Assembly: GCF_002727185.1 (NCBI RefSeq)
Contig: NZ_NIZW01000011.1
Coordinates: 1 to 64,000, forward strand
DNA: 64,000 bases
Direction of reading: 5' to 3'
From: Rhodopirellula bahusiensis
GTDB lineage: Bacteria > Planctomycetota > Planctomycetia > Pirellulales > Pirellulaceae
The translations under genes were made by a program, and so were the position numbers. Positions 1 through 64,000 of this stretch are shown here, in pieces. Numbering within the stretch: position 1 is the first letter of the stretch; each line of letters begins with the position of its first letter. The notes below the pieces were generated by a model. It was not told where the DNA came from. It ran no database searches and saw nothing but the letters and a program-made list of their open reading frames with translations.

Positions 1-550
1 GCTTGCGGATCTGATCTTGGATCTCTTGCTCACGTTGCGATGGGCCACCAGCCGCGGCCGCTGCAATGCTTCGGTGGCTCTCGATTGTCCGCCGGCGGGC
101 CTCGGCTTCTCGCAATTCAACAAGCAACTGATCCCCTTTGGACCGCATGTCAGCGATCATCGACTGAAAGTCAGCTTCGTGTTGTTTGATGGCTTCGTTG
201 ATGTCCGCGATTTCCCGAATCACTTCGGACTCGCCCGCCAACACTTCTCGCGATTTCAAAAACTCAACTTTGCGGGCAACGTCGGATTCCAATTGATCCA
301 GCGAGTAGCCCACTGCATCGCAAACGCTGCGGACGTTCGCCGCGGTTGGCTGCTTCGCTTCGGGATTCACTTCGGCATCGGCCAACGCATCGATCAACCC
401 ATCGAGTGATTCAATTCGCTGGGCGTCTTCGGTGGCTTGCGATTCTCCCACCTTGCCAATGAGCTTTGCGAATCGACTCGACAACGTCGGCTTGGGTGTC
501 GTTGGGGCGTGCTGGGTTTGTCCGTGATAGGTCTTGGTGGCGAGTGCCAT
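1..550 (-). CDS. Coiled-coil element protein, partial (runs off left edge)
   Basis: Reading leftwards from ATG at 550 the frame stays open for about 183 codons to the window edge, so the C-terminus is missing. After a Thr/Pro-rich start (about residues 10-25), the protein is dominated by Glu, Lys, Ala, Gln and Arg with long stretches free of proline, for example EVLAGESEVIREIADINEAI, which suggests an extended coiled coil. It follows the capsid candidate on the same strand after a 121-bp gap, so by position it is probably a morphogenesis or structural protein of the integrated element. I do not recognise the family. The strand and frame are well supported by the unbroken frame and codon use; the function is a guess from context. 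Confidence 0.65.
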   Translation of the reverse strand, partial: MALATKTYHGQTQHAPTTPKPTLSSRFAKLIGKVGESQATEDAQRIESLDGLIDALADAEVNPEAKQPTAANVRSVCDAVGYSLDQLESDVARKVEFLKSREVLAGESEVIREIADINEAIKQHEADFQSMIADMRSKGDQLLVELREAEARRRTIESHRSIAAAAAGGPSQREQEIQDQIRK

Positions 551-671
551 GGCGTCATTCCTCGAGCGTGTAAATGGGCGTCTGTCACTGCCGCAAGCCC
601 GCACCGACGAATCGGGAACGGGCTTGCGGTGCTTCGAAGGTGGAGACGACACCTCCAAAGTGGAGGGCGGA

Positions 672-1904
672 TCAGGCGGTTTGATTCTTGACCGCGTATC
701 GCCAGTTCTTGACGGCGGCCGCAATGCGGCCCTCGATCGAGACGTAGATCGTTTTGTTGCCTGGGTCATACCAACGTTCGCGGCGGCCCTGGGTGCCGTA
801 GCCTTTGAAGTAACCCCGAACCACGGTTGCGGTGCGGAGGCGGGTTGGGCTTCGCATGCCGTACCATGTCGATGCACTGACGCTGCGGAGTTCGCTTTCG
901 GGAACCACCGCAACCTCACCCCGGTACAAGCCAACGTTCTCCGTGGTGGTCGCGACTTTGTTTTCGAGTCCATCGCGATTGAGCGGGAAGAAAGTGCGAC
1001 GCGCGGCTTGGGCGGGTGCCCCGGTTGGTGTCAGGATCGTGTTGAGCGAACCACGAACACGTTGCTGCGTCCCGATCCCGCCGATGTCGCTGTAGAGCGT
1101 TTCCATCTCGCCCCACTCCGAATCCGATGGGACCGCACCACCGCTGCGAATGTTGTTGTTGGTCGCGGTGCCAACGTTGGGACGATCGGCGAACAATGGA
1201 AAGCCATCGAGCAAGTTCTCGTTCGACGTGAAGCGATCAAGAACAAGCCGGTTCTGGGTGGTCTGCCAAGCTTCCTGCAGCCCCAGCATCCCTTCGGAGA
1301 ACGCGTTCATGTCGTCATCGGCGATCATCTTCGGAGTCCACCCGAATTTGTTCCCGAACCGCCGGACGAACACGTAGGAAAGAACTTCTTCTTCGAGCCC
1401 GATCTCTTTGAATTGCTCGGCGTCTTGCAGCTCGTCCAGCTCGTCCACCGTCCCGCGGTTGATCAACGGCATCGGCTTGAAGTCGTTCAAAGCGTTTGGC
1501 ATCAAGGCGGAGACTTGATCGAACGAGTAGTCGTCATCAAGCTCGACCGTATCCAGGAACTTGTTGGCCAATCCGGACAAGATGTTCGGGAAGTCGCCGG
1601 GGGTGGCGTTTGGGGATCCACTGGCACCGATGTACCGGCGATCCTCATTGGCTGCAAAGCTCGTAACGCGATCCAATCCCCCAAGCTGCATTGCGCGTTC
1701 CGCGATCAACTCGGGGTTGCCGTAGATGTCAACTTGATGGCCGGCATGTTGCAGGCATTCGGCAGCAATCGCCCACAACGGTTTGTTGGCCATCGCCTCG
1801 GCACCCTTGGACAGCTCGAAAGTCGGCCTGTCGGTGGATCGATAAGCCAACGCGTTGATAGCATCGATTGCGAATTGTTCTTTCGGCTGAGTGGTTCCGA
1901 ACAT
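672..1904 (-). CDS. Phage major capsid protein candidate (HK97-fold, gpT/protease-fusion type)
   Basis: The 410-residue protein resembles the capsid part of Mu gpT-like and protease-capsid fusion proteins. Visible hallmarks are an N-terminal helical segment (MANKPLWAIAAECLQHAGH, about residues 38-56), a central acidic region, the phrase RFGNKFGWTPKMIADDDMN (about 183-201), a segment GFPLFADRPN typical of these capsids, and a C-terminal strand region ending TIYVSIEGRIAAAVKNWRYA. The family builds the icosahedral shell. No protease domain is attached here; a scaffold or protease would have to be encoded elsewhere, possibly left of the window. The start ATG at 1904 has a purine-rich stretch upstream. 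It sits 75 bp below a small unknown gene. The family call rests on remembered sequence features, not on a search. Confidence 0.7.
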   Translation of the reverse strand: MFGTTQPKEQFAIDAINALAYRSTDRPTFELSKGAEAMANKPLWAIAAECLQHAGHQVDIYGNPELIAERAMQLGGLDRVTSFAANEDRRYIGASGSPNATPGDFPNILSGLANKFLDTVELDDDYSFDQVSALMPNALNDFKPMPLINRGTVDELDELQDAEQFKEIGLEEEVLSYVFVRRFGNKFGWTPKMIADDDMNAFSEGMLGLQEAWQTTQNRLVLDRFTSNENLLDGFPLFADRPNVGTATNNNIRSGGAVPSDSEWGEMETLYSDIGGIGTQQRVRGSLNTILTPTGAPAQAARRTFFPLNRDGLENKVATTTENVGLYRGEVAVVPESELRSVSASTWYGMRSPTRLRTATVVRGYFKGYGTQGRRERWYDPGNKTIYVSIEGRIAAAVKNWRYAVKNQTA

Positions 1905-1979
1905 GCTTCTGGTCTCTTTCGTTGGAGTTGATGCGGGCCGTCAGACCGCTGTGAATCGTGTTTGGTGTTGGTGGTCTGA

Positions 1980-2234
1980 TCAGCCAACGGGATCCAGTAG
2001 GACCCGGCCGGCGGGTTGGCCAACTTCGATGTGTTGGACATGGAACTTTGCGTCGCCGATCTGAACAGCGTCACCGACATAGTGGGCAACTTCATCGGCG
2101 TCACCGATCTCGATGAATGCGGCGGCACGTTGCGATGGATACGAACCTTGCTTGTGCATTGCTGTTCGCACCACGTGGACGCTTTGAGACTCGATGTCGG
2201 CAGGTTGGCCGATGGTCAGTTCGATGGTTGTCAT
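1980..2234 (-). CDS. Small hypothetical element protein
   Basis: An 84-residue protein starting at ATG 2234, whose start overlaps the stop of the upstream HTH gene as ATGA (2231-2234), so translation is probably coupled. The sequence is rich in acidic residues and short beta-like stretches (FIEIGDADEVAHYVGDAV, VQHIEVGQPAGRVLL). It lies directly upstream of the capsid candidate, where phages often keep small head-decoration or adaptor proteins, but no motif identifies it. A longer frame begins at 2285, but the overlap start is preferred. Confidence 0.6.
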   Translation of the reverse strand: MTTIELTIGQPADIESQSVHVVRTAMHKQGSYPSQRAAAFIEIGDADEVAHYVGDAVQIGDAKFHVQHIEVGQPAGRVLLDPVG

Positions 2235-2485
2235 TGAAAGTTCGATGGGTTGAATTGAAAGGTGTCGGCTTGCGATTGAAGCCAAATGGTTTGCTTAATG
2301 TGAGACTGGATCCGCTCGGCATCGGCATGGGCATAGGTGAAGGAACTGCCGATAACCCCGTTGGGCTGGATCCCCAACTTGCTGGCCACGCTGTCAACCG
2401 TTGCCAGTCGCAGCCCGAAACGAGTCGCGATGTCGCTGTTGGTCGTTCGCTCATGCAGCGGCTCGGGCTGGTTGGCCATGCTCAC
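2231..2485 (-). CDS. Small HTH protein (MerR/excisionase-like), second of a tandem pair
   Basis: The 84-residue protein has a predicted helix-turn-helix around SDIATRFGLRLATVDSVASK followed by a short loop and a second helix (YAHADAERIQSHI), the layout of small MerR-like or excisionase-like DNA-binding proteins. The likely start is GTG at 2485, which overlaps the stop of the preceding gene as GTGA; ATG at 2479 is the alternative. It has the same fold pattern as its upstream neighbour (2482-2703), suggesting a duplicated or heterodimeric regulator pair. By family it would bind DNA in element control, excision or packaging; which of these cannot be told from sequence. Confidence 0.6.
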   Translation of the reverse strand: MSMANQPEPLHERTTNSDIATRFGLRLATVDSVASKLGIQPNGVIGSSFTYAHADAERIQSHIKQTIWLQSQADTFQFNPSNFQ

Positions 2486-2703
2486 TGGATCCCTTGGCGG
2501 TCCATGGTCGGGGTGGTGTTCCCATTGCCGCCACGCAACACCGCGGCAATGCGTTCAACGTCGTGGGGGTGGTAGTAGCCAACGCCATTGAGACGCTGTT
2601 GAGGAACGATGCCCAATTGCTTGATGATGTCCATTAGGCGGGGAACGGGCGTTTGAAAGTGGCCGGCGATCCGGCCGACAGATGTCAGATCGATGTCTTG
2701 CAT
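2482..2703 (-). CDS. Small HTH protein (MerR/excisionase-like), first of a tandem pair
   Basis: A 73-residue protein with an HTH-like segment (SVGRIAGHFQTPVPRLMDII) and the wing-plus-helix signature GYYHPHDVERIAAVL, which in small MerR-like proteins follows the recognition helix. It starts at ATG 2703 and its stop overlaps the start of the next gene. The 19-bp near-perfect palindrome at 2764-2782 lies about 60 bp upstream of the start and is a plausible operator. It leads the short run that continues through a second HTH protein and an unknown protein to the capsid candidate, so it could be a late-gene regulator. The HTH fold is inferred from pattern only. Confidence 0.6.
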   Translation of the reverse strand: MQDIDLTSVGRIAGHFQTPVPRLMDIIKQLGIVPQQRLNGVGYYHPHDVERIAAVLRGGNGNTTPTMDRQGIQ

Positions 2704-2763
2704 TTGGTGGCCTTATGGGTTTTGGGTTTGGATGCCTGAAGTTTTAGCCATGTCCAGAACAGC

Positions 2764-2782
2764 CCTTCTAGAATCTAGAAGG
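2764..2782. promoter_or_regulatory. 19-bp palindrome upstream of the HTH pair
   Basis: CCTTCTAGA and TCTAGAAGG are exact reverse complements around a single A. It lies 6 bp beyond the stop of the zinc-ribbon gene and about 60 bp upstream of the first HTH gene. No T-run follows on the leftward strand, so an operator is more likely than a terminator. Confidence 0.45.
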
Positions 2783-2788
2783 ATTCGC

Positions 2789-2977
2789 TCATAATTTCGG
2801 GGGTTCGTAGACTACCGTCAGCAATTGACCGCAGTCTTGGCATTTACTGGGACGCTCTCGAACCCCGTCGCCAACATCTTTCGCTCCCCGTGTGGCCTTG
2901 ATGTTTGTGCCTCCGCACACGCGGCAGACGGGGTAGGTCACAAACACATAGCGTGAGTCCTGCTCTTCCGAATTCAT
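2789..2977 (-). CDS. Small zinc-ribbon protein
   Basis: A 62-residue protein starting at ATG 2977, with GAGGGA 12 bases upstream as a possible ribosome-binding site. It contains two CxxC pairs, CRVCGG and CQDCG, about 20 residues apart, the usual pattern of a zinc ribbon. It may bind DNA or act as a small adaptor; no specific family is recognised. It sits between the second zinc-finger protein (3004-3345, same strand) and the HTH pair. A longer frame opens at 3076 but overlaps the neighbouring gene, so the shorter start is chosen. Confidence 0.6.
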   Translation of the reverse strand: MNSEEQDSRYVFVTYPVCRVCGGTNIKATRGAKDVGDGVRERPSKCQDCGQLLTVVYEPPKL

Positions 2978-3003
2978 TGGGCCGGTCCCTCGGTGGTTTT
3001 TGG

Positions 3004-3345
3004 TCACGACGCTCGGCTGCATCGGGGGGCGTTCGCGACTTTCACGGGTGACCGTCCAGCGGTGAATCGCATCCACCCATCTCCGCGGCGGACGTACACG
3101 CTCTGCCCACGCACCCGGATGCGGTCCTGCGGGTCAGCGTCTAACGGGCATGCGTGTGCCGGCACTTCGCCACGTGACTCCAACAGATCGATGATGCGAT
3201 CCCATTGGCGAGTCACGGCGCGACCATCTGTCGCGCACGGCCGACTGCAGTATTTGGTCCGCCGTGCCTCACCTGGCGGCAAGAATTTTTTCTCACTGCA
3301 CCAAAGACAAACGACGGCAATTTTTTCGGATGGTGGTCGCGGCAT
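3004..3345 (-). CDS. Small zinc-finger protein (CxxC...CSxxC type)
   Basis: A 113-residue protein from ATG 3345. Residues about 10-35 hold CLWCSEKKFLPPGEARRTKY followed by CSRPC, the treble-clef-like pattern found at the N-terminus of several phage HNH-associated and anti-restriction proteins. The rest is basic and ends in Arg/Ser-rich sequence with no HNH motif visible. It lies just beyond the iteron-like cluster and reads leftwards. ATG 3402 is an alternative start. Function unknown; the metal site is the only supported statement. Confidence 0.55.
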   Translation of the reverse strand: MPRPPSEKIAVVCLWCSEKKFLPPGEARRTKYCSRPCATDGRAVTRQWDRIIDLLESRGEVPAHACPLDADPQDRIRVRGQSVYVRRGDGWMRFTAGRSPVKVANAPRCSRAS

Positions 3346-3619
3346 GGCTCGGGGTTTCCTGTTTGCTTGTTTTCTGTGTGTCTGAACCCCGGGCCTGTCC
3401 ATCGCAGAGGGGAAGGAGTCATTCCTGGGAAGGACCCAGACGGGGGGGCTTGGGTTGCTGTAGTGCCCCGATCGTGGTCGTTCATTGGTAGCTCAACCGT
3501 TGTGTCTCGGCTGTGTTTGGTTGGTGGTCGCCTCACTGGTTGCCAGTCGTTGCAGGCGAGAATTTTATTCATTGAAAGTTTTTTCGTTTTGCGTTCATAA
3601 AATTTCTCTTGCTTGATGT

Positions 3620-3836
3620 GTTGCGCTTGCGCGGATGTTGCGCTTCTTTTGCATTTCAACCCAATGCCGTTATTGCTACGTTTATTGCTCTCTCGCCCTT
3701 CCTTTCTTCTCTTCTTGTGTGTGCGTGAGAGTTAAAGCGCAACAAGCGCAACAAGAGAAAGAAACCCAATGAATCGCGGGGTCGATCTTGTTGCGCTTCG
3801 GTTTTCAAAGCGCAACAAAGCGCAACGAAGCGCAAC
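3620..3836. repeat. Iteron-like cluster of eight 9-bp repeats; candidate replication origin
   Basis: Eight exact copies of AAGCGCAAC or its complement GTTGCGCTT lie within 217 bp: complement orientation at 3620-3628, 3637-3645 and 3790-3798, forward at 3735-3743, 3744-3752, 3808-3816, 3818-3826 and 3828-3836. Two forward copies abut and the last three sit 10 bp apart, about one helical turn. The flanks at about 3570-3605 and 3837-3890 are AT-rich. The 537-bp gap 3346-3882 that contains them holds no convincing gene and lies just past the 3' end of the D5-type helicase gene. Iterons with adjacent AT-rich DNA are typical of origins bound by initiator proteins; an operator array is the alternative. 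Confidence 0.6.
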
Positions 3837-3882
3837 TGACTTGATAAATTTTTTCTGTTTCTCGTACAGATTGCTTCTGTTC

Positions 3883-6630
3883 TTAGAAATTTAATTTTTC
3901 TTCCTTCGGCATTCCGTGGTAGTCGTTTAGCTGGACGCCTTTGAAACCTCTCGCTGTGGTGATCCCGTCTCGAAATGCCTCTGACTTGATTCCGAACCGC
4001 TGGGCGATCGCGGCGTTCATCCGCTTAGCGCTCATCGATTCCCCGTCCGCTTCCGACGTGTTGTCTTTGGCCCAATGGCGGTAGGCTGCGACGAGGGAAC
4101 TTGTCTTGACCGTCGGGCTCGCAGATGCCGAGTAAGTGACAAGCTCATCGATGAATGCGGCAGTCGGATTTTGCGACTTCCGGTAGTCTTCTACCTTCGT
4201 TCGCATGGCTTTGCTGATCGTGAAGCCTCCCTGCTCAAATAGCCTTTTCAGTCCGGCAAGTGCCCAATTGAAAACGCCCGCAAGTTCACCGCTCCGCACC
4301 CACCATTCGGGCGTTTCCATTCCGACGATTTTCTCTTCCTCGGAAACCTTTTGGTCAAAGCCAACGAGCAACATCCGGCGCCATAACCCGTCGGAAGCGT
4401 CACGAATACGGGGCCGGTGATTCCATCCGAAAACACACTTTGCGGTGGGGGACATTGAAAACGGTTGCCCGTTCTTCCCTTCGAATTGCAACCTTTCGCC
4501 AATACAGAATTGCTTAAAGAGTCCTTCGTTAATTTTCGCCGACTCGTTTGCATCGGGATCAACATTCAAAGCCTTTCCAACGCTGTTGATTAAGGCAAAC
4601 TGGTTGCCGCCGAACCCGTCCAATTTGATATTGGACGTGTTTTGAACACCAACTAGGGCGGTATAGATGCCGGACAGCAATACGCTCTTTCCAGTGCCCC
4701 CGTCACCATCGCAGGCCAGAAAACGCTGGAACGGATTCTCGGGAACTAGCAGATAACCGGCGAACTCCTGGACAAGCATCCGTGAGCATTCGTCTGGAAG
4801 CGACGTTTCCAGATAGTGGGTTAGCTTTGGCGAGCTAGCGGTTTTATCAAACGAGTATCCGAGTTTGGTGATAGCAAACCAATCAGGGTTGTGATCCGTG
4901 AAGCAGTCTTCGGGGGGAGCTCCAGCGATAACCCGGTCGAGATCCAACAAGCCATTTTCGAGCGAAAGAAGGTACCGGCCTCCTTCGGGATCGTTTAGAA
5001 GACAAGGCATCTTCACGCGACTGCTTGAAAGCAAGGTTAAATGTTTCAGCTCCTCAAAAACGTTTGCGACCATCGGATTGCTGATCGACTTCTTTTTAGT
5101 TTTCTTAGGCTTCTCCTCATCGTCCTGGATCTCTTGCTCTGCTATCGCAATCCTGACAAGTTCCGAGTTGATTGAGCTACGAAGTTTGGCTTTCAACTCA
5201 TCCTCTGTTAGTTTCCGCCAACCACCGGACTTGTAGCGATAGAAGTCTGAACGCCAATAGGCAAGCCGGCCGTTGTGGTTTTGGCCATAGGTCGAAAGAT
5301 TAATTCGAGCGAGCCTGTTTGCGTCGTGTGGATCCTCAAACTCTCGAAGATCATCAAGCAAGTCTTGCAGAGTCGGCTTGTCGATCCCGTGTTTCTTTTT
5401 AAGGCTTTCGATATGCCCAGCAGATGCTTTGTAATCCAATTCCTTGATGTCGGCACCGGCTGCTATCGCATCGTCAATTCCTTTGTGCTCCGCCGGCCAT
5501 GTTTCAACCAACACCAACGGGGACCATTCAAGCGTTGCAAGGTGATCATGCAGTTCTGATAGCGATCTCGCAACTTCTTTTTTGTCGGTAGCGTCATTGT
5601 CGAAAGCTAGCAGGATTTTGGCGGGCCGATATTGCTCAACCGCCGGTAGTGCGTTCTTCCAGCAAGATACCCCCGGGGCTGCAATTGTCAGAATGCCGGT
5701 TTGCTTCGTGGCAATGTCCGCCTTGAGCTCGCCCTCGGTGATGCGAAGCGTCTCAGGGCTTCCAGCGTGATGCGGAACGTGGGCGGGCGTCCCCGGCGAA
5801 ACCCCCGGGGCGGTTGCTGAGTTTGACGTTAGCCACGTGTATTTCGAGTCGCTCTTTGGTTTGTCAGGCCGAATACGGATTGCAATGATTCGCCCTTGAG
5901 TGTCTCGAACGGGTATCATCAACGAAGGTGAAAAGACTTGAATCTTCGCTGCCTTCTTGTAGATGCCTGGAACTAAGTTCGCGACTTGGCGACGGTCGGC
6001 GACCCCCCGCAGTTCGGCGTCAAGCTTGAGCGTCTTCATTGTTTCAATCTTAGGACCGCTGACACTGAAATAGCCGTTCCTTACGATGTCCGATTCCGAT
6101 AGGCCTCGTTCTTTCAATGCTAACCGGTGTGGTTCACTGAGCCCGTACAGCTCCGCCAGCGTGGAATAAACCTTATGGCGAATATTGGCTGTTTCATCGT
6201 CGATTTGGCTTTTGGGTCGCCGCGGCTCCTGTTTCGGAAGTGGCTTTGTTTTCGGCTTTGGCGTTGATTTTGAGATTCCCAAGCGATCTCCGACCATGTT
6301 CACGGCCTCTTCAAAGCCGACACCGCAAAGCCACATGACCGAACCAAATCCATCGCCTGTTTTCCTGTCGTCGCACGCATAGCAACCGCAACGGCCTTTT
6401 TCGTTATCGAAAAGATTGAACTTTGATTTTCCGCACGTTGGGCATGGGTGCGGCTTTCCATCAAAGTATTCTTGGCTGTAACCAGTCAGTGCGGACAATA
6501 GGTTATCCCATTGACCGCTAGCGGCAGCGCGAACGACTTCCTTGTCGTGGTTCATTTTGCAAGATATGAACGACTCTTGCGTGACCGTCAGGGCTTCGTT
6601 GCCAATCGATTCGGGTGCATCAAATTCCAT
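3883..6630 (-). CDS. Primase-like zinc finger/Toprim/D5 SF3 helicase replication protein
   Basis: A 915-residue phage/plasmid replication protein. Domains in order: a CHC2-type zinc finger near the N-terminus (CPTCGKSKFNLF then GCYAC), a Toprim-like region (ITEGELKADIAT and ILLAFDNDATD), and a C-terminal D5/P4-type helicase with Walker A GDGGTGKSVL, a conserved FQRFLACDGD lead-in, and the NHRPRIRDASDGLWRR motif typical of SF3 D5 ATPases. The family opens origins and primes replication of the element. The start ATG 6630 overlaps the upstream stop as TGATG and has GGAGG ten bases before it; a frame opening at 6885 overlaps the upstream gene and is rejected. The iteron cluster follows its 3' end. 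Domain calls are secure; whether the primase is active is unknown. Confidence 0.85.
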   Translation of the reverse strand: MEFDAPESIGNEALTVTQESFISCKMNHDKEVVRAAASGQWDNLLSALTGYSQEYFDGKPHPCPTCGKSKFNLFDNEKGRCGCYACDDRKTGDGFGSVMWLCGVGFEEAVNMVGDRLGISKSTPKPKTKPLPKQEPRRPKSQIDDETANIRHKVYSTLAELYGLSEPHRLALKERGLSESDIVRNGYFSVSGPKIETMKTLKLDAELRGVADRRQVANLVPGIYKKAAKIQVFSPSLMIPVRDTQGRIIAIRIRPDKPKSDSKYTWLTSNSATAPGVSPGTPAHVPHHAGSPETLRITEGELKADIATKQTGILTIAAPGVSCWKNALPAVEQYRPAKILLAFDNDATDKKEVARSLSELHDHLATLEWSPLVLVETWPAEHKGIDDAIAAGADIKELDYKASAGHIESLKKKHGIDKPTLQDLLDDLREFEDPHDANRLARINLSTYGQNHNGRLAYWRSDFYRYKSGGWRKLTEDELKAKLRSSINSELVRIAIAEQEIQDDEEKPKKTKKKSISNPMVANVFEELKHLTLLSSSRVKMPCLLNDPEGGRYLLSLENGLLDLDRVIAGAPPEDCFTDHNPDWFAITKLGYSFDKTASSPKLTHYLETSLPDECSRMLVQEFAGYLLVPENPFQRFLACDGDGGTGKSVLLSGIYTALVGVQNTSNIKLDGFGGNQFALINSVGKALNVDPDANESAKINEGLFKQFCIGERLQFEGKNGQPFSMSPTAKCVFGWNHRPRIRDASDGLWRRMLLVGFDQKVSEEEKIVGMETPEWWVRSGELAGVFNWALAGLKRLFEQGGFTISKAMRTKVEDYRKSQNPTAAFIDELVTYSASASPTVKTSSLVAAYRHWAKDNTSEADGESMSAKRMNAAIAQRFGIKSEAFRDGITTARGFKGVQLNDYHGMPKEEKLNF

Positions 6631-7139
6631 CACGCCCGCGCCTCCATCGATGCAAACACTTTGTGCAGATTCTTGACAGATCGCTTTGAGACGCCGACCA
6701 TCGTGTTGAGCGATCCACTGAGGCTTGTTGTGGAACCATGCTGTGGGAACCCGGCTCGATCGGCGGCAATGATCATTGCCCCCGGCGATACGTAGGGGCA
6801 GCCATAATTTCTGGCGATATGTTTCAGACGGTAGCTCGAAACCGTCCCAGCCTTCACGGATGTGAGCGGGCTGGCTTCGAGCCACGCCAGCGCGGCCAGT
6901 ATCTCAACCATCTTTGGCCGCTTGCCGGGGTGATCCCATCGCCGAAGCCCTCGGAGCGGACCAAACTGATACCGACCCTCAATGATTCCGTCCTCAGAAA
7001 CGAATTTCAGGAGGTTTGTGTTTGCCTCCACGAACGACGGATAACCCAACCGCTGCAATCGAGCGTAACAGTGTTCTTTCGTGGGAAACTTCGTCAGAGA
7101 GTTTTGGTTGCCGGAATCCGGCGATAGGTCTACCATCAT
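6630..7139 (-). CDS. Hypothetical element protein coupled to the replication gene
   Basis: A 169-residue protein starting at the first of two ATG codons (7139), with AAGGAAG about 7 bases upstream. The middle contains WDHPGKRPKMVEILAALAWL followed by SSYRLKHIARNYG and YVSPGAMIIAADRAGF; I recall similar SY-LKH...YVSNGAFI-type phrases in small plasmid and phage proteins of unknown function. Its last base overlaps the first base of the helicase start codon (TGATG), which implies translational coupling and a joint role in replication or copy control. No catalytic motif is visible. Confidence 0.6.
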   Translation of the reverse strand: MMVDLSPDSGNQNSLTKFPTKEHCYARLQRLGYPSFVEANTNLLKFVSEDGIIEGRYQFGPLRGLRRWDHPGKRPKMVEILAALAWLEASPLTSVKAGTVSSYRLKHIARNYGCPYVSPGAMIIAADRAGFPQHGSTTSLSGSLNTMVGVSKRSVKNLHKVFASMEARA

Positions 7140-7203
7140 GAGTGACTTCCTTGTTGTTTTGCCGGCCCGACCCTCAACGATCTGCCGGCGAGATTGAAAA
7201 ACG

Positions 7204-7244
7204 AAAACTCCAGCCACCGGGTAGCCGTCGGTGACTGGAGTTTT
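7204..7244 (-). terminator. Terminator hairpin after the DUF1580 gene
   Basis: Arms 7204-7219 and 7229-7244 pair around a short loop with one mismatch (core CTCCAG/CTGGAG and CACCG/CGGTG), and T-runs follow on both strands. It begins within a few bases of the stop of the DUF1580 gene, so the replication module downstream needs its own promoter. Confidence 0.65.
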
Positions 7245-7248
7245 TCTT

Positions 7249-7566
7249 TTAGATGCCGGCGGCTTCGAGCTCTGCCGCGGCGCGTTCGCGGGCCTCGGGA
7301 TCTCGGGCCGGCGAGGATTCTTCCGGAGCCTCGTCCCCAAGCTTGGCTGCGGTAACCGCCTCAAAGAATTGCGTAATCCATTCTTCGGTGGTTCGTTTCA
7401 CACCACCGGCATATTGGACACGAAGTTTTTGGCCGGCGAGCCCACGGGTAGTCCAGCGATGCATTGTCGCCGCAGATGGACGCTCACCGGTGCGTCGCTC
7501 GACAACTTGAGCGGCGCCACCTGAGAGTCGCAGAAGTCGATCCGGATGCGAGTTGTTCTGATTCAT
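7249..7566 (-). CDS. DUF1580-like small DNA-binding protein (excisionase/AlpA-like)
   Basis: A 105-residue protein from ATG 7566 with AGAAAGG about 6 bases upstream. The central pattern is LLRLSGGAAQVVERRTG, then ATMHRWTTRGLAGQKLRVQY and EWITQFFEAVTA, matching DUF1580, a small family I associate with Rhodopirellula and believe to have an excisionase-like winged HTH: a W-x(3)-GL helix with a basic strand after it. Position between integrase and replication module is where phages and satellites place AlpA/excisionase regulators. The C-terminal tail is acidic and Ala/Glu-rich. The domain call is fairly secure; the role is inferred. Confidence 0.7.
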   Translation of the reverse strand: MNQNNSHPDRLLRLSGGAAQVVERRTGERPSAATMHRWTTRGLAGQKLRVQYAGGVKRTTEEWITQFFEAVTAAKLGDEAPEESSPARDPEARERAAAELEAAGI

Positions 7567-7629
7567 GGCAAACCTTTCTGAGCAACAGGGAAATTGATGC
7601 TTAGAAGGATCCCAGATCACCTGGTCGTT

Positions 7630-8643
7630 TTACCGGTCGCTTGCCCGGTCGGTTTCCCGGTCAGGCCATGTTTTTAGAATTTTCTTTGCCGGAATCCTGC
7701 GATGTCCTTTCATCGCAGTTCCATCTGGTCGTTGAGCTTGGGCAATTATGGTGCCCCATGCTTCATGGGGTTCACCGCCAGTTCTGAACAGTCCACGCAG
7801 TTCTCCCTTTTTGTCGGATGGTTTCGCTTCGTTTCTAAGGTGCTCATCCGATAACGGCCCGCCATTGGCGTCGACCAATCGCTCGAGCACGGTGGCTCGA
7901 CATCGATTTATCATGGGAATCACTTTTCCGTTCCACCTTGGGTGGAGGTAATCACCGTTGACAATTTCCAGGACATTAGAGGAACTGGATGTGGTCAGAA
8001 ATTCGGTCTTATTCTCAGAGCTCCGCTCTGATGCTGCTCCAAACATTCGCTCAATCCAAACCTCGATCCGATCAAGCTGAGTCTTTATCGTGCGTTCAAT
8101 ACCGGCAAAGAGAACTGAATCGATGTCTGTGAGTTCACACAGAACCATTTGATCGCGTTCATTCATCAGCCTGAGCTTTATTGAGTCTTCATGGTCGTCC
8201 GTCATCGTGGATTCAACGTTTACACGATATTGGTGCAACGCTTCTACTACAGCCAACAGCCTCGAAACCCTTTGACGATCAGACTGCAGTGACCCCAAAA
8301 CCGACTTGTCATAGTTTGATAGTCGCATCGGCTTCCATTCAGCACCCAACTGAGCTATCAGGCTGTTGAGTTGTGGACGCAATTGATGCTGTTGTGGAGT
8401 TGCCTGAGAACTCCATGACACCAAGGGGCTTGAGTCTCGCGACGAAAAGCCTTGGGTCGTAGCAAAGGCTCTCACGGTATCACGGACTTCGTTGCAGATT
8501 GCCGCGCGATCACGTCGAAGTGAGAGCGTGAACGGTTCTTGGGTGATGCAAATTGCGAGACGCTCGATCAGCACGGCAATTCTTGTTGCGAAAGCACCAT
8601 GAGCCGCTAGCGCATTTTCAATCGACTTGATGGTCTCAGACAT
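7630..8643 (-). CDS. Hypothetical element protein between integrase and DUF1580 gene
   Basis: A 337-residue protein starting at ATG 8643, chosen over a frame opening at 8715 because GGAAAG precedes it. It is mostly helical in composition with many Arg, Glu and Leu residues (residues about 1-250), then a basic C-terminal third containing KKGELRGLFRTGGEPHEAW and a Lys/Arg-rich tail. The end of the protein resembles a winged-helix or DNA-binding region by charge only. I do not recognise the family. It is transcribed with the element genes and lies 137 bp downstream of the integrase stop. Confidence 0.55.
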   Translation of the reverse strand: MSETIKSIENALAAHGAFATRIAVLIERLAICITQEPFTLSLRRDRAAICNEVRDTVRAFATTQGFSSRDSSPLVSWSSQATPQQHQLRPQLNSLIAQLGAEWKPMRLSNYDKSVLGSLQSDRQRVSRLLAVVEALHQYRVNVESTMTDDHEDSIKLRLMNERDQMVLCELTDIDSVLFAGIERTIKTQLDRIEVWIERMFGAASERSSENKTEFLTTSSSSNVLEIVNGDYLHPRWNGKVIPMINRCRATVLERLVDANGGPLSDEHLRNEAKPSDKKGELRGLFRTGGEPHEAWGTIIAQAQRPDGTAMKGHRRIPAKKILKTWPDRETDRASDR

Positions 8644-8780
8644 CTTTTCTTTCCACTTGCGGTGCGCGGTCGCTGGCGGTGTGGAAAGCAACCGCCAGCG
8701 AAACCGGGCACCCAATCAGCCAACCGTCGTCGGCGATTGTGTTTTTTGCTCAATGACCGTCGCCATTGAGCAACGAAATT

Positions 8781-10085
8781 CTATCCAATTTTGCGAGCGA
8801 CTTCACGACCTTTCTCAGCGTCACGCTCGGCATAGACTTGCGTGACATCCGCGGCGGCATGTCCAAGAATCACCTGGGCGGCTTCGATACCGAATTGCTT
8901 TCGGATCTCCGTTCCCCGGGTGTGCCGCAACTGGTTTGGGTGCCAACGGTGTTGTTTTTGCCATGCTTTCAATTCTTCCGACTGGGACCCGGTCAGTCGT
9001 CGCATACGTGCAGCGTTCGTTTCGCCGGCTTGGCATCCCAACGGCTCTGGAGCCGGAAATGCGATCGCGCACGCATACTTGATCGCATGTGCGTAGCTAC
9101 CAGTATTGAACGTGGTCTGGGAAATCAGTTTTCGACTTCGCTTCATCGATCGTCGATCCGCTTCGGATCGTTTGCCGCGGCGGTTGCCGCTCGATGGCGG
9201 AGTGACACGCTGGGATGCCTTCAAAGCCCGGCGTTGCTCAACCGCTTCGGCCATCGAGAAACACACCTCGTCGGACTCTCTGAGTAGGTACCTGGCGAGA
9301 ATCAACTGAGCATCCGGGCCGATGAAGACGGTCCGACTTCGGCCATGGTGTTCAGTCTTGTGACCATCGACGCGATATTCCCAAACGTCTTCGTCTCGGT
9401 GGATGCTAGCTGGTGTCATTACACACACTTCACCAGGGCGGGCGCCGGTCAGAAGCTGGAACCGAATCATGTCGGCAGTGACGCGGGGCAAATGCGGCAA
9501 CGTTGCTTCAACCACTTCCAGCGGCACCGGCATAATGGGGTCGGACTCGCGGACCTGGCACCGACCTTTCCGCAAGCCATCGACCGCCAGCAACGCTTGA
9601 TGCACCGATGGCGGAATCAGCTCCTCGCCCACTGCCCATTTGAACAATCGCTTCAGCCTGCCGGCGTTTTTGTTGACGGTCGATCGAGCCTGCCCACGGT
9701 CGATCCAGACCTGCCGAACCGCCTTAAACGCGATCGGCCCAAACTCTGTTGCCGGAGCGTTGCCGTAGAGTCGCTTGATGTCGCGAATAACCAGTCGATA
9801 GGCTTCGACTTCATTGGTCGGCTCACCATTCTTGACGTACCAGCCCTGGGCGAACTTCCAGAACGCGGCGAGCACTTCGACAACGGTGATTTCCGTTTCA
9901 TCGGTTCGGTTGGCCAACCGCCGGCCGTTGGTGAGCCATTCGGCTACCAGTCGATCGTATTCAACTCTGCTGGTTTTGGTGCCATGTGGGCCAAGGTAGT
10001 GGTCCTTCCCGCCAAGGTTGACGATGGCCTGCCCGCTTGCTTTGTGCTTGCGGTACTTGGGCAGCGACTTCGAGAGTTTGGGCAC
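8781..10085 (-). CDS. Tyrosine recombinase (element integrase)
   Basis: A 434-residue site-specific recombinase that would integrate and excise the element at the neighbouring tRNA-His gene. The start is taken as GTG 10085 because GGAGG lies 8 bases upstream and the resulting N-terminus (PKLSKSLPKYRKHKASGQA) matches what I recall of planctomycete integrases. Visible catalytic elements: Arg I in TGARPGE (about residue 216), box II NQLRHTRGTEIR with Arg at about 387, His in LGHAAAD (about 409) and the nucleophile Tyr in VTQVYAERD (about 418). The first box II position is Asn rather than the usual His, a variant I associate with planctomycete integrases. The 22-bp palindrome just upstream may control it. 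Confidence 0.9.
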   Translation of the reverse strand: MPKLSKSLPKYRKHKASGQAIVNLGGKDHYLGPHGTKTSRVEYDRLVAEWLTNGRRLANRTDETEITVVEVLAAFWKFAQGWYVKNGEPTNEVEAYRLVIRDIKRLYGNAPATEFGPIAFKAVRQVWIDRGQARSTVNKNAGRLKRLFKWAVGEELIPPSVHQALLAVDGLRKGRCQVRESDPIMPVPLEVVEATLPHLPRVTADMIRFQLLTGARPGEVCVMTPASIHRDEDVWEYRVDGHKTEHHGRSRTVFIGPDAQLILARYLLRESDEVCFSMAEAVEQRRALKASQRVTPPSSGNRRGKRSEADRRSMKRSRKLISQTTFNTGSYAHAIKYACAIAFPAPEPLGCQAGETNAARMRRLTGSQSEELKAWQKQHRWHPNQLRHTRGTEIRKQFGIEAAQVILGHAAADVTQVYAERDAEKGREVARKIG

Positions 10086-10106
10086 GTGAAACGCCTCCAA
10101 TGTTCT

Positions 10107-10128
10107 CAAAACGGTATGTACCGTTTTG
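10107..10128. promoter_or_regulatory. 22-bp perfect palindrome upstream of the integrase
   Basis: CAAAACGGTA at 10107-10116 and TACCGTTTTG at 10119-10128 are exact complements around TG. It ends 22 bp upstream of the chosen GTG start of the integrase and 85 bp from the tRNA 3' end, placing it in the presumed promoter/attachment region. Candidate repressor operator or arm-type site. Confidence 0.45.
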
Positions 10129-10212
10129 GGTCCTTAGGAAAACGCCGCACGGGCGACCTGCCCGGTATCTACTTGAGCCGCAAATTGCGGGAGATTCGGC
10201 TACGAGAGAGAG

Positions 10213-10287
10213 GGTGGCTGAGGGGACTCGAACCCCCGACCTTCGGAATCACAATCCGACGTTCTAACCAACTGAACTACAACCACC
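10213..10287 (-). tRNA. tRNA-His (GTG anticodon)
   Basis: Read on the minus strand, a complete cloverleaf: acceptor GGTGGTTG pairs with CAGCCACC, the anticodon stem TCGGA/TCCGA encloses loop TTGTGAT with anticodon GTG, and the T arm is GGGGG TTCGAGT CCCCT with one G-T pair. The extra G at position -1 opposite C73 that marks histidine tRNAs is encoded. CCA is not encoded. The 3' end faces the integrase, so the tRNA end is the likely attachment site and the gene has stayed intact. Confidence 0.95.
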
Positions 10288-10710
10288 GTGAAGGAGCGAC
10301 GAATTTATCGACGCGGTCTTGCGTGGTCAATCCCGCTGGGACATCTGATTTCGCACTAAACCCATAGAATCACGCCCCTTTATCCGCAAAATTGGAACTG
10401 CCCTTCCATTTTTCCTCTTCGCTTCGAATGGGCCAGTTCTAAACTAGACATTGATACACCAGCCTGTATGCGTACCCCCCGTGCAGGTTGTGTGCTATCG
10501 TTGAGTACACACGATGCTTTGGTGCTGGTGGTGTTCCGAGCAATTCAACGGAGCAGACAACCGAGCGGCTGGTGAGATCGCCCCATTCGAAGATTCTTTC
10601 TCGCCTGTCTAAGAGAACTGAGTTGTTCTTTTTGAAGCGCCAGCTTCGTGATGTTACGATGAAGCCAAAAGACGGTCTAACAATGCCCCCTGAACGATGG
10701 CCCGTTTGAA
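10288..10710. other. Gap between tRNA-His and the kinase gene
   Basis: 423 bp. No convincing gene; short open frames on both strands lack start signals and family features. It should contain the tRNA-His promoter (right of 10287, reading leftwards) and the kinase promoter. No palindromic repeat was seen. Confidence 0.4.
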
Positions 10711-13700
10711 ATGTCGCAATGGGAAGACTACACCGGCGATGAGTGGATGCGTCCACTGGCTAGCCAAGACACACGCACCAAGCACATCCTCGATCGTGAG
10801 ACGCAGGGCATCAAGCCACGACCACGGTTGCAGGCTCCACCCTATAAAGCGGGTGATACTTGGGGCGAATTCACGCTCGAAGAGTGGTTGGGATCAGGCA
10901 CTCATGGTTGGGTTTTTGCTGCGCGTGAGAACGCCACGGACAAACCGGTTGCGCTGAAAATTTTGGCCGTCGAAGACGATCCGGGTACGACGCTGGCGAA
11001 GACCGGTTTTCGTCGGATGGCAAAGCTGAACCATCGCAACCTGATGCGATTGCACGGGATTCACGAGCACGACAAGGTTGTCGCGTTCAGCATGGAGCGG
11101 ATTGACGGGATCAACTTGACCGCCGCCATCCGTCGCTGGCGTGATGAACCGTTGCACGTGGCTTGCGAACACATCACCGAACTGGTTCGCCAAGTCGGAT
11201 CGGCGATCGGATGGATGCACGCACGAGAGTTGGTTCACCGTGATCTAAAACCCAGCAATATCATGGTGACGGACGACTACAAGCGTTACATCGTCATCGA
11301 TTACGACTCCGCGGGGATGTTTCAAGAACACGATGCGGAATCGATGCGGGCGTACCTGATTTGGACGCCGATGTATGTCGCACCGGAAGTGTTGGTGCGT
11401 CAGCGGCACACGCCTTCGAGCGACGTTTTCAGTTTGGGAATGGTCGTGTTGGAAGCACTGCGTGTTTTCAGTGCTGCACAGTATCGTCGCGAAGGATCGT
11501 TGCAGAACGAGTCGCGACCCACTGACGGAAGCGATGATTCGTCAGGCATCCGCCGAGACAAGTCCAACGAAGAACAAGATCGGATGTTGATCACCAACGC
11601 CGTTCGCGGCTTGCATCCGAACATTCCGGCGGACTTGTTGGAAACGTTGGACGAGATGCTGGCGCCAAACGAGGCCGACCGCCCGATGGCGATGACTTTG
11701 TCGCGTTTGGGGCGTCCACTCGAAACGATGCAGATGACTCGGATCACCGACGTGGATTCCAGTCGCGTTCGCGAAGCCACCCAGCAAATTCGCCACAACG
11801 AATTGGCTCGCATTCACCGGTGGAGTCACTTGGTTTTGGGTGGCCAAGTCCAGCGATTGCATCTCAGTGGCGATTCAGGGATCGGCAAATCAACGCTGTT
11901 GGACGTTGCGCTCTCGCAGTTGCGTTCGCTCAATTGGGCGCAGGTCTTTGTCGCTCGGTGCCAGCAACGCGATCAAAAGCCGTTGCAAGCTTTCAGTCAA
12001 ATCTCCGACGAAATCACCATGCGGTTTCGCGGGATGGATCGTGAACCCTTGCAAGTCGATTCGGTCACGGTCAGCGTCTTGACGAGCATCTTGCCGGGCT
12101 TGGCGGAAGTCTTGGAGGTAGATCGCTCACAGCCATTGTTGCAGACCTCGCCGACTCGTCCCGGTGGATTGGAAGCCGCTCTGAAGGTTTGTGAACGTTT
12201 GCGGGAGTATGGTCCGGTTTTCTTTGTGATCGACGACGTTCAGTGGGCTGACCGAGACACGATTTCCGTGCTGGACTACCTGCAGTCGGGGAGCATGAAT
12301 CGGCCCAAAGCACCCGAGTTGCAGGGGCTTGGACTGATCACCGTGTCGCGAACCGATGGCGACCGACAAATCACTTTGCCTGATGAGACGATCGAGGTTG
12401 GGCCGTTGCCGGACGAAACGGCGATTGAAATGTTGATCCGGGAAGCGTCCAAGTATGAATTGGAAATTCCGGACGCACACTTAAGGGATTTGGCGGGCCA
12501 AATCGACGGTTTGCCCTATCGGCTGGACGCTTGTTTGGAAGAGCTTCGTCCGGGTGGATGGTTGTCCGATGCGATTCAAAAGACTGACGGTGAAAGCGGC
12601 AGCGTGTCCGTTCCGTCGATGGAAAGGCTCTGGCAAACACGATGTGAAAAGTTGCCGCCCGGTGCTTTGCAATGGCTTCGACGAATCGCGGCAGCCGGAC
12701 GCCAACTTCCGGTGGAAGAACTCCGAGGCTGGGACGAAGATGAATCGTCCTTGGAAGATCACCTGGATGAGCTGCAGCGACATCGGCTGATTGTTCGTGG
12801 CGAATCATCTGGGCCAACGGTGCAGATTTGGCATTCGAGGTTGGGCGAAAAGGTTCTGGCTCAAATGTCGGAAACTGAGATTCGCCAATTGCACGCGGAT
12901 TGGGCGGAGACGTTGTCTCACGTTCGGCCAGACGTTGCCAATGTGATCGCGTCGCACTATCAGCGAGCCGAGATTTACGAACCACTTGCGAAGTGGGCGA
13001 AGTTGGCTGCCGAGCAAGCCCAACAGATGTACGCTCACCGAGAAGTTGCGTCGTGGTTGCAGGTTGCTGCGGAACATTCAGCGGGTGATCAGAAGATCTC
13101 GTATTTGAAGGACGCGTCGTTTGCTTGGCATCGCAGCGGACTGCTCAACCGAGCGGCTTCGACTCACGAGGCATTGGCTGGGTTGTTGGACGGGCATGCT
13201 TCCGTCGAGCATGAGCTGCACCGAGTCGAGTGTCTGATCCGCTCGGGAGAATTCAGCGACGCGAGCCGATTGGTTGAACCGTTGATCAATCAGTTGGGGC
13301 TTCCTCGGGTGAAGTCCAACTGGGCGTTCAAGCTATCGGTCATCTGGCGATTCATTCGTCTGTTGCCGATGCAGCGGGACCTCGCGGTCGATCGTGAACA
13401 AGCGAATCCTGATCGGACGTGGCAAGAGGGCAGCCAGATCGAGGCCTGCGTGCGGCTGATTCGACCGCTCAGCATCATCAACAACAACGTCGCCGTAGAG
13501 TGGTCCCTTTTCGCGGCTCGGCAAGTTCGTTTGTTGGGAACGGTTGGCGAGCGATTGCACTTGGGTGTCGGTGAAGCGGTGTTCGGGTCGTACGGTCCCG
13601 GCCGACCGCGGCAGCGTGCGAGCCAAAATTTGCAGCGAATGCTTGAGTCACTCCGGCCCGATGACGACCCGTCTTGGCACGGTGACGTCAACAGTGGCTT

Positions 13701-14574
13701 GGCATGGCACGCCGCGATGGACGGTCGATACGCGGACTCGTTGGAGCCGTGTGCGAAAGCCAAACAGTTTTATGGTTTGAGCGAGCACGCGAAGAACTTT
13801 GAAATTGCCCACATGGCCTACGTCGAGTTGGCATCGTTCTTCCAATGCGGCATGATTTTCGAGATGAAGCGAACGGTCGCGGACATGCAAGCGGAAGGCC
13901 GGACGACGAACGATCAATTCGTGACCATCATGGGAACGTTGGGGTACGCGTCCGTCGCGTTCTTTGCGGACAACGATTTGGCCAGGATGGATTTGGCGGC
14001 GGATCGCGTTCGCGAATGCATGAAGCACGTCGGGCCTGCGTCGTTCTTGTTTGTCCAGCAATTCAAGGACGCGCTGCTGGATATCTATGCAGCGGACGTT
14101 ACCAACGGTGCATCCAAGCTCGATCTGTTGCCTCGCCAAATGCGATACTCGGATTTGAACCGGGTGCAGATGATCCGGATCAACTTCTTGGAGTTCGTTT
14201 GCTTGTTGTCGCTTCAATCGTTGAGCTGCAAAGCAAAATTGGCTGAAACATCCATGCTTCGAGCGATCGAAAAGCTGCGACGCGAACGTTCCGAATTCGC
14301 GACGATGAAAGCCGACTTCTACGAAGGCATCCAAATGGCTCGCAGTTCCGTTGCGGGGACGGATGCTTACGGACGCGACCTGTTGAACACGGCACGTGCG
14401 AAAGCCGAACAACTTCGACTGACACCATTCGTTCTGGCTGCCGGTGACGAGCTGAAGTGGCTGGAGTCCAGCGATCAACCATCGGACTTGGAAGCCTACT
14501 TGGCCGACCAAGGCGTGGTCGCTCCCTCGCGTTTCGCAAGGCTCTACCGTGGCGTTGACCGGCCGGAAGCGTGA
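10711..14574 (+). CDS. Serine/threonine protein kinase fused to an AAA-type ATPase and helical repeats
   Basis: A 1287-residue multidomain signalling protein. Residues about 53-330 are a Hanks-type kinase: glycine loop GSGTHGWVF (61-69), lysine in ALKIL (83), catalytic loop HRDLKPSN (176-183), metal-binding DYD in place of DFG (197-199), and APE (224-226). A P-loop ATPase follows with GDSGIGKS (about 387-394) and Walker B FFVIDDVQWAD (about 503-513), as in bacterial kinase/AAA16 fusions and STAND-type regulators. The remaining 700 residues are helical and TPR-like. No membrane segment is apparent, so it is probably cytoplasmic. The family phosphorylates target proteins in response to signals bound by the C-terminal repeats. 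It is unrelated to the element and transcribed away from the tRNA. Confidence 0.88.
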   Translation: MSQWEDYTGDEWMRPLASQDTRTKHILDRETQGIKPRPRLQAPPYKAGDTWGEFTLEEWLGSGTHGWVFAARENATDKPVALKILAVEDDPGTTLAKTGFRRMAKLNHRNLMRLHGIHEHDKVVAFSMERIDGINLTAAIRRWRDEPLHVACEHITELVRQVGSAIGWMHARELVHRDLKPSNIMVTDDYKRYIVIDYDSAGMFQEHDAESMRAYLIWTPMYVAPEVLVRQRHTPSSDVFSLGMVVLEALRVFSAAQYRREGSLQNESRPTDGSDDSSGIRRDKSNEEQDRMLITNAVRGLHPNIPADLLETLDEMLAPNEADRPMAMTLSRLGRPLETMQMTRITDVDSSRVREATQQIRHNELARIHRWSHLVLGGQVQRLHLSGDSGIGKSTLLDVALSQLRSLNWAQVFVARCQQRDQKPLQAFSQISDEITMRFRGMDREPLQVDSVTVSVLTSILPGLAEVLEVDRSQPLLQTSPTRPGGLEAALKVCERLREYGPVFFVIDDVQWADRDTISVLDYLQSGSMNRPKAPELQGLGLITVSRTDGDRQITLPDETIEVGPLPDETAIEMLIREASKYELEIPDAHLRDLAGQIDGLPYRLDACLEELRPGGWLSDAIQKTDGESGSVSVPSMERLWQTRCEKLPPGALQWLRRIAAAGRQLPVEELRGWDEDESSLEDHLDELQRHRLIVRGESSGPTVQIWHSRLGEKVLAQMSETEIRQLHADWAETLSHVRPDVANVIASHYQRAEIYEPLAKWAKLAAEQAQQMYAHREVASWLQVAAEHSAGDQKISYLKDASFAWHRSGLLNRAASTHEALAGLLDGHASVEHELHRVECLIRSGEFSDASRLVEPLINQLGLPRVKSNWAFKLSVIWRFIRLLPMQRDLAVDREQANPDRTWQEGSQIEACVRLIRPLSIINNNVAVEWSLFAARQVRLLGTVGERLHLGVGEAVFGSYGPGRPRQRASQNLQRMLESLRPDDDPSWHGDVNSGLAWHAAMDGRYADSLEPCAKAKQFYGLSEHAKNFEIAHMAYVELASFFQCGMIFEMKRTVADMQAEGRTTNDQFVTIMGTLGYASVAFFADNDLARMDLAADRVRECMKHVGPASFLFVQQFKDALLDIYAADVTNGASKLDLLPRQMRYSDLNRVQMIRINFLEFVCLLSLQSLSCKAKLAETSMLRAIEKLRRERSEFATMKADFYEGIQMARSSVAGTDAYGRDLLNTARAKAEQLRLTPFVLAAGDELKWLESSDQPSDLEAYLADQGVVAPSRFARLYRGVDRPEA

Positions 14575-14630
14575 GTCATTTAATCGGTTTGTGCAGATGA
14601 CTCGATGGATACAAGCAACATCTCCGAAGT

Positions 14631-15332
14631 TCACTCTGACATGAAAGCCTGCAACAGCTCTGCCACGCCTGCAAATCGGCTGTCGTCAGGGTATTGCTGC
14701 AACCATTCGAGGATGGTCTTGCCGTCGTCGGTGAATTGAACTCGTGGGTCGGCTCCGCTTTGCAGGAGCAAGCTGACGGTATCGAGGTGCCCGTGACCAG
14801 CGGCGCAGTACAGCACCGTGTGGCCTCGTTGGTTTCTCGCATGGACGTCGGCCGTATGAGCGATCAGCAAGGCGACCAAATCGGTGTCGCCATTGCGTGC
14901 TGCATGATGAATCGGATGGTCCCCACGACCGTCCAAGCGATTCGCCAAGTCAGGATGCAAAGCTAGCAGGCTGCGAACACGAGCCTCATGGCCGATGAAC
15001 AGTGCTGACAACAATTGGCGTGATCGATCGCCGGTCGGTCGCGCGTAGGCTTCGAGTGCCCCGTGGATGACCAGCAGTTCCACAATCGCTTTGTTGTCGG
15101 GCACTTCGCCGGCGTAGTGAAGCACATCGCCGTTGTGTGCTGCCACATCGGCACCCGATTCAATCAGCAACTGTACGATTTCCAGCCGTCGATGCAGACC
15201 TGCGTGGAAGATTGGACGCCAGTTGTATTGGTCGTCCGTGTCGACGGATGTGGGATCGTCGAGGATGCACTGGCGAACCCAATCGAGGTCGCCGTCACAA
15301 CATGCGTCGTGAATGCTTTTTTCAAATGCCAT
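14631..15332 (-). CDS. Ankyrin repeat protein
   Basis: A 233-residue protein from ATG 15332. Repeats are visible as RPIFHAGLHRRLEIVQLLIE, VLHYAGEVPDNKAIVELLV, HPIHHAARNGDTDLVALLIA and TVLYCAAGHGHLDTVSLLLQ, each followed by SGAD-, HGA- or HTAD-type turns, giving about five ankyrin units. No signal peptide or catalytic domain, so it probably acts as a cytoplasmic protein-interaction module. It converges with the kinase gene (57 bp between stops) and lies upstream of nothing on its strand that clearly shares its role. Confidence 0.9.
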   Translation of the reverse strand: MAFEKSIHDACCDGDLDWVRQCILDDPTSVDTDDQYNWRPIFHAGLHRRLEIVQLLIESGADVAAHNGDVLHYAGEVPDNKAIVELLVIHGALEAYARPTGDRSRQLLSALFIGHEARVRSLLALHPDLANRLDGRGDHPIHHAARNGDTDLVALLIAHTADVHARNQRGHTVLYCAAGHGHLDTVSLLLQSGADPRVQFTDDGKTILEWLQQYPDDSRFAGVAELLQAFMSE

Positions 15333-15403
15333 CGACGTCCAGTTCGCTCGAGCCAAAGTCTGACTCGAGAATGATCGGATTCAATGCAAGCCAGCGGTTG
15401 GGC

Positions 15404-16753
15404 TTACTCGCCGTCCCACCACCAACGTGAAGCGGAGTCGCTGGCGACTGCGATGTTGCCCAGTGTTTCATCCTTCACGGCGTTCTCGGAGATCGCGAAA
15501 GCGTTCAGATTGACTCCGCCGGATGCGGTCACCGTCCAGCCAGCACGGCCTTTGATGAAGCTGCACTGTGGCTCGAGCGTCTTGGGCATGTCGTAGCTGG
15601 CCAATTCGACTTGCGAATCATTGCCACGAAGAACGCTCAAGTCGATGCCAGATTTGTGGTCGAGTTGTTGCTGGGTGATGAGGGTCGCGACGACGGCGAG
15701 GTCCATTGCGTTGCGAAGGTCACGGAAGACAGGGCGTTCACGCGACAGGTCTTCGAATTGTTCGGTCATCATGTCGGCCCACTTGGTCGCCAGCGGGTTC
15801 TGCCGACCGGTCGAGCGAACGTTGCCTTGTTTGTCGAACGTGTCGTCTTCGGTCAGGGTCTTGACGCCTTGGCCGCTGATTTTCCAAACGCGTCCTTCGG
15901 CGTCATGAGCGATGGGATCGTAGTCACATGCCATCCACCAGCGAGGGCTGCTGACACTGGATTGAGCTTGGTGCTTTGCGATTTCCAGGTAGCTGGGAAG
16001 GCCAGCAACAGGCGATTGAGTCAGGCCCATCGCAATGCGTTTCATTTCGAAGTCAGCCGCAACCAGGGTGCGAGCGAATCGACTGTCCGTGGCAACGCCG
16101 GCCAACAGAATCTGTTGCGGGCCGAAGGCTTGTCGCATGCCGGCTTCGAGGTAGGCGGGGTTTTGACCGGGACGAAGCTTGACGTTTTTCAAGAAGTTTT
16201 GAAGACGCAGGCGACCTTCGGCTGTTGGTTCGATCGAGCAACGGATGCCACCGTCATTGCGTGCGGTTTCGACACTACGGAATGCGGTGACGAGGTCATC
16301 CAGGCGAAGGACCGCTCCGCCGGTCTCGGTTCCGACGACGTGTCCATCGGGGCGAACCATCCAAGGTTCAGCAGGACCGGCCAGCAAAATGTCGTTGTTT
16401 TCTTGGTCGACAATCACATATTCAATTCGCTGCATCCCAGCGAGAAACATGGTTTCGGTGTCAAGGTGCTGACCCGATTCGTGAGCTTCCTTCAGTGCGG
16501 CTTGCAAACCGTTGAGCGAAATCACGCGGCGATCGGTCGCTTGAGCCAGTTCACCCGTTGGGGCTTGCATGGCATTGCGAACGACTTGTGCCATTTCCTT
16601 TTGCTCTTCCACCGTGGCGGCACGAACGCTTCCATCAGGAGCGATCATCACACCGCCCACAGATTGCTGGTTGCCGAGGCCGATGCCGGCGTCCGCCGTG
16701 GAAACTGTCATCGCCAAGCAGATCGCGGAGATCATCAACGTCGGTAAACGCAT
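15404..16753 (-). CDS. DUF1598 domain secreted protein
   Basis: A 449-residue protein starting at ATG 16753, giving a signal peptide (RLPTLMISAICLAMTVSTADA). The mature part matches what I know as DUF1598, a family essentially restricted to planctomycetes: VISLNGLQAALKEA, a segment MFLAGMQRIEYVIVD, and the long conserved stretch around DLVTAFRS...GIRCSIEPTAEGR. It ends in a beta-rich tail. Longer frames open up to 16963 but would destroy the signal peptide and run into the divergent gene. Function unknown; probably periplasmic. It shares a 175-bp promoter region with the divergent sigma54 activator. Confidence 0.8.
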   Translation of the reverse strand: MRLPTLMISAICLAMTVSTADAGIGLGNQQSVGGVMIAPDGSVRAATVEEQKEMAQVVRNAMQAPTGELAQATDRRVISLNGLQAALKEAHESGQHLDTETMFLAGMQRIEYVIVDQENNDILLAGPAEPWMVRPDGHVVGTETGGAVLRLDDLVTAFRSVETARNDGGIRCSIEPTAEGRLRLQNFLKNVKLRPGQNPAYLEAGMRQAFGPQQILLAGVATDSRFARTLVAADFEMKRIAMGLTQSPVAGLPSYLEIAKHQAQSSVSSPRWWMACDYDPIAHDAEGRVWKISGQGVKTLTEDDTFDKQGNVRSTGRQNPLATKWADMMTEQFEDLSRERPVFRDLRNAMDLAVVATLITQQQLDHKSGIDLSVLRGNDSQVELASYDMPKTLEPQCSFIKGRAGWTVTASGGVNLNAFAISENAVKDETLGNIAVASDSASRWWWDGE

Positions 16754-16928
16754 AGCACGAACCCAAGATCCGAAACCGAGTGACCCAGAACCGCATTGGT
16801 TGGATCGGCCGGAAACAGGACGACCAAGAAGAGAAGAACGCATCGAGACGTGTATCCGGCTGGCGGAGAGAAGGGATGGTGAAAGGCGACCGGCGGTGGG
16901 GAGAACCCGCAGTCTATGATTAGAATAA

Positions 16929-19199
16929 TTGCAGGCCCTACCAGTGACAAGCAAATCTAACACATCTGAACCCGCCGCTGCTCCAGCGAAATCGCCTCCG
17001 GACGCCTATTTGGTGGTCCATCGAGGCATGCGCTGGACGGATGTGATTCGATTGTCCGGTGAGGTGCATTGGACCATCGGACGTTCTTCGTCCAACCCGA
17101 TTGTGCTTCGCAGTGCCCAATCCAGCCGCCAACATGCCGAAATCCGACCGTCGATCACCGCTGATGGCCCGGTCTGGGCGATCGCCGACCTGAATTCTCG
17201 AAATGGTGTGAGCGTCAATTCGAGGCGAATTCAGGCACCTACCGTCCTGAACGAAGCCGACCAGATCGAAATCGCTGGGTTTGAGCTGACCTTCACTCGG
17301 AACCCCGCCACGCTGACTCGCCCCCCCGAGCGGAATGCAAGCGGGGCGGGAGTGGCGAAGGCGGACGGATCCCAATCTGCCGACGATGGGGCAACCCAAG
17401 ACAATTTGGGGATCGGCTCGAAGGACGCTGGCTCCGATTTTGACGGTGGTAACGGCGAAAGCGAAGTTGACGTCGTCTCCCAGATCATGACCAGCGGGCT
17501 GGCACGCCGCATGAATCGAGATTCCAGTTCTGCCGGCGAAAGCGAAATGCGGTCCGATGCGGCCGACCCGCTGCTTGCGATGGCGTTTGCTCTGGGCCGA
17601 GCTGAATCGATCGAGGAATGCGGCGAGACTTTGATGCAAACGCTCGATGATTTGCTCTCTGGATCCACGATTGGTTTGTACCTGTTCGATGCGGAGCAAA
17701 GAGCCGCGTTGGTCCAGGGCGGTGGTTTGGCTCCGCCGCGATTGGTTCGCCAGCCCACCGGGACTCGGTATCGACGTCCACCGTCGCCGCTGGTCGAACC
17801 CATTTTGCAACCTCAGTCTGCCGCGATTTTGGCCCGCAACGTATTGGGTGATCGCCGACTCGCGACGGAGAACACCGCTGGCGAAATTGATGTGGAGTCG
17901 ATCATCTTGGCACCACTCCGTCCGGTGTCTCGTGGAAATGCCCAGTCGCAGAAGGCTGCAGGTGACTCGAAACTCGATAAGGGTTCATCCACTGGCAAAG
18001 CTATTGCTGAGAACGAGTTGCCGGTCGGCTTGGTGCATGTGACCACGCCAGCTGGCCAGCCCGCGTTGACGCCGAACCAACTGAGGAACGTGGTCGCGGC
18101 GGGAGAGATCTTCTGCCAAGCCATTCGGTCGATCCACCGCGAGGCTTCGTTGACGCGGTCACTCAAGAAGTCAGAGGCGGTGATCAATCGCTTGCGTCGC
18201 CAGCTGGCCGGGCGGATCCAGATTCTCGGCAACAGCGAACCGATCCGACTGGTGCAGCAACAAATCGCGCAAGTCGCGCCGACGCCCTCGGTGGTCCTGG
18301 TTCGTGGCGAGTCTGGTGTTGGTAAAGAACTGGTTGCGTCGGCCATCCATCATGCGAGCCCGCGTCGAGATGGGCCGCTGGTGTGTCTAAACTGCGCGGC
18401 GTTGTCCAAGGACTTGTTGGAGTCCGAACTTTTCGGCCACGAAGAAGGCGCCTTCACCGGCGCGACGCAGCAGAAGCGAGGCAAGTTCGAAGCCGCCTCG
18501 GGTGGCACATTGATGCTGGACGAAATCGGTGAGATGAGCTTGGACCTGCAAGCCAAACTGCTTCGTGTGCTGGAGGGCCATTCTTTTGAACGTGTCGGTG
18601 GTCATTCACAGATTCGAGTGGATGTTCGAGTCGTCGCGGCGACACATCGCGATTTGCGTGTGATGGTCGAGCAGAGGACTTTTCGCGAAGATCTGTTTTA
18701 CCGACTGAACGTGGTCGAGATCCTGGTGCCGCCGTTAAGAGAACGCGGCCGCGACGTGGTTTTGCTCGCGAATCACTTCCTTCAAACGTTTGCCGAGTCA
18801 ATGGCACGCGGGCGATTGAAGTTCACGGCTTTGGCGGAGAAAAAATTGCAACGCCATCGTTGGCCTGGCAACGTTCGAGAGCTTCGCAACGTGATCGAGA
18901 GAGCTGTGGTGATGTCGCCGATGGATGCTGGCGGCGAGGGAGTCGTGGGTGAACTAGACGCGGATGATTTAATGATCACACCGGTCGCCGGATCGCCGAA
19001 AGAGAGTTCAGGAAAAAACAGTCGATCCGGTGGCTACGCGGATGACTTGCGGCTATCGCTGGCGGAATTGGAGATGCGTCATATTCGACGAGTGCTTGAT
19101 TCCACCGGTGGGAACAAGAGTCGTGCGTCGACGATCCTAGGCATTGAACGCAGTACCTTGGATCGAAAGCTAAAGAAGGCCCAAAAGAACGACAACTGA
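16929..19199 (+). CDS. FHA-GAF-sigma54 transcriptional activator
   Basis: A 756-residue regulator. Residues about 25-125 form an FHA phosphopeptide-binding domain ([27 protein letters not shown]). About 210-400 looks like a GAF sensor domain. About 420-655 is the AAA+ sigma54-interaction domain with Walker A GESGVGKE (about 459), GAFTGA (about 507), Walker [13 protein letters not shown] and the arginine-finger region [12 protein letters not shown]. The C-terminus is a Fis-type HTH ([20 protein letters not shown]). It activates sigma54 promoters, probably in response to Ser/Thr phosphorylation read by the FHA domain; the kinase at 10711 is one possible partner by proximity only. The start is TTG 16929 or, equally plausible, GTG 16944. 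Confidence 0.9.
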
Positions 19200-19500
19200 G
19201 CAGGAAGTCAGGAAACGCTCGCCAAAGCCTTGTTCACGGCATGGGCCTTTGCAACTGTTGTGAGCGTCACGTGCAGCCAACTCGCCGCTGATAACGCGAG
19301 GTCTATGCCACCCAAACCAGCCGCACGGCGTTAGCCGCGGTTCCTACGCGCAACAGTGGCGAACGACGAATGGCACTTACTTTGGATCCAAGTCTTTCAT
19401 TTTGGACGGTGGTTTCGTGCGTTTTTCAAACTGCATGTTTTTGGGGCGTTTCTAGGTTCCACTACGAAGATCTTTTCGCGTCTGCATACCAAAACGCCGC

Positions 19501-19528
19501 AAGCCCTCCGGCCAAATCCGGAGGGCTT
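19501..19528. terminator. Bidirectional terminator between converging genes
   Basis: AAGCCCTCCGG (19501-19511) and CCGGAGGGCTT (19518-19528) are exact complements around a 6-base loop. It lies between the stop of the sigma54 activator (19199) and the stop of the leftward gene at 19551. The rest of the 350-bp gap holds a GC-rich palindromic stretch around 19305-19345 (core GGCGTTAGCC) that resembles a dispersed Rhodopirellula repeat, and no gene. Confidence 0.7.
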
Positions 19529-19550
19529 GTGCGATTGATGGTGAGACGAG

Positions 19551-20627
19551 TTAGCGATTTTCGCTGAGTGCCAACAACGCTCGGCGACTGTCGTTGTAGT
19601 CCAGTGCCACGACTCGCAAATCAGTTGGCAACTTTCGGATCACGGGGTCGATGTATGGATCGGCTTTTCCCGCGATCAGACGTTCGGCCCAGTCGCCGTG
19701 GACGTCGACCGAGTCCACATCCATCTTGGCGGCCACGTGCCGAATCAAGGTTGGAAGCGATCGGATGGATGTATCGGCTCGGTGTCCCGATGCTGCTTGT
19801 CGAAGGCGAACTTCCGACGATGCCAATTGACGAGCCAAACTCCAGGCCGCGTCGTCTCCTTCGCGATGCACGGCGACGGTGAAGTGGGCTTTGCCAAGCA
19901 TCGTTGATGAGGAACTGGTTTCCAACAACGGCATGTCCGCCCAAACGCCGCTGATCGGATTGCTCTTCGCTGGCTTTCCGTACGCCATCACGACGACGTC
20001 GAGCATCCCGGCACGGAAACCGGGAGGCACGTCGAATGCAACTTGGAATGTCTTTTCGCCTTCCAAAACTTGTTGCGACGTCCAACGCAGCTTGTAATAC
20101 ACGCCGCGACCTCGTTCGATCGTTCCCGCGGCGGAGACAGCGTGCAAAGGAGCGTGTTTGTCGAACTGGATCGCCTCGGATTGTTTGTCTCCGTTGTCGG
20201 CTCCCAAATGCGCGGATGCCAAGTGACCATAGCCACCGTCGGCGGCGACACCGATCGAACGAGTTGACTCGTCGGAGCGTTTGACTTGGATTGGTGTGGC
20301 GTAATCGGTGCCCGTTTCAGTGCGTGGCGAGTAATCAAGGACTCGCCAAGAAGCGGCACGCGGAACAACCTGCACCATCCAGCGTTCGATCGTTGGCAAC
20401 TTGCTGCCCGAGACCATCGACGACAATCGCAACTCGACTTGCATCGACTCGCCGGCCTGAGCGGTGGGTGTCATCCGATCCGAAAGGTCGACGGGTCGGG
20501 CAATTGCGGTCGGTGGCAGATCAAACGAAAGAGCTGGTGCACTTTCTTCAGCGAAGATGTCGGTGGCCAGCAAAGCCAAGGCGAACACCAAAGCGTAAGA
20601 TTTGACTCGAGTTTGAAAGAAGTTCAT
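19551..20627 (-). CDS. Secreted hypothetical protein
   Basis: A 358-residue protein from ATG 20627, which yields a signal peptide (SYALVFALALLATDIFA). The mature region is beta-rich in its first half (MQVELRLSSMVSG, WRVLDYSPRTETGTDYATPI, VYYKLRWTSQQVLEGEKTFQ), reading like an immunoglobulin-like or adhesin-type fold, then helical. No catalytic motif or lipobox is seen. A longer frame from 20762 is rejected because it buries the signal peptide. I do not recognise the family. It is followed by a strong terminator and appears to be a single-gene unit. Confidence 0.7.
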   Translation of the reverse strand: MNFFQTRVKSYALVFALALLATDIFAEESAPALSFDLPPTAIARPVDLSDRMTPTAQAGESMQVELRLSSMVSGSKLPTIERWMVQVVPRAASWRVLDYSPRTETGTDYATPIQVKRSDESTRSIGVAADGGYGHLASAHLGADNGDKQSEAIQFDKHAPLHAVSAAGTIERGRGVYYKLRWTSQQVLEGEKTFQVAFDVPPGFRAGMLDVVVMAYGKPAKSNPISGVWADMPLLETSSSSTMLGKAHFTVAVHREGDDAAWSLARQLASSEVRLRQAASGHRADTSIRSLPTLIRHVAAKMDVDSVDVHGDWAERLIAGKADPYIDPVIRKLPTDLRVVALDYNDSRRALLALSENR

Positions 20628-20893
20628 CCGTGTGTCTCCGCGTCCGAACCATTGATTGACGGTGATAGCCGGATCATCCGACTCGATTCCGTTCCATCTT
20701 GGATGCGGGCTGACTTCCGCCAGCGACAAGATTATTTCGTCTTTTCCGCGACGGGCAAGCAAAGCAAACTCGGTGCCAACTTGTTGGTCTTGAGTTGCAA
20801 TTTGCGCGGCCAGTGCCGTGAAACTTGGTGGCCTGTGCAGACGCTTTGTTCTTCACTTTGAAAGCGATGAAATGGCTGCGTGAAACAATCGAG

Positions 20894-21475
20894 TCACGAA
20901 TGCATTCGAGGCAGTTCACTGCCCTCAGCGATGATCTCACTTTCCAACTTGGACAGTTCCGTGAGACGTCCTCGAACCGTTTCGCGATCCGCGAAATGTT
21001 CGGCGAGCTTCACGTAGGTGGTGTGATGGCGGGCTTCGCTTTCGAACAAACCCGCGTAAAACGCTGATAACTCTGGCTCGCGGTCAACAACATGGTCAGC
21101 AAGCAAACGGAACCGTTCGCAACTGCGAGCCTCGATCAACGACGCGACCAACAACCGATCAACGGCACGGTTAGGATCATTCTGGCGTATCAAAGCGGTT
21201 AGTTTGCGACCATATGGTCCCGGAGCGATCCGCCGGAACGGAATGTCGCGTTGCTTCAGGATGTCGACGACCATGAAGAAGTGTTCGAGTTCCTCTTCGA
21301 CGATCGTTGCCATCTCGCGGCAGATGTCGAGGTTCTCGGTGTATGCGTTCATCAGGTTCATCGCGGTCGACGCGGCTTTGCGTTCGCAGTGCGCGTGATC
21401 GAGCAGCAGTTCATCGAGATGGTTGTCGACTTGTTCCAGCCAACGCTTTGTCGATTCGGAATGCAAATGAAGCAT
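20894..21475 (-). CDS. miaE: tRNA-(ms2io6A)-hydroxylase MiaE
   Basis: A 193-residue member of the MiaE di-iron hydroxylase family, which hydroxylates ms2i6A at position 37 of tRNAs reading U-starting codons. The four-helix di-iron pattern is visible: HAHCERKAASTAM, EMATIVEEELEHF, LLVASLIEARSCERF and LFESEARHHTTYVKLAEHF, supplying the Glu and His ligands. Length is normal. It begins 5 bp after the ftsY stop on the same strand, so the two are probably cotranscribed. Function by family is secure; tRNA substrates in this organism are inferred. Confidence 0.92.
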   Translation of the reverse strand: MLHLHSESTKRWLEQVDNHLDELLLDHAHCERKAASTAMNLMNAYTENLDICREMATIVEEELEHFFMVVDILKQRDIPFRRIAPGPYGRKLTALIRQNDPNRAVDRLLVASLIEARSCERFRLLADHVVDREPELSAFYAGLFESEARHHTTYVKLAEHFADRETVRGRLTELSKLESEIIAEGSELPRMHS

Positions 21476-21480
21476 TGCGA

Positions 21481-22533
21481 TTAGGCCTCCAGCAACGCTG
21501 CGGCAAACGTGTCTGGATCAAACTTCGTCATGTCTTCGATGCCTTCGCCCAGCCCGACGAACTTGACTGGCAGTTCGAATTGTTCGCGAATTGGTAAGAC
21601 GACGCCGCCTTTCGCGGACCCGTCCAGCTTGGACAAAATGATCCCCGTGCATCCCGCCGCGTTGCTAAACCCTTTTGCTTGGCTGATTGCATTTTGGCCC
21701 GCGGTGGCATCGAGAACCAACAGAACCTCGTGCGGAGCGCCAGGCAGTTTCTTGTCGATAACGCGGCGGATCTTTTCCAATTCCAACATCAACTTGCCTT
21801 GCGTTTGCAGGCGTCCGGCCGTGTCGATGATCGCGTAGTCGGCACCGATCTCAATCGCTTTCTCGGTCGTTTGATAGGCGACGCTGGCGGGATCCACTCC
21901 GCTGGGGCCGGTCACGATTTCGCAACCAATTCGCTCGGACCAAATGGTCAGTTGCTCCACCGCGGCGGCGCGGAAGGTGTCGCCCGCACCGAGAACGATC
22001 TTGTGGCCTTGCGAAACCAGATGATGCGACAGCTTTCCGATCGATGTCGTCTTGCCGCTTCCGTTGACGCCGACGACCAAAATGACCGTCGGTGGCGAGT
22101 CCGCTTTGGCGAGGTCGCCGTGATCTTGTTTCAGTTGTTCACGAATGTCTTCGGTGATTGTTTCGACGACTTCTTCCAAGTGCACCACGCGGCCGCGAAA
22201 GTCCTTGGCGACTCGATCGCGAATTCGTCCGGCGGGGCCGGCGCCCATGTCGGTGCGGATCAAGCGAGCGTAGAGTTCGCCAAGGAAGTCCTCGTCGACC
22301 AAGCGGCCTTCGGCTTTGAACAAGTCGCGGATGTCGGTTCCAAGCACCCGGCGAGTCTTCTGCAGGCCGTTCTTCATCTTGCCAAACAGGCCACCGGAGC
22401 TTTCTGGGCCGGCCGAGTTATCTGGGCCGGTCGATCTTTCTGGGCCGGCCGCAGCTTCGTCACCCGCCGATGGCGAGGCGGGGGTGGTGGATTCGTCGCT
22501 CGAGTCGTTCTTCTTGGATCGCCAGAAAGCCAT
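21481..22533 (-). CDS. ftsY: Signal recognition particle receptor FtsY
   Basis: A 350-residue SRP receptor GTPase that docks ribosome-SRP complexes at the inner membrane. The N-terminal A domain is short, acidic and low-complexity with three TGP/AGP-type repeats (residues about 30-47), the NG domain follows from about 50. GTPase motifs: G1 GVNGSGKTT (155-163), DTFRAAA, DTAGRLQ, SKLDGSAKGG and GLGEGIEDM. It shares a 195-bp divergent promoter region with the dehydrogenase gene at 22728 and is followed by miaE. Confidence 0.97.
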   Translation of the reverse strand: MAFWRSKKNDSSDESTTPASPSAGDEAAAGPERSTGPDNSAGPESSGGLFGKMKNGLQKTRRVLGTDIRDLFKAEGRLVDEDFLGELYARLIRTDMGAGPAGRIRDRVAKDFRGRVVHLEEVVETITEDIREQLKQDHGDLAKADSPPTVILVVGVNGSGKTTSIGKLSHHLVSQGHKIVLGAGDTFRAAAVEQLTIWSERIGCEIVTGPSGVDPASVAYQTTEKAIEIGADYAIIDTAGRLQTQGKLMLELEKIRRVIDKKLPGAPHEVLLVLDATAGQNAISQAKGFSNAAGCTGIILSKLDGSAKGGVVLPIREQFELPVKFVGLGEGIEDMTKFDPDTFAAALLEA

Positions 22534-22727
22534 CTATCAATGCACGTTTGGGAATGGAGCGTATGAGAACACGATGGGATGGATGCGACGTCGCCGCAGC
22601 CAGACAAATTGTGTCGCAATGCGATGAAATCCACCACCCGGGGAAGTCCACAGACGTGATGGTTTGTCCATCCGTTCGGTTAAGATATCGGACTCATCCC
22701 CACCTCTTCCCCCGGCTCGTCTTCCCT

Positions 22728-25676
22728 ATGTTTTCGTCGAAATTGTTCTTGTCAGCCCTGTCCGCTGCGTTTTTGTCGCTGTTATTTTGCGGTGTGAACT
22801 TGCGGGCTGAACGACCGGCCTGGACCGAATCGCGATTGCAGGGCACCCCCGAGCCGCCGTTGCCTTTGAAGGTGCAGAGAGTTCATCCGAATTTGGTGGT
22901 GAGATCGCCCATCACCGCGATGGATTTGCCTGGCACGAATCGCCGTTTGTTGCTGCAGGTGAGCGGGCAAGTCTCCACGTTTGAGAATCGTGACGACGTT
23001 GAAACGATGGAGTTGGCGCTCGACATCAACGCCACGAATTTGAAAGTCAATCCCGATGAAAAGTTTGCTGCGGCGCGAGATCTGACGCTGCATCCGGACT
23101 TCGAAAACAATGGCTATCTCTACGTGGTTTGGTCCATCCGTCCCCACGACGTCGAAGGTGGCACAAGAATTTCGCGATTCCGAATGAACATGCCTGGCGA
23201 TGACGGGGTGGTAGAGAATGATTTGGACTCAGTTCCGACGATTGATCCCGAGTCCCGTTTGGATTTGCTGTCGTATCCGTCGGGTGACCACATCGGAGCC
23301 TCGCTGAACTTTGGTCCCGACGGACTGCTCTACATCACGACCGGTGATGGTTCGCTGCCCTTTCCACCCGACGTCAACAAAGCCGCTCAAAACATCGGCG
23401 ACCTTCGTGGCAGCGTGTTGCGAATTGATGTGAATGAAACCAGTCAAGCAGCCGACGGTACGACGTTGCCCTATCGTATTCCCGAGGACAACCCGTTTGT
23501 GGATGTCGCGGGGGCACGCGGCGAGATCTACGCGTTTGGATTGCGCAATGGTTTTCGCGCAGCCTTTGATCCTGCGACCGAAGACCTATGGGTGGCCGAT
23601 GTGGGTTGGGAAAAGTGCGAGATGGTGCACCGGATCGTACCCGGCGGCAATCATGGTTGGAGTCTCTACGAAGGTCCCCATCCGGTTGATTTGGAACAGA
23701 CGCCAGGTCCGGGACCAGTGATTTTGCCGGAGGTCGTGTTCCCTCGCAGCGAATCGCAATCGATCACAGGTGGCGTGTTTGTTCCGCTGAACGCTTCGGT
23801 TGTCAGACAGGATGCATCGCTGGTGGGTGAGTACTTGTGTGGTTGCTACATGAACGGGAATGTGTGGTCGATCGACACGCAGTCGAAAACGCAAACGGGC
23901 AAGCCACCTGTGCCGAGAAAAATTGCCAGCACGGGTTTGAAAATCATCGACTTCTTTGTCAGTCAGAGCGGTGCCGCGGCGGAAATTCTGTTGGTCGACT
24001 ACTCCGGTGGGCTGTACCGGTTGATTGAGAACGAATCGGTGGACGACTACGCATCGTTCCCTCAGCGGCTCAGCGAAACCGGCTTGTTTTCTGACACGAA
24101 GGATTTGATTCCGAACCCCGGTGTCGTTGCCTACGAGCCTGCCGCGACCATGTTCCGCGATGGAATTCGAACGGTTCGGTTCGTTGGGATTCCAGGTCAA
24201 GAACCAATCCACCCGATGCGTAAACGCTACACCCCGGGCACTGTATTCGCGAACACCTTGATCCGCGATGTCTTGGATTCGGATGGGAATCCGAAGACGA
24301 TTCGGCTGGAGACTCAGGTGCTGTCGTTTGACGGATTGAACTGGAATCCGACCACGTTTGCTTGGAACGAGGAACAAACCGATGCGACGCTGGTTCCGGC
24401 GATGGGAGCCACACAAACCTTTCGCGTTGCTGATCCAATTTGGGGACCGCGGGATTGGGAACATCGGTTTTATCCCCGCGATGTTTGCATCACTTGTCAC
24501 AACGTCGCCAACCCGGGAGCGGCTTCGCTGGTGCCGGAGAATTTGCGGGACGAAGCCGGTCCTGGATCGTGGAACGAGCTCGCTCATGCAGGGTTCTTGG
24601 TGAGCGCGAAATCCAAACCTGGATTTGAGATGGTGGATCCTTCCGATGAAGACCAACCGCTCGAACAACGGGCACGTTCGTATCTGCATTCGAATTGCGC
24701 GCACTGTCATCGACCAGCTGGTGGAGCGACATCCAAGATGGATCTGCGGCACAACCGGCCGCTGGACCAAACGGCGTTGAGGGACGTACCGGCGGCACAG
24801 GGTGACTTTGGTTTGGGAGCCGATACATGTGTTGTTCTGCCCGGGCATCCTGAGCGATCCGCGTTGGTCTACCGCGTTGCAACTGGCGGGCCCGGCAAAA
24901 TGCCTCGCGTCGGATGTACGACGGTGGATCTGGCCGGGGCAGCGATGCTGTGGGACTGGGTGGAATCACAGCCCGCCAGCGGAGAGACGCAAGCAGCTGA
25001 ACTCTCGGCGACGGATGACAACCAGACTGTCCGTGCAATGCGGTTGTGGCGGGCACTTGCCGGAAAGGCGCCGGACGAAGCGAAGCAAACGGTCGGGGAA
25101 ATGTTGAGCGGCGACGACGCACCAGAGTCACCCGTGCTTCTCGGTTTGCTGCAGCCATGGATCGACCCGAGCCAGCGAAAGCTGATGGTGGGTGATTCAC
25201 CAGACGCGGATGCTTTGTTGACATTGAAGGGAGACGCCCAGCGAGGCTTGCAATGGTTCTACGAATCGGCTGCGTCCCAGTGTCGACAATGCCACCGCAT
25301 CGGAGGTCTGGGCAAAGACGTTGGCCCGTCGCTGGCGGGAATCAGTAAGCGTCGAACACGCGCTGAAGTCTTGCGAGGAATCATCGACCCGAGTGCGAAG
25401 ATCGAACCTGAATGGCAGAGTCACACGTTGTTGACCGTCGACGGAGATTTGGTCGCTGGGCGAATTCTTCGTGAGGACGATGACGTCGTGGTTTTGCAAC
25501 AAGCCGATGGAACTCAAACAACGCTAGCGGCAGAAGACGTCGAAGTCAAAAAGCCGAACGAGCAATCCTTGATGCCGGCTGGTTTGTTGTCAGCGATGAC
25601 GCCGCAGGAGGTCGCGGACTTGCTCGAGTTCCTGATGCAAACCAATGAAGCCGGCGAGTTGCCGGTTGGGGATTGA
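22728..25676 (+). CDS. Secreted PQQ-type sugar dehydrogenase fused to a triheme cytochrome c
   Basis: A 982-residue secreted protein from ATG 22728, giving a signal peptide (LFLSALSAAFLSLLFC). Residues about 45-420 form a glucose/sorbosone dehydrogenase-like beta-propeller (SLNFGPDGLLYITTGDG, GEIYAFGLRNGFRAAFDP, WVADVGWEKCEMVHRIVPGG). The C-terminal half carries three c-type heme sites: CITCH (about 587), CAHCH (about 657) and CRQCH (about 852), the last in a domain common to planctomycete membrane-bound dehydrogenases. The family oxidises sugars or alcohols in the periplasm and passes electrons to cytochromes. Substrate unknown. A longer frame from 22470 overlaps ftsY and is rejected. Confidence 0.85.
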   Translation: MFSSKLFLSALSAAFLSLLFCGVNLRAERPAWTESRLQGTPEPPLPLKVQRVHPNLVVRSPITAMDLPGTNRRLLLQVSGQVSTFENRDDVETMELALDINATNLKVNPDEKFAAARDLTLHPDFENNGYLYVVWSIRPHDVEGGTRISRFRMNMPGDDGVVENDLDSVPTIDPESRLDLLSYPSGDHIGASLNFGPDGLLYITTGDGSLPFPPDVNKAAQNIGDLRGSVLRIDVNETSQAADGTTLPYRIPEDNPFVDVAGARGEIYAFGLRNGFRAAFDPATEDLWVADVGWEKCEMVHRIVPGGNHGWSLYEGPHPVDLEQTPGPGPVILPEVVFPRSESQSITGGVFVPLNASVVRQDASLVGEYLCGCYMNGNVWSIDTQSKTQTGKPPVPRKIASTGLKIIDFFVSQSGAAAEILLVDYSGGLYRLIENESVDDYASFPQRLSETGLFSDTKDLIPNPGVVAYEPAATMFRDGIRTVRFVGIPGQEPIHPMRKRYTPGTVFANTLIRDVLDSDGNPKTIRLETQVLSFDGLNWNPTTFAWNEEQTDATLVPAMGATQTFRVADPIWGPRDWEHRFYPRDVCITCHNVANPGAASLVPENLRDEAGPGSWNELAHAGFLVSAKSKPGFEMVDPSDEDQPLEQRARSYLHSNCAHCHRPAGGATSKMDLRHNRPLDQTALRDVPAAQGDFGLGADTCVVLPGHPERSALVYRVATGGPGKMPRVGCTTVDLAGAAMLWDWVESQPASGETQAAELSATDDNQTVRAMRLWRALAGKAPDEAKQTVGEMLSGDDAPESPVLLGLLQPWIDPSQRKLMVGDSPDADALLTLKGDAQRGLQWFYESAASQCRQCHRIGGLGKDVGPSLAGISKRRTRAEVLRGIIDPSAKIEPEWQSHTLLTVDGDLVAGRILREDDDVVVLQQADGTQTTLAAEDVEVKKPNEQSLMPAGLLSAMTPQEVADLLEFLMQTNEAGELPVGD

Positions 25677-25776
25677 TGCGTCGTTTGGATTGGCTGCCGG
25701 AACTCCCGTTGGTCGGTCCGGCCTAATATGAGGAGCGTCGAGCCCTAGACGACGCTTTGCTCCGACAAGATTCGAC

Positions 25777-27948
25777 TCAGAAGAATCCGCCACCACCGCC
25801 TCCCCCACCACCGCCCATCATTCCCGCTCCAATTGGTTGCAGTCTCTTCTTTTGTTGTTGCTGGAACTCTTCGTCGGGAAGACGTGGGTCTTCGCCGGTG
25901 TGTGTATCGCGAAGAGCACGCATCAGGTCTTCGACTTCTTTGTGCACTTCGTCGGTTGTGCTGACGAGCAACGCGGGACGGCCTTCTCGCGAATGGTTGA
26001 CGGAACTGATCGTCGAGTAGCCGCCGAGAGCTTCCCAGGCGTCCGGCTGGATGGTCGATGTAATCATTTCCATCGTGCCAATGTCGCCTCCTCTGGGCAG
26101 GCCGGTGCCTTCGAGAAAGTACAACCGCTGCCGAAGACTTGCGTCACTCGCTTCCACGCTGGTGAACTGCAACACCTCATCCTTGTATTGATACGTTAGG
26201 TCCATTGGACGAAGCATCAGACGCAGAAAGGACCGAAAAGAAACGGACTCGACGGCAACGTCTACCGGGACGTCAATCGAAAACCCTTCTGTTTCCAAGG
26301 CAAGCTTGTCGATCAGGATCGGGAAATTGACATCTTCCGACATGATGCGAGCGGCATCGTTCAATGGCATATCGGGGAAGTTGTAGGAAACCTTTCTGTC
26401 CATGATTTCATCGAGCTTCACTTCCTCTTCCGGTGTCATGTCCAACCAGCGATCGGTCGAAACTCCTCTGCGAGTCAGCACGGTCATGTCGGCTGTGATC
26501 AGCAGGCCGTCGTCGTCGACGATTGCCTTCAAACCCGCAGGCTCCAAGGCTTTTCGAAGCAATGTACGAAGCGGTTGATCACCCTTCGAATCGAACTGAA
26601 CATGGAGGCTGTCGATGTCGATCTGTCCCAGTGTCATGGCTTGTTCGTCGAGCAGGACTGGCGTCCGGATCGAGTCTTGCAGTGTTTCCGGTAGCGAACG
26701 GATATTGGATTCGAACGAAAGTGACGTTGGCTGATCCAGCGTTTCCGCCACTCGCTTCGCAACCTGGCTGGTGCCGGTGGATGGTACGGGCGGGGTGGGG
26801 GGAATCGGTGGTGTGGGCGGTGTCGGCCGAACGGGAGCAGGCACCGATTGAACGCCCGGAAGTTGCGTACGAGGCCCTGCATCCGGATTGTTGGCTTGCG
26901 TGTTTTGCGTGAATTGCGCCAGCGTGGTGGAAGAGTCTGCGTCCGGTGTCGCGAATGTAAGAACGCTGGCGGAGCGTCCATTTTCATCGTTGCCGGCGGG
27001 GACCGCGAAAGCGACTAGCAAGGCCAATCCGATGGCGGCGGTGGACCCGAGAATGGTGACGACAGGCATGGTGGCGATTCCTTGTGTCAAATGAGATTCA
27101 AGAGCAGAGAAGTGGGTGGGTGACGAGCAATCGGCCCAATGGGATTTGCCAAGGTCTGCGCCGGGGGCGGCGTCTGGTTCGCCAGTTGGAATGGTCGTCG
27201 TTGGTGGGCAAGTGAGTTCGAAGGCGGCTTGCGCGGCCATCGCTTCGGTGGCGCTCCAGGCATGAGCTGCCGCCCACGCTGCCATCGGTGCGACGCCACG
27301 AAGTCGAAGTTGTCGAGCGAGACGCGATTTGCCACGAGCCAGCCAACCGCGAACGGTTCCTTCGGTGGTTCCCATTCGTTTGGCTGTTTCGATGACCGTG
27401 ACGCCTTGCTGATGATGCAACACGATGGCGGATCGGTACTTTTCGGGCAGTTCCGAAAGTTCTTCGTCCAATACGATTGCTTGGTGTCGAAGCGTCAAAC
27501 GTTCCAATGGATCGACGGGTTCCGAGGGGACGTCTGACAAATCCTGGTGAGCGCGTTCAGGTGACATCATGGTCGCGATGCTGGCACGTTGGGCGACACG
27601 GTGTAGCCATCCGGCCAACCGTTCTGGGCTTCGGATCTTCTTCGCCGATTGGGCGAGGTACAAAAATGTCGTTTGCATTGCATCGTCGGCGTCGGCTCGG
27701 TCGTTGCAGCGTCGGATGCAAACGCTGAGAACCATTTGGGCGTAGCGCCGGACCAGTGTGTCGAGGGCTTCGAGACAATCGTCCGTGACCCAGGCGTCGA
27801 GCAGATCCGCGTCGGTTGGATTGAGGTCGTCCCAACGGGCTGCGGTACGCGAGCTCGCGCGATCTCGGGATTGGTTCTGGCAGACGGGACGTTCAACGGG
27901 AGGCGGGATTGGATCCGGCGCGTCGAGCGTGGAATTTCCTCTGGCCAT
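25777..27948 (-). CDS. ECF sigma factor fused to a membrane-spanning segment and secretin-like extracytoplasmic domain
   Basis: A 723-residue protein starting at ATG 27948 with AAAGGGGA upstream. Residues about 50-215 are an ECF sigma factor: sigma2 DADDAMQTTFLYLA and sigma4 VIETAKRMGTTEGTVRG with an HTH. A transmembrane helix (ILGSTAAIGLALLVAFAV, about 298-316) and a proline-rich linker (about 370-390) lead to an extracytoplasmic region with two STN/secretin-like segments (MTLGQIDIDSLHVQF, VSYNFPDMPLNDAARIM). The C-terminus ends in ten glycines and FF. This type of sigma-to-surface fusion is known from planctomycetes; the sigma domain would be held at the membrane and released or regulated by signals outside. 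No separate anti-sigma gene is next to it. Confidence 0.85.
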   Translation of the reverse strand: MARGNSTLDAPDPIPPPVERPVCQNQSRDRASSRTAARWDDLNPTDADLLDAWVTDDCLEALDTLVRRYAQMVLSVCIRRCNDRADADDAMQTTFLYLAQSAKKIRSPERLAGWLHRVAQRASIATMMSPERAHQDLSDVPSEPVDPLERLTLRHQAIVLDEELSELPEKYRSAIVLHHQQGVTVIETAKRMGTTEGTVRGWLARGKSRLARQLRLRGVAPMAAWAAAHAWSATEAMAAQAAFELTCPPTTTIPTGEPDAAPGADLGKSHWADCSSPTHFSALESHLTQGIATMPVVTILGSTAAIGLALLVAFAVPAGNDENGRSASVLTFATPDADSSTTLAQFTQNTQANNPDAGPRTQLPGVQSVPAPVRPTPPTPPIPPTPPVPSTGTSQVAKRVAETLDQPTSLSFESNIRSLPETLQDSIRTPVLLDEQAMTLGQIDIDSLHVQFDSKGDQPLRTLLRKALEPAGLKAIVDDDGLLITADMTVLTRRGVSTDRWLDMTPEEEVKLDEIMDRKVSYNFPDMPLNDAARIMSEDVNFPILIDKLALETEGFSIDVPVDVAVESVSFRSFLRLMLRPMDLTYQYKDEVLQFTSVEASDASLRQRLYFLEGTGLPRGGDIGTMEMITSTIQPDAWEALGGYSTISSVNHSREGRPALLVSTTDEVHKEVEDLMRALRDTHTGEDPRLPDEEFQQQQKKRLQPIGAGMMGGGGGGGGGGFF

Positions 27949-28173
27949 GAGTGATCCCCTTTCCTTTCCAACAAATTCAAGACGCCGGCGTCTCGTGAGA
28001 ACCAAGATGCCGCGGCGTTCACGCTCGGAAGCGAATTCGCCACCCCTGATCATCGCGTGTTCAGGAAGACAGTGGGGTGAGAAGCCCACACGGCGCGCGA
28101 AAAATCAGAAATTCGCGAAAAGAGATTTCGATCCAATACCTGTCGCTTGGTGGTCCCCCACCGAGACGCACGT

Positions 28174-28203
28174 GAGAGTCGAACAGTTGTCTAAGCTGTT
28201 TCT
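28174..28203. repeat. Dispersed hairpin repeat, copy 1 (GAACAGTTG family)
   Basis: GAGAGTCGAACAGTTGTC followed by AAGCTGTT resembles the hairpin at 34985-35014, where the arms pair perfectly. It lies in the 398-bp gap 27949-28346 upstream of the sigma fusion and downstream of malQ. The rest of the gap shows no gene. Confidence 0.45.
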
Positions 28204-28346
28204 GTGCGTTGGTTGTCTTGTTTGGGAGGGTGACGTGGACGCTGGGAACTTTGTTTGGGGGCGGGCGCTGGTTGTGGATCTTTTGATTCGGATTGCGCTT
28301 GGTCACGGAGGGGGAACACCGTGCTACAGGTTTTTTTGAGCGTTTG

Positions 28347-29864
28347 TTAGCCGACGCTGGGAACTTCGTGCGTCAGGCGGCCTCGTTCTTGGCAGAGCGA
28401 AGCGAGACGGTCGGCGTGGGCTTGCGTCAACGCTTGGGGTGACAATCGCCATGCCCAATTGCCATCTGCGATGCCAGGCAAATTCATTCGGGCTTCGTTG
28501 CCGAGTCCCAACACATCCTGGATCGGAACGATCGCGATTTCTGCTTCCGATGACATGACGGCATCGATCAACTGCCAATGCACCTCTTCGTCGCTGTGCA
28601 CGACATCGTCGAGCGGATCCGAGCCTGCTTCGGGTGGCGTACGCAAGTGATACCAACCCATCACCGTGTCGTTGTCATGGGTGCCGGTGTAGGCGACGCA
28701 CGATTCGGGATAGGTCGATGGTCGATGGAAGTCATCTTCCATGTTGGCGAATCCAAACTGCAGAACTCGCATTCCGGGAAAGCCGAGTTCTTCACGCAGC
28801 TGATGAACCGCGTCGGTGATCATTCCCAGGTCTTCCGCGATGAAGGGAAGTTCGCCGAGTTCTTTCGCGGCGGCTTGGAATGGTTTTGCACCGGGGCCGG
28901 TTCGCCACTGTCCGTCGATTGCTGTTTCCGCACCGTAGGGAACTTCCCAGTAGGCTTCGAAGCCCCGGAAGTGGTCGACTCGTAACAAGTCGAATTGCTC
29001 CAACGCCCGACGGAAGCGTGCCGTCCACCAAGCGTAGTTGGCGTTCTCCAGTGCTTCCCAATCGTATTGTGGGTTGCCCCAAAGTTGTCCTGTTTCGCTA
29101 AAGTAGTCCGGCGGAACTCCCGCGATCAATGCCGGCGTGCCGTCCTCCTTCAGTGCGAACATGTCTTGGTTGCCCCAAACATCAGCACTCTCGTAGGCAA
29201 CGAAGATAGGCATGTCGCCGCAAAGTTGAACTTGTCGCTCGTTTGCGTACGCCTTCAGTCGGTTCCATTGGCGATCGAACAGAAATTGTTGGAACCGCGA
29301 ATAATCAATTTCGCGTGCCATTTCTTGGCGAGCTTGCCCGAGTGCATCCGCTTCGCGGTGACTGATTGGATCGGGCCACTTGGACCAGTTCGATTCTTTG
29401 TACTTGTTCAAGAACACTTCGAACAAAGAGAACTCATCGAGCCACCAATCGTTGGTGTCCAAGAAAAGTTCGAACGCAATCTTCAATTCGCGAGGTGGAT
29501 TCGCAAGGTAGCGTTCGTAGGCCAGTTTCAACCGCGCGTGTTTGAACTCGCTGACCACGCCGAAGTCCACGCATGCTGGATCACTTTCGGGGAACCCTTG
29601 CACGTCGGACGATTCAAGCAGACCTTCGTCGACCAGCGTTTCCAAACTGATTAACAACGCGTTGCCCCCGAACGCGGAGTACGCACTGTAGGGCGAGTTG
29701 CCATAGGCGGGAGGACTGAGGGGCAGAATTTGCCAAATCGATTGGCCGGCCGCGTGCAAGAAGTCGACCATCTCGTACGCTGCGGAACCCAGGTCACCGA
29801 TGCCCAATTCCGATGGCAAACTGGTGATGTGACAAAGGATGCCGGAGGATCGCGGGAAACGCAT
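28347..29864 (-). CDS. malQ: 4-alpha-glucanotransferase (amylomaltase)
   Basis: A 505-residue GH77 amylomaltase that transfers alpha-1,4-glucan segments between maltodextrins or glycogen. Family features: GILCHITSLPSELGIGDLG at the N-terminus, QILPLSPPAYGNSPYSA, the catalytic RVDHFRGFEAYWEVP (about residue 293), EDLG (about 343) and GTHDND (about 393). Full length for the family. It is followed by a long gap and preceded by a 109-bp gap to mqnC. Cytoplasmic; probably glycogen or maltodextrin turnover. Confidence 0.97.
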   Translation of the reverse strand: MRFPRSSGILCHITSLPSELGIGDLGSAAYEMVDFLHAAGQSIWQILPLSPPAYGNSPYSAYSAFGGNALLISLETLVDEGLLESSDVQGFPESDPACVDFGVVSEFKHARLKLAYERYLANPPRELKIAFELFLDTNDWWLDEFSLFEVFLNKYKESNWSKWPDPISHREADALGQARQEMAREIDYSRFQQFLFDRQWNRLKAYANERQVQLCGDMPIFVAYESADVWGNQDMFALKEDGTPALIAGVPPDYFSETGQLWGNPQYDWEALENANYAWWTARFRRALEQFDLLRVDHFRGFEAYWEVPYGAETAIDGQWRTGPGAKPFQAAAKELGELPFIAEDLGMITDAVHQLREELGFPGMRVLQFGFANMEDDFHRPSTYPESCVAYTGTHDNDTVMGWYHLRTPPEAGSDPLDDVVHSDEEVHWQLIDAVMSSEAEIAIVPIQDVLGLGNEARMNLPGIADGNWAWRLSPQALTQAHADRLASLCQERGRLTHEVPSVG

Positions 29865-29973
29865 GCGTGAGATCTAGTTGGCGATAGTCGGTCGGTTGAA
29901 TCAGAAGTTTTGCACCACGTGATGAACACAGGGCAACTTCCGCACCAGTTTTGAAAAGACTACCGGACTTCGG

Positions 29974-31134
29974 TCAAACCGCCAATTGGACCAATTCTCT
30001 TGCCGATTGTTCCCCGTTTGCCTGAATGGCTTTGGCTTCCAATTGTTCGTCGACCAGGTTGTAGTGCACATCACGCTGGCGAGGGATGAAACCGAGTTCC
30101 TCAATTGCTTCGCGAATTTGTTGCAATGACAGATAGTGCACCGTTCCGGCTTCGGCAACGACGTTTTCTTCGATCATCAGGCTTCCCATGTCATTGGCAC
30201 CGAACATCAACGCCATTTGCCCAATCTTCAAACCTTGCGTGACCCAACTACTTTGAATGTTGGGAATGTTGTCCAAGAACAATCGCGAGACGGCCAACAT
30301 TTTTAGATATTCGAACGAGCCGGTCGGTCGAACGTCAGACATGTCGGTGTTGTCAGGTTGGAACGTCCAGCAGATGAACGCGGTGAAGCCACCCGTTTCG
30401 TCCTGCAGACTTCGCAAACGATCGAGGTGTTCGATTCGTTCCTCGAGTGTCTCGACGTGACCGAACATCATCGTGCTGGAACTGATCCCGCCCAGCTCGT
30501 GCCACACTCGCATGACGTTCAACCAATCGTCTGTCATGACTTTGCCACGAGTGATCTCGTTGCGAACGCGATCGGTCAAAACTTCGGCACCACCACCAGG
30601 CACACTGCCCAGTCCCGCGTCTTTCAATCGCGACAGGACATCTCGAAGCGGTAGCTTGTTGACTTTGGTGAAGTGATGCAGTTCTGGCGGCGAGAAACCA
30701 TGAACGTTCACCTCGGGAAAGCGTGACTTGATGTCGCCGAGCATCTCCTCGTACCAATCGAGTTTGTACTTTGGATGCAGGCCGCCTTGCAGCAAGATTT
30801 GGTTGCCGCCCAGATCAACGGTCTCTTGGATTTTCTGCAGCAGAACTTCACGAGGCAGCACGTAACCTTCGTCGCTTTTCGGTCCACGATAGAACGCGCA
30901 GAAGTCACACACCGCCGTGCAGACGTTGGTGTAGTTGATGTTCCGATCGATGTTGTAGGTGCGATAAGGTTCCGGATGCTTGGCTCGCGAAATCTTTTCG
31001 GCGGCGGCACCGATCGCTGCCAGGTCGTGGCTTTCGAGCAGCGTCAGACCGTCGGCGGATGTCAGCCGGTCCCCAGCGACGGCCTTGGCGAGGATTTCGT
31101 GGACGGCAGATGAGTTGGCGGGTGCGTTCATCAA
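29974..31134 (-). CDS. mqnC: Cyclic dehypoxanthinyl futalosine synthase (radical SAM)
   Basis: A 386-residue radical SAM enzyme that closes the ring of dehypoxanthine futalosine in the alternative menaquinone pathway. The cluster-binding motif is CTAVCDFC (Cys 72, 76, 79), followed by GGNQILLQGGLHP, GFSPPELHHF and GLGSVPGGGAEVL, all typical of MqnC/MqnE-type enzymes. The call as MqnC rather than MqnE rests on overall pattern and on the overlap with mqnA: its ATG at 31134 overlaps the mqnA stop (ATGA). The operon supplies menaquinone for respiration. Confidence 0.93.
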   Translation of the reverse strand: MMNAPANSSAVHEILAKAVAGDRLTSADGLTLLESHDLAAIGAAAEKISRAKHPEPYRTYNIDRNINYTNVCTAVCDFCAFYRGPKSDEGYVLPREVLLQKIQETVDLGGNQILLQGGLHPKYKLDWYEEMLGDIKSRFPEVNVHGFSPPELHHFTKVNKLPLRDVLSRLKDAGLGSVPGGGAEVLTDRVRNEITRGKVMTDDWLNVMRVWHELGGISSSTMMFGHVETLEERIEHLDRLRSLQDETGGFTAFICWTFQPDNTDMSDVRPTGSFEYLKMLAVSRLFLDNIPNIQSSWVTQGLKIGQMALMFGANDMGSLMIEENVVAEAGTVHYLSLQQIREAIEELGFIPRQRDVHYNLVDEQLEAKAIQANGEQSARELVQLAV

Positions 31135-31934
31135 TCTTGCAAAGGTGAGTGGGAAGCGGGGACCAGCCCCAGATGTTCGGCTTTTTCGCGGAAGGCTGCC
31201 AGCCCCGATCGTTCGCCGTTGCCGAGTTGAAAGTGAAGATTCTCAGCGAAGTAGCGATGCAGGTCCTCAATCGTCAGACCGTGACCCGCGGCTTCGCGTT
31301 TGGCGATAGTTTCGAATTGCTGCATTCCCTCGTCGCGGGACACGTTCAATGCGGTTTCAATTTGCTGGCGGATCTCAGGATCAGCGACGGCGGAGCGGCG
31401 GGCCACCCACATGGCAAACACAAATGGCAACTCGGTCCAGCGAACCCAGCGGTCGCCAAGGTCCCAGATCTCTTTGTACTTGGCCGGAGCCGGATGCATG
31501 GCTCGATCGCCAATCATCAACAACGCGTCGGCGTCGATTTCGTCGGGCGATGAACCGATCGGGAATGGCACTGTTTCCGGACGCAGTCCATGCATCTCCG
31601 CCAGCAAGATCTGGGACATCGCGGCGCTGGTGCGACTGCCTTCGTCCAGAGCCAATGTTCGGATCTGGTTCATCGGAACTCGGCTCAACACCCGCACGCT
31701 CCAGACCGGGCCGCGACAAGCAATCGCGGCGTCGGAAATGATTTCGTAGTCGTCTCCCCCGCGGAAATATTCGACGCTGGGGATCAACGCGATGTCCAAT
31801 TTACCAGCCGCTAGGTCGCGAGCAAGCCTCGAAGGCAGATCCAAACGCAACTTGCCAAGTTGTCCCAAACGCTCCGGAAGCGTTTCGATCAACGGTTTTG
31901 TGTTCAGATAGGAAACTGCACCAAGGCGGAGCAT
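31131..31934 (-). CDS. mqnA: Chorismate dehydratase MqnA
   Basis: A 267-residue protein from ATG 31934 that converts chorismate to 3-enolpyruvylbenzoate, the entry step of the futalosine menaquinone pathway. Family features: LRLGAVSYLNTKPLIETLPE, SRLARDLAAGKLDIALIPSVEY and LALDEGSRTSAAM with DALLMIGDRAM. A longer frame from 32198 runs through a palindromic repeat and lacks homology, so the internal ATG is chosen. It overlaps mqnC by 4 bp. Confidence 0.95.
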   Translation of the reverse strand: MLRLGAVSYLNTKPLIETLPERLGQLGKLRLDLPSRLARDLAAGKLDIALIPSVEYFRGGDDYEIISDAAIACRGPVWSVRVLSRVPMNQIRTLALDEGSRTSAAMSQILLAEMHGLRPETVPFPIGSSPDEIDADALLMIGDRAMHPAPAKYKEIWDLGDRWVRWTELPFVFAMWVARRSAVADPEIRQQIETALNVSRDEGMQQFETIAKREAAGHGLTIEDLHRYFAENLHFQLGNGERSGLAAFREKAEHLGLVPASHSPLQD

Positions 31935-31959
31935 GGTCGTATCAGGGTTTGAGGAGTTC

Positions 31960-32090
31960 GTACGATGGCCTTCCAAGGCCGTCGCGTGTTGAATCGACGG
32001 TCTTGAAATACCAACGCAGTTGAATCGACGGCTTCGGAAGGCCATCGTACATATCGGGGGAACTGCGACGGCCTTGGAAGGCCATCGTAC
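31960..32090. repeat. Palindromic intergenic repeat cluster (family A), three copies
   Basis: A 25-bp unit at 31960-31984 is exactly repeated in inverted orientation at 32066-32090, with a third partial copy at 32026-32050 and a degenerate one near 31992-32008. Each unit is itself a hairpin of about 10 bp with a CC or GG loop (core GGCCTTCCAAGGCC). The cluster is 26 bp upstream of the mqnA start. Related copies lie at 39869-39896 and 40203-40267. Confidence 0.7.
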
Positions 32091-32170
32091 AGGCTCGGTG
32101 ACTGGTGGCGTTTGTTGGGAGAACTTCGTCCGTGTTGATAACCGCGGTGAAGAGGGGCCGGCAACCCGTT

Positions 32171-32824
32171 TCAGCTGCGGCCGCGGGTTTTTCGCCAAAC
32201 TCGCATTTCGTTGGGGCCTTTGAAAAGCACCATCACCGAACCGTACGCCGCATAGCGATGAAAAACGTATTCATGGAAATCGTCTTCGCCCGGCCAAGGG
32301 TAGCTGTAGATGATTCCGAAGTCCTCCACATCCAAACCGATCGACGCGTAGGCTGATTCGATCGAGTGGCCAAGACTTGGCAGCGTCGGATCGTCCGCGA
32401 GCGTCTCGGATCCCTCCGGCAGGAAGTTGCCTCTCACCAATTCGGGAGTCGGTCCAGCCTTCGGGATCGCGGCGAGCGTTTCCTGCCAATCCTTCAGTGT
32501 CATTTCGCCCTGGCGGATCAGTTCTGGTTCGGATTCGATTCCGATGGAATCCCAGCCGACCGCAGCCGCCAGCCACGTGATCGCGGCGAATCCGCATCCC
32601 CATTCCACAAATCGCGAATTGTTCAGCATTTGTGATTCGGCGACCCAACGCATTGTCTGATAGACGTGCAAGTAGTCGGCGGCGACAAACAATTCGATCT
32701 GGGGTCGGTCCCAGCGGTCTTGGAAGGCTTCGATTCTCTGTTTGACCCCATGCACCATCGCGTGGATTTCGGTCGGGATTTCGGTCGAGTCCAAGCCGGC
32801 GGGCAATTCGATCGGTGTCAGCAT
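32171..32824 (-). CDS. SAM-dependent methyltransferase-like protein
   Basis: A 217-residue class I methyltransferase-like protein. The SAM-binding motif I is FVEWGCGFAAITWLAA with Glu in place of the usual Asp at the start of the loop, and motif II is SIGIESEPELI. The sequence FGIIYSYPWPGEDDFHEYVF is probably the substrate-side motif IV region. No target-recognition domain is attached. Substrate unknown. It is divergent from the GspE-like gene at 33017 with a 192-bp shared region. Confidence 0.75.
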   Translation of the reverse strand: MLTPIELPAGLDSTEIPTEIHAMVHGVKQRIEAFQDRWDRPQIELFVAADYLHVYQTMRWVAESQMLNNSRFVEWGCGFAAITWLAAAVGWDSIGIESEPELIRQGEMTLKDWQETLAAIPKAGPTPELVRGNFLPEGSETLADDPTLPSLGHSIESAYASIGLDVEDFGIIYSYPWPGEDDFHEYVFHRYAAYGSVMVLFKGPNEMRVWRKTRGRS

Positions 32825-33016
32825 TTCTTGGGGTCAAGCAAAGACGAGACGGACGCGTGATATCGTCGGCATTGTTTGCAAAATCAGAACAATCGGTTCC
32901 GAAGCAAAGCGGGACGGCGAGGTTCTCCAGCGAACCCAATGATTCGTCAAGCCCGCTGGAGCGAATCGACCTATCTGTTTCGATGAGGCACTTGTTCAGC
33001 AATACGAAACGGCACC

Positions 33017-34117
33017 ATGAATTTAACGTCAGTCGATTTCAGCCAACCGTCAATCGGTTGGCTAGACGAAATGTGGGGGCAACTCGAGCACACTGATGAA
33101 AAGGACCAACCGCCGGAAGAACAGTTGGCTGAACAGTGTGGTTTGACCGACGAATCAAAGCTCGCTTCGGTCTATGCATCGCACTATTTGTTGCCGTTGT
33201 TCGAGCCGCCGATCGGGTTGTCGATTCCCGTTGACCGCCGTCTCACGCAATATCTGCCTGCTGACTTTTGCAAAGAGAATGAGCTGGTTCCCTTGGCCGT
33301 TCAGGATCACAGTCTGGAGGTCGCCATCGCGTCTCCTTCGGCGTTGCTATTGGCCGATGACGTTCGGCGAATCAGCGGGTTGCAGATGCGTCCCTTGTTC
33401 GCGCGAGCAACCGTGGTTCGAAAGGCATGCGATGAACTGTATGGCGAATTGAAACCACCGGCCCAGTCCACTGGAGCGGTCGTCGAACCAGAAGCAACGG
33501 ATGTCGACCCTCTTGAGAACACATCTGCAAAACGAACTCCTCAGCCGCCGCCGATTGCCAAGCCCGTCGTTCCGTCGCCCATGAACTTAACCGCCTACGA
33601 TCTCAAAGCCGCCGAGCGAGCGACTTGGCAAAATCAATTGGTTGCCGAAAGCGGGCTGACAATTTACTGCGGACGAAAAAGTCTGGACAAAAATCCCTTG
33701 GCGAGGTTGTGGGGTGTCTGGTCCAGCCAAACGCACGGGCGTCCGGCTCGAAAATGGAACCCGTTGCAACGTGAATTGGTGGAATCCGACCCTTCCGTGG
33801 TCATCATTCCGGACCTGAACAACCGAACTTCCGCAGAAGTTTGTCTGCACTCGGTGTTGCAGGGAGAGCGTGTTTTCGCGGTCGTTCACGCTCGAGACCC
33901 CGTCTCGGCGATTTTGCGGCTCCGGGCTTGGGGACAAATTGGCCACTTGCTCGCCGAACAGATTAACCTGTTGATACATCAGAACGGCCTTTCCAGGTCG
34001 GAGTGTCGCAGCATCGAAATCGATGACACGCGTCGTTCCGCCCTGGCGTCCGAAAATGACATGGGCCGATTGCAAAAGCTTTTTCCTTCCACTGGCAGCT
34101 TTCTATGTGGCCCCTGA
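33017..34117 (+). CDS. GspE/PilB-like protein with intact N-domain and degenerate ATPase core
   Basis: A 366-residue protein. Residues about 30-145 match the GspE N-terminal (MshEN-like) domain: YLPADFCKENELVPLAVQDH, SLEVAIASPS, DDVRRISGLQMRPLFA. After a proline-rich linker, residues about 205-345 align to the GspE motor core but without its catalytic parts: the Walker A position reads TIYCGRKSLDKNP, the Walker B position VVIIPDLNNRTSAEVCL (family: VGEIRD-ETAEIAL), and the His box VHARDPVSAI (family: LHTNDAPSA). It is therefore probably an ATP-hydrolysis-dead paralogue acting as a scaffold or regulator of a type II secretion or pilus system. It overlaps the next gene by 13 bp. Confidence 0.75.
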   Translation: MNLTSVDFSQPSIGWLDEMWGQLEHTDEKDQPPEEQLAEQCGLTDESKLASVYASHYLLPLFEPPIGLSIPVDRRLTQYLPADFCKENELVPLAVQDHSLEVAIASPSALLLADDVRRISGLQMRPLFARATVVRKACDELYGELKPPAQSTGAVVEPEATDVDPLENTSAKRTPQPPPIAKPVVPSPMNLTAYDLKAAERATWQNQLVAESGLTIYCGRKSLDKNPLARLWGVWSSQTHGRPARKWNPLQRELVESDPSVVIIPDLNNRTSAEVCLHSVLQGERVFAVVHARDPVSAILRLRAWGQIGHLLAEQINLLIHQNGLSRSECRSIEIDDTRRSALASENDMGRLQKLFPSTGSFLCGP

Positions 34118-34938
34118 CCAACGGAAATCGATGTCTCGTCGGTCCCGAAGCGGAATTGTTTCGCGGAACGGTCGCGATGATGGTGGATCAGTTGGTTGAT
34201 GAGATAAATCCCGCTGCCGAAGTTGATCACGATGAAGACAGCGATGTGCTCTTCACGATCTCCGGACCTGTCGCGGGTTTCGATCCGCCGCACTGGTACG
34301 ATATGTGGGAACCAGAGCAAAAGATTTGGTTGCTCGAACGAGTTGCCACGTCGCTGCTGACTTCTCGTCCGGCTCCCGCGATGGCGGCGATGTTCGAGGC
34401 CACCGTCGAAGCCATCTATGTCGAGATGGGAAACCTGATCGCTCTTGAGATCACCGAAGGACGACCGATCGAGCCTGGTTCTTGGCGTCAGTCACTTTTG
34501 GATGCCTACGTTCAACGTTGTCCACGCGATAGCTTTCTCGAGGCCACCCACTTCGAAGCAACCACGTTGGATCCGTGCTGGCCACGTGAGATCGAACAAC
34601 AGATTCGACAGTTTGAACAAACGCCTTCCGCGGAAGGCGACTCGAACGCAAACTCGATTCAAGATGCTAATTCGGTTCCGGATCCCGCTGAGAAACGTCA
34701 AAGCGATTGGCTGACGTATTGGTCGATGGTCATCGAACGATTGGTCGATGCGACCTATGGGCCTCGCGTTCATCACGCTGCGGAAGCATTTCGCGATGGC
34801 GATCCAAAAATGCTGAAGCAGTTCCTGCAGTCCAAGGGCGTCAGTCCGAAGTTCGTGCAGCGGATCCCACCACTGAGGACCAAGGCACAGCTTCAGAAAG
34901 CGGTGACTCGTTTGCAAACTTTGTTGCTGGACGAGTGA
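34105..34938 (+). CDS. Hypothetical partner of the GspE-like protein
   Basis: A 277-residue acidic protein starting inside the end of the preceding gene (13-bp overlap in another frame), so the two are translationally linked. It has helical stretches around WEPEQKIWLLERVATSLL and AAMFEATVEAIYVEMGNL, an acidic low-complexity insert (about 170-195), and a helical C-terminus. No known domain is recognised and no signal peptide or membrane segment is seen. The overlap suggests a joint function with the pseudo-ATPase. Confidence 0.6.
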   Translation: MWPLTNGNRCLVGPEAELFRGTVAMMVDQLVDEINPAAEVDHDEDSDVLFTISGPVAGFDPPHWYDMWEPEQKIWLLERVATSLLTSRPAPAMAAMFEATVEAIYVEMGNLIALEITEGRPIEPGSWRQSLLDAYVQRCPRDSFLEATHFEATTLDPCWPREIEQQIRQFEQTPSAEGDSNANSIQDANSVPDPAEKRQSDWLTYWSMVIERLVDATYGPRVHHAAEAFRDGDPKMLKQFLQSKGVSPKFVQRIPPLRTKAQLQKAVTRLQTLLLDE

Positions 34939-34984
34939 AGTCGCGAACGTAGTGGACGAGGCAACGAATCCTTCTGCCTGAACA

Positions 34985-35014
34985 TGAGAGTAGAACAGTT
35001 GTCCTCAACTGTTC
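34985..35014. repeat. Dispersed hairpin repeat, copy 2
   Basis: GAACAGTTG (34993-35001) and CAACTGTTC (35006-35014) are exact complements around TCCT, preceded by GAGAGTA at 34985. The same unit in degenerate form is at 28174-28203. Confidence 0.55.
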
Positions 35015-35072
35015 CGTCGTGCCGCCCTCAACGGCCAAGCCTCATCGCGACCCGGCGCCACTTCTCATACCC

Positions 35073-35206
35073 GGCCCTCACCCTCGCGTACGCCTGAACG
35101 GCGTCGCTCGACCTCTCCCCAAACTCTGTTTCGGGAGATGTACGTCATGCTGAAATCTGCCGAAAAGCGGTATCAACAAACTGCACGACCTTCGTTCAGC
35201 TTGAAG
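35073..35206. repeat. Long dispersed repeat (family B), copy 1
   Basis: About 134 bp with strong similarity to 40048-40193. Shared blocks include CGTACGCCTGAACGGCGTC, CTCGACCTCTC, TTTCGGGAGA, ATCTGCCGAAAAGCGGTATC and a final AGCTTGAAG. It ends 8 bp from the stop of the small gene at 35214. No coding potential is apparent. Confidence 0.7.
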
Positions 35207-35213
35207 CAGCGTG

Positions 35214-35624
35214 CTAAGCCGAGACGGCTCGTGATGGTTTGAACGGGAGGACCGATGGTGTGTCGGCGTGCATCATGTTCGGGCGTCGCACAACACGTTT
35301 GCGTTGAATGGCCGGCGTCGTTGTGGGGACCATGGTGCGACGCATCATTTCCCATTGCTCGCGGCTCATTTCGACGCAGCTTTGAGTGAACCATCCAACC
35401 GCTTCGCTGAATGTTTCTTGACGAAGCACAATCGGTTGCGATTGCACGCTGGTGAGCTGTTCGCAGAACGGGCGACTGTCATCGGCTCGCTCTTGTTCAG
35501 CCACGGCGTCGGCCGAATGCAACTTCAATCGCTCGGCGATTTCGATGAATCGCGTCGCGACGACCATGCGCTCATGCTCGGTCGCGCCGGGGATCACTGC
35601 TAGGATCGTTTCACTGGTATGCAC
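35214..35624 (-). CDS. Hypothetical protein downstream of hemP
   Basis: A 136-residue protein reading from GTG 35624, 15 bp after the hemP stop. It is helical in composition with an acidic start (SETILAVIPGATEHERMVV) and a Thr/Pro/Arg-rich C-terminal third. No domain recognised. Close spacing suggests cotranscription with hemP, so a role in hemin uptake or storage is possible but unsupported by motifs. Confidence 0.5.
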   Translation of the reverse strand: MHTSETILAVIPGATEHERMVVATRFIEIAERLKLHSADAVAEQERADDSRPFCEQLTSVQSQPIVLRQETFSEAVGWFTQSCVEMSREQWEMMRRTMVPTTTPAIQRKRVVRRPNMMHADTPSVLPFKPSRAVSA

Positions 35625-35639
35625 GGATGGATTCCAAGG

Positions 35640-35900
35640 TCATTTCGTCAGAATCAGTTTGCCCTGGCGGGTCTTACGGAGTCGGTAAATCTGGCCTTCG
35701 TTTTCGATCCAGATTTCACCACCGCAACGTGCCAAGGCCTCGAATCGGATGATTTTTGGCATTCCACCGGTCGACATCGTTGTCGCCGAAGGAACTGACT
35801 CCACCGCCGGATTGCTTGCCGGTACACCTTCCACGACCGATCCAGCCGGGATTTCTCCCCAAGTTGGATCGGCTGCCGACGAAGGTTTTGAATCAGTCAT
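35640..35900 (-). CDS. hemP: HemP-like hemin uptake protein
   Basis: An 86-residue protein. The C-terminal 45 residues match Hem[20 protein letters not shown] then [18 protein letters not shown], the diagnostic end of this small family. The family acts with hemin transport systems and is often controlled by Fur. The first 40 residues are Ser/Pro-rich and unconserved. A Fur-like palindrome lies at 35944-35958, inside the end of gatA and 44 bp upstream of the start. Confidence 0.8.
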
Positions 35901-35939
35901 GCGACCAATCTAAATCGACGGCAATGTCGCGGCAAGACC

Positions 35940-37439
35940 TTATTGCGAATGATTTGCAGTAAAAATAGGCGGCCGGCGAGTGTGGAAATCGCTGGCCATT
36001 TGGAACACATTCCCGGCTCGCAGCAGCCGAGTCTCTTCCATCACCGGTGCCTGCAATTGCACCCCGACCGGCAATCCGGCGGCGTCGAATCCTCCGGGCA
36101 GCGAAATCGCGGGCACGCCAGCCAAGTTGGCTCCGACGGTGAACAGGTCGCACAGGTACATCGCGATCGGGTCGTCGGTTTTTTCGTTCAGAGCGAACGC
36201 GGGCGACGGAGTCACCGGGCCGAGCAATAAGTCGACTTGCTGGAATGCGGCGTCGTAATCGTTGCGGATCAATCGGCGGACCTTGAGCGCTTGGTTGTAG
36301 TACGCGTCGTAGTAACCTTCGCTCAGAGCGTAAGTGCCGACCATGATTCGGCGTTTGACTTCGCTGCCGAATCCGCCCGCACGACTGAGCGAGTACATCG
36401 CTTCGAGCGGTCCGGAATCAGCCGCTGCGATCTCGGCGTCGCCAACGCGATAGCCGTAGTGAGCTCCGTCGAATCGAGACAAGTTGCTGCTGGCTTCGCA
36501 GGGTGCAATCACGTAATAGGTCGGCACCCAGTACTTGCTGTGTGGCAGTTCCACTTCGACGATCTCGGCACCCTGTTCACGAAGCACCGATTCAGCGGTC
36601 GCGAGAGCGTCGCGAACGGCGGGCGAGATGCCGTCTTGGTCGAGCCCTTCTCGCAATACGCCGATCCGCATGCCTCGAACGTCTTCGGCGGCCATCGCGG
36701 GAGTGAAATCGGGGACTTCCGCGTTAACCGAGGTGCTGTCACGAGGGTCGTAACCCGCCATTGCTTGCAACCCGATGGCGACGTCATCGACTGACCAACC
36801 CATCGGGCCGGCTTGATCGAGGCTGCTGGCAAACGCGACCAACCCGTACCGGCTGACTCGACCGTAGGTGGGTTTCAATCCGGTGATGCCGCAGAACGCT
36901 GCCGGTTGCCGGATCGATCCTCCGGTGTCAGTGCCCAAGCTGAGTGGCACGGTTCCCGCTGCGACGGCGGCTGCCGCACCACCGCTGCTTCCGCCTGGTG
37001 TTTTGGTCGTGTCCCACGGGTTGCCCGTCACGCCCATCGCACTGGTTTCGGTGCTGGCACCCATCGCGAATTCGTCCATGTTGGTTTTGCCAACCACGAT
37101 CGCGCCCGCACTCTTCAGCCGAGCGACCACGGTCGCGTCGTATGGCGGGACGAAATCCTGCAGCATCTTGGACGAGCATGTCGTTGGCATGTCCGATGTG
37201 CACAGAACGTCTTTGATCGCGACGGGCAAACCGGCCAACGGGCCAAGTGTTTTGCCAGCTTTGCGATCGGCGTCCACGGACTCCGCGGCCTGCATCGCGG
37301 TCTCTTCCGCGATGTGAGTGAACGCGTTGATCGTCGGCTGCGAAGCTCGGATGGCTGCGAGTGATTGTCCGATGATCTCGACGGCAGTGACATCGCCAGA
37401 ATCGAGCTGTTTCAGAATTTCCGAGGCCGAATGCAACAT
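35940..37439 (-). CDS. gatA: Aspartyl/glutamyl-tRNA amidotransferase subunit A
   Basis: A 499-residue amidase subunit that releases ammonia from glutamine to convert Glu-tRNA(Gln) or Asp-tRNA(Asn). The Ser-cisSer-Lys triad fits the family spacing exactly: Lys 76 in LPVAIKDVL, Ser 151 in TPGGSSGGAAAA, Ser 175 in DTGGSIRQPA. Full length. The start ATG 37439 is chosen; the frame opens to 37661 but that region overlaps the 3' end of the kinase gene. gatB and gatC are not in this window. Confidence 0.97.
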   Translation of the reverse strand: MLHSASEILKQLDSGDVTAVEIIGQSLAAIRASQPTINAFTHIAEETAMQAAESVDADRKAGKTLGPLAGLPVAIKDVLCTSDMPTTCSSKMLQDFVPPYDATVVARLKSAGAIVVGKTNMDEFAMGASTETSAMGVTGNPWDTTKTPGGSSGGAAAAVAAGTVPLSLGTDTGGSIRQPAAFCGITGLKPTYGRVSRYGLVAFASSLDQAGPMGWSVDDVAIGLQAMAGYDPRDSTSVNAEVPDFTPAMAAEDVRGMRIGVLREGLDQDGISPAVRDALATAESVLREQGAEIVEVELPHSKYWVPTYYVIAPCEASSNLSRFDGAHYGYRVGDAEIAAADSGPLEAMYSLSRAGGFGSEVKRRIMVGTYALSEGYYDAYYNQALKVRRLIRNDYDAAFQQVDLLLGPVTPSPAFALNEKTDDPIAMYLCDLFTVGANLAGVPAISLPGGFDAAGLPVGVQLQAPVMEETRLLRAGNVFQMASDFHTRRPPIFTANHSQ

Positions 37440-37555
37440 GAACGAACCGTCTTGGTCACATGAAAAGGAGCGTGAATGGTTTGCGAATCGGCAGTATCGG
37501 CGATCCGACCCCGATTTGGAATGCGACTGAATTTCGCCAGGCGACCGCAACCGGT

Positions 37556-38890
37556 TCAGGATGCGTGCATCGGCCAAGTCAACTCGGCGACGCAGCCAAT
37601 CAGTGCCGGATGCAACCGGATCGATCCTCCGTGAAGCTCCGCGATCCGGTGGACTCGGCACAGCGACAACCCAAGTCCGCGACCGGCTTCGCGTCCGCTG
37701 AAGTACGGATCGAACGCACGGGCCGCGTCTTCAGCGGTCAAGCCTTGGCCGCTGTCGGATACCCGAACGAGGCAGTGTTTCGCATCTGCTTCCGGTTCGA
37801 TCGATATCACAATTTGTCCTTCGACTCCGATCGATTCCACAGCATTGCGAATGAGAGCCCGAACCGCCTCGCCGAACATTGCCGGGTCACCGTCGCATTT
37901 CACAGAGAATGCATCATGGAACTCGACCGTGATCGCATCGCGTTGCAGCGACGCATTCATCGGTTCGATGACGTCCTCCACGACTTGCTTTGTTGCGAAA
38001 CCGGATTCAAATTGAGGCTCGGGCGGATGCGCGTAGAACATCAAGTCCGCGATCATCGCATGAGCCCGGTAGGACTGGTCGACAATGCGTTGCAACGACT
38101 CCGCTTGTTGTGGTCCCGACGCCGAAGCGATCAATCCCTGGGCACGTGTCGCGATGTTGGCAAGTGGGTTGTTGATCTCGTGCGACAAACCATAAGCCAG
38201 TTGTTTCGCCAAATCGCGCCGGACCGTTTCAAGTGACTCCGAGAAATCACCTTGCAAACGTTCGCGTTCGGCAACCATCGCGGTCACCTTGCCAAACGCC
38301 TGATGAGCATCCAGATTGGACGCGTGTTTTCTTGTGACGGGCGATGACTTGGATTGGTCCGAATCAATCAGACGGATCGAGTGCAACGATTGGCAAATGC
38401 TGGAACGACAAGAAAGCCCCGCGGCTTTCCACCAGAGATCGGATTCCAGCAACCACCGTGAAAACGGTAGCGTTTGAAAATGCTGGTCCAGCCGCATGAG
38501 TCGCTGGAGCAAGCTTTCGCCGGTCTGGGATTCGGGGCACGAGAGAAACGCGGATCCGTCCCAAACGTCGGCACCGTGTCGGACCCACCAATCCGCCAAT
38601 TGTTTGGTGGTCCATTGGCCAGCGATCGGTCGCCAACCTCGTTCGTGTTCCTGCACCAACTTCGCTGCCGTGAACAAACACAACGCCGGGTCATGTCGCA
38701 GCGTGTTGCGCAGCTTTCGACGGAACGTCGTGCTTGTGTCGCGTGATACGAGCGCGTGCAGCAACGTCGACGACGAGCTTGAACGCATTGGTAACCAAAT
38801 GCGTTCTTCATGCGTGGGATGCACCGCCCCTTCGTCATGCTGGATGACGATGGGAGGTAGCCAGCCGGCAAACAAATCAGCCGATGACAC
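37556..38890 (-). CDS. Soluble sensor histidine kinase
   Basis: A 444-residue kinase starting probably at GTG 38890, inside the last codons of the response regulator gene (14-bp overlap); ATG 38788 is the alternative. The phospho-acceptor is LSHEINNPLANI (His about 237), followed by the N box IRNAVESIG, G1 DSGQGL and G2 GRGLGLSL of the GHKL ATPase domain. The first 200 residues show no transmembrane helix or known sensor domain, so the input is probably cytoplasmic. The overlap with the regulator makes them a cognate pair. Confidence 0.9.
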   Translation of the reverse strand: MSSADLFAGWLPPIVIQHDEGAVHPTHEERIWLPMRSSSSSTLLHALVSRDTSTTFRRKLRNTLRHDPALCLFTAAKLVQEHERGWRPIAGQWTTKQLADWWVRHGADVWDGSAFLSCPESQTGESLLQRLMRLDQHFQTLPFSRWLLESDLWWKAAGLSCRSSICQSLHSIRLIDSDQSKSSPVTRKHASNLDAHQAFGKVTAMVAERERLQGDFSESLETVRRDLAKQLAYGLSHEINNPLANIATRAQGLIASASGPQQAESLQRIVDQSYRAHAMIADLMFYAHPPEPQFESGFATKQVVEDVIEPMNASLQRDAITVEFHDAFSVKCDGDPAMFGEAVRALIRNAVESIGVEGQIVISIEPEADAKHCLVRVSDSGQGLTAEDAARAFDPYFSGREAGRGLGLSLCRVHRIAELHGGSIRLHPALIGCVAELTWPMHAS

Positions 38891-39464
38891 CGCGATCCAT
38901 TTCGAGCAAATTGCAAGCGCGGCCGACCAAATCGTCAATCGAGAACGGCTTCTGCATGAAGTCGTTGGCACCGGCGGCTTTCAAACCGTCGACCTTGCTG
39001 TGCTCGACCATTCCCGAGATGCAAAGAATCTTCACGGTGTCCATCGAAGGATCACTGCGGACTCGTTGGCAGACTTCTTTCCCGTTGATATCGGGAAGCA
39101 TGACGTCGAGAATCACGAGGTCGGGGCGAAACTCTTTCACACCCATCCCAGCGTCGAAACCGTTGTTCGCAGTACGGATGTCGAAACGTGCGTCACGTTG
39201 GAATCCGTCCTGCATCAAGTCGACCAGATCTTGGTCGTCATCGACGATCAGCAGCTTTTTCTTGCCGCTTTCCAAGGCGTCGGTCGGGATCCCATTGTCC
39301 TTCATGAACAAGAACAATTGCTCGCGGGGGATCCGCCGGAATTTACTTCCTGGGACCCGGAAACCCTTCAGCGAACCGTTGTCGAAACAACGGATGATCG
39401 TCTGTTGGCTGACTTTGCAGATCTTGGCTGCTTCGCCAGTCGTGAATACCGTTTTTGTGGTCAT
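38877..39464 (-). CDS. Response regulator with N-terminal HTH and C-terminal receiver
   Basis: A 195-residue protein from ATG 39464. Residues 1-60 form a MerR/excisionase-type HTH (FTTGEAAKICKVSQQTIIRC, then GFRVPGSKFRRIPREQLFLF) and residues about 69-190 a receiver domain with acidic pocket DDD (75-77), phospho-acceptor Asp 120 in LVILDVMLPD, Ser 150 and Lys 172. The order is the reverse of most response regulators. It overlaps the histidine kinase gene by 14 bp. Output is probably DNA binding; targets unknown. Confidence 0.92.
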   Translation of the reverse strand: MTTKTVFTTGEAAKICKVSQQTIIRCFDNGSLKGFRVPGSKFRRIPREQLFLFMKDNGIPTDALESGKKKLLIVDDDQDLVDLMQDGFQRDARFDIRTANNGFDAGMGVKEFRPDLVILDVMLPDINGKEVCQRVRSDPSMDTVKILCISGMVEHSKVDGLKAAGANDFMQKPFSIDDLVGRACNLLEMDRGVIG

Positions 39465-39868
39465 GGCGGGAACCGTCCTCCCTGTGGGGTAGCCCAATAC
39501 CGAAATGAGGAAAGCGCGAAGCCGGTTGGGTGGTCAGAGAAAACTCTCACCGAAGCACCCAGCTTCACTCCGTCACTCCAATTAGCAAAACCGCGGGGAT
39601 GATGCACTAGCACTTCAACCCACTAGAGTCACAAACGCACTTAAAATCCGCCGAACTCGCAGGGGTCACAAGCGACCGCACTTCCCTGGCTTGCCACTAC
39701 GGCAAATCATACAGTTCAGGCAAGATGGGTCAAGGTTGATTGGGCGGCTCACCGGCGCAGTGGCTGGTGATTGTCAGAGAACGCGAATTTGTCAACGTTT
39801 TTCGGTGCGTTTGCATCCTTTTTCTCAGCAGAAGGACGTTCAGGGCCGTCGAAGCGAGACCAAGCGAT

Positions 39869-39896
39869 CGTACGATGGTCTTCCAAGACCGTCGTA
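39869..39896. repeat. Family A palindrome, single copy
   Basis: Core GGTCTTCCAAGACC inside longer arms CGATGGTCTT/AAGACCGTCG. Compared with the copy at 31960, a C:G pair in the stem has become T:A, a compensatory change. A degenerate copy follows at about 39902-39925. It lies in the 991-bp repeat-rich gap 39465-40455, where no gene is seen. Confidence 0.65.
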
Positions 39897-40047
39897 AGTA
39901 CCCCGGCGGTCTTAGGAGGTCGTGCAGTTTTGAAGTGCCGTGCTCGCAAGGTTGAAATCACCCTCCTGAACGCAGTTGGGGAGGGTCGGAATGCGAGCGT
40001 TCAGCGAGAATTCCGGGGAGGGTAGTGCGCGCCCTTTCCCATGCTCG

Positions 40048-40193
40048 CCCCTCACCCAGGCGTACGCCTGAACGGCGTCACTCGACCTCTCACCAAACTT
40101 CGTTTCGGGAGAGGTGCGCTGTGTAAAAATCTGCCGAAAAGCGGTATCAGAAAACTGAACGACCTCTTTGGGAGGGATTCGTTCGAGCTTGAA
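40048..40193. repeat. Long dispersed repeat (family B), copy 2
   Basis: Similar over its length to 35073-35206, with a 10-15 bp insertion before the final TCG..AGCTTGAAG. Family A hairpins follow directly (40203-40316). Confidence 0.7.
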
Positions 40194-40202
40194 GAGTTTC
40201 TT

Positions 40203-40316
40203 CGCCGGTCTTGGAAGACCGGCGTACGAATCTGAAGAAAATCCGCGACGGTCTTGGGTGACCGTCGTGCAGCTTGGAGCCAATCTCCCGGCGGTCTGGT
40301 TGACCGTCCTGGGCTC
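40203..40316. repeat. Family A palindromes, three consecutive copies
   Basis: First copy: perfect 10-bp arms CGCCGGTCTT (40203-40212) and AAGACCGGCG (40215-40224). Second: CGACGGTC (40246-40253) with GACCGTCG (40260-40267). Third, degenerate: about 40290-40311. Stem differences between copies are mostly compensatory. Confidence 0.7.
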
Positions 40317-40362
40317 GCATTTCCTGGTACTAAGCACGTGAGCGGGAGTCTTTGGGTTTGAT

Positions 40363-40424
40363 CACGTAGCGGCGTCTCTCAGAGACGCTGTCGTTTGCGA
40401 GTCTCAGAGAGACTCGCCTACGTG
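40363..40424. repeat. Three-way-junction repeat: two hairpins inside an outer stem
   Basis: Outer arms CACGTAG (40363-40369) and CTACGTG (40418-40424) enclose two hairpins: GCGTCTCT/AGAGACGC (40372-40388) and GAGTCTC/GAGACTC (40399-40415). All pairings are perfect. It ends 31 bp from the stop of the dehydrogenase gene at 40456. Confidence 0.7.
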
Positions 40425-40455
40425 AGGTTCTACCCGATCATTCCTGCCGACCTGC

Positions 40456-41484
40456 TTAGGAAACGTGAATCACGGCTTTCACGACACCCGATTCGGGATC
40501 TGTCCAAGCCGGGAAGGACTCGATCACTTCTTCGAATTTCGCGTGGTGCGTGATCCAAGGATCAGTGTCGATGACGCCGGACTCGATCAACTGAATGATG
40601 CGAGAAAAATCGCGAGTCAACGCGTTGCGGCTGGCAAGGATCGTCAACTCGCGACGATGTAAGAACGGTGCGTGCGGGAACTGCAAGTCTTGCTGAGTGA
40701 TCCCGACGTAGACGACTCGTCCGCCGAACGCCGCCATCTCCAACGCACGTCGCATGGAATGGTGGTTGCCGGTAGCATCGACGACCACATCGGCACGGCG
40801 GCCTTGCGTCATCGCTTCCAGCTTTTCGATGTCGGCTTCCGATCCATCGAACTGAATCGTGTTGGTGACGCCCATCTTCTCCGTGACGAAATCCAACCGC
40901 GTTTGGCTGAGGTCCGCGACGATGACGTTGGCGCCTGCCACACGAGCGAACTCGATCGCGGACAATCCAATCGGGCCCGAACCAATCACCAACACAGTGT
41001 CTTTTTCGGTCACGTTTGCACGATCGATCGCGTGACAGCCAATGGCCAACGTTTCAACGAGCGCTGATTGCTCGTACGAAAGGTTGTTGGCTGGATGCAG
41101 TTTGCGGGCCGGCAAAATCATCTTTTCGGTTAGCCCACCGTCGCACATCACACCGAGCGTTTGGTGTGACTCGCAGCAGTTCGTCAAACCACGCTCGCAC
41201 GAGTAACACTTTCGGCAATTGATGTAGGGCTCAACACTGCAGCGATCGCCGACTTTCACGTTTTCGACGCCTTCGCCAACCGCGAGGACTTCCACACCCA
41301 GTTCATGGCCGGGAATTCGCGGGTACGAGAAGAATGGGAATTTGCCGAGGTAGCCGCCCAAGTCAGTCCCGCAAACACCGACGCGGTGAATCCGTACCAA
41401 CGCTTCACCAGCAGCTGGCGACGATGGTTCGTCGATGTCGATTTGCTCCCACTGTTTGGGAGCACTCAGTTGCAACGCTTTCAT
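40456..41484 (-). CDS. Zinc-dependent alcohol dehydrogenase (MDR family)
   Basis: A 342-residue medium-chain dehydrogenase. Catalytic zinc ligands are in VGVCGTDLGGY and PGHELGVEVL; the structural zinc has four cysteines in CRKCYSCERGLTNC (YINCRKC...). The NAD(P)-binding loop is VLVIGSGPIGLSA. Members oxidise sugar alcohols or aldonates; the neighbouring UxaE-like gene (2 bp gap, same operon) points to uronate-type substrates, as in Thermotoga where similar genes sit near uxaE. Substrate not determined from sequence. Confidence 0.9.
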   Translation of the reverse strand: MKALQLSAPKQWEQIDIDEPSSPAAGEALVRIHRVGVCGTDLGGYLGKFPFFSYPRIPGHELGVEVLAVGEGVENVKVGDRCSVEPYINCRKCYSCERGLTNCCESHQTLGVMCDGGLTEKMILPARKLHPANNLSYEQSALVETLAIGCHAIDRANVTEKDTVLVIGSGPIGLSAIEFARVAGANVIVADLSQTRLDFVTEKMGVTNTIQFDGSEADIEKLEAMTQGRRADVVVDATGNHHSMRRALEMAAFGGRVVYVGITQQDLQFPHAPFLHRRELTILASRNALTRDFSRIIQLIESGVIDTDPWITHHAKFEEVIESFPAWTDPESGVVKAVIHVS

Positions 41485-41486
41485 GT

Positions 41487-42815
41487 TCAGGCTCCCGTTC
41501 CGATGGCTTTGCCATCTTCGTCGATGAACAACGCCAACAGGTGGCGATCGTAGATGTTCTCGGTGACTTGTTGGCCGACGATCTCTTCGTTGGACTTCAG
41601 CAGATCCGTGTAACGAGCGCCCGCTTTCGCAGCGACCTTGAATGACACGTGCAACAACTGACGCACGTTGGCGTTGAAGTTCGGATTCGAAGGGATGTGG
41701 CGAATCAGTTCCGCGAACGCTGGTCCATCGAGCTTTTCGACAGCTGCCGAATCAGGCAATTGCGACCGGTCGATGTCGATGACGCTGGCGTAAGGAGCAC
41801 AGAGTTCGTCGACGTGTTCCAACGCATAAACGTAGATTTCTTTGGCAAGTGCCAACCCATCGCCACCGGCTTCGGCCAACCCGATGATCTCTTCCAACCA
41901 AGTCGTGCCAGCGGTTTTCAAGTGAACGCCCGCGCCGGTTCGCTTCAGACAATCGCGAATGATTGGGTACAAGCTGAACTTGTCGCTGCCGCTGTGAACG
42001 CTGAGCTTCAGAACTTCGGGCAAGCCGTACGCTTTGACGGCGTGAGCCAGCACGGCAACGTCATCATTGAATTCGCGTTCGAATTGAGCCAAGTCACCAA
42101 CGTAGTCGACGCCTTTGTTGAATCGACCGGTGAACTTCGGTGCGATGGTTTGCACGCGAATGTTTTCGTCGGCCAACATCGCCAAGATGATCAACAACTC
42201 GGGTGGCGTTTGCGGTTCGTCGGTTTCGTCCATCGAAACTTCGGCGATGTAGTTGCCTTCGCCTTTGACGGAAGCAATATGACGATCGATCTCGCCCGCT
42301 TCCTTGGTTGCCAGCATGTACTGACCCGCGACGCGACGAACGTCTTCTTCAGTGATGGTCAGCGGAGCGGAGAGACCTTCCAGTTCCAGCGTTCCGATCA
42401 GTTCGCTGTGCTTGGCAACGAAAGCGTCGATGTCGGCTGGGTCAGCGGGTTTGCCGATCGAGTCAGCAACGTCGAGCGTGAAGAAGTCCGAGCAAGGCAG
42501 GAACGGTTCGACGGTTTGCAAACCGATGTGATCCGCGTCCACGTGCCAAGGGCGATCGAAGGCGAGCTTTTCGACGGCGGCGGCGGCAGCGTCGTGCACG
42601 CTTTGTGGTTGCGAGTCAACGAAGGTGTGCTCGCGATTGGATTTATTCCAAACCGGAGCGACGTGAATGCCCTTTTCGGCCAAACGAGTGAAGGAACGCA
42701 GTTGAGCGGCCGCTTGGTGGGCGAAACGGTCACCGACGCCGAAGGAGTATTTCTCGATCGTTAGCAAGGGAAGGCTCTCGAGGCATGGGGGATGAATGAG
42801 ATTGAGGGCCAACAA
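41487..42815 (-). CDS. uxaE: UxaE-like tagaturonate epimerase
   Basis: A 442-residue protein matching what I know of the D-tagaturonate/D-fructuronate epimerase family: SFGVGDRFAHQAAAQ, DADHIGLQTVEPFL, DYVGDLAQFEREFNDD, HSGSDKFSLYPII and VHLKTAGTTWLEE. The reaction links galacturonate to glucuronate catabolism. It is shorter at the N-terminus than the Thermotoga enzyme. No ATG is available near the start; TTG 42815 is used, TTG 42767 is possible. It precedes the dehydrogenase by 2 bp on the same strand, so the two form an operon. Confidence 0.85.
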   Translation of the reverse strand: MLALNLIHPPCLESLPLLTIEKYSFGVGDRFAHQAAAQLRSFTRLAEKGIHVAPVWNKSNREHTFVDSQPQSVHDAAAAAVEKLAFDRPWHVDADHIGLQTVEPFLPCSDFFTLDVADSIGKPADPADIDAFVAKHSELIGTLELEGLSAPLTITEEDVRRVAGQYMLATKEAGEIDRHIASVKGEGNYIAEVSMDETDEPQTPPELLIILAMLADENIRVQTIAPKFTGRFNKGVDYVGDLAQFEREFNDDVAVLAHAVKAYGLPEVLKLSVHSGSDKFSLYPIIRDCLKRTGAGVHLKTAGTTWLEEIIGLAEAGGDGLALAKEIYVYALEHVDELCAPYASVIDIDRSQLPDSAAVEKLDGPAFAELIRHIPSNPNFNANVRQLLHVSFKVAAKAGARYTDLLKSNEEIVGQQVTENIYDRHLLALFIDEDGKAIGTGA

Positions 42816-43000
42816 TATGACTCATCCGAGGCTTTTCGACCACGGGGTCGTTTCATTCCTCCGGAACCGTAAGTCCACTTTGTATATAGACTTCGGTTTG
42901 GTGAAACGATCTTCGCGCTGAGCTTCGCATCCCGTCTGTGGTCGATGGCTGATTCTCCTCTCCGGCAAAGGTCCGTTAGTGATTTTGACCGCGCATGAAA

Positions 43001-43028
43001 AAACGGAGACGCATGCGCGTCTCCGTTT
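43001..43028 (-). terminator. Strong terminator after the small lipoprotein gene
   Basis: AAACGGAGACGC (43001-43012) and GCGTCTCCGTTT (43017-43028) pair perfectly around ATGC. On the leftward strand the stem is followed by a run of T (A-run at 42998-43003). It closes the DUF1559-lipoprotein unit. The remaining gap to uxaE has no gene. Confidence 0.85.
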
Positions 43029-43058
43029 CAATTTGTCGTGAATTGGCTATCCAGCGAT

Positions 43059-43241
43059 TCAGTACGCTTCGCCGTTGACCTCTGCAGTTGGATCGGCTGT
43101 GGTGTTTTCGGCTGCGATGTCTTCTGCGGACATCTCTTCATGTCCGGTCACAACCGAAGGTTCGTCCGAGCCGCATCCGGTGAAGGTCAAGCAACATGCG
43201 GTCAGGGTGAGTGTTGCGAATCGAATCAAATTCAGTTTCAT
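43059..43241 (-). CDS. Small lipoprotein
   Basis: A 60-residue protein with a lipoprotein signal: KLNLIRFATLTLTACCLTFT followed by GC, the lipobox cysteine at about 23. The mature part is short, acidic and Thr/Ala-rich. It follows the DUF1559 gene by about 96 bp and ends just before a strong terminator. Similar tiny lipoproteins commonly accompany DUF1559 genes in planctomycetes. Role unknown. Confidence 0.75.
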   Translation of the reverse strand: MKLNLIRFATLTLTACCLTFTGCGSDEPSVVTGHEEMSAEDIAAENTTADPTAEVNGEAY

Positions 43242-43337
43242 GTCTTCTTGTTGAGAAAGAGGAAGTCGTCAATGGAAGTCTGAGTTGAGTCAATGCACCA
43301 ACAATTAGGTGCAAATATTGGGTGTCCTGTTCGAGGA

Positions 43338-44519
43338 TTAAAACTCCCCGATCGTTTCCTTCGCCGAACGGCTGCCGAGTGCGCCAAACAACCCGTAGGG
43401 GCTGGCTGATCCAGCTGGATGATCTGTGTTGCCAGTGAAGACCGAACTGCTGTTCGCGTTACCGGCGTCAATTGAATCGGTGATGAATCGAACCGCACCG
43501 TCGCCCATCAAGACGTGAGCTCCACCTTGATGACGACTGCTTGGAGAAGCTTGACCGGTTGAGTCGAAGCCACCGCCGAAGCACAACGGCGTGTTTGGAC
43601 CTCGCATAGTATTGATGCAGGTGAACGGCACATCGCTGCTGGCCCAACGTGCTCCGCGAGAACGAGTGCCATTGTTCTCGGTCGAGATTCCAGTGGCCCA
43701 GAACTGCGGACGGGCTGGGTCGATGTCATTGTCGCAGGCATTCGCCGAACCGCGAACACCGGATGGGAACCAGCCATTGCTGACATTGATCAATGTTCGT
43801 GCATCTCGGTCGCCCAAGTCCGACAGCAACTCGCCAGCGGCGATCGTGTTTGAGAGACCGTCAAGGATGTCGCGGAACTTGCTGTTCGTTCGCTGAACGA
43901 AAAAGCCACGGCAACTACCGGAAACTTCATTGATGTGGCCTTGGTTCCAGGAGCCACCTGTCAAACGCCAGACGCCCCACTCGGTCCATTTGATCGCATC
44001 GCCAATGTTGACGCCGTAATTTGTTCGTCCAAGAGCCGGCAAACCCTGGCCCGGATCGCTTGGGCATCGGTAGGAAGGGATGTTCGTGACCCAAGGATCG
44101 TAACCTGCAACCCAAGGGCCAGGCCCCATCGCTTGCCAGACCTGAGTCGGATTGGCCGGATCGGGCACGTGTGGGTTGCTAATCATCTCCCACAATCCTT
44201 GCTGCTCAATGAAAGGCAGCATTCCAACCAGGACGCTTAGCTTGCGCTGGTTGTGACCGGGAAATGTATCGCTGTTTGCGTTCGTCGTTGGAAGGTAAGT
44301 TCCGGTGCCTTGGATCGGCAACTGGTTGTATGCCGAATGGTAGTTGTGCATAGCCAACCCCATTTGTTTAAAGTTGTTGCTGCACGACATGCGACGTGCG
44401 GCCTCACGCGCTGCCTGGACGGCAGGCAACAGCAACCCGACCAGGACGCCAATGATCGCGATCACGACTAGGAGTTCGACTAAAGTGAATCCGTTTCGCT
44501 TGGTGGACAAGCGTTTCAT
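43338..44519 (-). CDS. DUF1559 protein with prepilin-type N-terminus
   Basis: A 393-residue protein with the type IV pilin-like methylation motif NGFTLVELLVVIAIIGVLVG (cleavage after Gly, methylated Phe), then AAREAARRMSCSNNFKQMG typical of DUF1559, and near the C-terminus the H-x9-DG signature HQGGAHVLMGDGAVRF. The family is massively expanded in planctomycetes and exported through a pseudopilin pathway; its function is unknown. The degenerate GspE-like protein elsewhere in the window belongs to the same class of machinery. Confidence 0.93.
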   Translation of the reverse strand: MKRLSTKRNGFTLVELLVVIAIIGVLVGLLLPAVQAAREAARRMSCSNNFKQMGLAMHNYHSAYNQLPIQGTGTYLPTTNANSDTFPGHNQRKLSVLVGMLPFIEQQGLWEMISNPHVPDPANPTQVWQAMGPGPWVAGYDPWVTNIPSYRCPSDPGQGLPALGRTNYGVNIGDAIKWTEWGVWRLTGGSWNQGHINEVSGSCRGFFVQRTNSKFRDILDGLSNTIAAGELLSDLGDRDARTLINVSNGWFPSGVRGSANACDNDIDPARPQFWATGISTENNGTRSRGARWASSDVPFTCINTMRGPNTPLCFGGGFDSTGQASPSSRHQGGAHVLMGDGAVRFITDSIDAGNANSSSVFTGNTDHPAGSASPYGLFGALGSRSAKETIGEF

Positions 44520-44947
44520 AGTGTTTACCTAAACTGTATGAACAAGAAAGATTGCGCGTTGAAAACGTTCGACGGATTTGCCGGACGGGGGGAGCCGCGT
44601 AAGGCAATACTAGACCTAGAAACGCTCAGTGTGCACCCTTTTGTGCGGTGTTATCGCTCTCGGCGGGCTTTTAAAGGATGATCGGACGCCAATATGTCTC
44701 AGCAGTCACCCGCGTCGCGATTCTTCGTCCGCTTGACGCAAATTGCGGTCCGCCCGCTGCTGCGGTCGCTCGCAGTGTATAGACCTGGTTGCTGCTGCGG
44801 CAAAACTCAGCCGCTGGTGAGCTGACAACTATTCTTCGCGGATAATCGCGTTCGAATTCGCTGTTTTCTGACCCGAAAATGACCCTTGAGGGCGACAGTC
44901 ACCTTGGTGGGCAGCGATTCTTATAATTGAAGCGATGCTTTGACTTG
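44520..44947. other. Gap upstream of the DUF1559 gene
   Basis: 428 bp. It should hold the promoter of the DUF1559 gene. No convincing coding region, RNA or repeat was recognised. Confidence 0.4.
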
Positions 44948-45232
44948 TCACGCTGGTTCGGGGATGACTTTTCCAGTTCGGTCGTCGACTCGGTGGAGTT
45001 GGGTGACGTCTCCCAATGCTCCATCGCTGGTCTTGAGTGAGACCAACCAGTAGGGCTCGTCCGGCACGTTGGCGGCCACCATCGCTTCGAGCACCTCTCG
45101 GTCATGGACACCGTTCTCGCTGTACAGCCTCGCGTGGAATTCCTTTTCGCGGCGGATTCTCTCGGCGTCAAACAGCACGGCGGAACACTTTGTGCCGGCT
45201 GGAATATCACCCAGGTGTTCGATGACGATCAT
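44948..45232 (-). CDS. Hypothetical protein
   Basis: A 94-residue protein from ATG 45232, with AGAAGG before it. Sequence: an N-terminal strand-like part (IVIEHLGDIPAGTKCSAVLF), a basic helix (ERIRREKEFHARLYSEN) and a C-terminal part (WLVSLKTSDGALGDVTQLHR). No family recognised. It stands alone between two gaps. A frame opening at TTG 45301 is less likely. Confidence 0.5.
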   Translation of the reverse strand: MIVIEHLGDIPAGTKCSAVLFDAERIRREKEFHARLYSENGVHDREVLEAMVAANVPDEPYWLVSLKTSDGALGDVTQLHRVDDRTGKVIPEPA

Positions 45233-45444
45233 GATCGCCTTCTTCTGATCGATCTCTCGTTTCGTCAATGCTTGCTCCCGACCGCGAATGTTTGCGTACA
45301 ACCTAATGAGCGGTTTTGGTGTATGCCACCGTTTTCAACTTGCTGAGAACAATTTGAAGAATGATGTGGGATGTGGGGCTGGTTCCTACCGGCCGATTCG
45401 GATGCGTGCGGTGGGAACCGGCATACGCGATCGATAAAAGCTCT

Positions 45445-45834
45445 CTAGTCAAAGAAGACGGCCAGCCAGAGTGTGGGCTCGTTCGGAGTGGTCCACTCAA
45501 CTCGGTGGCGACGGTGTGCGGGAATGAGAATGTGATCGCCCGTTTTCATGGTGGTGATTTCACCATCGTCAAAGCTGAGTTTGGCTTCGCCCCGAAGGAC
45601 GACCACCCACTCGGTTTGCTCTTGGTCGTACCAGGTCCCAGGTTCCGTTTTGTGACCGGTGGAAACTATCCGTTCAATGCGAACCGATTGTCCCTCGGCC
45701 AAGACGTCGACCAGTTCCGATGGCAGGTCGCTTGGAACGTCGTCGAACAAGTTCATGGCAGCGGAACGATGAAGCGTGATAGGAATGGAAGGGAGCTTGG
45801 TCGATCGTGTGCGAGTTGCGACTGCGGTGCTCAC
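45445..45834 (-). CDS. Cupin domain protein
   Basis: A 129-residue protein whose last 85 residues form a single cupin: GTWYDQEQTEWVVVLRGEAK (motif 1 with Tyr/Glu in place of some His ligands) and GDHILIPAHRRHRVEWT (motif 2). GTG 45834 overlaps the stop of the upstream secreted protein (GTGA), suggesting coupling; ATG 45756 is an alternative that would remove a Ser/Thr-rich leader. Metal and substrate unknown. Confidence 0.75.
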   Translation of the reverse strand: MSTAVATRTRSTKLPSIPITLHRSAAMNLFDDVPSDLPSELVDVLAEGQSVRIERIVSTGHKTEPGTWYDQEQTEWVVVLRGEAKLSFDDGEITTMKTGDHILIPAHRRHRVEWTTPNEPTLWLAVFFD

Positions 45835-48338
45835 TCGAGTTGAATGATTCCTAAATCAACCAGCTCCCTGGACTCTGATTCACCCGACGAAGGAATCGAC
45901 AATTTGTGGCCGTGGATGGAGCCGTTTTGCCCCTGTCCGAGATCCGCTCTCAGTTCATACTCGCCCGCAGGAATGTCGTCGATCCGGAACAGGCCGTCTG
46001 CGCCGACCGTTGCGAAAAACCGAGTCGCGCTCGATCTTTCTCGGTTGTACGCTTCCGCGCTGGCGAGGTACTCCAGCCCGGGTGGCGTCTTCAACCAAGC
46101 TTCCCACTGTCCCGGTTTCTGCTGCAACTTCGCGCGGTCGACAAGCGGAGTCGGTGGCGTCAGACGCACGTTGACATGGACCGTCGCGAGGCTCCAAATT
46201 ATCGGTTCAGGATAGTTTAGCGGAGCCTGCAACTGGCCGATCGCTGAACGACCGGAACCACCCAAATCCAGTTCCAAGTTCTCTCCGGCCCCAATGATGA
46301 ATGGCACGCGTGGAGTCGAGGTGATTTCCTCGGCTCCGTCGTCCACCATCATGATGATTTCGCGACTGATGGACCCGCGCCCGTCGAACAGGCGGTGGTG
46401 GCGATACCGGCCCTGTCCATCCGTCACCGTGGTCGCACTCGCGTGAACTCGACCCGTGTTCCGGTGATCCGACCGAAACTCCCCACCGAAAATCGTCAGC
46501 CTCGTGTTGGCCGCTGGCTTTGCACCGATCCGATAGGTGCCTTCCAGGGATGACCAAGGCTGCAACTCAATGGGGGCGTCTGCTTGGATTGATTCCGAAT
46601 ACAGGAACGCGTGGCCTTGATCGTGAATCACAACCACGTGAAAGGGATCATCTCGAACGGGCAGGCTGAATCGGCCATCGATATCGGCTGCCAATCGGGT
46701 GGCGTAAGTGGAAGAATCTCGAAACATTCCATCTTGGATCGAGATTTGTGCTCCATGGTTGGAAATTGCCAGGCCGGCATGAGCCGCGGGCTGACCGTTA
46801 GCGTCAACAATCTGTCCGGTGATGCTCTCAGCCGGTTCCATTTGAAAGTCAAACGTCACGTCGCCTTCGTCAAACTGGAAATCGCGTGATTGAGCCACGC
46901 GGTATCCATCCGCTTCGATGCGAACGACGTAGCCACTGCCCGATCGATTGAATTCCACTTGGTAGTCAGCCGAGTTGGATGTGTAAGCCTCGCGCTTGTA
47001 CCAGTCGAATCCAATGCTGGGGTTGTCATTGCGATGCCCAGGAGTCACGCGAAATCCGGTGATGGGTTCCCCCGATTCTGCGTCACGCACTTTGCCGGTG
47101 ATCACCAACAGCGGCGGAGGTTGAAACAGGTGTTCCGCATCACCGGCAACGATCGGTTGTCGGGCCAACTGCATGCCGCCAGGCGGGCAGATGTCCGCTT
47201 CGAACACATCGAGCGGAGCTTCGTTCCACTCCCAGACGCCGTTTTCGTCGGTGTAGCAATCGACGTGGTCGAACTCAAAGTAGCCGACTCGGCCGCGCCA
47301 ACGTTGCAGGAAGATCCTGGTTTTCGGCAACCCGTTTCCATCGGCATCCACGACGCGGACTTTGACACGCCCACCCGGAGGCAAGACAAAGTCGACCGGT
47401 TCCATTCCCGGACGGACATGCACCTCTTTCATATCCAAGGCACGTTCTTTGGCAAACACGACGACGCGGCAGTGCATCTGCTCACATCCGGTTAGCTGAT
47501 ATCGACCGAACTCGTCCGTCTTCGCCTCGCGGAGCTCATTGAGGAACTTGGTTCGGACCGTCGCATCTTCAATCGGGTTGCCTTCCGGATCGCGAACAAA
47601 GCCGGCCAATGTCAACCCTTGCGTCAAGGTGACGCTGCCCGAGGATGGTTGTTCCGCAGTCGATTCAAACTCACTGCGAGAGAGATTGGTTCTCAATGGG
47701 CCGAATTGGGGATGATTGATCGCGACCGTCACGTCACGTTTGGAGATGGGAACATGTCCATACCGCCAACGCCCGTTCGCGTCTGTTTTTATTGAGGTGC
47801 CAACATGCAACGATCTCGTCGCTGTTGGTGACATGCGAAATGGCAGACTCGGATGCACTTCCGCGTTCTCGATGGGGCGACCTCCCGGGTCGAGCACCAC
47901 TCCACCCACCGCCCAAGCAGGCTCAATTTTGGCGGTCGCCGAATCGGGCATGGCATTTTTGTTTTGATCCAACGCAAGCCAATATGGAGCGAAACCCTCC
48001 GTCACGATCGAAAAGGAAATGTTCTTTGGGAACTGCTTCTTCTGCAGACGCAGAACCCCATTGGAATCCGCGTTGACCATGACGCCGTAAGTGCCCTTCT
48101 TTTCAAACGCACCCACGACGATGTCGGTGGCTGCCATTCTGGGGCGGCACCGGATTTCAATGCTGGCGTTGGGGACGACATTGCCATCCAAGTCGACGAC
48201 TTGCAGTTCGAACGCCTGCACTTCGGTTCCGGGCTGGTTCGCGTTTTCGTCTGCTCCGACGGAATCCAAACTGACCACGGCCAGCATCAGAAAAGCGGCG
48301 AACGACCAGCGTTTCGCAGCGAGTGTCCATGAGGTCAT
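45831..48338 (-). CDS. Secreted protein with many carboxypeptidase-regulatory-like repeats
   Basis: An 835-residue protein from ATG 48338 with a signal peptide (RWSFAAFLMLAVVSLDSVGA). Repeated beta-sandwich units of the carboxypeptidase-regulatory type are visible as LQVVDLDGNVVPNASIEIR, VGGVVLDPGGRPIENAEVH, LAGFVRDPEGNPIEDATVR, VKVRVVDADGNGLPKTRIF, ITGKVRDAESGEPITGFRV and ITGQIVDANGQPAAHAGLA. Such domains bind or modify extracellular ligands or serve as adhesion modules. It is divergent from the BlaI repressor gene (183 bp between starts) whose M56 partner carries the same repeat type, suggesting a common regulon. The cupin gene follows with overlapping ends. Confidence 0.85.
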   Translation of the reverse strand: MTSWTLAAKRWSFAAFLMLAVVSLDSVGADENANQPGTEVQAFELQVVDLDGNVVPNASIEIRCRPRMAATDIVVGAFEKKGTYGVMVNADSNGVLRLQKKQFPKNISFSIVTEGFAPYWLALDQNKNAMPDSATAKIEPAWAVGGVVLDPGGRPIENAEVHPSLPFRMSPTATRSLHVGTSIKTDANGRWRYGHVPISKRDVTVAINHPQFGPLRTNLSRSEFESTAEQPSSGSVTLTQGLTLAGFVRDPEGNPIEDATVRTKFLNELREAKTDEFGRYQLTGCEQMHCRVVVFAKERALDMKEVHVRPGMEPVDFVLPPGGRVKVRVVDADGNGLPKTRIFLQRWRGRVGYFEFDHVDCYTDENGVWEWNEAPLDVFEADICPPGGMQLARQPIVAGDAEHLFQPPPLLVITGKVRDAESGEPITGFRVTPGHRNDNPSIGFDWYKREAYTSNSADYQVEFNRSGSGYVVRIEADGYRVAQSRDFQFDEGDVTFDFQMEPAESITGQIVDANGQPAAHAGLAISNHGAQISIQDGMFRDSSTYATRLAADIDGRFSLPVRDDPFHVVVIHDQGHAFLYSESIQADAPIELQPWSSLEGTYRIGAKPAANTRLTIFGGEFRSDHRNTGRVHASATTVTDGQGRYRHHRLFDGRGSISREIIMMVDDGAEEITSTPRVPFIIGAGENLELDLGGSGRSAIGQLQAPLNYPEPIIWSLATVHVNVRLTPPTPLVDRAKLQQKPGQWEAWLKTPPGLEYLASAEAYNRERSSATRFFATVGADGLFRIDDIPAGEYELRADLGQGQNGSIHGHKLSIPSSGESESRELVDLGIIQLE

Positions 48339-48436
48339 TTCAAATTCCTCGTTGAGTCTGAACGTCCGTCGACAATCCCGTGACGAGTTGATTCCCCCCC
48401 AAGATAGCACGCTGTGACCTTCTGGATAAAAACGGC

Positions 48437-48480
48437 TTGCATTGCCTACGGCTTGTCGGCACAATGCCTACAGGGTGTCG
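48437..48480 (+). promoter_or_regulatory. Candidate promoter and tandem operator of the BlaI-type repressor
   Basis: A possible -35 TTGCAT (48437-48442) and -10 CACAAT (48460-48465) are 17 bp apart. The repeats TGCCTACGGCTTGTCG (48443-48458) and TGCCTACAGGGTGTCG (48465-48480) match at 13 of 16 positions and lie 22 bp apart, two helical turns: the first fills the promoter spacer, the second begins at the -10. This is the geometry of an autorepressor site for the BlaI-like gene that starts at 48522. Confidence 0.45.
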
Positions 48481-48521
48481 TCGAAGAAAAGTTCTGCAGA
48501 ACCTCGGTCCAGGAGAAACGA

Positions 48522-48965
48522 ATGACGAAGTCCACACCGCCGCCGCTGACTGAATCCCAGCGGGAGGTCATGGAAATATTCTGGAAGCACGGCGAAGCCA
48601 CCGTCAGTGAAGTGCGAGAGTACCTTGCTGGTCTCGGGCGTCACGTCGCACGCAACACAGTCCAAACAACAATCGTGCGTTTGGAGGCCAAGGGTTGGGC
48701 AAAGCATCGGGAATGCGGAAGGACGTTTGTTTACTCCGCCGCTCAACCCCAAACGCGATCTTTGGGCGTCAAGGTCGCTCAAATGGTGGACCGATTCTTC
48801 GCGGGGTCACCGGAGGACATGGTGACGGCGTTGATCGAATACCGCGGGCTCACGGAGGAAGAGGCGACGCGAATCACGGCGATGATTGACGAAGCAGCAG
48901 GAAAAGCGAAGGAGAGTGCTCCGAAGAAGACCAAGTCAAACTCCACCCAAAAGCGAGGTCGGTGA
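48522..48965 (+). CDS. BlaI/MecI-family repressor
   Basis: A 147-residue repressor starting at ATG 48522 with AGGAGAAA just before it. The winged HTH is LTESQREVMEIFWKHGEATV, ARNTVQTTIVRLEAKGWAKH and YSAAQPQTRSLGVKVAQ, matching BlaI/MecI. The family represses target operons and is inactivated by cleavage through an M56 sensor-peptidase; the partner gene overlaps its stop (GTGA at 48962-48965). The Lys/Arg-rich tail is additional. Candidate operators lie upstream. Confidence 0.92.
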   Translation: MTKSTPPPLTESQREVMEIFWKHGEATVSEVREYLAGLGRHVARNTVQTTIVRLEAKGWAKHRECGRTFVYSAAQPQTRSLGVKVAQMVDRFFAGSPEDMVTALIEYRGLTEEEATRITAMIDEAAGKAKESAPKKTKSNSTQKRGR

Positions 48966-51900
48966 AGATGAACCTTCCATCTTATGGTCTCAGTTGCGTG
49001 CTATTCGCCAGTCTCGTTTCTATTGCGGCTTTGACCGTCAATCGATTGATGCATCGGTTTGCAACCGCTCGGCACGGTTTGCTTCTTTCCGCATTGGTGG
49101 TGATCCTTGCCAGCCCAGCCTGGATCGCTCTGTTGCGAACGCCTCAAGTCGCTTCTCGCAACCCGTTGTCGGGGCTGTTGGTCAGCGAACGCGACACGAT
49201 GGTGGGCGGCGAAACCAACATGCTTTTGCCGTTGCGGTTGGATACGCCGGCCGAAACGGAAGTGCCTGATTCGATGGAGCGTCACGCAGAGTGGCTGCCT
49301 AGCGACGAGGTTTCGTGGGAGGAAAGTGCGCAAACGTTGCAAAGCAATCTGCCAGCGACTTCACTGGCGATCCAGCCCGCGATGACGACCGGAACGTCTG
49401 CTGAGTCTGCAGTCCAAGCAAACCCACTTAAAGATCGGATCATGCGTGCGGCGCGGTCGGTGTTTCCGTCACTGGTCGCGGTTTCGTTGCTTGGCACGCT
49501 CTTCGTGTTGATTCGTGTGTTTGTCGGCTTGGTTCGATTGCGTCAAATCCTGAGAGAATCCACTCCTGTCTCCAGCCCTCGCGTGCGTGAAAGTTTCGTC
49601 GAAGCCTGCGAACGGATTGGGATCCGACCCGATTCCGTTCGTTTGGTGGTTTCTGATCAAGTCAAGATTCCCATCGCCGCTCGATTGATCCAGTCGGTCG
49701 TCGTATTACCTCGTGAGATGGTTCAGGACGATTCGCCATCGGATTTGAGCCAAGTTCTGATTCATGAACTGGCTCATGTGAAACGCCGTGACCAGTGGAT
49801 CGTGCTTCTTCAGCACCTCGCATCGGCGATCCATTGGTGGAACCCGTTGGTTCATCGTTTGAACCGATGTCTCGCAGAAGCTCGTGAAGAGATTTGCGAC
49901 AACCATGTGCTCGTGAATTGCGATGCGCCGAGCTATTGCCGGACTCTGTTGCAAATCACCCAGCGTCAAAGTCCGTCAATGGTTCCGTTCGGAGCGGTTG
50001 GCTTGTTCACCTCGCGATGGAAGCTCGAACAACGAATCCAATCGCTGCTGAACGCGAATCGAATCCGGGCAACAGCAATGACTTGGAGAGCTCGTTCGTG
50101 CGTCGCGATTGGCGTTCTTTTGGTAGTGGCGATGGGTAGCCAATTGGCGATCCCGTTCGTGGCGGTTGAGGCTCAAGTCACGGGCTCCAGCGAATCTCCC
50201 GCCAAGGCATCGGTCGCGACCCAGCCGACCGAGGATGTGGAAGAGCCGTTGCAAACTTCGGCCTTTTCGGGATTCGTCAAAGATGAGTTCGGCCGGCCAA
50301 TTGAGAGAGCGAAGGTGGTTGCCTTTTACCAACTGAAGGAGCAGCGTGAAGTGGCGAGTGCGGTGGACACGACGGACAGGGAAGGTCGTTTTGAATTCAC
50401 AGACATTCCTTTAACCAGTCCTGGCCTGAGATCGCTTTTCCTTTCTGCATACTCGAGCGGCTGTGCGATTCAATCGAGACACATTCGTCGCAGTCCAGCC
50501 TCGCCACCCCTGGAGGCTGCTCGTGTTGACCTGGAATTCGAATTGCAGCCAGCTTCACTCGGTGTCGTCGATGTGGTGGACGAGGAGGGGGAACCGGTCG
50601 CCGGGGCAATCCTCACCGAACTGCATTCGAAGGGCGAAGACTCGACGGTTGTGTATCTGCACCGTGACGCTTGGGTTCAACTTGGATTGCCAGTGCCAAC
50701 ATCAGACGCAAACGGCCGTATGGAGATCCCTTCCATTTCGCAAGCCAGCGTTTATGACGTTGAGCTGGTGCATCCCGAATTTGCCAAAACGCCGATTTGG
50801 GAAACTCCTCTTTCGGAAACACCTTTGACCGCCGTGATCGAGAAGGGAGATCCGGTCAAATTTGTCGTCACAAGTCCAACAGACTCTGGAAAGATCGATG
50901 AGGCCAGAGTTGAAGTCTTGGTCCAGGAGCCAGGTGGGATTTCCATGGTCGTCTGTGACGTACCTGAATCCGGGGTCATCGAGACGCGACTTCGTGATGC
51001 TAGCTCGATCATCACGATCAAACACCCAACGCTTGTCAGCCGGTCCTGGTATGCTTACCAGACGAGCAAGCCAACAATGGAGTTCTCGCTTCACCGCACC
51101 GGAACGGTTCGAGGCCGGGTGGTTGATACAGAGTCGGGCGAAGGTGTTGAAAATATTTCGGTTCGCTTTGTTGCCAATCGGCGACAACATCACCTCCTAC
51201 GTACCAATGAGGAGGGCTACTACGATGGTGAGGTTGCGGAAGGCGCGTACTCCGTGCAAATCGAAGATTCTCAGGGTCAATGGAAGATCCCGAAGGACGA
51301 CCGGCGGGAAATCCATGTTGCGGCCAACCAAACGGTTCAACTGAAGACGTTCACCGCGACCCAGTCTGCTCCGATTCAGGGGCGAGTGCTACTTGAGTCA
51401 GGCGAACCCGTTGCGAATGCCATCGTCCTTCAGGGGTTTCGGCAAAAGCCCATCCTGACTGATACCGACGGGAAATTTGCTGTCGTTCGTGGTTCGCGAA
51501 TGGCTCAGGTGGTGTATGCGATCCATCCGACCAAAAAGTTGTCTCGTGTGATGAGTTTGCCAAACGAAGCAAAAACGCTAGACATGATTCTGGCACCGGA
51601 AGGAAGCTTGAGGGGCATCTTCATCGATTCGGCCGGCAACGCTCTTCCGGATGTTCCGGCATCTTTGAAAATGGCATTGTCATCGCGCCCGAACAGAGGA
51701 TCGACCTTGTCGACAATCATTCGAACCAGACTCACGGATGGACGCGGTACCGTGCGTTTCGATGGTTTGATGGAAGGAGCTCGCTACTCTCTGAACGCAA
51801 ACGGGAAAGCGAGATCAAGCTTCAGTGAACGATTGCAGAAATCCAGTCGCACATATGATGTTTCTACGGCACCCTGGGAAGTTGTTGAGCTGAAGATCCC

Positions 51901-52351
51901 TTCCGCCTTGGAAGCCGAACTCAATGAACTGGCCCGGTATCAGCAGGCGCCGGGAACGATCCAGCCACTGAGGGCAACGAATTGGTTGAACGGCGATCCG
52001 GTCGATGTTGTTTCGGGAGAAGCGGACTTTCGCCTGATTGTGTTCGGACGATCGAAACACAGTTTCCAAGAAGCGAATCTGGTGCACCAGTTTTATGGTG
52101 ACCGAGGGGTTCAAGTCGTTGGGGTCGTAGGAAGCAGAGTTTCAGTTCCTGAAATCCGAGATGAATGGGCTGCGTCGCTTGATATCCCGATTGCCGTTGA
52201 CGATAGCGACGCAAAGATCTTCTCTCGATATGGAGTCGATATTAACGGAGGGGAGTTTTTGTACGATGGAGACGGAAAGTTCATTGAACGATTCGATCGA
52301 GGTCGGGACTTGCTTTGGATCATGAGAAATCACGTTTTGTACCGGGATTGA
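48962..52351 (+). CDS. M56 (BlaR1/MecR1-like) membrane peptidase fused to beta-sandwich repeats and a thioredoxin-like domain
   Basis: A 1129-residue protein, GTG 48962 or ATG 48968. The N-terminal third is a BlaR1-type membrane metalloprotease: transmembrane helices at about 10-30, 40-60, 165-190 and 380-405, zinc motif HELAHVKRRDQW (HELAH at about 268) and the downstream EEICDNHV. The extracytoplasmic part is not a penicillin-binding domain but about five carboxypeptidase-regulatory-type repeats (FSGFVKDEFGRPIERAKV, LGVVDVVDEEGEPVAGAIL, VRGRVVDTESGEGVENIS, IQGRVLLESGEPVANAIV, LRGIFIDSAGNALPDVPA) and a C-terminal thioredoxin-like stretch (FRLIVFGRSKHSFQEAN...AAS). It would sense an extracellular signal and cleave the BlaI-type repressor. 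The ligand is unknown. Confidence 0.85.
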   Translation: MKMNLPSYGLSCVLFASLVSIAALTVNRLMHRFATARHGLLLSALVVILASPAWIALLRTPQVASRNPLSGLLVSERDTMVGGETNMLLPLRLDTPAETEVPDSMERHAEWLPSDEVSWEESAQTLQSNLPATSLAIQPAMTTGTSAESAVQANPLKDRIMRAARSVFPSLVAVSLLGTLFVLIRVFVGLVRLRQILRESTPVSSPRVRESFVEACERIGIRPDSVRLVVSDQVKIPIAARLIQSVVVLPREMVQDDSPSDLSQVLIHELAHVKRRDQWIVLLQHLASAIHWWNPLVHRLNRCLAEAREEICDNHVLVNCDAPSYCRTLLQITQRQSPSMVPFGAVGLFTSRWKLEQRIQSLLNANRIRATAMTWRARSCVAIGVLLVVAMGSQLAIPFVAVEAQVTGSSESPAKASVATQPTEDVEEPLQTSAFSGFVKDEFGRPIERAKVVAFYQLKEQREVASAVDTTDREGRFEFTDIPLTSPGLRSLFLSAYSSGCAIQSRHIRRSPASPPLEAARVDLEFELQPASLGVVDVVDEEGEPVAGAILTELHSKGEDSTVVYLHRDAWVQLGLPVPTSDANGRMEIPSISQASVYDVELVHPEFAKTPIWETPLSETPLTAVIEKGDPVKFVVTSPTDSGKIDEARVEVLVQEPGGISMVVCDVPESGVIETRLRDASSIITIKHPTLVSRSWYAYQTSKPTMEFSLHRTGTVRGRVVDTESGEGVENISVRFVANRRQHHLLRTNEEGYYDGEVAEGAYSVQIEDSQGQWKIPKDDRREIHVAANQTVQLKTFTATQSAPIQGRVLLESGEPVANAIVLQGFRQKPILTDTDGKFAVVRGSRMAQVVYAIHPTKKLSRVMSLPNEAKTLDMILAPEGSLRGIFIDSAGNALPDVPASLKMALSSRPNRGSTLSTIIRTRLTDGRGTVRFDGLMEGARYSLNANGKARSSFSERLQKSSRTYDVSTAPWEVVELKIPSALEAELNELARYQQAPGTIQPLRATNWLNGDPVDVVSGEADFRLIVFGRSKHSFQEANLVHQFYGDRGVQVVGVVGSRVSVPEIRDEWAASLDIPIAVDDSDAKIFSRYGVDINGGEFLYDGDGKFIERFDRGRDLLWIMRNHVLYRD

Positions 52352-52410
52352 TCCAATCAAGTGATTTCATCGTTCTCGCTCGAAACCGTTTGTGCGTGTA
52401 CGATTCTTGC

Positions 52411-53445
52411 ATGACTGACAGCCCAATTCCTCCCAATCAGCAACTTGTTCGTGGTGATCGTTGGCCCATCGTTGGTGAACGACACCCAGGCGACATCGAT
52501 TCGCCTTGGTCGCTGGAGATTTGTGGCTGCGTCGCGAGTTCGCCAACGTTTTCGCTCGACGAGATTCGAGCGATGCCGCAGGTGACTCGGCAAATCGATG
52601 TTCACTGCGTGACGCGTTGGTCGAAACCGGCGATGTCGTTCACCGGCGTTCGTCTGCGAGATTTGCTGCACGATTCGGAGACCCCGATCTGGACCGACGA
52701 AGCGAACTTCGTTTCGTTTGTCGCGCGGAGTGAACGCAATCATTCGACCTCGCTACCGCTCAGCGAAGTGCGGGAACTCGATCCGATCATCGCTTTGCAG
52801 GCCGAGGGGAAACCGCTCGCGACCGAGAATGGCGGTCCAATGCGGATGGTGGTTCCTGGCAAGTACTTTTACAAAAGCGTGAAGTGGATCCGCCGGATCA
52901 AGTTCATGAAAGAAGAGCGTCTGGGGTACTGGGAATCCGAGGCCGGCTACCACAACGGTGCGGACCCGTGGCGTGAGGAACGCTACATGGCACCGACCCT
53001 GACCAAGCAAACCGCTATGCGAGTGATCGAATCACGCGATTTTCGCGACCAAGACCTTCGGGGAATCAATGCGTCGCATCGGGACTTGGCGGATTTGCAA
53101 GCGTCCGATGCCCTGCTTCGAGACGCCGATTTCCGGTCCTGCAATTTGCAGCGAGCCAACTTTCGCGGCGCCAATCTATCCAACTCCAAATTGCAACGAG
53201 CTGACCTGCAGGCTGCCAACTTCACCGGCGCCGATCTCGAAGGAGCAGACTTGTCCGGGGCTGACCTGCGAGGCTGCGATATTCGCGGTGCATCGCTCTT
53301 CGGTGCCACTTTCTTCCAACCCGACGCAAACGAAACAGACAGCTTGCGTGCCATCATCGATCGATCCACTCAGGTCGATCTCGCATCCTTGGACGCTTTG
53401 GTCGACGAACAAAAGTCGTTTGTTCGAAACGCAATTGAGTTCTAG
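52411..53445 (+). CDS. Molybdopterin (sulfite oxidase-type) domain fused to pentapeptide repeats
   Basis: A 344-residue protein from ATG 52411. Residues about 1-215 match the sulfite-oxidase/YedY-type molybdenum cofactor domain with the Mo-ligating cysteine in DVHCVTRWS and RLRDLL, SLPLSEVRE, GGPMRMVVPGKYFYKSVKW. Residues about 225-310 are pentapeptide repeats of the A(D/N)LXX type (ANFRGANLSNSKLQRADL and so on), a right-handed quadrilateral helix. The combination is unusual. No signal peptide is obvious, so the enzyme may be cytoplasmic; the substrate is unknown. It follows the M56 gene by 59 bp on the same strand. Confidence 0.85.
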   Translation: MTDSPIPPNQQLVRGDRWPIVGERHPGDIDSPWSLEICGCVASSPTFSLDEIRAMPQVTRQIDVHCVTRWSKPAMSFTGVRLRDLLHDSETPIWTDEANFVSFVARSERNHSTSLPLSEVRELDPIIALQAEGKPLATENGGPMRMVVPGKYFYKSVKWIRRIKFMKEERLGYWESEAGYHNGADPWREERYMAPTLTKQTAMRVIESRDFRDQDLRGINASHRDLADLQASDALLRDADFRSCNLQRANFRGANLSNSKLQRADLQAANFTGADLEGADLSGADLRGCDIRGASLFGATFFQPDANETDSLRAIIDRSTQVDLASLDALVDEQKSFVRNAIEF

Positions 53446-53702
53446 ACCGCCCGAGTTCAATGTTCTAGATGCCTGAAGAATGTGGCATAGGCTTCTAGCC
53501 TGTGATTGGCAACAAGGGCAATCTGTCCCAAGGTTGCCGCCGCAAAAGATTCTTTATCCAGCACTTGGCTTGATGAGCACTCGCCATCGCCGTGTGAGAA
53601 GCGAACGCTCTTTCCGAAGAATATTTGCAGCGGCTGATTGGCATCGCTATGATGCTCAAAATGTGCCGTTAAGGAAACAACCTCGAGGAATGGGATCAAA
53701 GA

Positions 53703-54401
53703 ATGAGTTTTGACGCAACGATTGCGAATGAGAATTCCACTGCTGTTTCACAGTATCCATGTCCCTATTGCCAGGAGCGAACGCTGGAAGCGGTCGCATC
53801 CGCTCCTTATGTCCGCGGTTTCCTGATCGTCATGATGTTTGGCTCGAAGTCATTCATCGGCTGCGTACCATGTGTTCGTCAGAAGATCTTTGGTGAGGCG
53901 GGTATGTCGATGCTGTTGGGATGGTTCAGCCCAAAGTCTTTGATCATCAACCCTTTTCTGATTCTCTACAATCTGATTCGTGCTGTTTTTGTCGGTGCAA
54001 ACCCAAAGGCCGTTGAAAAGAAACTCACTCAGTTGGGACTTCCGGGCACGCCCAATCTGATCGATATCCAAGCGGTGGGAGTGGCATTGGCCGCTTCCAT
54101 GATTCTGGCGGACGGTGAAGTGGATGAAGCCGAGGTGTTGGCGGCTGAGAAATCCGGTGATGAAGTGTTTGAAGGGTTTGACGAGGCTCGTCTTCGCATG
54201 ATTCTGCAGCATGGGAAAGATTTGCCTTCTGCCGACGACTTGGCCGGAATGCTCCGCGATGTCTTGGATCAAGAAAGCAAGGCCAAGGTCATGGAATTCT
54301 TGTCGGAAATCGCCATGGCAGACGGCAGGGTCGCGAAGGAAGAACGAGAGATGTTGCAACGGGTTGCAGGGGCCCTGGGAGTGATCTCTCCAATCAACTG
54401 A
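53703..54401 (+). CDS. Zinc ribbon-membrane-TerB-like protein
   Basis: A 232-residue protein. N-terminal CPYC and CVPC form a zinc ribbon around a hydrophobic segment (VRGFLIVMMFGSKSFIG), a further hydrophobic stretch follows (about 68-95), then a TerB-like acidic helical domain: ALAASMILADGEVDEAEVL and FLSEIAMADGRVAKEERE. TerB domains bind metals or membrane-associated stress factors. It stands between gaps. Role unknown. Confidence 0.75.
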   Translation: MSFDATIANENSTAVSQYPCPYCQERTLEAVASAPYVRGFLIVMMFGSKSFIGCVPCVRQKIFGEAGMSMLLGWFSPKSLIINPFLILYNLIRAVFVGANPKAVEKKLTQLGLPGTPNLIDIQAVGVALAASMILADGEVDEAEVLAAEKSGDEVFEGFDEARLRMILQHGKDLPSADDLAGMLRDVLDQESKAKVMEFLSEIAMADGRVAKEEREMLQRVAGALGVISPIN

Positions 54402-54852
54402 GGTTGGGCCGTTCTATCTCATCGACCTTGTTAGCACTTCGCTGACACATTTCCTTCTCAGCTATGTTTGGCTCGGTATGGTGGCAATCGCAGTCGCCGG
54501 TTTGTTCTGGTTTTTGACTGGACTGATCACCTACTACACAGGGGTTGAGTAGATGTCCTTTGGCTTCAAAGAGTTCGTCGTTGCAAAGGACTTCCGTTGT
54601 ACTGATTGTTGTTGAAGATAGACGGTTGCGTTTGCTGGTCGATCAATTTGCTCCGTGACATGTTTGATTGGTTCGCGTCTATCGCGTTTCAAGGTCAGGC
54701 TCGCAACGAACAGTTCTCCAGTGACAAACACTCTGCATGTTCGCCACATCGATTGTTCGTGGTCTGGATGCAGTATAGACGAAGTGCAGTTTGACGCCGA
54801 TCATATCAGTCAGAGCAAAGGGCGTTTGTTATGAACGCGAGAAGCGTCTGGG
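54402..54852. other. Gap after the TerB-like gene
   Basis: 451 bp. The only feature is a short plus-strand frame at 54478-54552 (24 codons from ATG, one strongly hydrophobic segment, IAVAGLFWFLTGLITYYT), possibly a tiny membrane protein but without a clear ribosome-binding site. Nothing else recognised. Confidence 0.3.
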
Positions 54853-57800
54853 TCACTGCTCGTCTGTTGAATCGAGCGATTGCATCCACTTCGCTGCGAG
54901 GTCGAAGCAGCTGGCGTTGGGGACTTCTCCAAACAATGGTTGCTCGACCTGTTGATAATATTTCGCGGCCGCTTCGGGCAAGCCGCATTGCTGTGCGATT
55001 CGACCGAGCACCAATTGATCGTACGATTCATGGATGCCGTTCCTCGCGTTCACTGCCTCAGTAAGTTCCTCAAACGCTTTTGTCAATTGGCCATTGTCCG
55101 CGTAGATGCAGGCCAAAGTGTGGCCGTTTGCCGAAACGTGACGCATCGTGAGGGACTCGGCGACCGATTGCCGGGCTTGTTCGAGAAACTGAGATGATTC
55201 GCCGGTGAATAGGCTGCGCCAACACAATTTGTCTCGCAACAGAAACATCTCTGGATGTTCCTCGAAGCGTTCTCGAATGTATTCCATTGCCTTGCGGTGA
55301 CCCTGCGTCTTCGTTAGGAATCTATGGCGGGGCGAGATGCTGTTACGGACGTCCACAGAGCTGATTCGTTTGAGTGTCGACTCAGCCTTGTCGTGATACC
55401 CCAAGGCAAGTTCCGCTTCAAACCGTGCGGCCAGTAACGCTGTCTTGTTTGGGTATCGCTCGAGTAGTGTTTCCGCAAGCGACAGGGATTCTTCGAAGCG
55501 TTTCTGTTGGTTCAAGCAGGTGATGCGGGCGCGATCGATTTGCAATTGCAACGCAGGTCGATATTGATCTCGCACGGCGACGAGTTCTTCGTCAATACCC
55601 GTGTCATCCGAATTTCGCGAAGCTAGGAGCAGGGCGGCGAGCCGGAGGTCCTGAGTATCCGATGCAGAGGACGCAAACCAACTCTGTCCAAACGGACTGC
55701 CGGCAAAGGGATCGAAAAAGCTGACTTGGTTTCGTTCGAATTCGTAGACGGGATCGATCCAACGTTTGGCTTCTTCAGGGTGTCCACTATCAATCAGCTC
55801 GAGAGCTTTGACCCCATAGTTGTTCCAGGATCTGCCTGAGTGGTGAATTCGGTAATGTTCTCCGTCGCGAACCACCATGCGGCCGATGGATGGTACCGAT
55901 TCGGCGATACCATCGATGACGGTTGCGGAAACCAGGTAGCCACCGACATCGTCTCCCTCGGCGGAGAACTCATACATGCTGAGAATGTCTTCGCAGAGAT
56001 CGGTTCGTCCAAAGTTTTCGATGATGCCAGTGCGGACATTCTGCAGGAATACGGGCAAGCCTCTGACGTCAGCCGCGATCAATCGTTGGTCGTCCGTGTC
56101 GATGTAGGACTTTCGAAGTTGATCCATGTCAGCACCGACCGTCATGAATTTCGCCAACATGCTTTGCAAAGCGGACGATGGGTCCGATGAATCGAGCTTC
56201 ACGTCTTCGTACGGTTTCAAGTTCGCAATGAACGACGATGCATTGGAAATGCCCGGATGGGCGTTCACAAATTCACGCAGAAGGTCATAGCGACGCAGGG
56301 ACCGCAATTGTGCAACGATGTTTTCTTGAAGCATGTTCTTGTCGAAACGTTGTGACGCTTGCGCGATGACACGGTTGCCCGCGGCTAAACCGTTGTCCAG
56401 GATCTCGGCGACCGCCAAAAAGATCCATGGCTCGAACATGGTTGGGTAACTTCGCGTGAGATTTCGAATTGATCGAGTCTCGCCAAGATTCATTAAGACG
56501 AGAGCATAATTGACCACTGCTTGTTCGAATGGAACTTCTTCGAGCAGTTTTTTGTAGAGGGTAGCGGATTTCTCGAGTGCTTCCTGGTTCGTGTGGCGGT
56601 TGAACTGGTCGTCATGTTCCAGTGCAACCGCTAGGTTGTATTTCGCGTCCAGGTTGTCGGGATCCAGTTCGATAAGGCGTTGCAAATTGGCTATGACCAA
56701 TGCGTGATCAACGCCACGCCTCAAGCTTTGGCCTTGTAAGTTGTGCATGTTGGACCACGCCAATTGCCAGTGCGCGATCGTCGACTCCGGAGCGTCGGCG
56801 ACCATCTGTTTGGCAACGGCTTGCGATTCACGCACCAACCCGACCAAGAGCAGCGTGTTGGATAGTTCGCCACGATTGAACAAATCCTTCGGATTGTCCT
56901 TGGCGATTTGAATCATTGCTCGAATGCCAGCAACCTCATCGCCTTCTTCGAAGGTTCGAGTCGGTTCATAGGCGAATTCAATCGGAATGGACCATTCGTC
57001 TGGATTGACATTCCCACTCAGCGAAAGGAACTCATCCCGAAACTCGACCATTTGATCCTGACTCAAGTTCCCACCGCCCGTGTCCAGTTCAATTTGGAAG
57101 TGGATCGTGCCATCCGTTTGCTCTTTGCATGTCAGTTCGACTTTAAGGTCGCCAACGTGAATCGTCTTTGGTTTGGGCAAGGAGACGACATCGAATCCAA
57201 CAGGTGGATGTAGTTCGACCTCGGTCCGGAAAACATACCGACTGATCTCGAACGGCAAGCTACGCTCAATGTCCTCGGGATCAGCTAGTAGTGCTGCGTA
57301 TTCAGGGCCAACAAACTCGTAGGGAAGGTATCCAAACGCCCCTCCTGGTTGCAATTCAACGGTCAATATCCCCGCTTCGTTTGTCGTCAGGTTTTCTGAC
57401 GTGAGGTTGTATTGGACTTTGAAATCAGGCGAACTGATGTTGGTCGGATCGTCGTATTGGAACTGCTCCACATTGGCATCGCCGTAGACGTCGCGATACT
57501 GATCTTCCAACGAACGTCTGAGTTGGTTTGATGGTTGGCTGGCGTATGCCGATCTCCAATAGCTTGCGAAACTTCCTTGGGAAGACGTTGTGACTGTGGC
57601 AGTGGCCGGGCCGTCGGTCGCCAACTGGTAGACGGTCTTGTGACGCCGAAAGTTGTCACGCGATTTGGTTTGGGAGATTCGCTTCAGATCTTTTGTCGAT
57701 GGTGAGGCAACCAACGCCAATCTGCCTTGATCGCTGACTGGTAGCTCTCCGAACGTGGTGAATGACGCGGTCATGTCGATCCAGGTTTCGTTCAAGCCCT

Positions 57801-59010
57801 CTTGCGTGGGGATATAGACCATCGCGTGATCAAACGCGTTCAGACCCGGAGCTTCCGCAACCAAGTCGGTGGCTGTTTGGGTGTTGAGCAGCGCGACATA
57901 CGCTTCCATGTCCAGCTCTCGCAACACGGCCACCATCAAGCACGCTTGGTCCTTGCAGTCTCCGTAACGTCTTCGCATGGTGTCGATGGGACGAGCCGGT
58001 TGGATCGCGGCGACGCCAAACTCAATTCCGGTGTACCGGATGGATTGCAAAATTTTTGTGCAGGCGGCTTCGACCAGCTTGAGACGATCGCTTGGGGCGT
58101 TTTCCTGCTGCCAGGAACGCTTCACTTCGTCCGGCAAAACGCCGAGCACTTCACCGGCAATTTGCTGGTTCACCATCTCGTGGTAGTACTCGGCGATGTC
58201 GGACCATGATTCGCCGGTGCAATAGGTGACGTAGGAGATCGCCGATTGATCCGAGGGCATGTAGTCCCAAAGAGCCTCGATTGGTTTGGGATCTGTCTGC
58301 TTGAGGCTCCAAACTTTTTCGTCACCGTCCTGCCGGATGTCCACGGGTGTCGATTTGCCAACACAGTGCAACTGAAGAGCGATGGACGAATCGACTCGGA
58401 CTTCGTTGTACATGCTGTGGCATCGGGAGAAACGTTCCCAGACGGCGTGACCTACGATTCCGATCGGGCAGAACGAAGTGTGTTCGGCCGTGATCACTTC
58501 CGTCTCAATGACAGCTCCAATCGAAACAGCGGGAAGCGGGGCCGTCAAAACACGGGTGTCTGTGTAGACCTGGTTTTGCACATTGGAGCCGGAGGATTCC
58601 GTGATCGTCGCGGGATCCAGGTCGTGGACGACTCCATCACGCGTGATCACTCGTGCCCGCATCGTGGGTTTTTCCTCCAACCACGGAGTCCAGGCGACAC
58701 TCAGGCTGGCACGCATGTCCACGTCATCTCGCGACAAGATGCGATAGACCCGTCGTGTTGTTTTCGTCACCCGGTGGTCGGCAGAAATTCGGATCCGCTC
58801 GTCCCATGCCAAGTACTCGTTGACGTCGTCGTCCGAACGAGGAAGCTTTTCCGCCGCCGCCAAGATCGTTTCAGCAGATGCCTCGAAGATGTCGCCCGCC
58901 CAGGGCAGCTCCACTTCCGTTTCGTCCGCGTTCGCGATGCCATTCCAACTTGCGGTAACCGAGAAGGAAGCAAGCCAAACAAGAGCGAGAAATGAATGCG
59001 GCGGTTGCAT
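54853..59010 (-). CDS. Secreted DUF3857/transglutaminase-like protein with TPR repeats
   Basis: A 1385-residue protein from ATG 59010 with a signal peptide (SFLALVWLASFSVTASWNG). Residues about 60-250 are DUF3857-like, and about 310-430 carry the transglutaminase-like triad: Cys in RRRYGDCKDQACL, His in AFDHAMVYI, Asp in WIDMTASF. The last 700 residues are TPR-like helices (for example IAHWQLAWSNMHNLQGQS and LDAKYNLAVALEHDDQF). Family members occur in the periplasm or on the surface and are thought to act on proteins or peptides; function here is unknown. A longer frame to 59268 lacks a signal peptide. Confidence 0.85.
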   Translation of the reverse strand: MQPPHSFLALVWLASFSVTASWNGIANADETEVELPWAGDIFEASAETILAAAEKLPRSDDDVNEYLAWDERIRISADHRVTKTTRRVYRILSRDDVDMRASLSVAWTPWLEEKPTMRARVITRDGVVHDLDPATITESSGSNVQNQVYTDTRVLTAPLPAVSIGAVIETEVITAEHTSFCPIGIVGHAVWERFSRCHSMYNEVRVDSSIALQLHCVGKSTPVDIRQDGDEKVWSLKQTDPKPIEALWDYMPSDQSAISYVTYCTGESWSDIAEYYHEMVNQQIAGEVLGVLPDEVKRSWQQENAPSDRLKLVEAACTKILQSIRYTGIEFGVAAIQPARPIDTMRRRYGDCKDQACLMVAVLRELDMEAYVALLNTQTATDLVAEAPGLNAFDHAMVYIPTQEGLNETWIDMTASFTTFGELPVSDQGRLALVASPSTKDLKRISQTKSRDNFRRHKTVYQLATDGPATATVTTSSQGSFASYWRSAYASQPSNQLRRSLEDQYRDVYGDANVEQFQYDDPTNISSPDFKVQYNLTSENLTTNEAGILTVELQPGGAFGYLPYEFVGPEYAALLADPEDIERSLPFEISRYVFRTEVELHPPVGFDVVSLPKPKTIHVGDLKVELTCKEQTDGTIHFQIELDTGGGNLSQDQMVEFRDEFLSLSGNVNPDEWSIPIEFAYEPTRTFEEGDEVAGIRAMIQIAKDNPKDLFNRGELSNTLLLVGLVRESQAVAKQMVADAPESTIAHWQLAWSNMHNLQGQSLRRGVDHALVIANLQRLIELDPDNLDAKYNLAVALEHDDQFNRHTNQEALEKSATLYKKLLEEVPFEQAVVNYALVLMNLGETRSIRNLTRSYPTMFEPWIFLAVAEILDNGLAAGNRVIAQASQRFDKNMLQENIVAQLRSLRRYDLLREFVNAHPGISNASSFIANLKPYEDVKLDSSDPSSALQSMLAKFMTVGADMDQLRKSYIDTDDQRLIAADVRGLPVFLQNVRTGIIENFGRTDLCEDILSMYEFSAEGDDVGGYLVSATVIDGIAESVPSIGRMVVRDGEHYRIHHSGRSWNNYGVKALELIDSGHPEEAKRWIDPVYEFERNQVSFFDPFAGSPFGQSWFASSASDTQDLRLAALLLASRNSDDTGIDEELVAVRDQYRPALQLQIDRARITCLNQQKRFEESLSLAETLLERYPNKTALLAARFEAELALGYHDKAESTLKRISSVDVRNSISPRHRFLTKTQGHRKAMEYIRERFEEHPEMFLLRDKLCWRSLFTGESSQFLEQARQSVAESLTMRHVSANGHTLACIYADNGQLTKAFEELTEAVNARNGIHESYDQLVLGRIAQQCGLPEAAAKYYQQVEQPLFGEVPNASCFDLAAKWMQSLDSTDEQ

Positions 59011-59477
59011 GAGCGATGAATTCCACGGAGCGAGATGGCATGAAAATGCCAAGAGTCTAATCCATGGCCGCAGACGGGGGGCGGATTCTTCACGGGTAGT
59101 GGTGGACGGAATCGAAGCACGCGGGTTGATTGAATTCTCTGTACCGTTTGTATCAGTCGCGGACGATTTCGGATCAAGCGAACCGGTGCGTGATTGCTGA
59201 CATCTTCGACAGCGAATCGGCTTGGTAGCGGCGACAATCCAGTTCGCAGCAACCAAGTCCAGGATCAAGGGCCCACGATCAAGACAACTCAGTTATCGCG
59301 ATGAAGGAACGTCGTCGTAGCGGAATGTCGTGAGCCATCCGATGCATCACCCACCGGACGGCTCGCGCCACTCCGCTAATAGGTTGCTGGACTCGTGATC
59401 GACTCGAACGACGACAGCGGCATTTCGAGATATCATGCGGGGAAAGCTGTCACGAGTGCGAGGAAGGAAGCTGGGTT
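59011..59477. other. Divergent promoter gap between the transglutaminase and channel genes
   Basis: 467 bp. It must hold both promoters. No gene, RNA or palindrome of note was recognised. Confidence 0.4.
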
Positions 59478-60188
59478 TTGAATCTGAAACAAATCGTTGA
59501 GGCCACGGATACAAAGGCGGGCCTCGTCTTTGACTTGACCATGCAGGCGTTGATCGTTGTCTCACTGGTCGACTTTTCGATCGAGACGCTGCCTGGATTG
59601 TCTGACGAAACTCGCAGACTGTTGTGGTTCGTTGAGGCAGCGACGGTGATCCTTTTCACCGCGGAATATCTCCTGCGGTTGTTCGTGGCGGATCGAAAGA
59701 TTGGGTTCGTGACGAGCTTCTTTGGTGTGATCGACCTACTGGCGATTTTGCCGTTCTACCTGGCGTTGGGTTTCGACCTTCGATCGATGCGTGCGTTTCG
59801 TTTGCTTCGGCTCTTTCGAATTTTCAAGCTCGCGAGATACAACGCGGCGGTACGGAGGTTTCACCGAGCGTTGTTGATCGCTTGGGAAGAGCTCGTGCTA
59901 TTTGGAACTGTCGCCGTGATTGTGTTGTACCTCGCGGCCGTCGGTATCTATCACTTTGAAAACGCCGCTCAGCCGGACGCCTTCGCATCTGTCTTTCATT
60001 CGCTTTGGTGGGCCGTCGCGACTCTCACCACGGTGGGATACGGCGATGTCTATCCCGTGACCGTCGGCGGTCGAATTTTCACGTTTGTCGTTTTGATCGT
60101 TGGACTGGGCGTCGTGTCGATTCCCGCGGGACTCATCGCATCCGCACTGTCCCAGGCCAGAGAAGCTGACGAATCAGTCGGTCGATGA
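59478..60188 (+). CDS. Voltage-gated potassium channel
   Basis: A 236-residue six-transmembrane channel subunit. The start is TTG 59478 with AGGAAGGAAG upstream. S1-S4 occupy residues about 20-130, with an arginine-rich S4 (RAFRLLRLFRIFKLARY); the pore contains the selectivity filter TLTTVGYGDVYPVT and S6 follows (IFTFVVLIVGLGVVSIPAGL). No cytoplasmic regulatory domain is attached. It would form a tetrameric potassium channel in the inner membrane. Confidence 0.92.
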   Translation: MNLKQIVEATDTKAGLVFDLTMQALIVVSLVDFSIETLPGLSDETRRLLWFVEAATVILFTAEYLLRLFVADRKIGFVTSFFGVIDLLAILPFYLALGFDLRSMRAFRLLRLFRIFKLARYNAAVRRFHRALLIAWEELVLFGTVAVIVLYLAAVGIYHFENAAQPDAFASVFHSLWWAVATLTTVGYGDVYPVTVGGRIFTFVVLIVGLGVVSIPAGLIASALSQAREADESVGR

Positions 60189-60299
60189 GTCTCGGACCAA
60201 GCCACCCGGGACATCATCATCGCAATCGTTGAAAGTCGATCTTCTTGATGCGGGTTGTTCTCGGTTACAATGGATGGACGCTCAACAAGGGAGAACCAG

Positions 60300-60533
60300 A
60301 TGGCAGACGAGATTTCGATCGACGACGCCCAATGGCATCTGAAAGACCTGATCGCAGGTCTGGCTCCGGGTGCGGAGTTGGTGATTACCGATGACGACAA
60401 ACCGGTCGCTAAATTGGTCTCCGAGCAAAAGAAGCCAGCCGAGTTTCGTAAACCTGGGCTAGGCAAAGGCATGATCTCGATCATCAGTGAGGATGACACA
60501 CACCTAGATGACTTTGCTCCCTACATGCAATAG
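60300..60533 (+). CDS. Antitoxin (Phd/YefM-like), orphan
   Basis: A 77-residue protein starting at ATG 60300 preceded by GGGAGAA. Pattern ISIDDAQWHLKDLIAGLAPG and ELVITDDDKPVAKLVSEQK matches Phd-type antitoxins in the VapB position. Such proteins bind their promoter and neutralise the cognate toxin. The expected VapC toxin directly follows but is cut off after 14 codons, so this antitoxin now stands alone. Confidence 0.82.
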   Translation: MADEISIDDAQWHLKDLIAGLAPGAELVITDDDKPVAKLVSEQKKPAEFRKPGLGKGMISIISEDDTHLDDFAPYMQ

Positions 60534-60545
60534 AGGCGTCATTCA

Positions 60546-60590
60546 GTGAGAGTCTTGCTTGACACTCATGCGTTGTTTTGGTTCCAGTGA
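60546..60590 (+). pseudogene. vapC: Truncated VapC PIN-domain toxin remnant
   Basis: From GTG 60546, 12 bp after the antitoxin stop, 14 codons read RVLLDTHALFWFQ after the start, which is the invariant N-terminus of VapC/PIN toxins with the first catalytic Asp, then TGA. No continuation is found in any frame downstream, so the toxin has been truncated rather than frameshifted. Confidence 0.75.
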
Positions 60591-60941
60591 GCGGGAACGT
60601 ATCGGAGACGCGTGTAGCGGATGAAACTACCGGAGGTCAAACGAATCTCGAAAGCGATGTACAACCCGGCGAGAAGCAGGATCGAGTAGAAGTGCGAAAG
60701 CACGTTGAGAACAAAATCCCGAATGGGGCGACGACCGGAACGAACGATCGGAGCGGTGGCCTACCGATCGACTTTCACCCCTCGAAAGAAGTTGGCTACC
60801 CGCTTGCGGACAGCCTGAACCGGGCTCGAAAGCCCGGCGGTATTCCTGCCGTTTCAGAGCGACCAAACGCTGATGTTTGAAGCGGTTTGGCGGTAGGCTT
60901 TGCTCTGAACGCAAACCTGAGCGTTGCAAAAAGCGGCGGGA
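60591..60941. other. Non-coding insert with several tetraloop-like hairpins
   Basis: 351 bp between the broken toxin and the HEPN gene. It begins GTGAGCGGGAACG after the truncated toxin reading frame and holds several short hairpins with GAAA-type loops: GTGC-GAAA-GCAC near 60690-60701 and CCGGGCT/AGCCCGG (60820-60837). No protein-coding sequence is convincing. This resembles a fragment of a structured ribozyme such as the 5' part of a group II intron, but no maturase or domain V is present. Confidence 0.3.
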
Positions 60942-61814
60942 CTATTCGTTGGCTGAGGTTTCCCAGCATTCCGATGTCATCAGCTGAACGGCGGCGTCTC
61001 GAAGTGTTTCGTAGAGGTCTTTCAAGTCGCCGGGGAATATCTGAAGCCGATTCCCTTTGATGAGCACTGAACCCTCGTAGTTCTCTAGTTTTGTGGTTAC
61101 GCGGCCGCCTGCGTGCGAAATCGAGTTGCGAATTTCTCTTGCGTCTGTGATTTGCCGGGCAAACCAGCACCTTTGGATTGTTGGTTCACCGAAGGCTTGG
61201 CGAAACTGCCTCTTGAACTCTTTCTGATCTCGCACCGTCACCGGCTGACCATTCAACGCGGCCGAAATCATCGAGGTGACGAAATTCTCGAACGCGACGT
61301 AAATGGCAACGAAGCTGAGCTCCATGGTGCGATGCAAGCCCATGACGAAAGGATGGAGGGTCAAATAATTTTCCCACACGGCTTCGGTGCTAAGTACCGG
61401 CGGTAGCGATTCGTCGTTCTCACGCAGTTTGCGGGCGATGTCTGTCAGTTCTTTCTGCAATCTTAGTCGCAACTTTTTGCCTCTCGCGACAGCGGGAACG
61501 CGATCAGCCAATGCGACGACCAGCATGTCGATCCTCTGGGATGTTCTTTCCGGATCGTAACCGCCGCGAATGTATCCATCCAGCGAATCTGAAACCGCAC
61601 CGGGAAGCAAACTCGGCAACGCGGCTGCGTAAGATGTCGCTCTCCAGTCATAGACGAGCTGTAGGACGGGCTGGGTGATCCGCGTATTCGCCGTGGCAAT
61701 CGAGTCGGCTTTGTGCCCAAAGTCGTCTCGGAAGAACGTCTGATAGGACTCCAGCCGTTTGTCAAACCAAATCCCGGAGGCGAACTTCGCCGGATTGCTC
61801 TGTGCTTTTCCCAT
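60942..61814 (-). CDS. HEPN-motif protein in a former restriction-modification locus
   Basis: A 290-residue protein from ATG 61814. Near residue 230 it contains REIRNSISHAGG, fitting the R-x4-6-H signature of HEPN RNase-like domains, in a helical C-terminal half. The N-terminal 130 residues have no recognised domain. It starts 8 bp after the stop of the hsdM remnant, so it was part of the same operon. HEPN proteins often serve in toxin-antitoxin and anti-phage systems as RNases; that is a family inference. Confidence 0.65.
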   Translation of the reverse strand: MGKAQSNPAKFASGIWFDKRLESYQTFFRDDFGHKADSIATANTRITQPVLQLVYDWRATSYAAALPSLLPGAVSDSLDGYIRGGYDPERTSQRIDMLVVALADRVPAVARGKKLRLRLQKELTDIARKLRENDESLPPVLSTEAVWENYLTLHPFVMGLHRTMELSFVAIYVAFENFVTSMISAALNGQPVTVRDQKEFKRQFRQAFGEPTIQRCWFARQITDAREIRNSISHAGGRVTTKLENYEGSVLIKGNRLQIFPGDLKDLYETLRDAAVQLMTSECWETSANE

Positions 61815-61822
61815 GTTTGATA

Positions 61823-62058
61823 TTACGGCAGTGGCGGAAGTCCTAGCTGCTTCAGATAGCCGTTGTGTTCCTTCTTTGCTTCCTGGATTTCGTCCTCAAT
61901 TGCGACGAGATTGCGATGGACGTCGGCGAGTTCGATTTGAACCTCGAGTTCGGCGGTGCTGACCTAGCGAGAGATATTTAGGTTGTATTCTTCCTCAACA
62001 ATCTTCGAGAGATCAATGCACTCGGAATAGCGATCTTCTTCCTTGCGGTCGTTAATCG
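61823..62058 (-). pseudogene. hsdM: Remnant of a type I restriction-modification methylase (HsdM C-terminus)
   Basis: On the minus strand the frame reads AINDRKEEDRYSECIDLSKI and then EEEYNLNISR, a TAG stop where Tyr-Val (NISRYV) is expected in HsdM, and then EIQEAKKEHNGYLKQLGLPP to TAA at 61825-61823. These are the conserved end of HsdM. The rest of the methylase and its hsdS and hsdR partners are absent, and an in-frame stop shows the copy is dead. Confidence 0.75.
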
Positions 62059-62136
62059 CCAGTCCGTGGGGAGCACTGCGATGGGAACTTGGTTCGGAAA
62101 GACTTTGAGGTTGCAAAGTTGGTTCCGTGGTCGCGC

Positions 62137-62175
62137 AAAAAAAGCCGTGTCAGCGGTTGGCTGAACACGGCTTTT
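62137..62175 (-). terminator. Terminator of the tRNA-Arg locus
   Basis: AAAAGCCGTGTCAGC (62140-62154) pairs with GCTGAACACGGCTTTT (62160-62175) apart from one bulged A. On the minus strand a T-run follows (A-run 62137-62143). It lies 7 bp from the tRNA fragment at 62182, as expected if this were the original terminator of a tRNA gene. Confidence 0.65.
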
Positions 62176-62181
62176 GGGAAG

Positions 62182-62223
62182 TACACCCCACTGGATTCGA
62201 ACCAGTAACCTTCGGTTTCGTAG
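62182..62223 (-). pseudogene. 3' fragment of a tRNA-Arg(ACG) gene; candidate attachment remnant
   Basis: Minus strand from 62223: anticodon loop CTACGAA with anticodon ACG, right anticodon stem ACCGA, variable region AGGTT, T arm ACTGG-TTCGAAT-CCAGT and acceptor 3' strand GGGGTGT with discriminator A. The left half of the anticodon stem is missing: the bases before the loop (TAGCA) do not pair. The break at the anticodon loop matches where tyrosine integrases recombine in tRNA genes. A terminator follows at 62137-62175. The intact tRNA should lie to the right, outside the window, with the element between. Confidence 0.6.
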
Positions 62224-62643
62224 TGCTACGACGTTCTTCGAACGGCCTTCTGATCGGCTGGTGACTAGTGAATTACTTGGTTTTCGAAGCAGTCACCTGA
62301 CCTTCACTCCGGCTTGCGAAGCCCAAAGTGGGTACACAATTGACGGGTGTACCCAGGTGCTCTTGGGGTGCCAGTGAACCTCGCGATTTGGTGAATATTC
62401 AGTCTAGCGAGCTTCTGAATAGAGATCCACTTTTCTTCCTGGAAATTCTTTGCGTGGAATTGCCCCAGAAATCACGCGTTGCACGCAGTTAGTCAAACGG
62501 TCGTGTAAGCAAATAACTCGAAGAATGACCGCCGTTCTGAATTGTCCGGCTAATTACGTCAGCTTCAAACAAATCGTTTTTCAAGTAGCCGCGTGGTTGC
62601 TTGGCGATCTCTACAGGTGAGCTGACGCAACAAGGAATTTAGA
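62224..62643. other. Gap at the start of the second element
   Basis: 420 bp with no convincing gene. It contains one inverted repeat GGGTACAC (62330-62337)/GTGTACCC (62347-62354) with a 9-base spacer. A promoter for the rightward genes at 62644 should lie at its right end. Confidence 0.4.
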
Positions 62644-63372
62644 ATGGGTACGAGCGAGAATGAACTAGCTTACTGTGTCGTCAGAGACATGCAGAGCCAA
62701 GGTCACGAGTTCTTCGTGAACTCCGTGAACGAACCAACCGTCAACATCCAAAGCGACGGTTTTCAGCAGGACTGGCCCGCCAACTCAGAGCGGGTCAAGG
62801 ATCTGATGATAGTTCTCTTCCATGAAGCGGAGGGGCGAATGCCGAGCAGGCAAGAACTGGGATTTGCGGAAGCGATGCTTCGGGAGGAGTGTAGGATCGG
62901 CGGTCGTCGGCTCTCCCAAGCCGAGCAAACTGACCGAGACAGTGATCCAATTATTCAGGCTCTCCACGAGTTCACCAGTACTTTTGGCGAGTACAGCGGC
63001 AGAACCGAAGACTTGCTATCCAAGCTGAGGGAGCTTCATAGCAATCGCAGCAATGGTTTCGGTGCCCAGATTACGTACTTTGTGAATGTATTCGGACGAC
63101 GCCTAAGGCAGCTAACCCCATCGCTCCGAGGATACGGAATCGAAGTGAGCGTGACTCATCGAGAAGACGGGAGCTACTGCATCACGAAAAAGCTTGCGAC
63201 TTTTCAGCTGGAGGCAACTGACGGATCAGAAACACTGCCGTCAGCTTCTAACTCCCGACAGGGAAGAGACTTGCCACCGACTGACGGCACTGATGGCAAT
63301 ATTCGGATCGAGCCAACCCGAACGAATGAATGTGACTCTGATGATTGCAGCGTGAAAGGAGGTTCAGAATGA
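62644..63372 (+). CDS. Hypothetical element protein coupled to an AAA+ ATPase
   Basis: A 242-residue protein. The N-terminal 90 residues are helical and charged (QELGFAEAMLREECRIGGRR), and about 140-185 has the phrase VNVFGRRLRQLTPSLRGYGI followed by VTHREDGSYCITKK, which resembles the end of primase/polymerase-type plasmid and phage replication proteins. An acidic tail follows. Its TGA overlaps the start of the downstream ATPase (ATGA at 63369-63372), so the two are translationally coupled. Not recognised further. Confidence 0.6.
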   Translation: MGTSENELAYCVVRDMQSQGHEFFVNSVNEPTVNIQSDGFQQDWPANSERVKDLMIVLFHEAEGRMPSRQELGFAEAMLREECRIGGRRLSQAEQTDRDSDPIIQALHEFTSTFGEYSGRTEDLLSKLRELHSNRSNGFGAQITYFVNVFGRRLRQLTPSLRGYGIEVSVTHREDGSYCITKKLATFQLEATDGSETLPSASNSRQGRDLPPTDGTDGNIRIEPTRTNECDSDDCSVKGGSE

Positions 63373-64000
63373 GTGCTCGACTAGCCCCAGGAGCCATCGG
63401 GAAATGGTTTCCAACCAAATGGTCTGAAATTGTGGGAAACCACGAAATAAAAGATCATTGGAGAAACATGATTCAGAGAGGCCCAATGAATACTGTGATT
63501 TCCGGACCCAATGGTACGGCCAAGACGCGAATGTGCCAACTTGGTTTGAGGTCGATGCTTTGTAAGCATCGGATTGATGACCTCGATCCATGCGGACAAT
63601 GCGACACCTGTCGGAACTCAAGTGGGAGAATGGCAAGCCTAAGTGGAATCTTTGTTGCGATTCACGACGCGGCATGCTGTGTTCACATGATCGACTGTGA
63701 CACGGTCACGCCTGGTGAACTCCGACAGCTGAGTAGGGACAGTAGCATTGAAGACCCCAAGACGATCGTGTACCTCGATGAGATCGATGCGTTGGTTCGA
63801 CGTGAGGCGTTTAATGAGATCAAAAATGCTTGCGATCAGAGCCCCGCATCTTGGATTGGAACGGCAGTCTCCCTGAAACCCAAAAAGGTAAAGGGACGGC
63901 GGCAGCCAATTGTTCATTGGCCTCCAGAGATGAATCGAAGATTTAGCAGACGAATAGGGACGGTATTGCCAAACGAGGTCAATCTTCAAGCCTGGATACA
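63369..64000 (+). CDS. Clamp-loader-like AAA+ ATPase, partial (runs off right edge)
   Basis: 210 codons of an open frame starting at ATG 63369 and leaving the window without a stop. Walker A is GPNGTAKT (46-53) after IVGNHEIKDHWRN, a layout typical of clamp-loader and RuvB-like AAA+ ATPases. A zinc knuckle CGQCDTC (75-81) sits between Walker A and Walker B as in DnaX/RFC proteins, and Walker B is TIVYLDEIDAL (about 132-142). RRFSRRIG (about 190-197) may be a sensor or arginine-finger segment. With the preceding coupled gene it suggests a replication module of an integrated element. Function beyond ATPase is inference. Confidence 0.7.
   Translation, partial: MSARLAPGAIGKWFPTKWSEIVGNHEIKDHWRNMIQRGPMNTVISGPNGTAKTRMCQLGLRSMLCKHRIDDLDPCGQCDTCRNSSGRMASLSGIFVAIHDAACCVHMIDCDTVTPGELRQLSRDSSIEDPKTIVYLDEIDALVRREAFNEIKNACDQSPASWIGTAVSLKPKKVKGRRQPIVHWPPEMNRRFSRRIGTVLPNEVNLQAWI

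Follow-up and report, generated by a model that had tools for sequence, protein, structure and literature searches.

A tRNA-His-integrated element of Rhodopirellula bahusiensis with capsid and tape measure genes: a probable Planctomycete phage satellite

Gene content of the locus

The window analysed here, a stretch of 64,000 nucleotides of Rhodopirellula bahusiensis (contig NZ_NIZW01000011.1, hereafter C11), opens with part of an integrated element whose named genes all lie on the minus strand. Its integration site is a tRNA-His(gtg) gene at 10212–10286 (minus strand; ARAGORN), overlapped by a 45-bp attachment repeat at 10210–10254. Beside the tRNA 3′ end lies a tyrosine integrase gene (8781–10109; PF00589, 1.2e-9; phrog_1, 9.5e-27), the homologues of which adjoin tRNAs in the relatives G398 (1.3e-118), G246 (4.1e-124) and G184 (4e-121). 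Next come an ORF for a 361-aa protein (7630–8715; searched in Pfam and PHROGs as 7630–8658), with nothing significant in Pfam (best 0.038, below cutoff), PHROGs or PADLOC, and a DUF1580 protein (7249–7620; PF07618, 1.2e-5, above cutoff), a candidate AlpA-like regulator or excisionase. Replication is represented by a D5-type primase-helicase (3883–6885, start possibly at 6630; DUF5906, 7.9e-14; DUF3854, 1.6e-9; D5_N, 2e-7; phrog_864 DNA primase, 6.3e-59) with a cysteine motif at its N terminus and a Toprim-like region.

Several small ORFs separate this module from the capsid gene. Two are cysteine-rich: a 132-aa HNH-like ORF (3004–3402; phrog_1271 HNH endonuclease, 1.4e-4) and a 95-aa, Zn-ribbon-like ORF with CxxC pairs seen by eye (2789–3076). 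Two more, of 73 aa (2482–2703) and 84 aa (2231–2485), look helix-turn-helix (HTH)-like by eye, and family searches in Pfam and PHROGs gave no match for either; the 73-aa protein recurs across the element group, with homologues 71–82% identical on contigs C10, C42 and C26 and 43–50% identical in two genomes of another genus. A further 84-aa protein (1980–2234; best Pfam match Phage_attach, E 0.078, sub-threshold) is a conserved member of the capsid cassette, its copy in a sister element, E1, being 88–91% identical. The cassette continues with a major capsid protein (MCP) of 410 aa lacking a protease half (672–1904; PF25209, 1.5e-13; phrog_4523, 1.9e-27) and a coiled-coil protein, cc (1–550, start at 550), which loses its 3′ end at the contig end and is represented by 183 of ~298 aa.

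An earlier, sequence-only reading had named an integrase beside the tRNA-His 3′ end, a DUF1580/AlpA-like regulator, a D5 replication protein and a capsid candidate, all on one strand, and the searches bear it out on each of these points. Its two small zinc-finger proteins and two tandem HTH proteins survive as ORFs, with both motifs assigned by eye and the larger cysteine-rich ORF matching an HNH family. The iteron-like repeats it described fell away: a direct-repeat search (repeats of 14 nt or longer, no more than 600 bp between them) returned twelve two-copy families, short and imperfect, and no array.

Boundaries and extent

The second attachment copy, which that reading had proposed to look for, is identical over 45 bp and lies at C46:34159–34203. 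When the two flanks are joined, they align across the junction to uninterrupted sites in the relatives G304 (82%) and G297 (80%). Of 12 other genomes of the genus that were searched, 5 have the genes flanking the element on C46 and C11 together on one contig, 0.67–7.9 kb apart. The start of the window is a contig end, and about 9 kb more of the element is found on other contigs. Judged by insertion sequence (IS) ends and their 8-bp target duplication, C46 belongs with C55 rather than with any of the three other right ends seen; because these duplications match, C55, with its fragment of a tape measure protein (TMP), a recombinase, p305 and Rep, is linked to the window element, which therefore carries MCP, cc and TMP. 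The element measures ~19 kb, or ~17.5 kb without the inserted IS; the C55–C11 interval leaves ~1 kb unread if arranged as in element E3, and seven contigs of the same genome, of 0.57–2.76 kb each, read as N. Contig C6, one end of which stops in the final bases of a cc gene, was considered as the continuation of C11 and rejected because it has its own tRNA-Ser attachment copy, partnered at C42, and because C55 pairs with C46. Considering its own integrase, the attachment copies of both the window element and E1, and the empty site, this is a discrete integrated element.

Capsid, coiled-coil and tape measure proteins

The window MCP shares 97% amino-acid identity with its E1 copy, and 69% with the C-terminal half of a protease–MCP fusion in viral contig L025, the only viral contig matching both the MCP (69%) and the E3 TMP (69%, best segment). 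The MCP is under strong purifying selection, with a dN/dS of 0.055 (window versus E1). It had no match in the genome_contigs collection, its profile had none in the PDB, and neither it nor p305 found relatives in the named phage collection; its structure model (pLDDT 37.5) is too poor for use. E1 encodes a complete version of the window cc, 298 aa long and 91% identical; the link from the window cc to the cc of other elements is weak (hhalign probability 37.6%). A single-sequence structure model is mostly helical (pLDDT 81), and cc may be a scaffold for the MCP. The viral_contigs collection held no match to cc, p305 or Rep. Over 232 aa, the TMP fragment on C55 shares 55% identity with the E3 TMP; its own match to the TMP family phrog_28 is only 1.6e-4, and the E3 protein matches phrog_1533 at 1.4e-85. 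Finally, p305 is HEPN-like, its RNxIVH motif being invariant in 5 sequences and a weak PADLOC CARF-HEPN match (0.0067) arising in one of three copies scanned; its role is a presumptive one.

Related elements

E1 occupies C10:104240–121568 in the same genome, a gap-free 17.3 kb bounded by 41-bp repeats, and shares the MCP cassette of the window element. Different replication modules surround this one cassette in separate elements, and four different tRNA sites are occupied in one genome. Among 14 tRNA-bounded elements, E1 included, seven carry a virion gene (MCP, head protease and/or TMP), four of the 14 having a head protease; since the other seven have no recognised virion gene, such genes are not universal in these elements. 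Protease without recognised MCP is found in G398, G184 and G452, and also on G377 contigs. One of the latter, C181 (L157), was first read as a bounded element from a 32-bp repeat; a second cc-like gene (56% identity across 81 aa) terminates at the start of this contig, so that the repeat could belong to a tandem array, and G377 was therefore dropped from the count of bounded elements. G385 has an MCP and a TMP, both matching different Pfam families from the window MCP and the E3 TMP. Other genera show the same restricted gene choice, once with an MCP of a different Pfam family, and G299 carries, at this same tRNA-His, an element of 6.6 kb in which an integrase fragment is the only recognised gene.

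Search for packaging, portal and tail genes

No large terminase (TerL) or portal was detected in any of the 14 tRNA-bounded elements, and gap-free E1 yielded no terminase, portal or tail family. The scanned ORFs of the window element as read, the TMP apart and a ~1-kb gap remaining, likewise showed no large terminase, portal or tail family. In six elements, no TerL, portal, connector or tail family appeared among the matches of 113 of the 171 listed ORFs, the rest being otherwise assigned, short, overlapping or on the opposite strand; the same holds for the matches of 44 of 60 ORFs in E2–E4 and, TMP apart, for the best 25 of 44 families in nine more elements (133 of 147 ORFs). As a control, the reference search recovered TerL (4.4e-43), portal (1.3e-12) and TMP from a prophage of the genus, a control that is not independent because the same queries had found that prophage. 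Neither E1 nor the window element, as read, yielded a head maturation protease. TerL and portal queries from L025 matched nothing in the readable part of the R. bahusiensis genome, for which reason a resident helper is missing there.

Two leads towards packaging were dropped. One of the 44 ORFs of E2–E4 gave a weak terminase small subunit match (phrog_57, 7.7e-4), which ten HTH-like ORFs, partly outside the 44, failed to reproduce. A shared sequence of ~80 bp occurs twice in E1, again in C25 and, in weak form, upstream of the TerL gene of L025; it was considered as a packaging site and rejected because a search for its motifs in E2 and E3 found none.

Interpretation

In our view the locus is probably the integrase-side portion of a Planctomycete phage satellite, one that equips virions otherwise built by a helper with an MCP and a TMP of its own. 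The integration site, boundaries, gene content, purifying selection, lack of detected terminase or portal, recurrence, and nearest phage relative of MCP and TMP support this explanation. The preference for a satellite over a complete phage, already voiced from the letters of the window, gains from E1 and 13 other tRNA-bounded relatives without large terminase or portal and from the second attachment copy. Of the portal, terminase and tail genes that this reading did not see in the window, portal and large terminase went undetected in the whole element as read, and one tail gene, the TMP, lies outside the window.

Such a satellite would integrate at the 3′ end of tRNA-His with its own integration and replication genes, and would contribute only selected parts to the virion: an MCP without fused protease, cc and TMP. 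Upon infection or induction of a helper phage of the L025 type, the element would excise and replicate via its own primase-helicase. Subsequently, its MCP, with cc as candidate scaffold, would enter or redirect the helper head. In the tail, the satellite TMP would stand in for that of the helper, which would itself supply protease, portal, terminase, connectors, tube and tail tip. The satellite would travel in these mixed particles, and the helper yield would fall. We infer helper dependence, co-assembly into chimeric virions and any change in size or length, as well as the roles of cc and p305.

Alternatively, these elements may be defence cargo, in which homologues of MCP, protease and TMP act as dominant-negative decoys that poison the assembly of an invading phage, with the element spreading by its integrase or by general transduction and not in chimeric particles. 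Lone virion parts, such as the E1 MCP without protease or the proteases without recognised MCP in G398, G184, G452 and G377, would suit poisoning; the RNxIVH motif and weak CARF-HEPN match of p305 suggest interference; and Ccm, a satellite capsid homologue, itself strongly reduces helper titres, according to excerpts of its report (PMC8569155). We nevertheless consider this unlikely, as MCP and TMP alike point to a single phage type, the low MCP dN/dS is expected of a protein that still has to fit a shell, and self-encoded replication modules, together with the four different tRNA sites occupied in one genome, speak for active movement.

It is less likely still that the elements are decayed prophages, remnants after loss of terminase, portal and tail genes, although MCP and TMP are genuinely homologous to phage proteins and stand in a phage-like order, and the G299 element has an integrase fragment as its sole recognised gene. 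Against erosion speak the attachment-site boundaries, a common backbone in separate elements, intact ORFs, dN/dS values of 0.055–0.36, varied replication modules around one cassette, and the restricted gene choice repeated in other genera. A complete prophage with packaging and tail genes in unread sequence, for which the C55–C11 gap and the seven N contigs leave room, seems very improbable: the gap is ~1 kb if E3-like, the N contigs reach at most 2.76 kb each, merely ~9 kb of the element lies left of the window, and neither gap-free E1 nor, TMP apart, the window element as read showed the TerL, portal and tail families of a complete prophage.

Comparison with known satellites

The satellite explanation has precedents, each covering part of the gene set. 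An incomplete virion and packaging set, common to satellites in general, is what gap-free E1 contains, as does the window element as scanned (TMP apart, ~1-kb gap). SaPIbov5 and other cos-type SaPIs with Ccm are likewise integrated satellites encoding a capsid-protein homologue, which redirects the helper shell; this homologue bears a delta domain at its N terminus and is 24% identical to the helper capsid protein, as excerpted from PMC8569155. Our elements resemble them in having such a homologue without detected portal or terminase; they differ in phylum, in having cc and (window element) a TMP alongside, and in the MCP itself, which is without the N-terminal portion of the phage fusion and shares 69% identity with its nearest phage counterpart found. 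The PLEs of Vibrio cholerae also encode a TMP; in the parts of PMC12987554 that describe it, the PLE11 TMP replaces the phage TMP in chimeric tails, PLE11 virions contain ICP1-encoded capsid proteins, and putative tmp genes are reported in other satellites, capsid-forming PICIs (cf-PICIs) included. The likeness here is possession of a TMP (the C55 fragment and the E3 TMP); unlike PLE11, one element supplies both MCP and TMP.

With cf-PICIs, which the sequence-only reading had favoured, the window element shares integration and an MCP of its own (PF25209). That likeness fails by definition, because cf-PICIs encode portal, protease, connectors and terminases (excerpts of PMC10690885), and none of these turned up in E1 or the window element as read; a protease is present in some relatives. 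The MulchRoom and MiniFlayer satellites likewise encode capsid proteins but carry terminases, portal, scaffold and adapter, as the same excerpts have it (PMC10690885).

Meaning for the family

A broader reading, which we offer tentatively and hold at somewhat below even chances, is that a group of satellites extends across this Planctomycete family, with interchangeable slots (MCP or head protease, cc, TMP) that hold parts from different phages, such that a single satellite may redefine the head as well as the tail length of a helper particle and leave packaging to the helper. As part of the same tentative reading, unrelated phage families would have filled the same slots in the window element and in G385. 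Four such elements in one genome could possibly compete for, or share, one helper.

Satellite capsid homologues (Ccm) and TMPs (PLE) are each already known, from satellites of pathogens, and among the matches listed in the open-licence literature there was no paper on Planctomycete phage satellites, which is no proof of absence. The element described here, from an environmental phylum, combines MCP and TMP, and its relatives come in protease-only, MCP-only or TMP-only versions. The combined and single-part versions therefore offer a natural collection in which to ask which virion parts, taken singly, suffice to capture a helper particle.

Assembly of the tRNA-His element

The window element (E2) runs along the minus strand from position 10254 down to 1. 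Genes for an integrase, a protein of 361 aa, a DUF1580 protein and a D5-type primase-helicase come first; then follow a pair of small Cys-rich ORFs, a pair of small HTH-like proteins, a protein of 84 aa, a major capsid protein (MCP) and a partial coiled-coil protein (cc), of which the first 183 residues are present in the contig, C11. The integrase, the adjoining tRNA-His (10212-10286), the DUF1580 protein, the primase-helicase, the small proteins and the capsid gene of the sequence-only reading could all be read in C11; the iteron-like repeats that it also listed were not found in the window. Since window position 1 is the first base of C11, the element is truncated by the assembly and not by biology. 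The second attachment copy which that reading had anticipated does exist: an identical copy of the 45-bp sequence at 10210-10254 lies at C46:34159-34203.

A SRAP gene (named by eye) lies left of the C46 copy and a kinase gene right of the tRNA-His; of 12 further genomes of the genus that were searched, five have the two genes 0.67-7.9 kb apart on one contig, and in the other seven their best matches fall on separate contigs or far apart. When joined, the C46 and C11 flanks align unbroken over the junction to two genomes (G304 and G297). The kinase gene (10711-14574), a chromosomal neighbour adjoining the tRNA-His with homologues in the genus, encodes a large Ser/Thr kinase-like protein, also named by eye.

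C46 terminates 236 bp beyond the attachment copy, inside the left end of an IS in whose right end contig C55 stops. These two contigs are matched by a target duplication of 8 bp, and the remaining IS ends pair with one another. At another IS copy (C4:23106-24796, stretch L069), the flanking 8-bp duplications match the contig ends C23 and C15 and not each other, which points to possible misassembly or recombination of C4 at this site. Reversed, C55 carries, in order, Rep, the HEPN-like protein p305, a second tyrosine recombinase, a 101-aa ORF and the C-terminal 499 aa of a tape measure protein (TMP), which is 55% identical over 232 aa to the TMP of sister element E3 and whose own PHROGs TMP match is weak (1.6e-4). 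The assembled pieces with the IS amount to 18.2 kb, and the C55-C11 gap is estimated, by analogy with E3, at ~1 kb. Missing parts of E2-E4 may be in seven contigs, 0.57-2.76 kb long, whose sequence reads as N.

Sister and related elements

Within the same genome, a protein search located a second MCP, 97% identical, at C10:114498-115727, inside E1 (C10:104240-121568), whose bounding repeats, 41 bp each, lie in tRNA-Leu(taa). A cassette of HTH, 84-aa, MCP and cc genes is common to both elements, but E1 has DnaB where the window element has D5. E3, at tRNA-Ser(tga), is split across C6 and C42 and encodes a 776-aa TMP (phrog_1533, 1.4e-85); E4, at tRNA-Leu(tag), is split across C25 and C26 and has a 23-bp repeat.

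Homologues of the backbone or cc were found in 16 of 396 genomes of the order with a first query set and in 26 of 241 of the family with a second, own genome counted in both; the neighbourhoods read are a subset of the matches, including 11 neighbourhoods and 20 regions. Fourteen stretches, E1 among them, have a directly repeated segment of a tRNA gene at their two ends, a short one in two cases (20 bp in G196b, 26 bp in G330). Seven of these encode an MCP (E1, G385), a head protease (G385, G398, G184, G452) and/or a TMP (G300, G385, and G367, the last read by eye and credited with the one-member PHROGs TMP matches). No virion gene was recognised in the other seven (G246, G482, G196 twice, G330, G307, G299), and a 1024-aa protein of G246 resembles a TMP only by eye and has no PHROGs match. 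The G299 element, from a sister species, is att-bounded at the same tRNA-His and spans 6.6 kb (L125, G299:C1:2155500-2164800, 991-7592) with an integrase fragment. Upstream of the G300 TMP, a 155-aa ORF without a PHROGs match (L123:598-1065) could, by position and look, be a tail assembly chaperone.

The G385 MCP is of family PF05065 (5.9e-18) and is accompanied by a ClpP-type protease and a TMP_3 protein; the MCP and TMP families differ from those matched by the window MCP and E3 TMP, and next to these virion genes lie homologues of the recombinase (3.1e-164) and of p305 (2.5e-29). Among unbounded stretches, a TMP occurs in G485 (L168, with Rep and DnaB), G411 (L169, with DnaB) and G428 (L181, with cc), and a protease together with cc is present in G515 (L178) and in further G398 and G377 contigs. 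Contig C181 of G377 (L157; protease and cc) was dropped as a bounded element, since the repeat found on it could stem from a tandem array: similar sequence lies at both contig ends (1-1600 and 9400-11268), the start contains the end of a second cc-like gene, and the contig possibly holds tandem elements.

Packaging genes and the nearest phage

Large terminase (TerL) or portal was found in none of the 14 tRNA-bounded elements by PHROGs scans of chosen ORFs and reference searches. The scans covered 113 of the 171 ORFs listed for six elements, G377 among them (25 of 26 families listed), and 133 of 147 in nine more (25 of 44 families listed, the other 19 having one member each and E-values no better than 4e-6). 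They excluded assigned ORFs (integrase, primase, helicase, methylase, recombinase, MCP, protease, TMP), short or overlapping ORFs and, in the first set, opposite-strand ORFs; a 370-aa ORF of G196b, excluded as a presumed integrase, has only weak integrase similarity (8e-5). The reference search recovers TerL, portal and TMP on a genus prophage, which was located with the same queries and so is not an independent control. Outside the fourteen, the reference search gave one TerL match (7e-4) in L184, a stretch without found boundaries, and L159 contains a TerL (2e-26) near a weak Rep match.

The viral contig L025 (IMGVR_UViG_3300038701_001826) is the only viral_contigs match for the MCP (69%) and the E3 TMP (69%, best segment), in scans whose reach is limited to close relatives. 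Its 859-aa protease-MCP fusion has a protease half matching phrog_53 (9.2e-61). The satellite MCP, which is without the protease or linker half, matches the fusion from around residue 452 on. The L025 portal matches 148 phage records and PDB portals down to 2e-8; its TerL is weakly supported by two phage records, of which one carries the annotation putative large terminase (4e-8), and had no terminase match in PDB. In the readable part of the own genome, neither TerL nor portal of this type was found; in four other genomes of the genus (G298, G302, G303, G306), that query does reach TerL. E1 and E4 contain a repeated sequence of ~80-110 bp (C10:105879-105986, C10:115848-115928, C25:2193-2300) that includes a short inverted motif and bears a weak likeness to sequence upstream of the L025 TerL gene.

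Selection and accessory proteins

Comparison of E1 with the window element gives dN/dS values (Nei-Gojobori, own script) of 0.055 (MCP), 0.156 (the part of cc present) and 0.142 (84-aa protein). Pairs of p305, Rep, recombinase and TMP genes have values of 0.09-0.36. Some pairs are near saturation; judged by these ratios, the genes are maintained. In p305 (L037:14926-15843, L056:3808-4584, L016:4138-4842, L153:9248-9808, L152:9771-10337), which directly follows the second recombinase in E1, E3, C55 and G385, RNxIVH is invariant in five sequences and fits the HEPN motif, RxxxxH. PADLOC gave one weak CARF-HEPN match (0.0067) among three copies scanned, and p305 is a possible interference RNase. 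The cc fragment was modelled, from a single sequence, as long helices; its match to the cc of other elements is weak (hhalign probability 37.6%).

Interpretation

Capsid homologues and TMPs both have precedents in satellites. According to PMC8569155, Ccm of SaPIbov5, a capsid homologue, is the sole SaPI protein in the small particles and is located in the pentamers; PMC12987554 describes PLEs that use their own TMP in place of the phage TMP in chimeric tails, and putative tmp genes in other satellites, including cf-PICIs. In the window element a capsid protein and a TMP occur together, and the most economical reading is therefore, we infer, that its MCP and TMP would give a chimeric head and tail and a helper would supply packaging. 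The likeness to capsid-forming PICIs proposed from the sequence does not hold, as the element lies outside the cf-PICI definition in PMC10690885. It is best read as a phage satellite, without detected packaging genes, in which an MCP is combined with a TMP and which belongs to a group with exchangeable virion parts.
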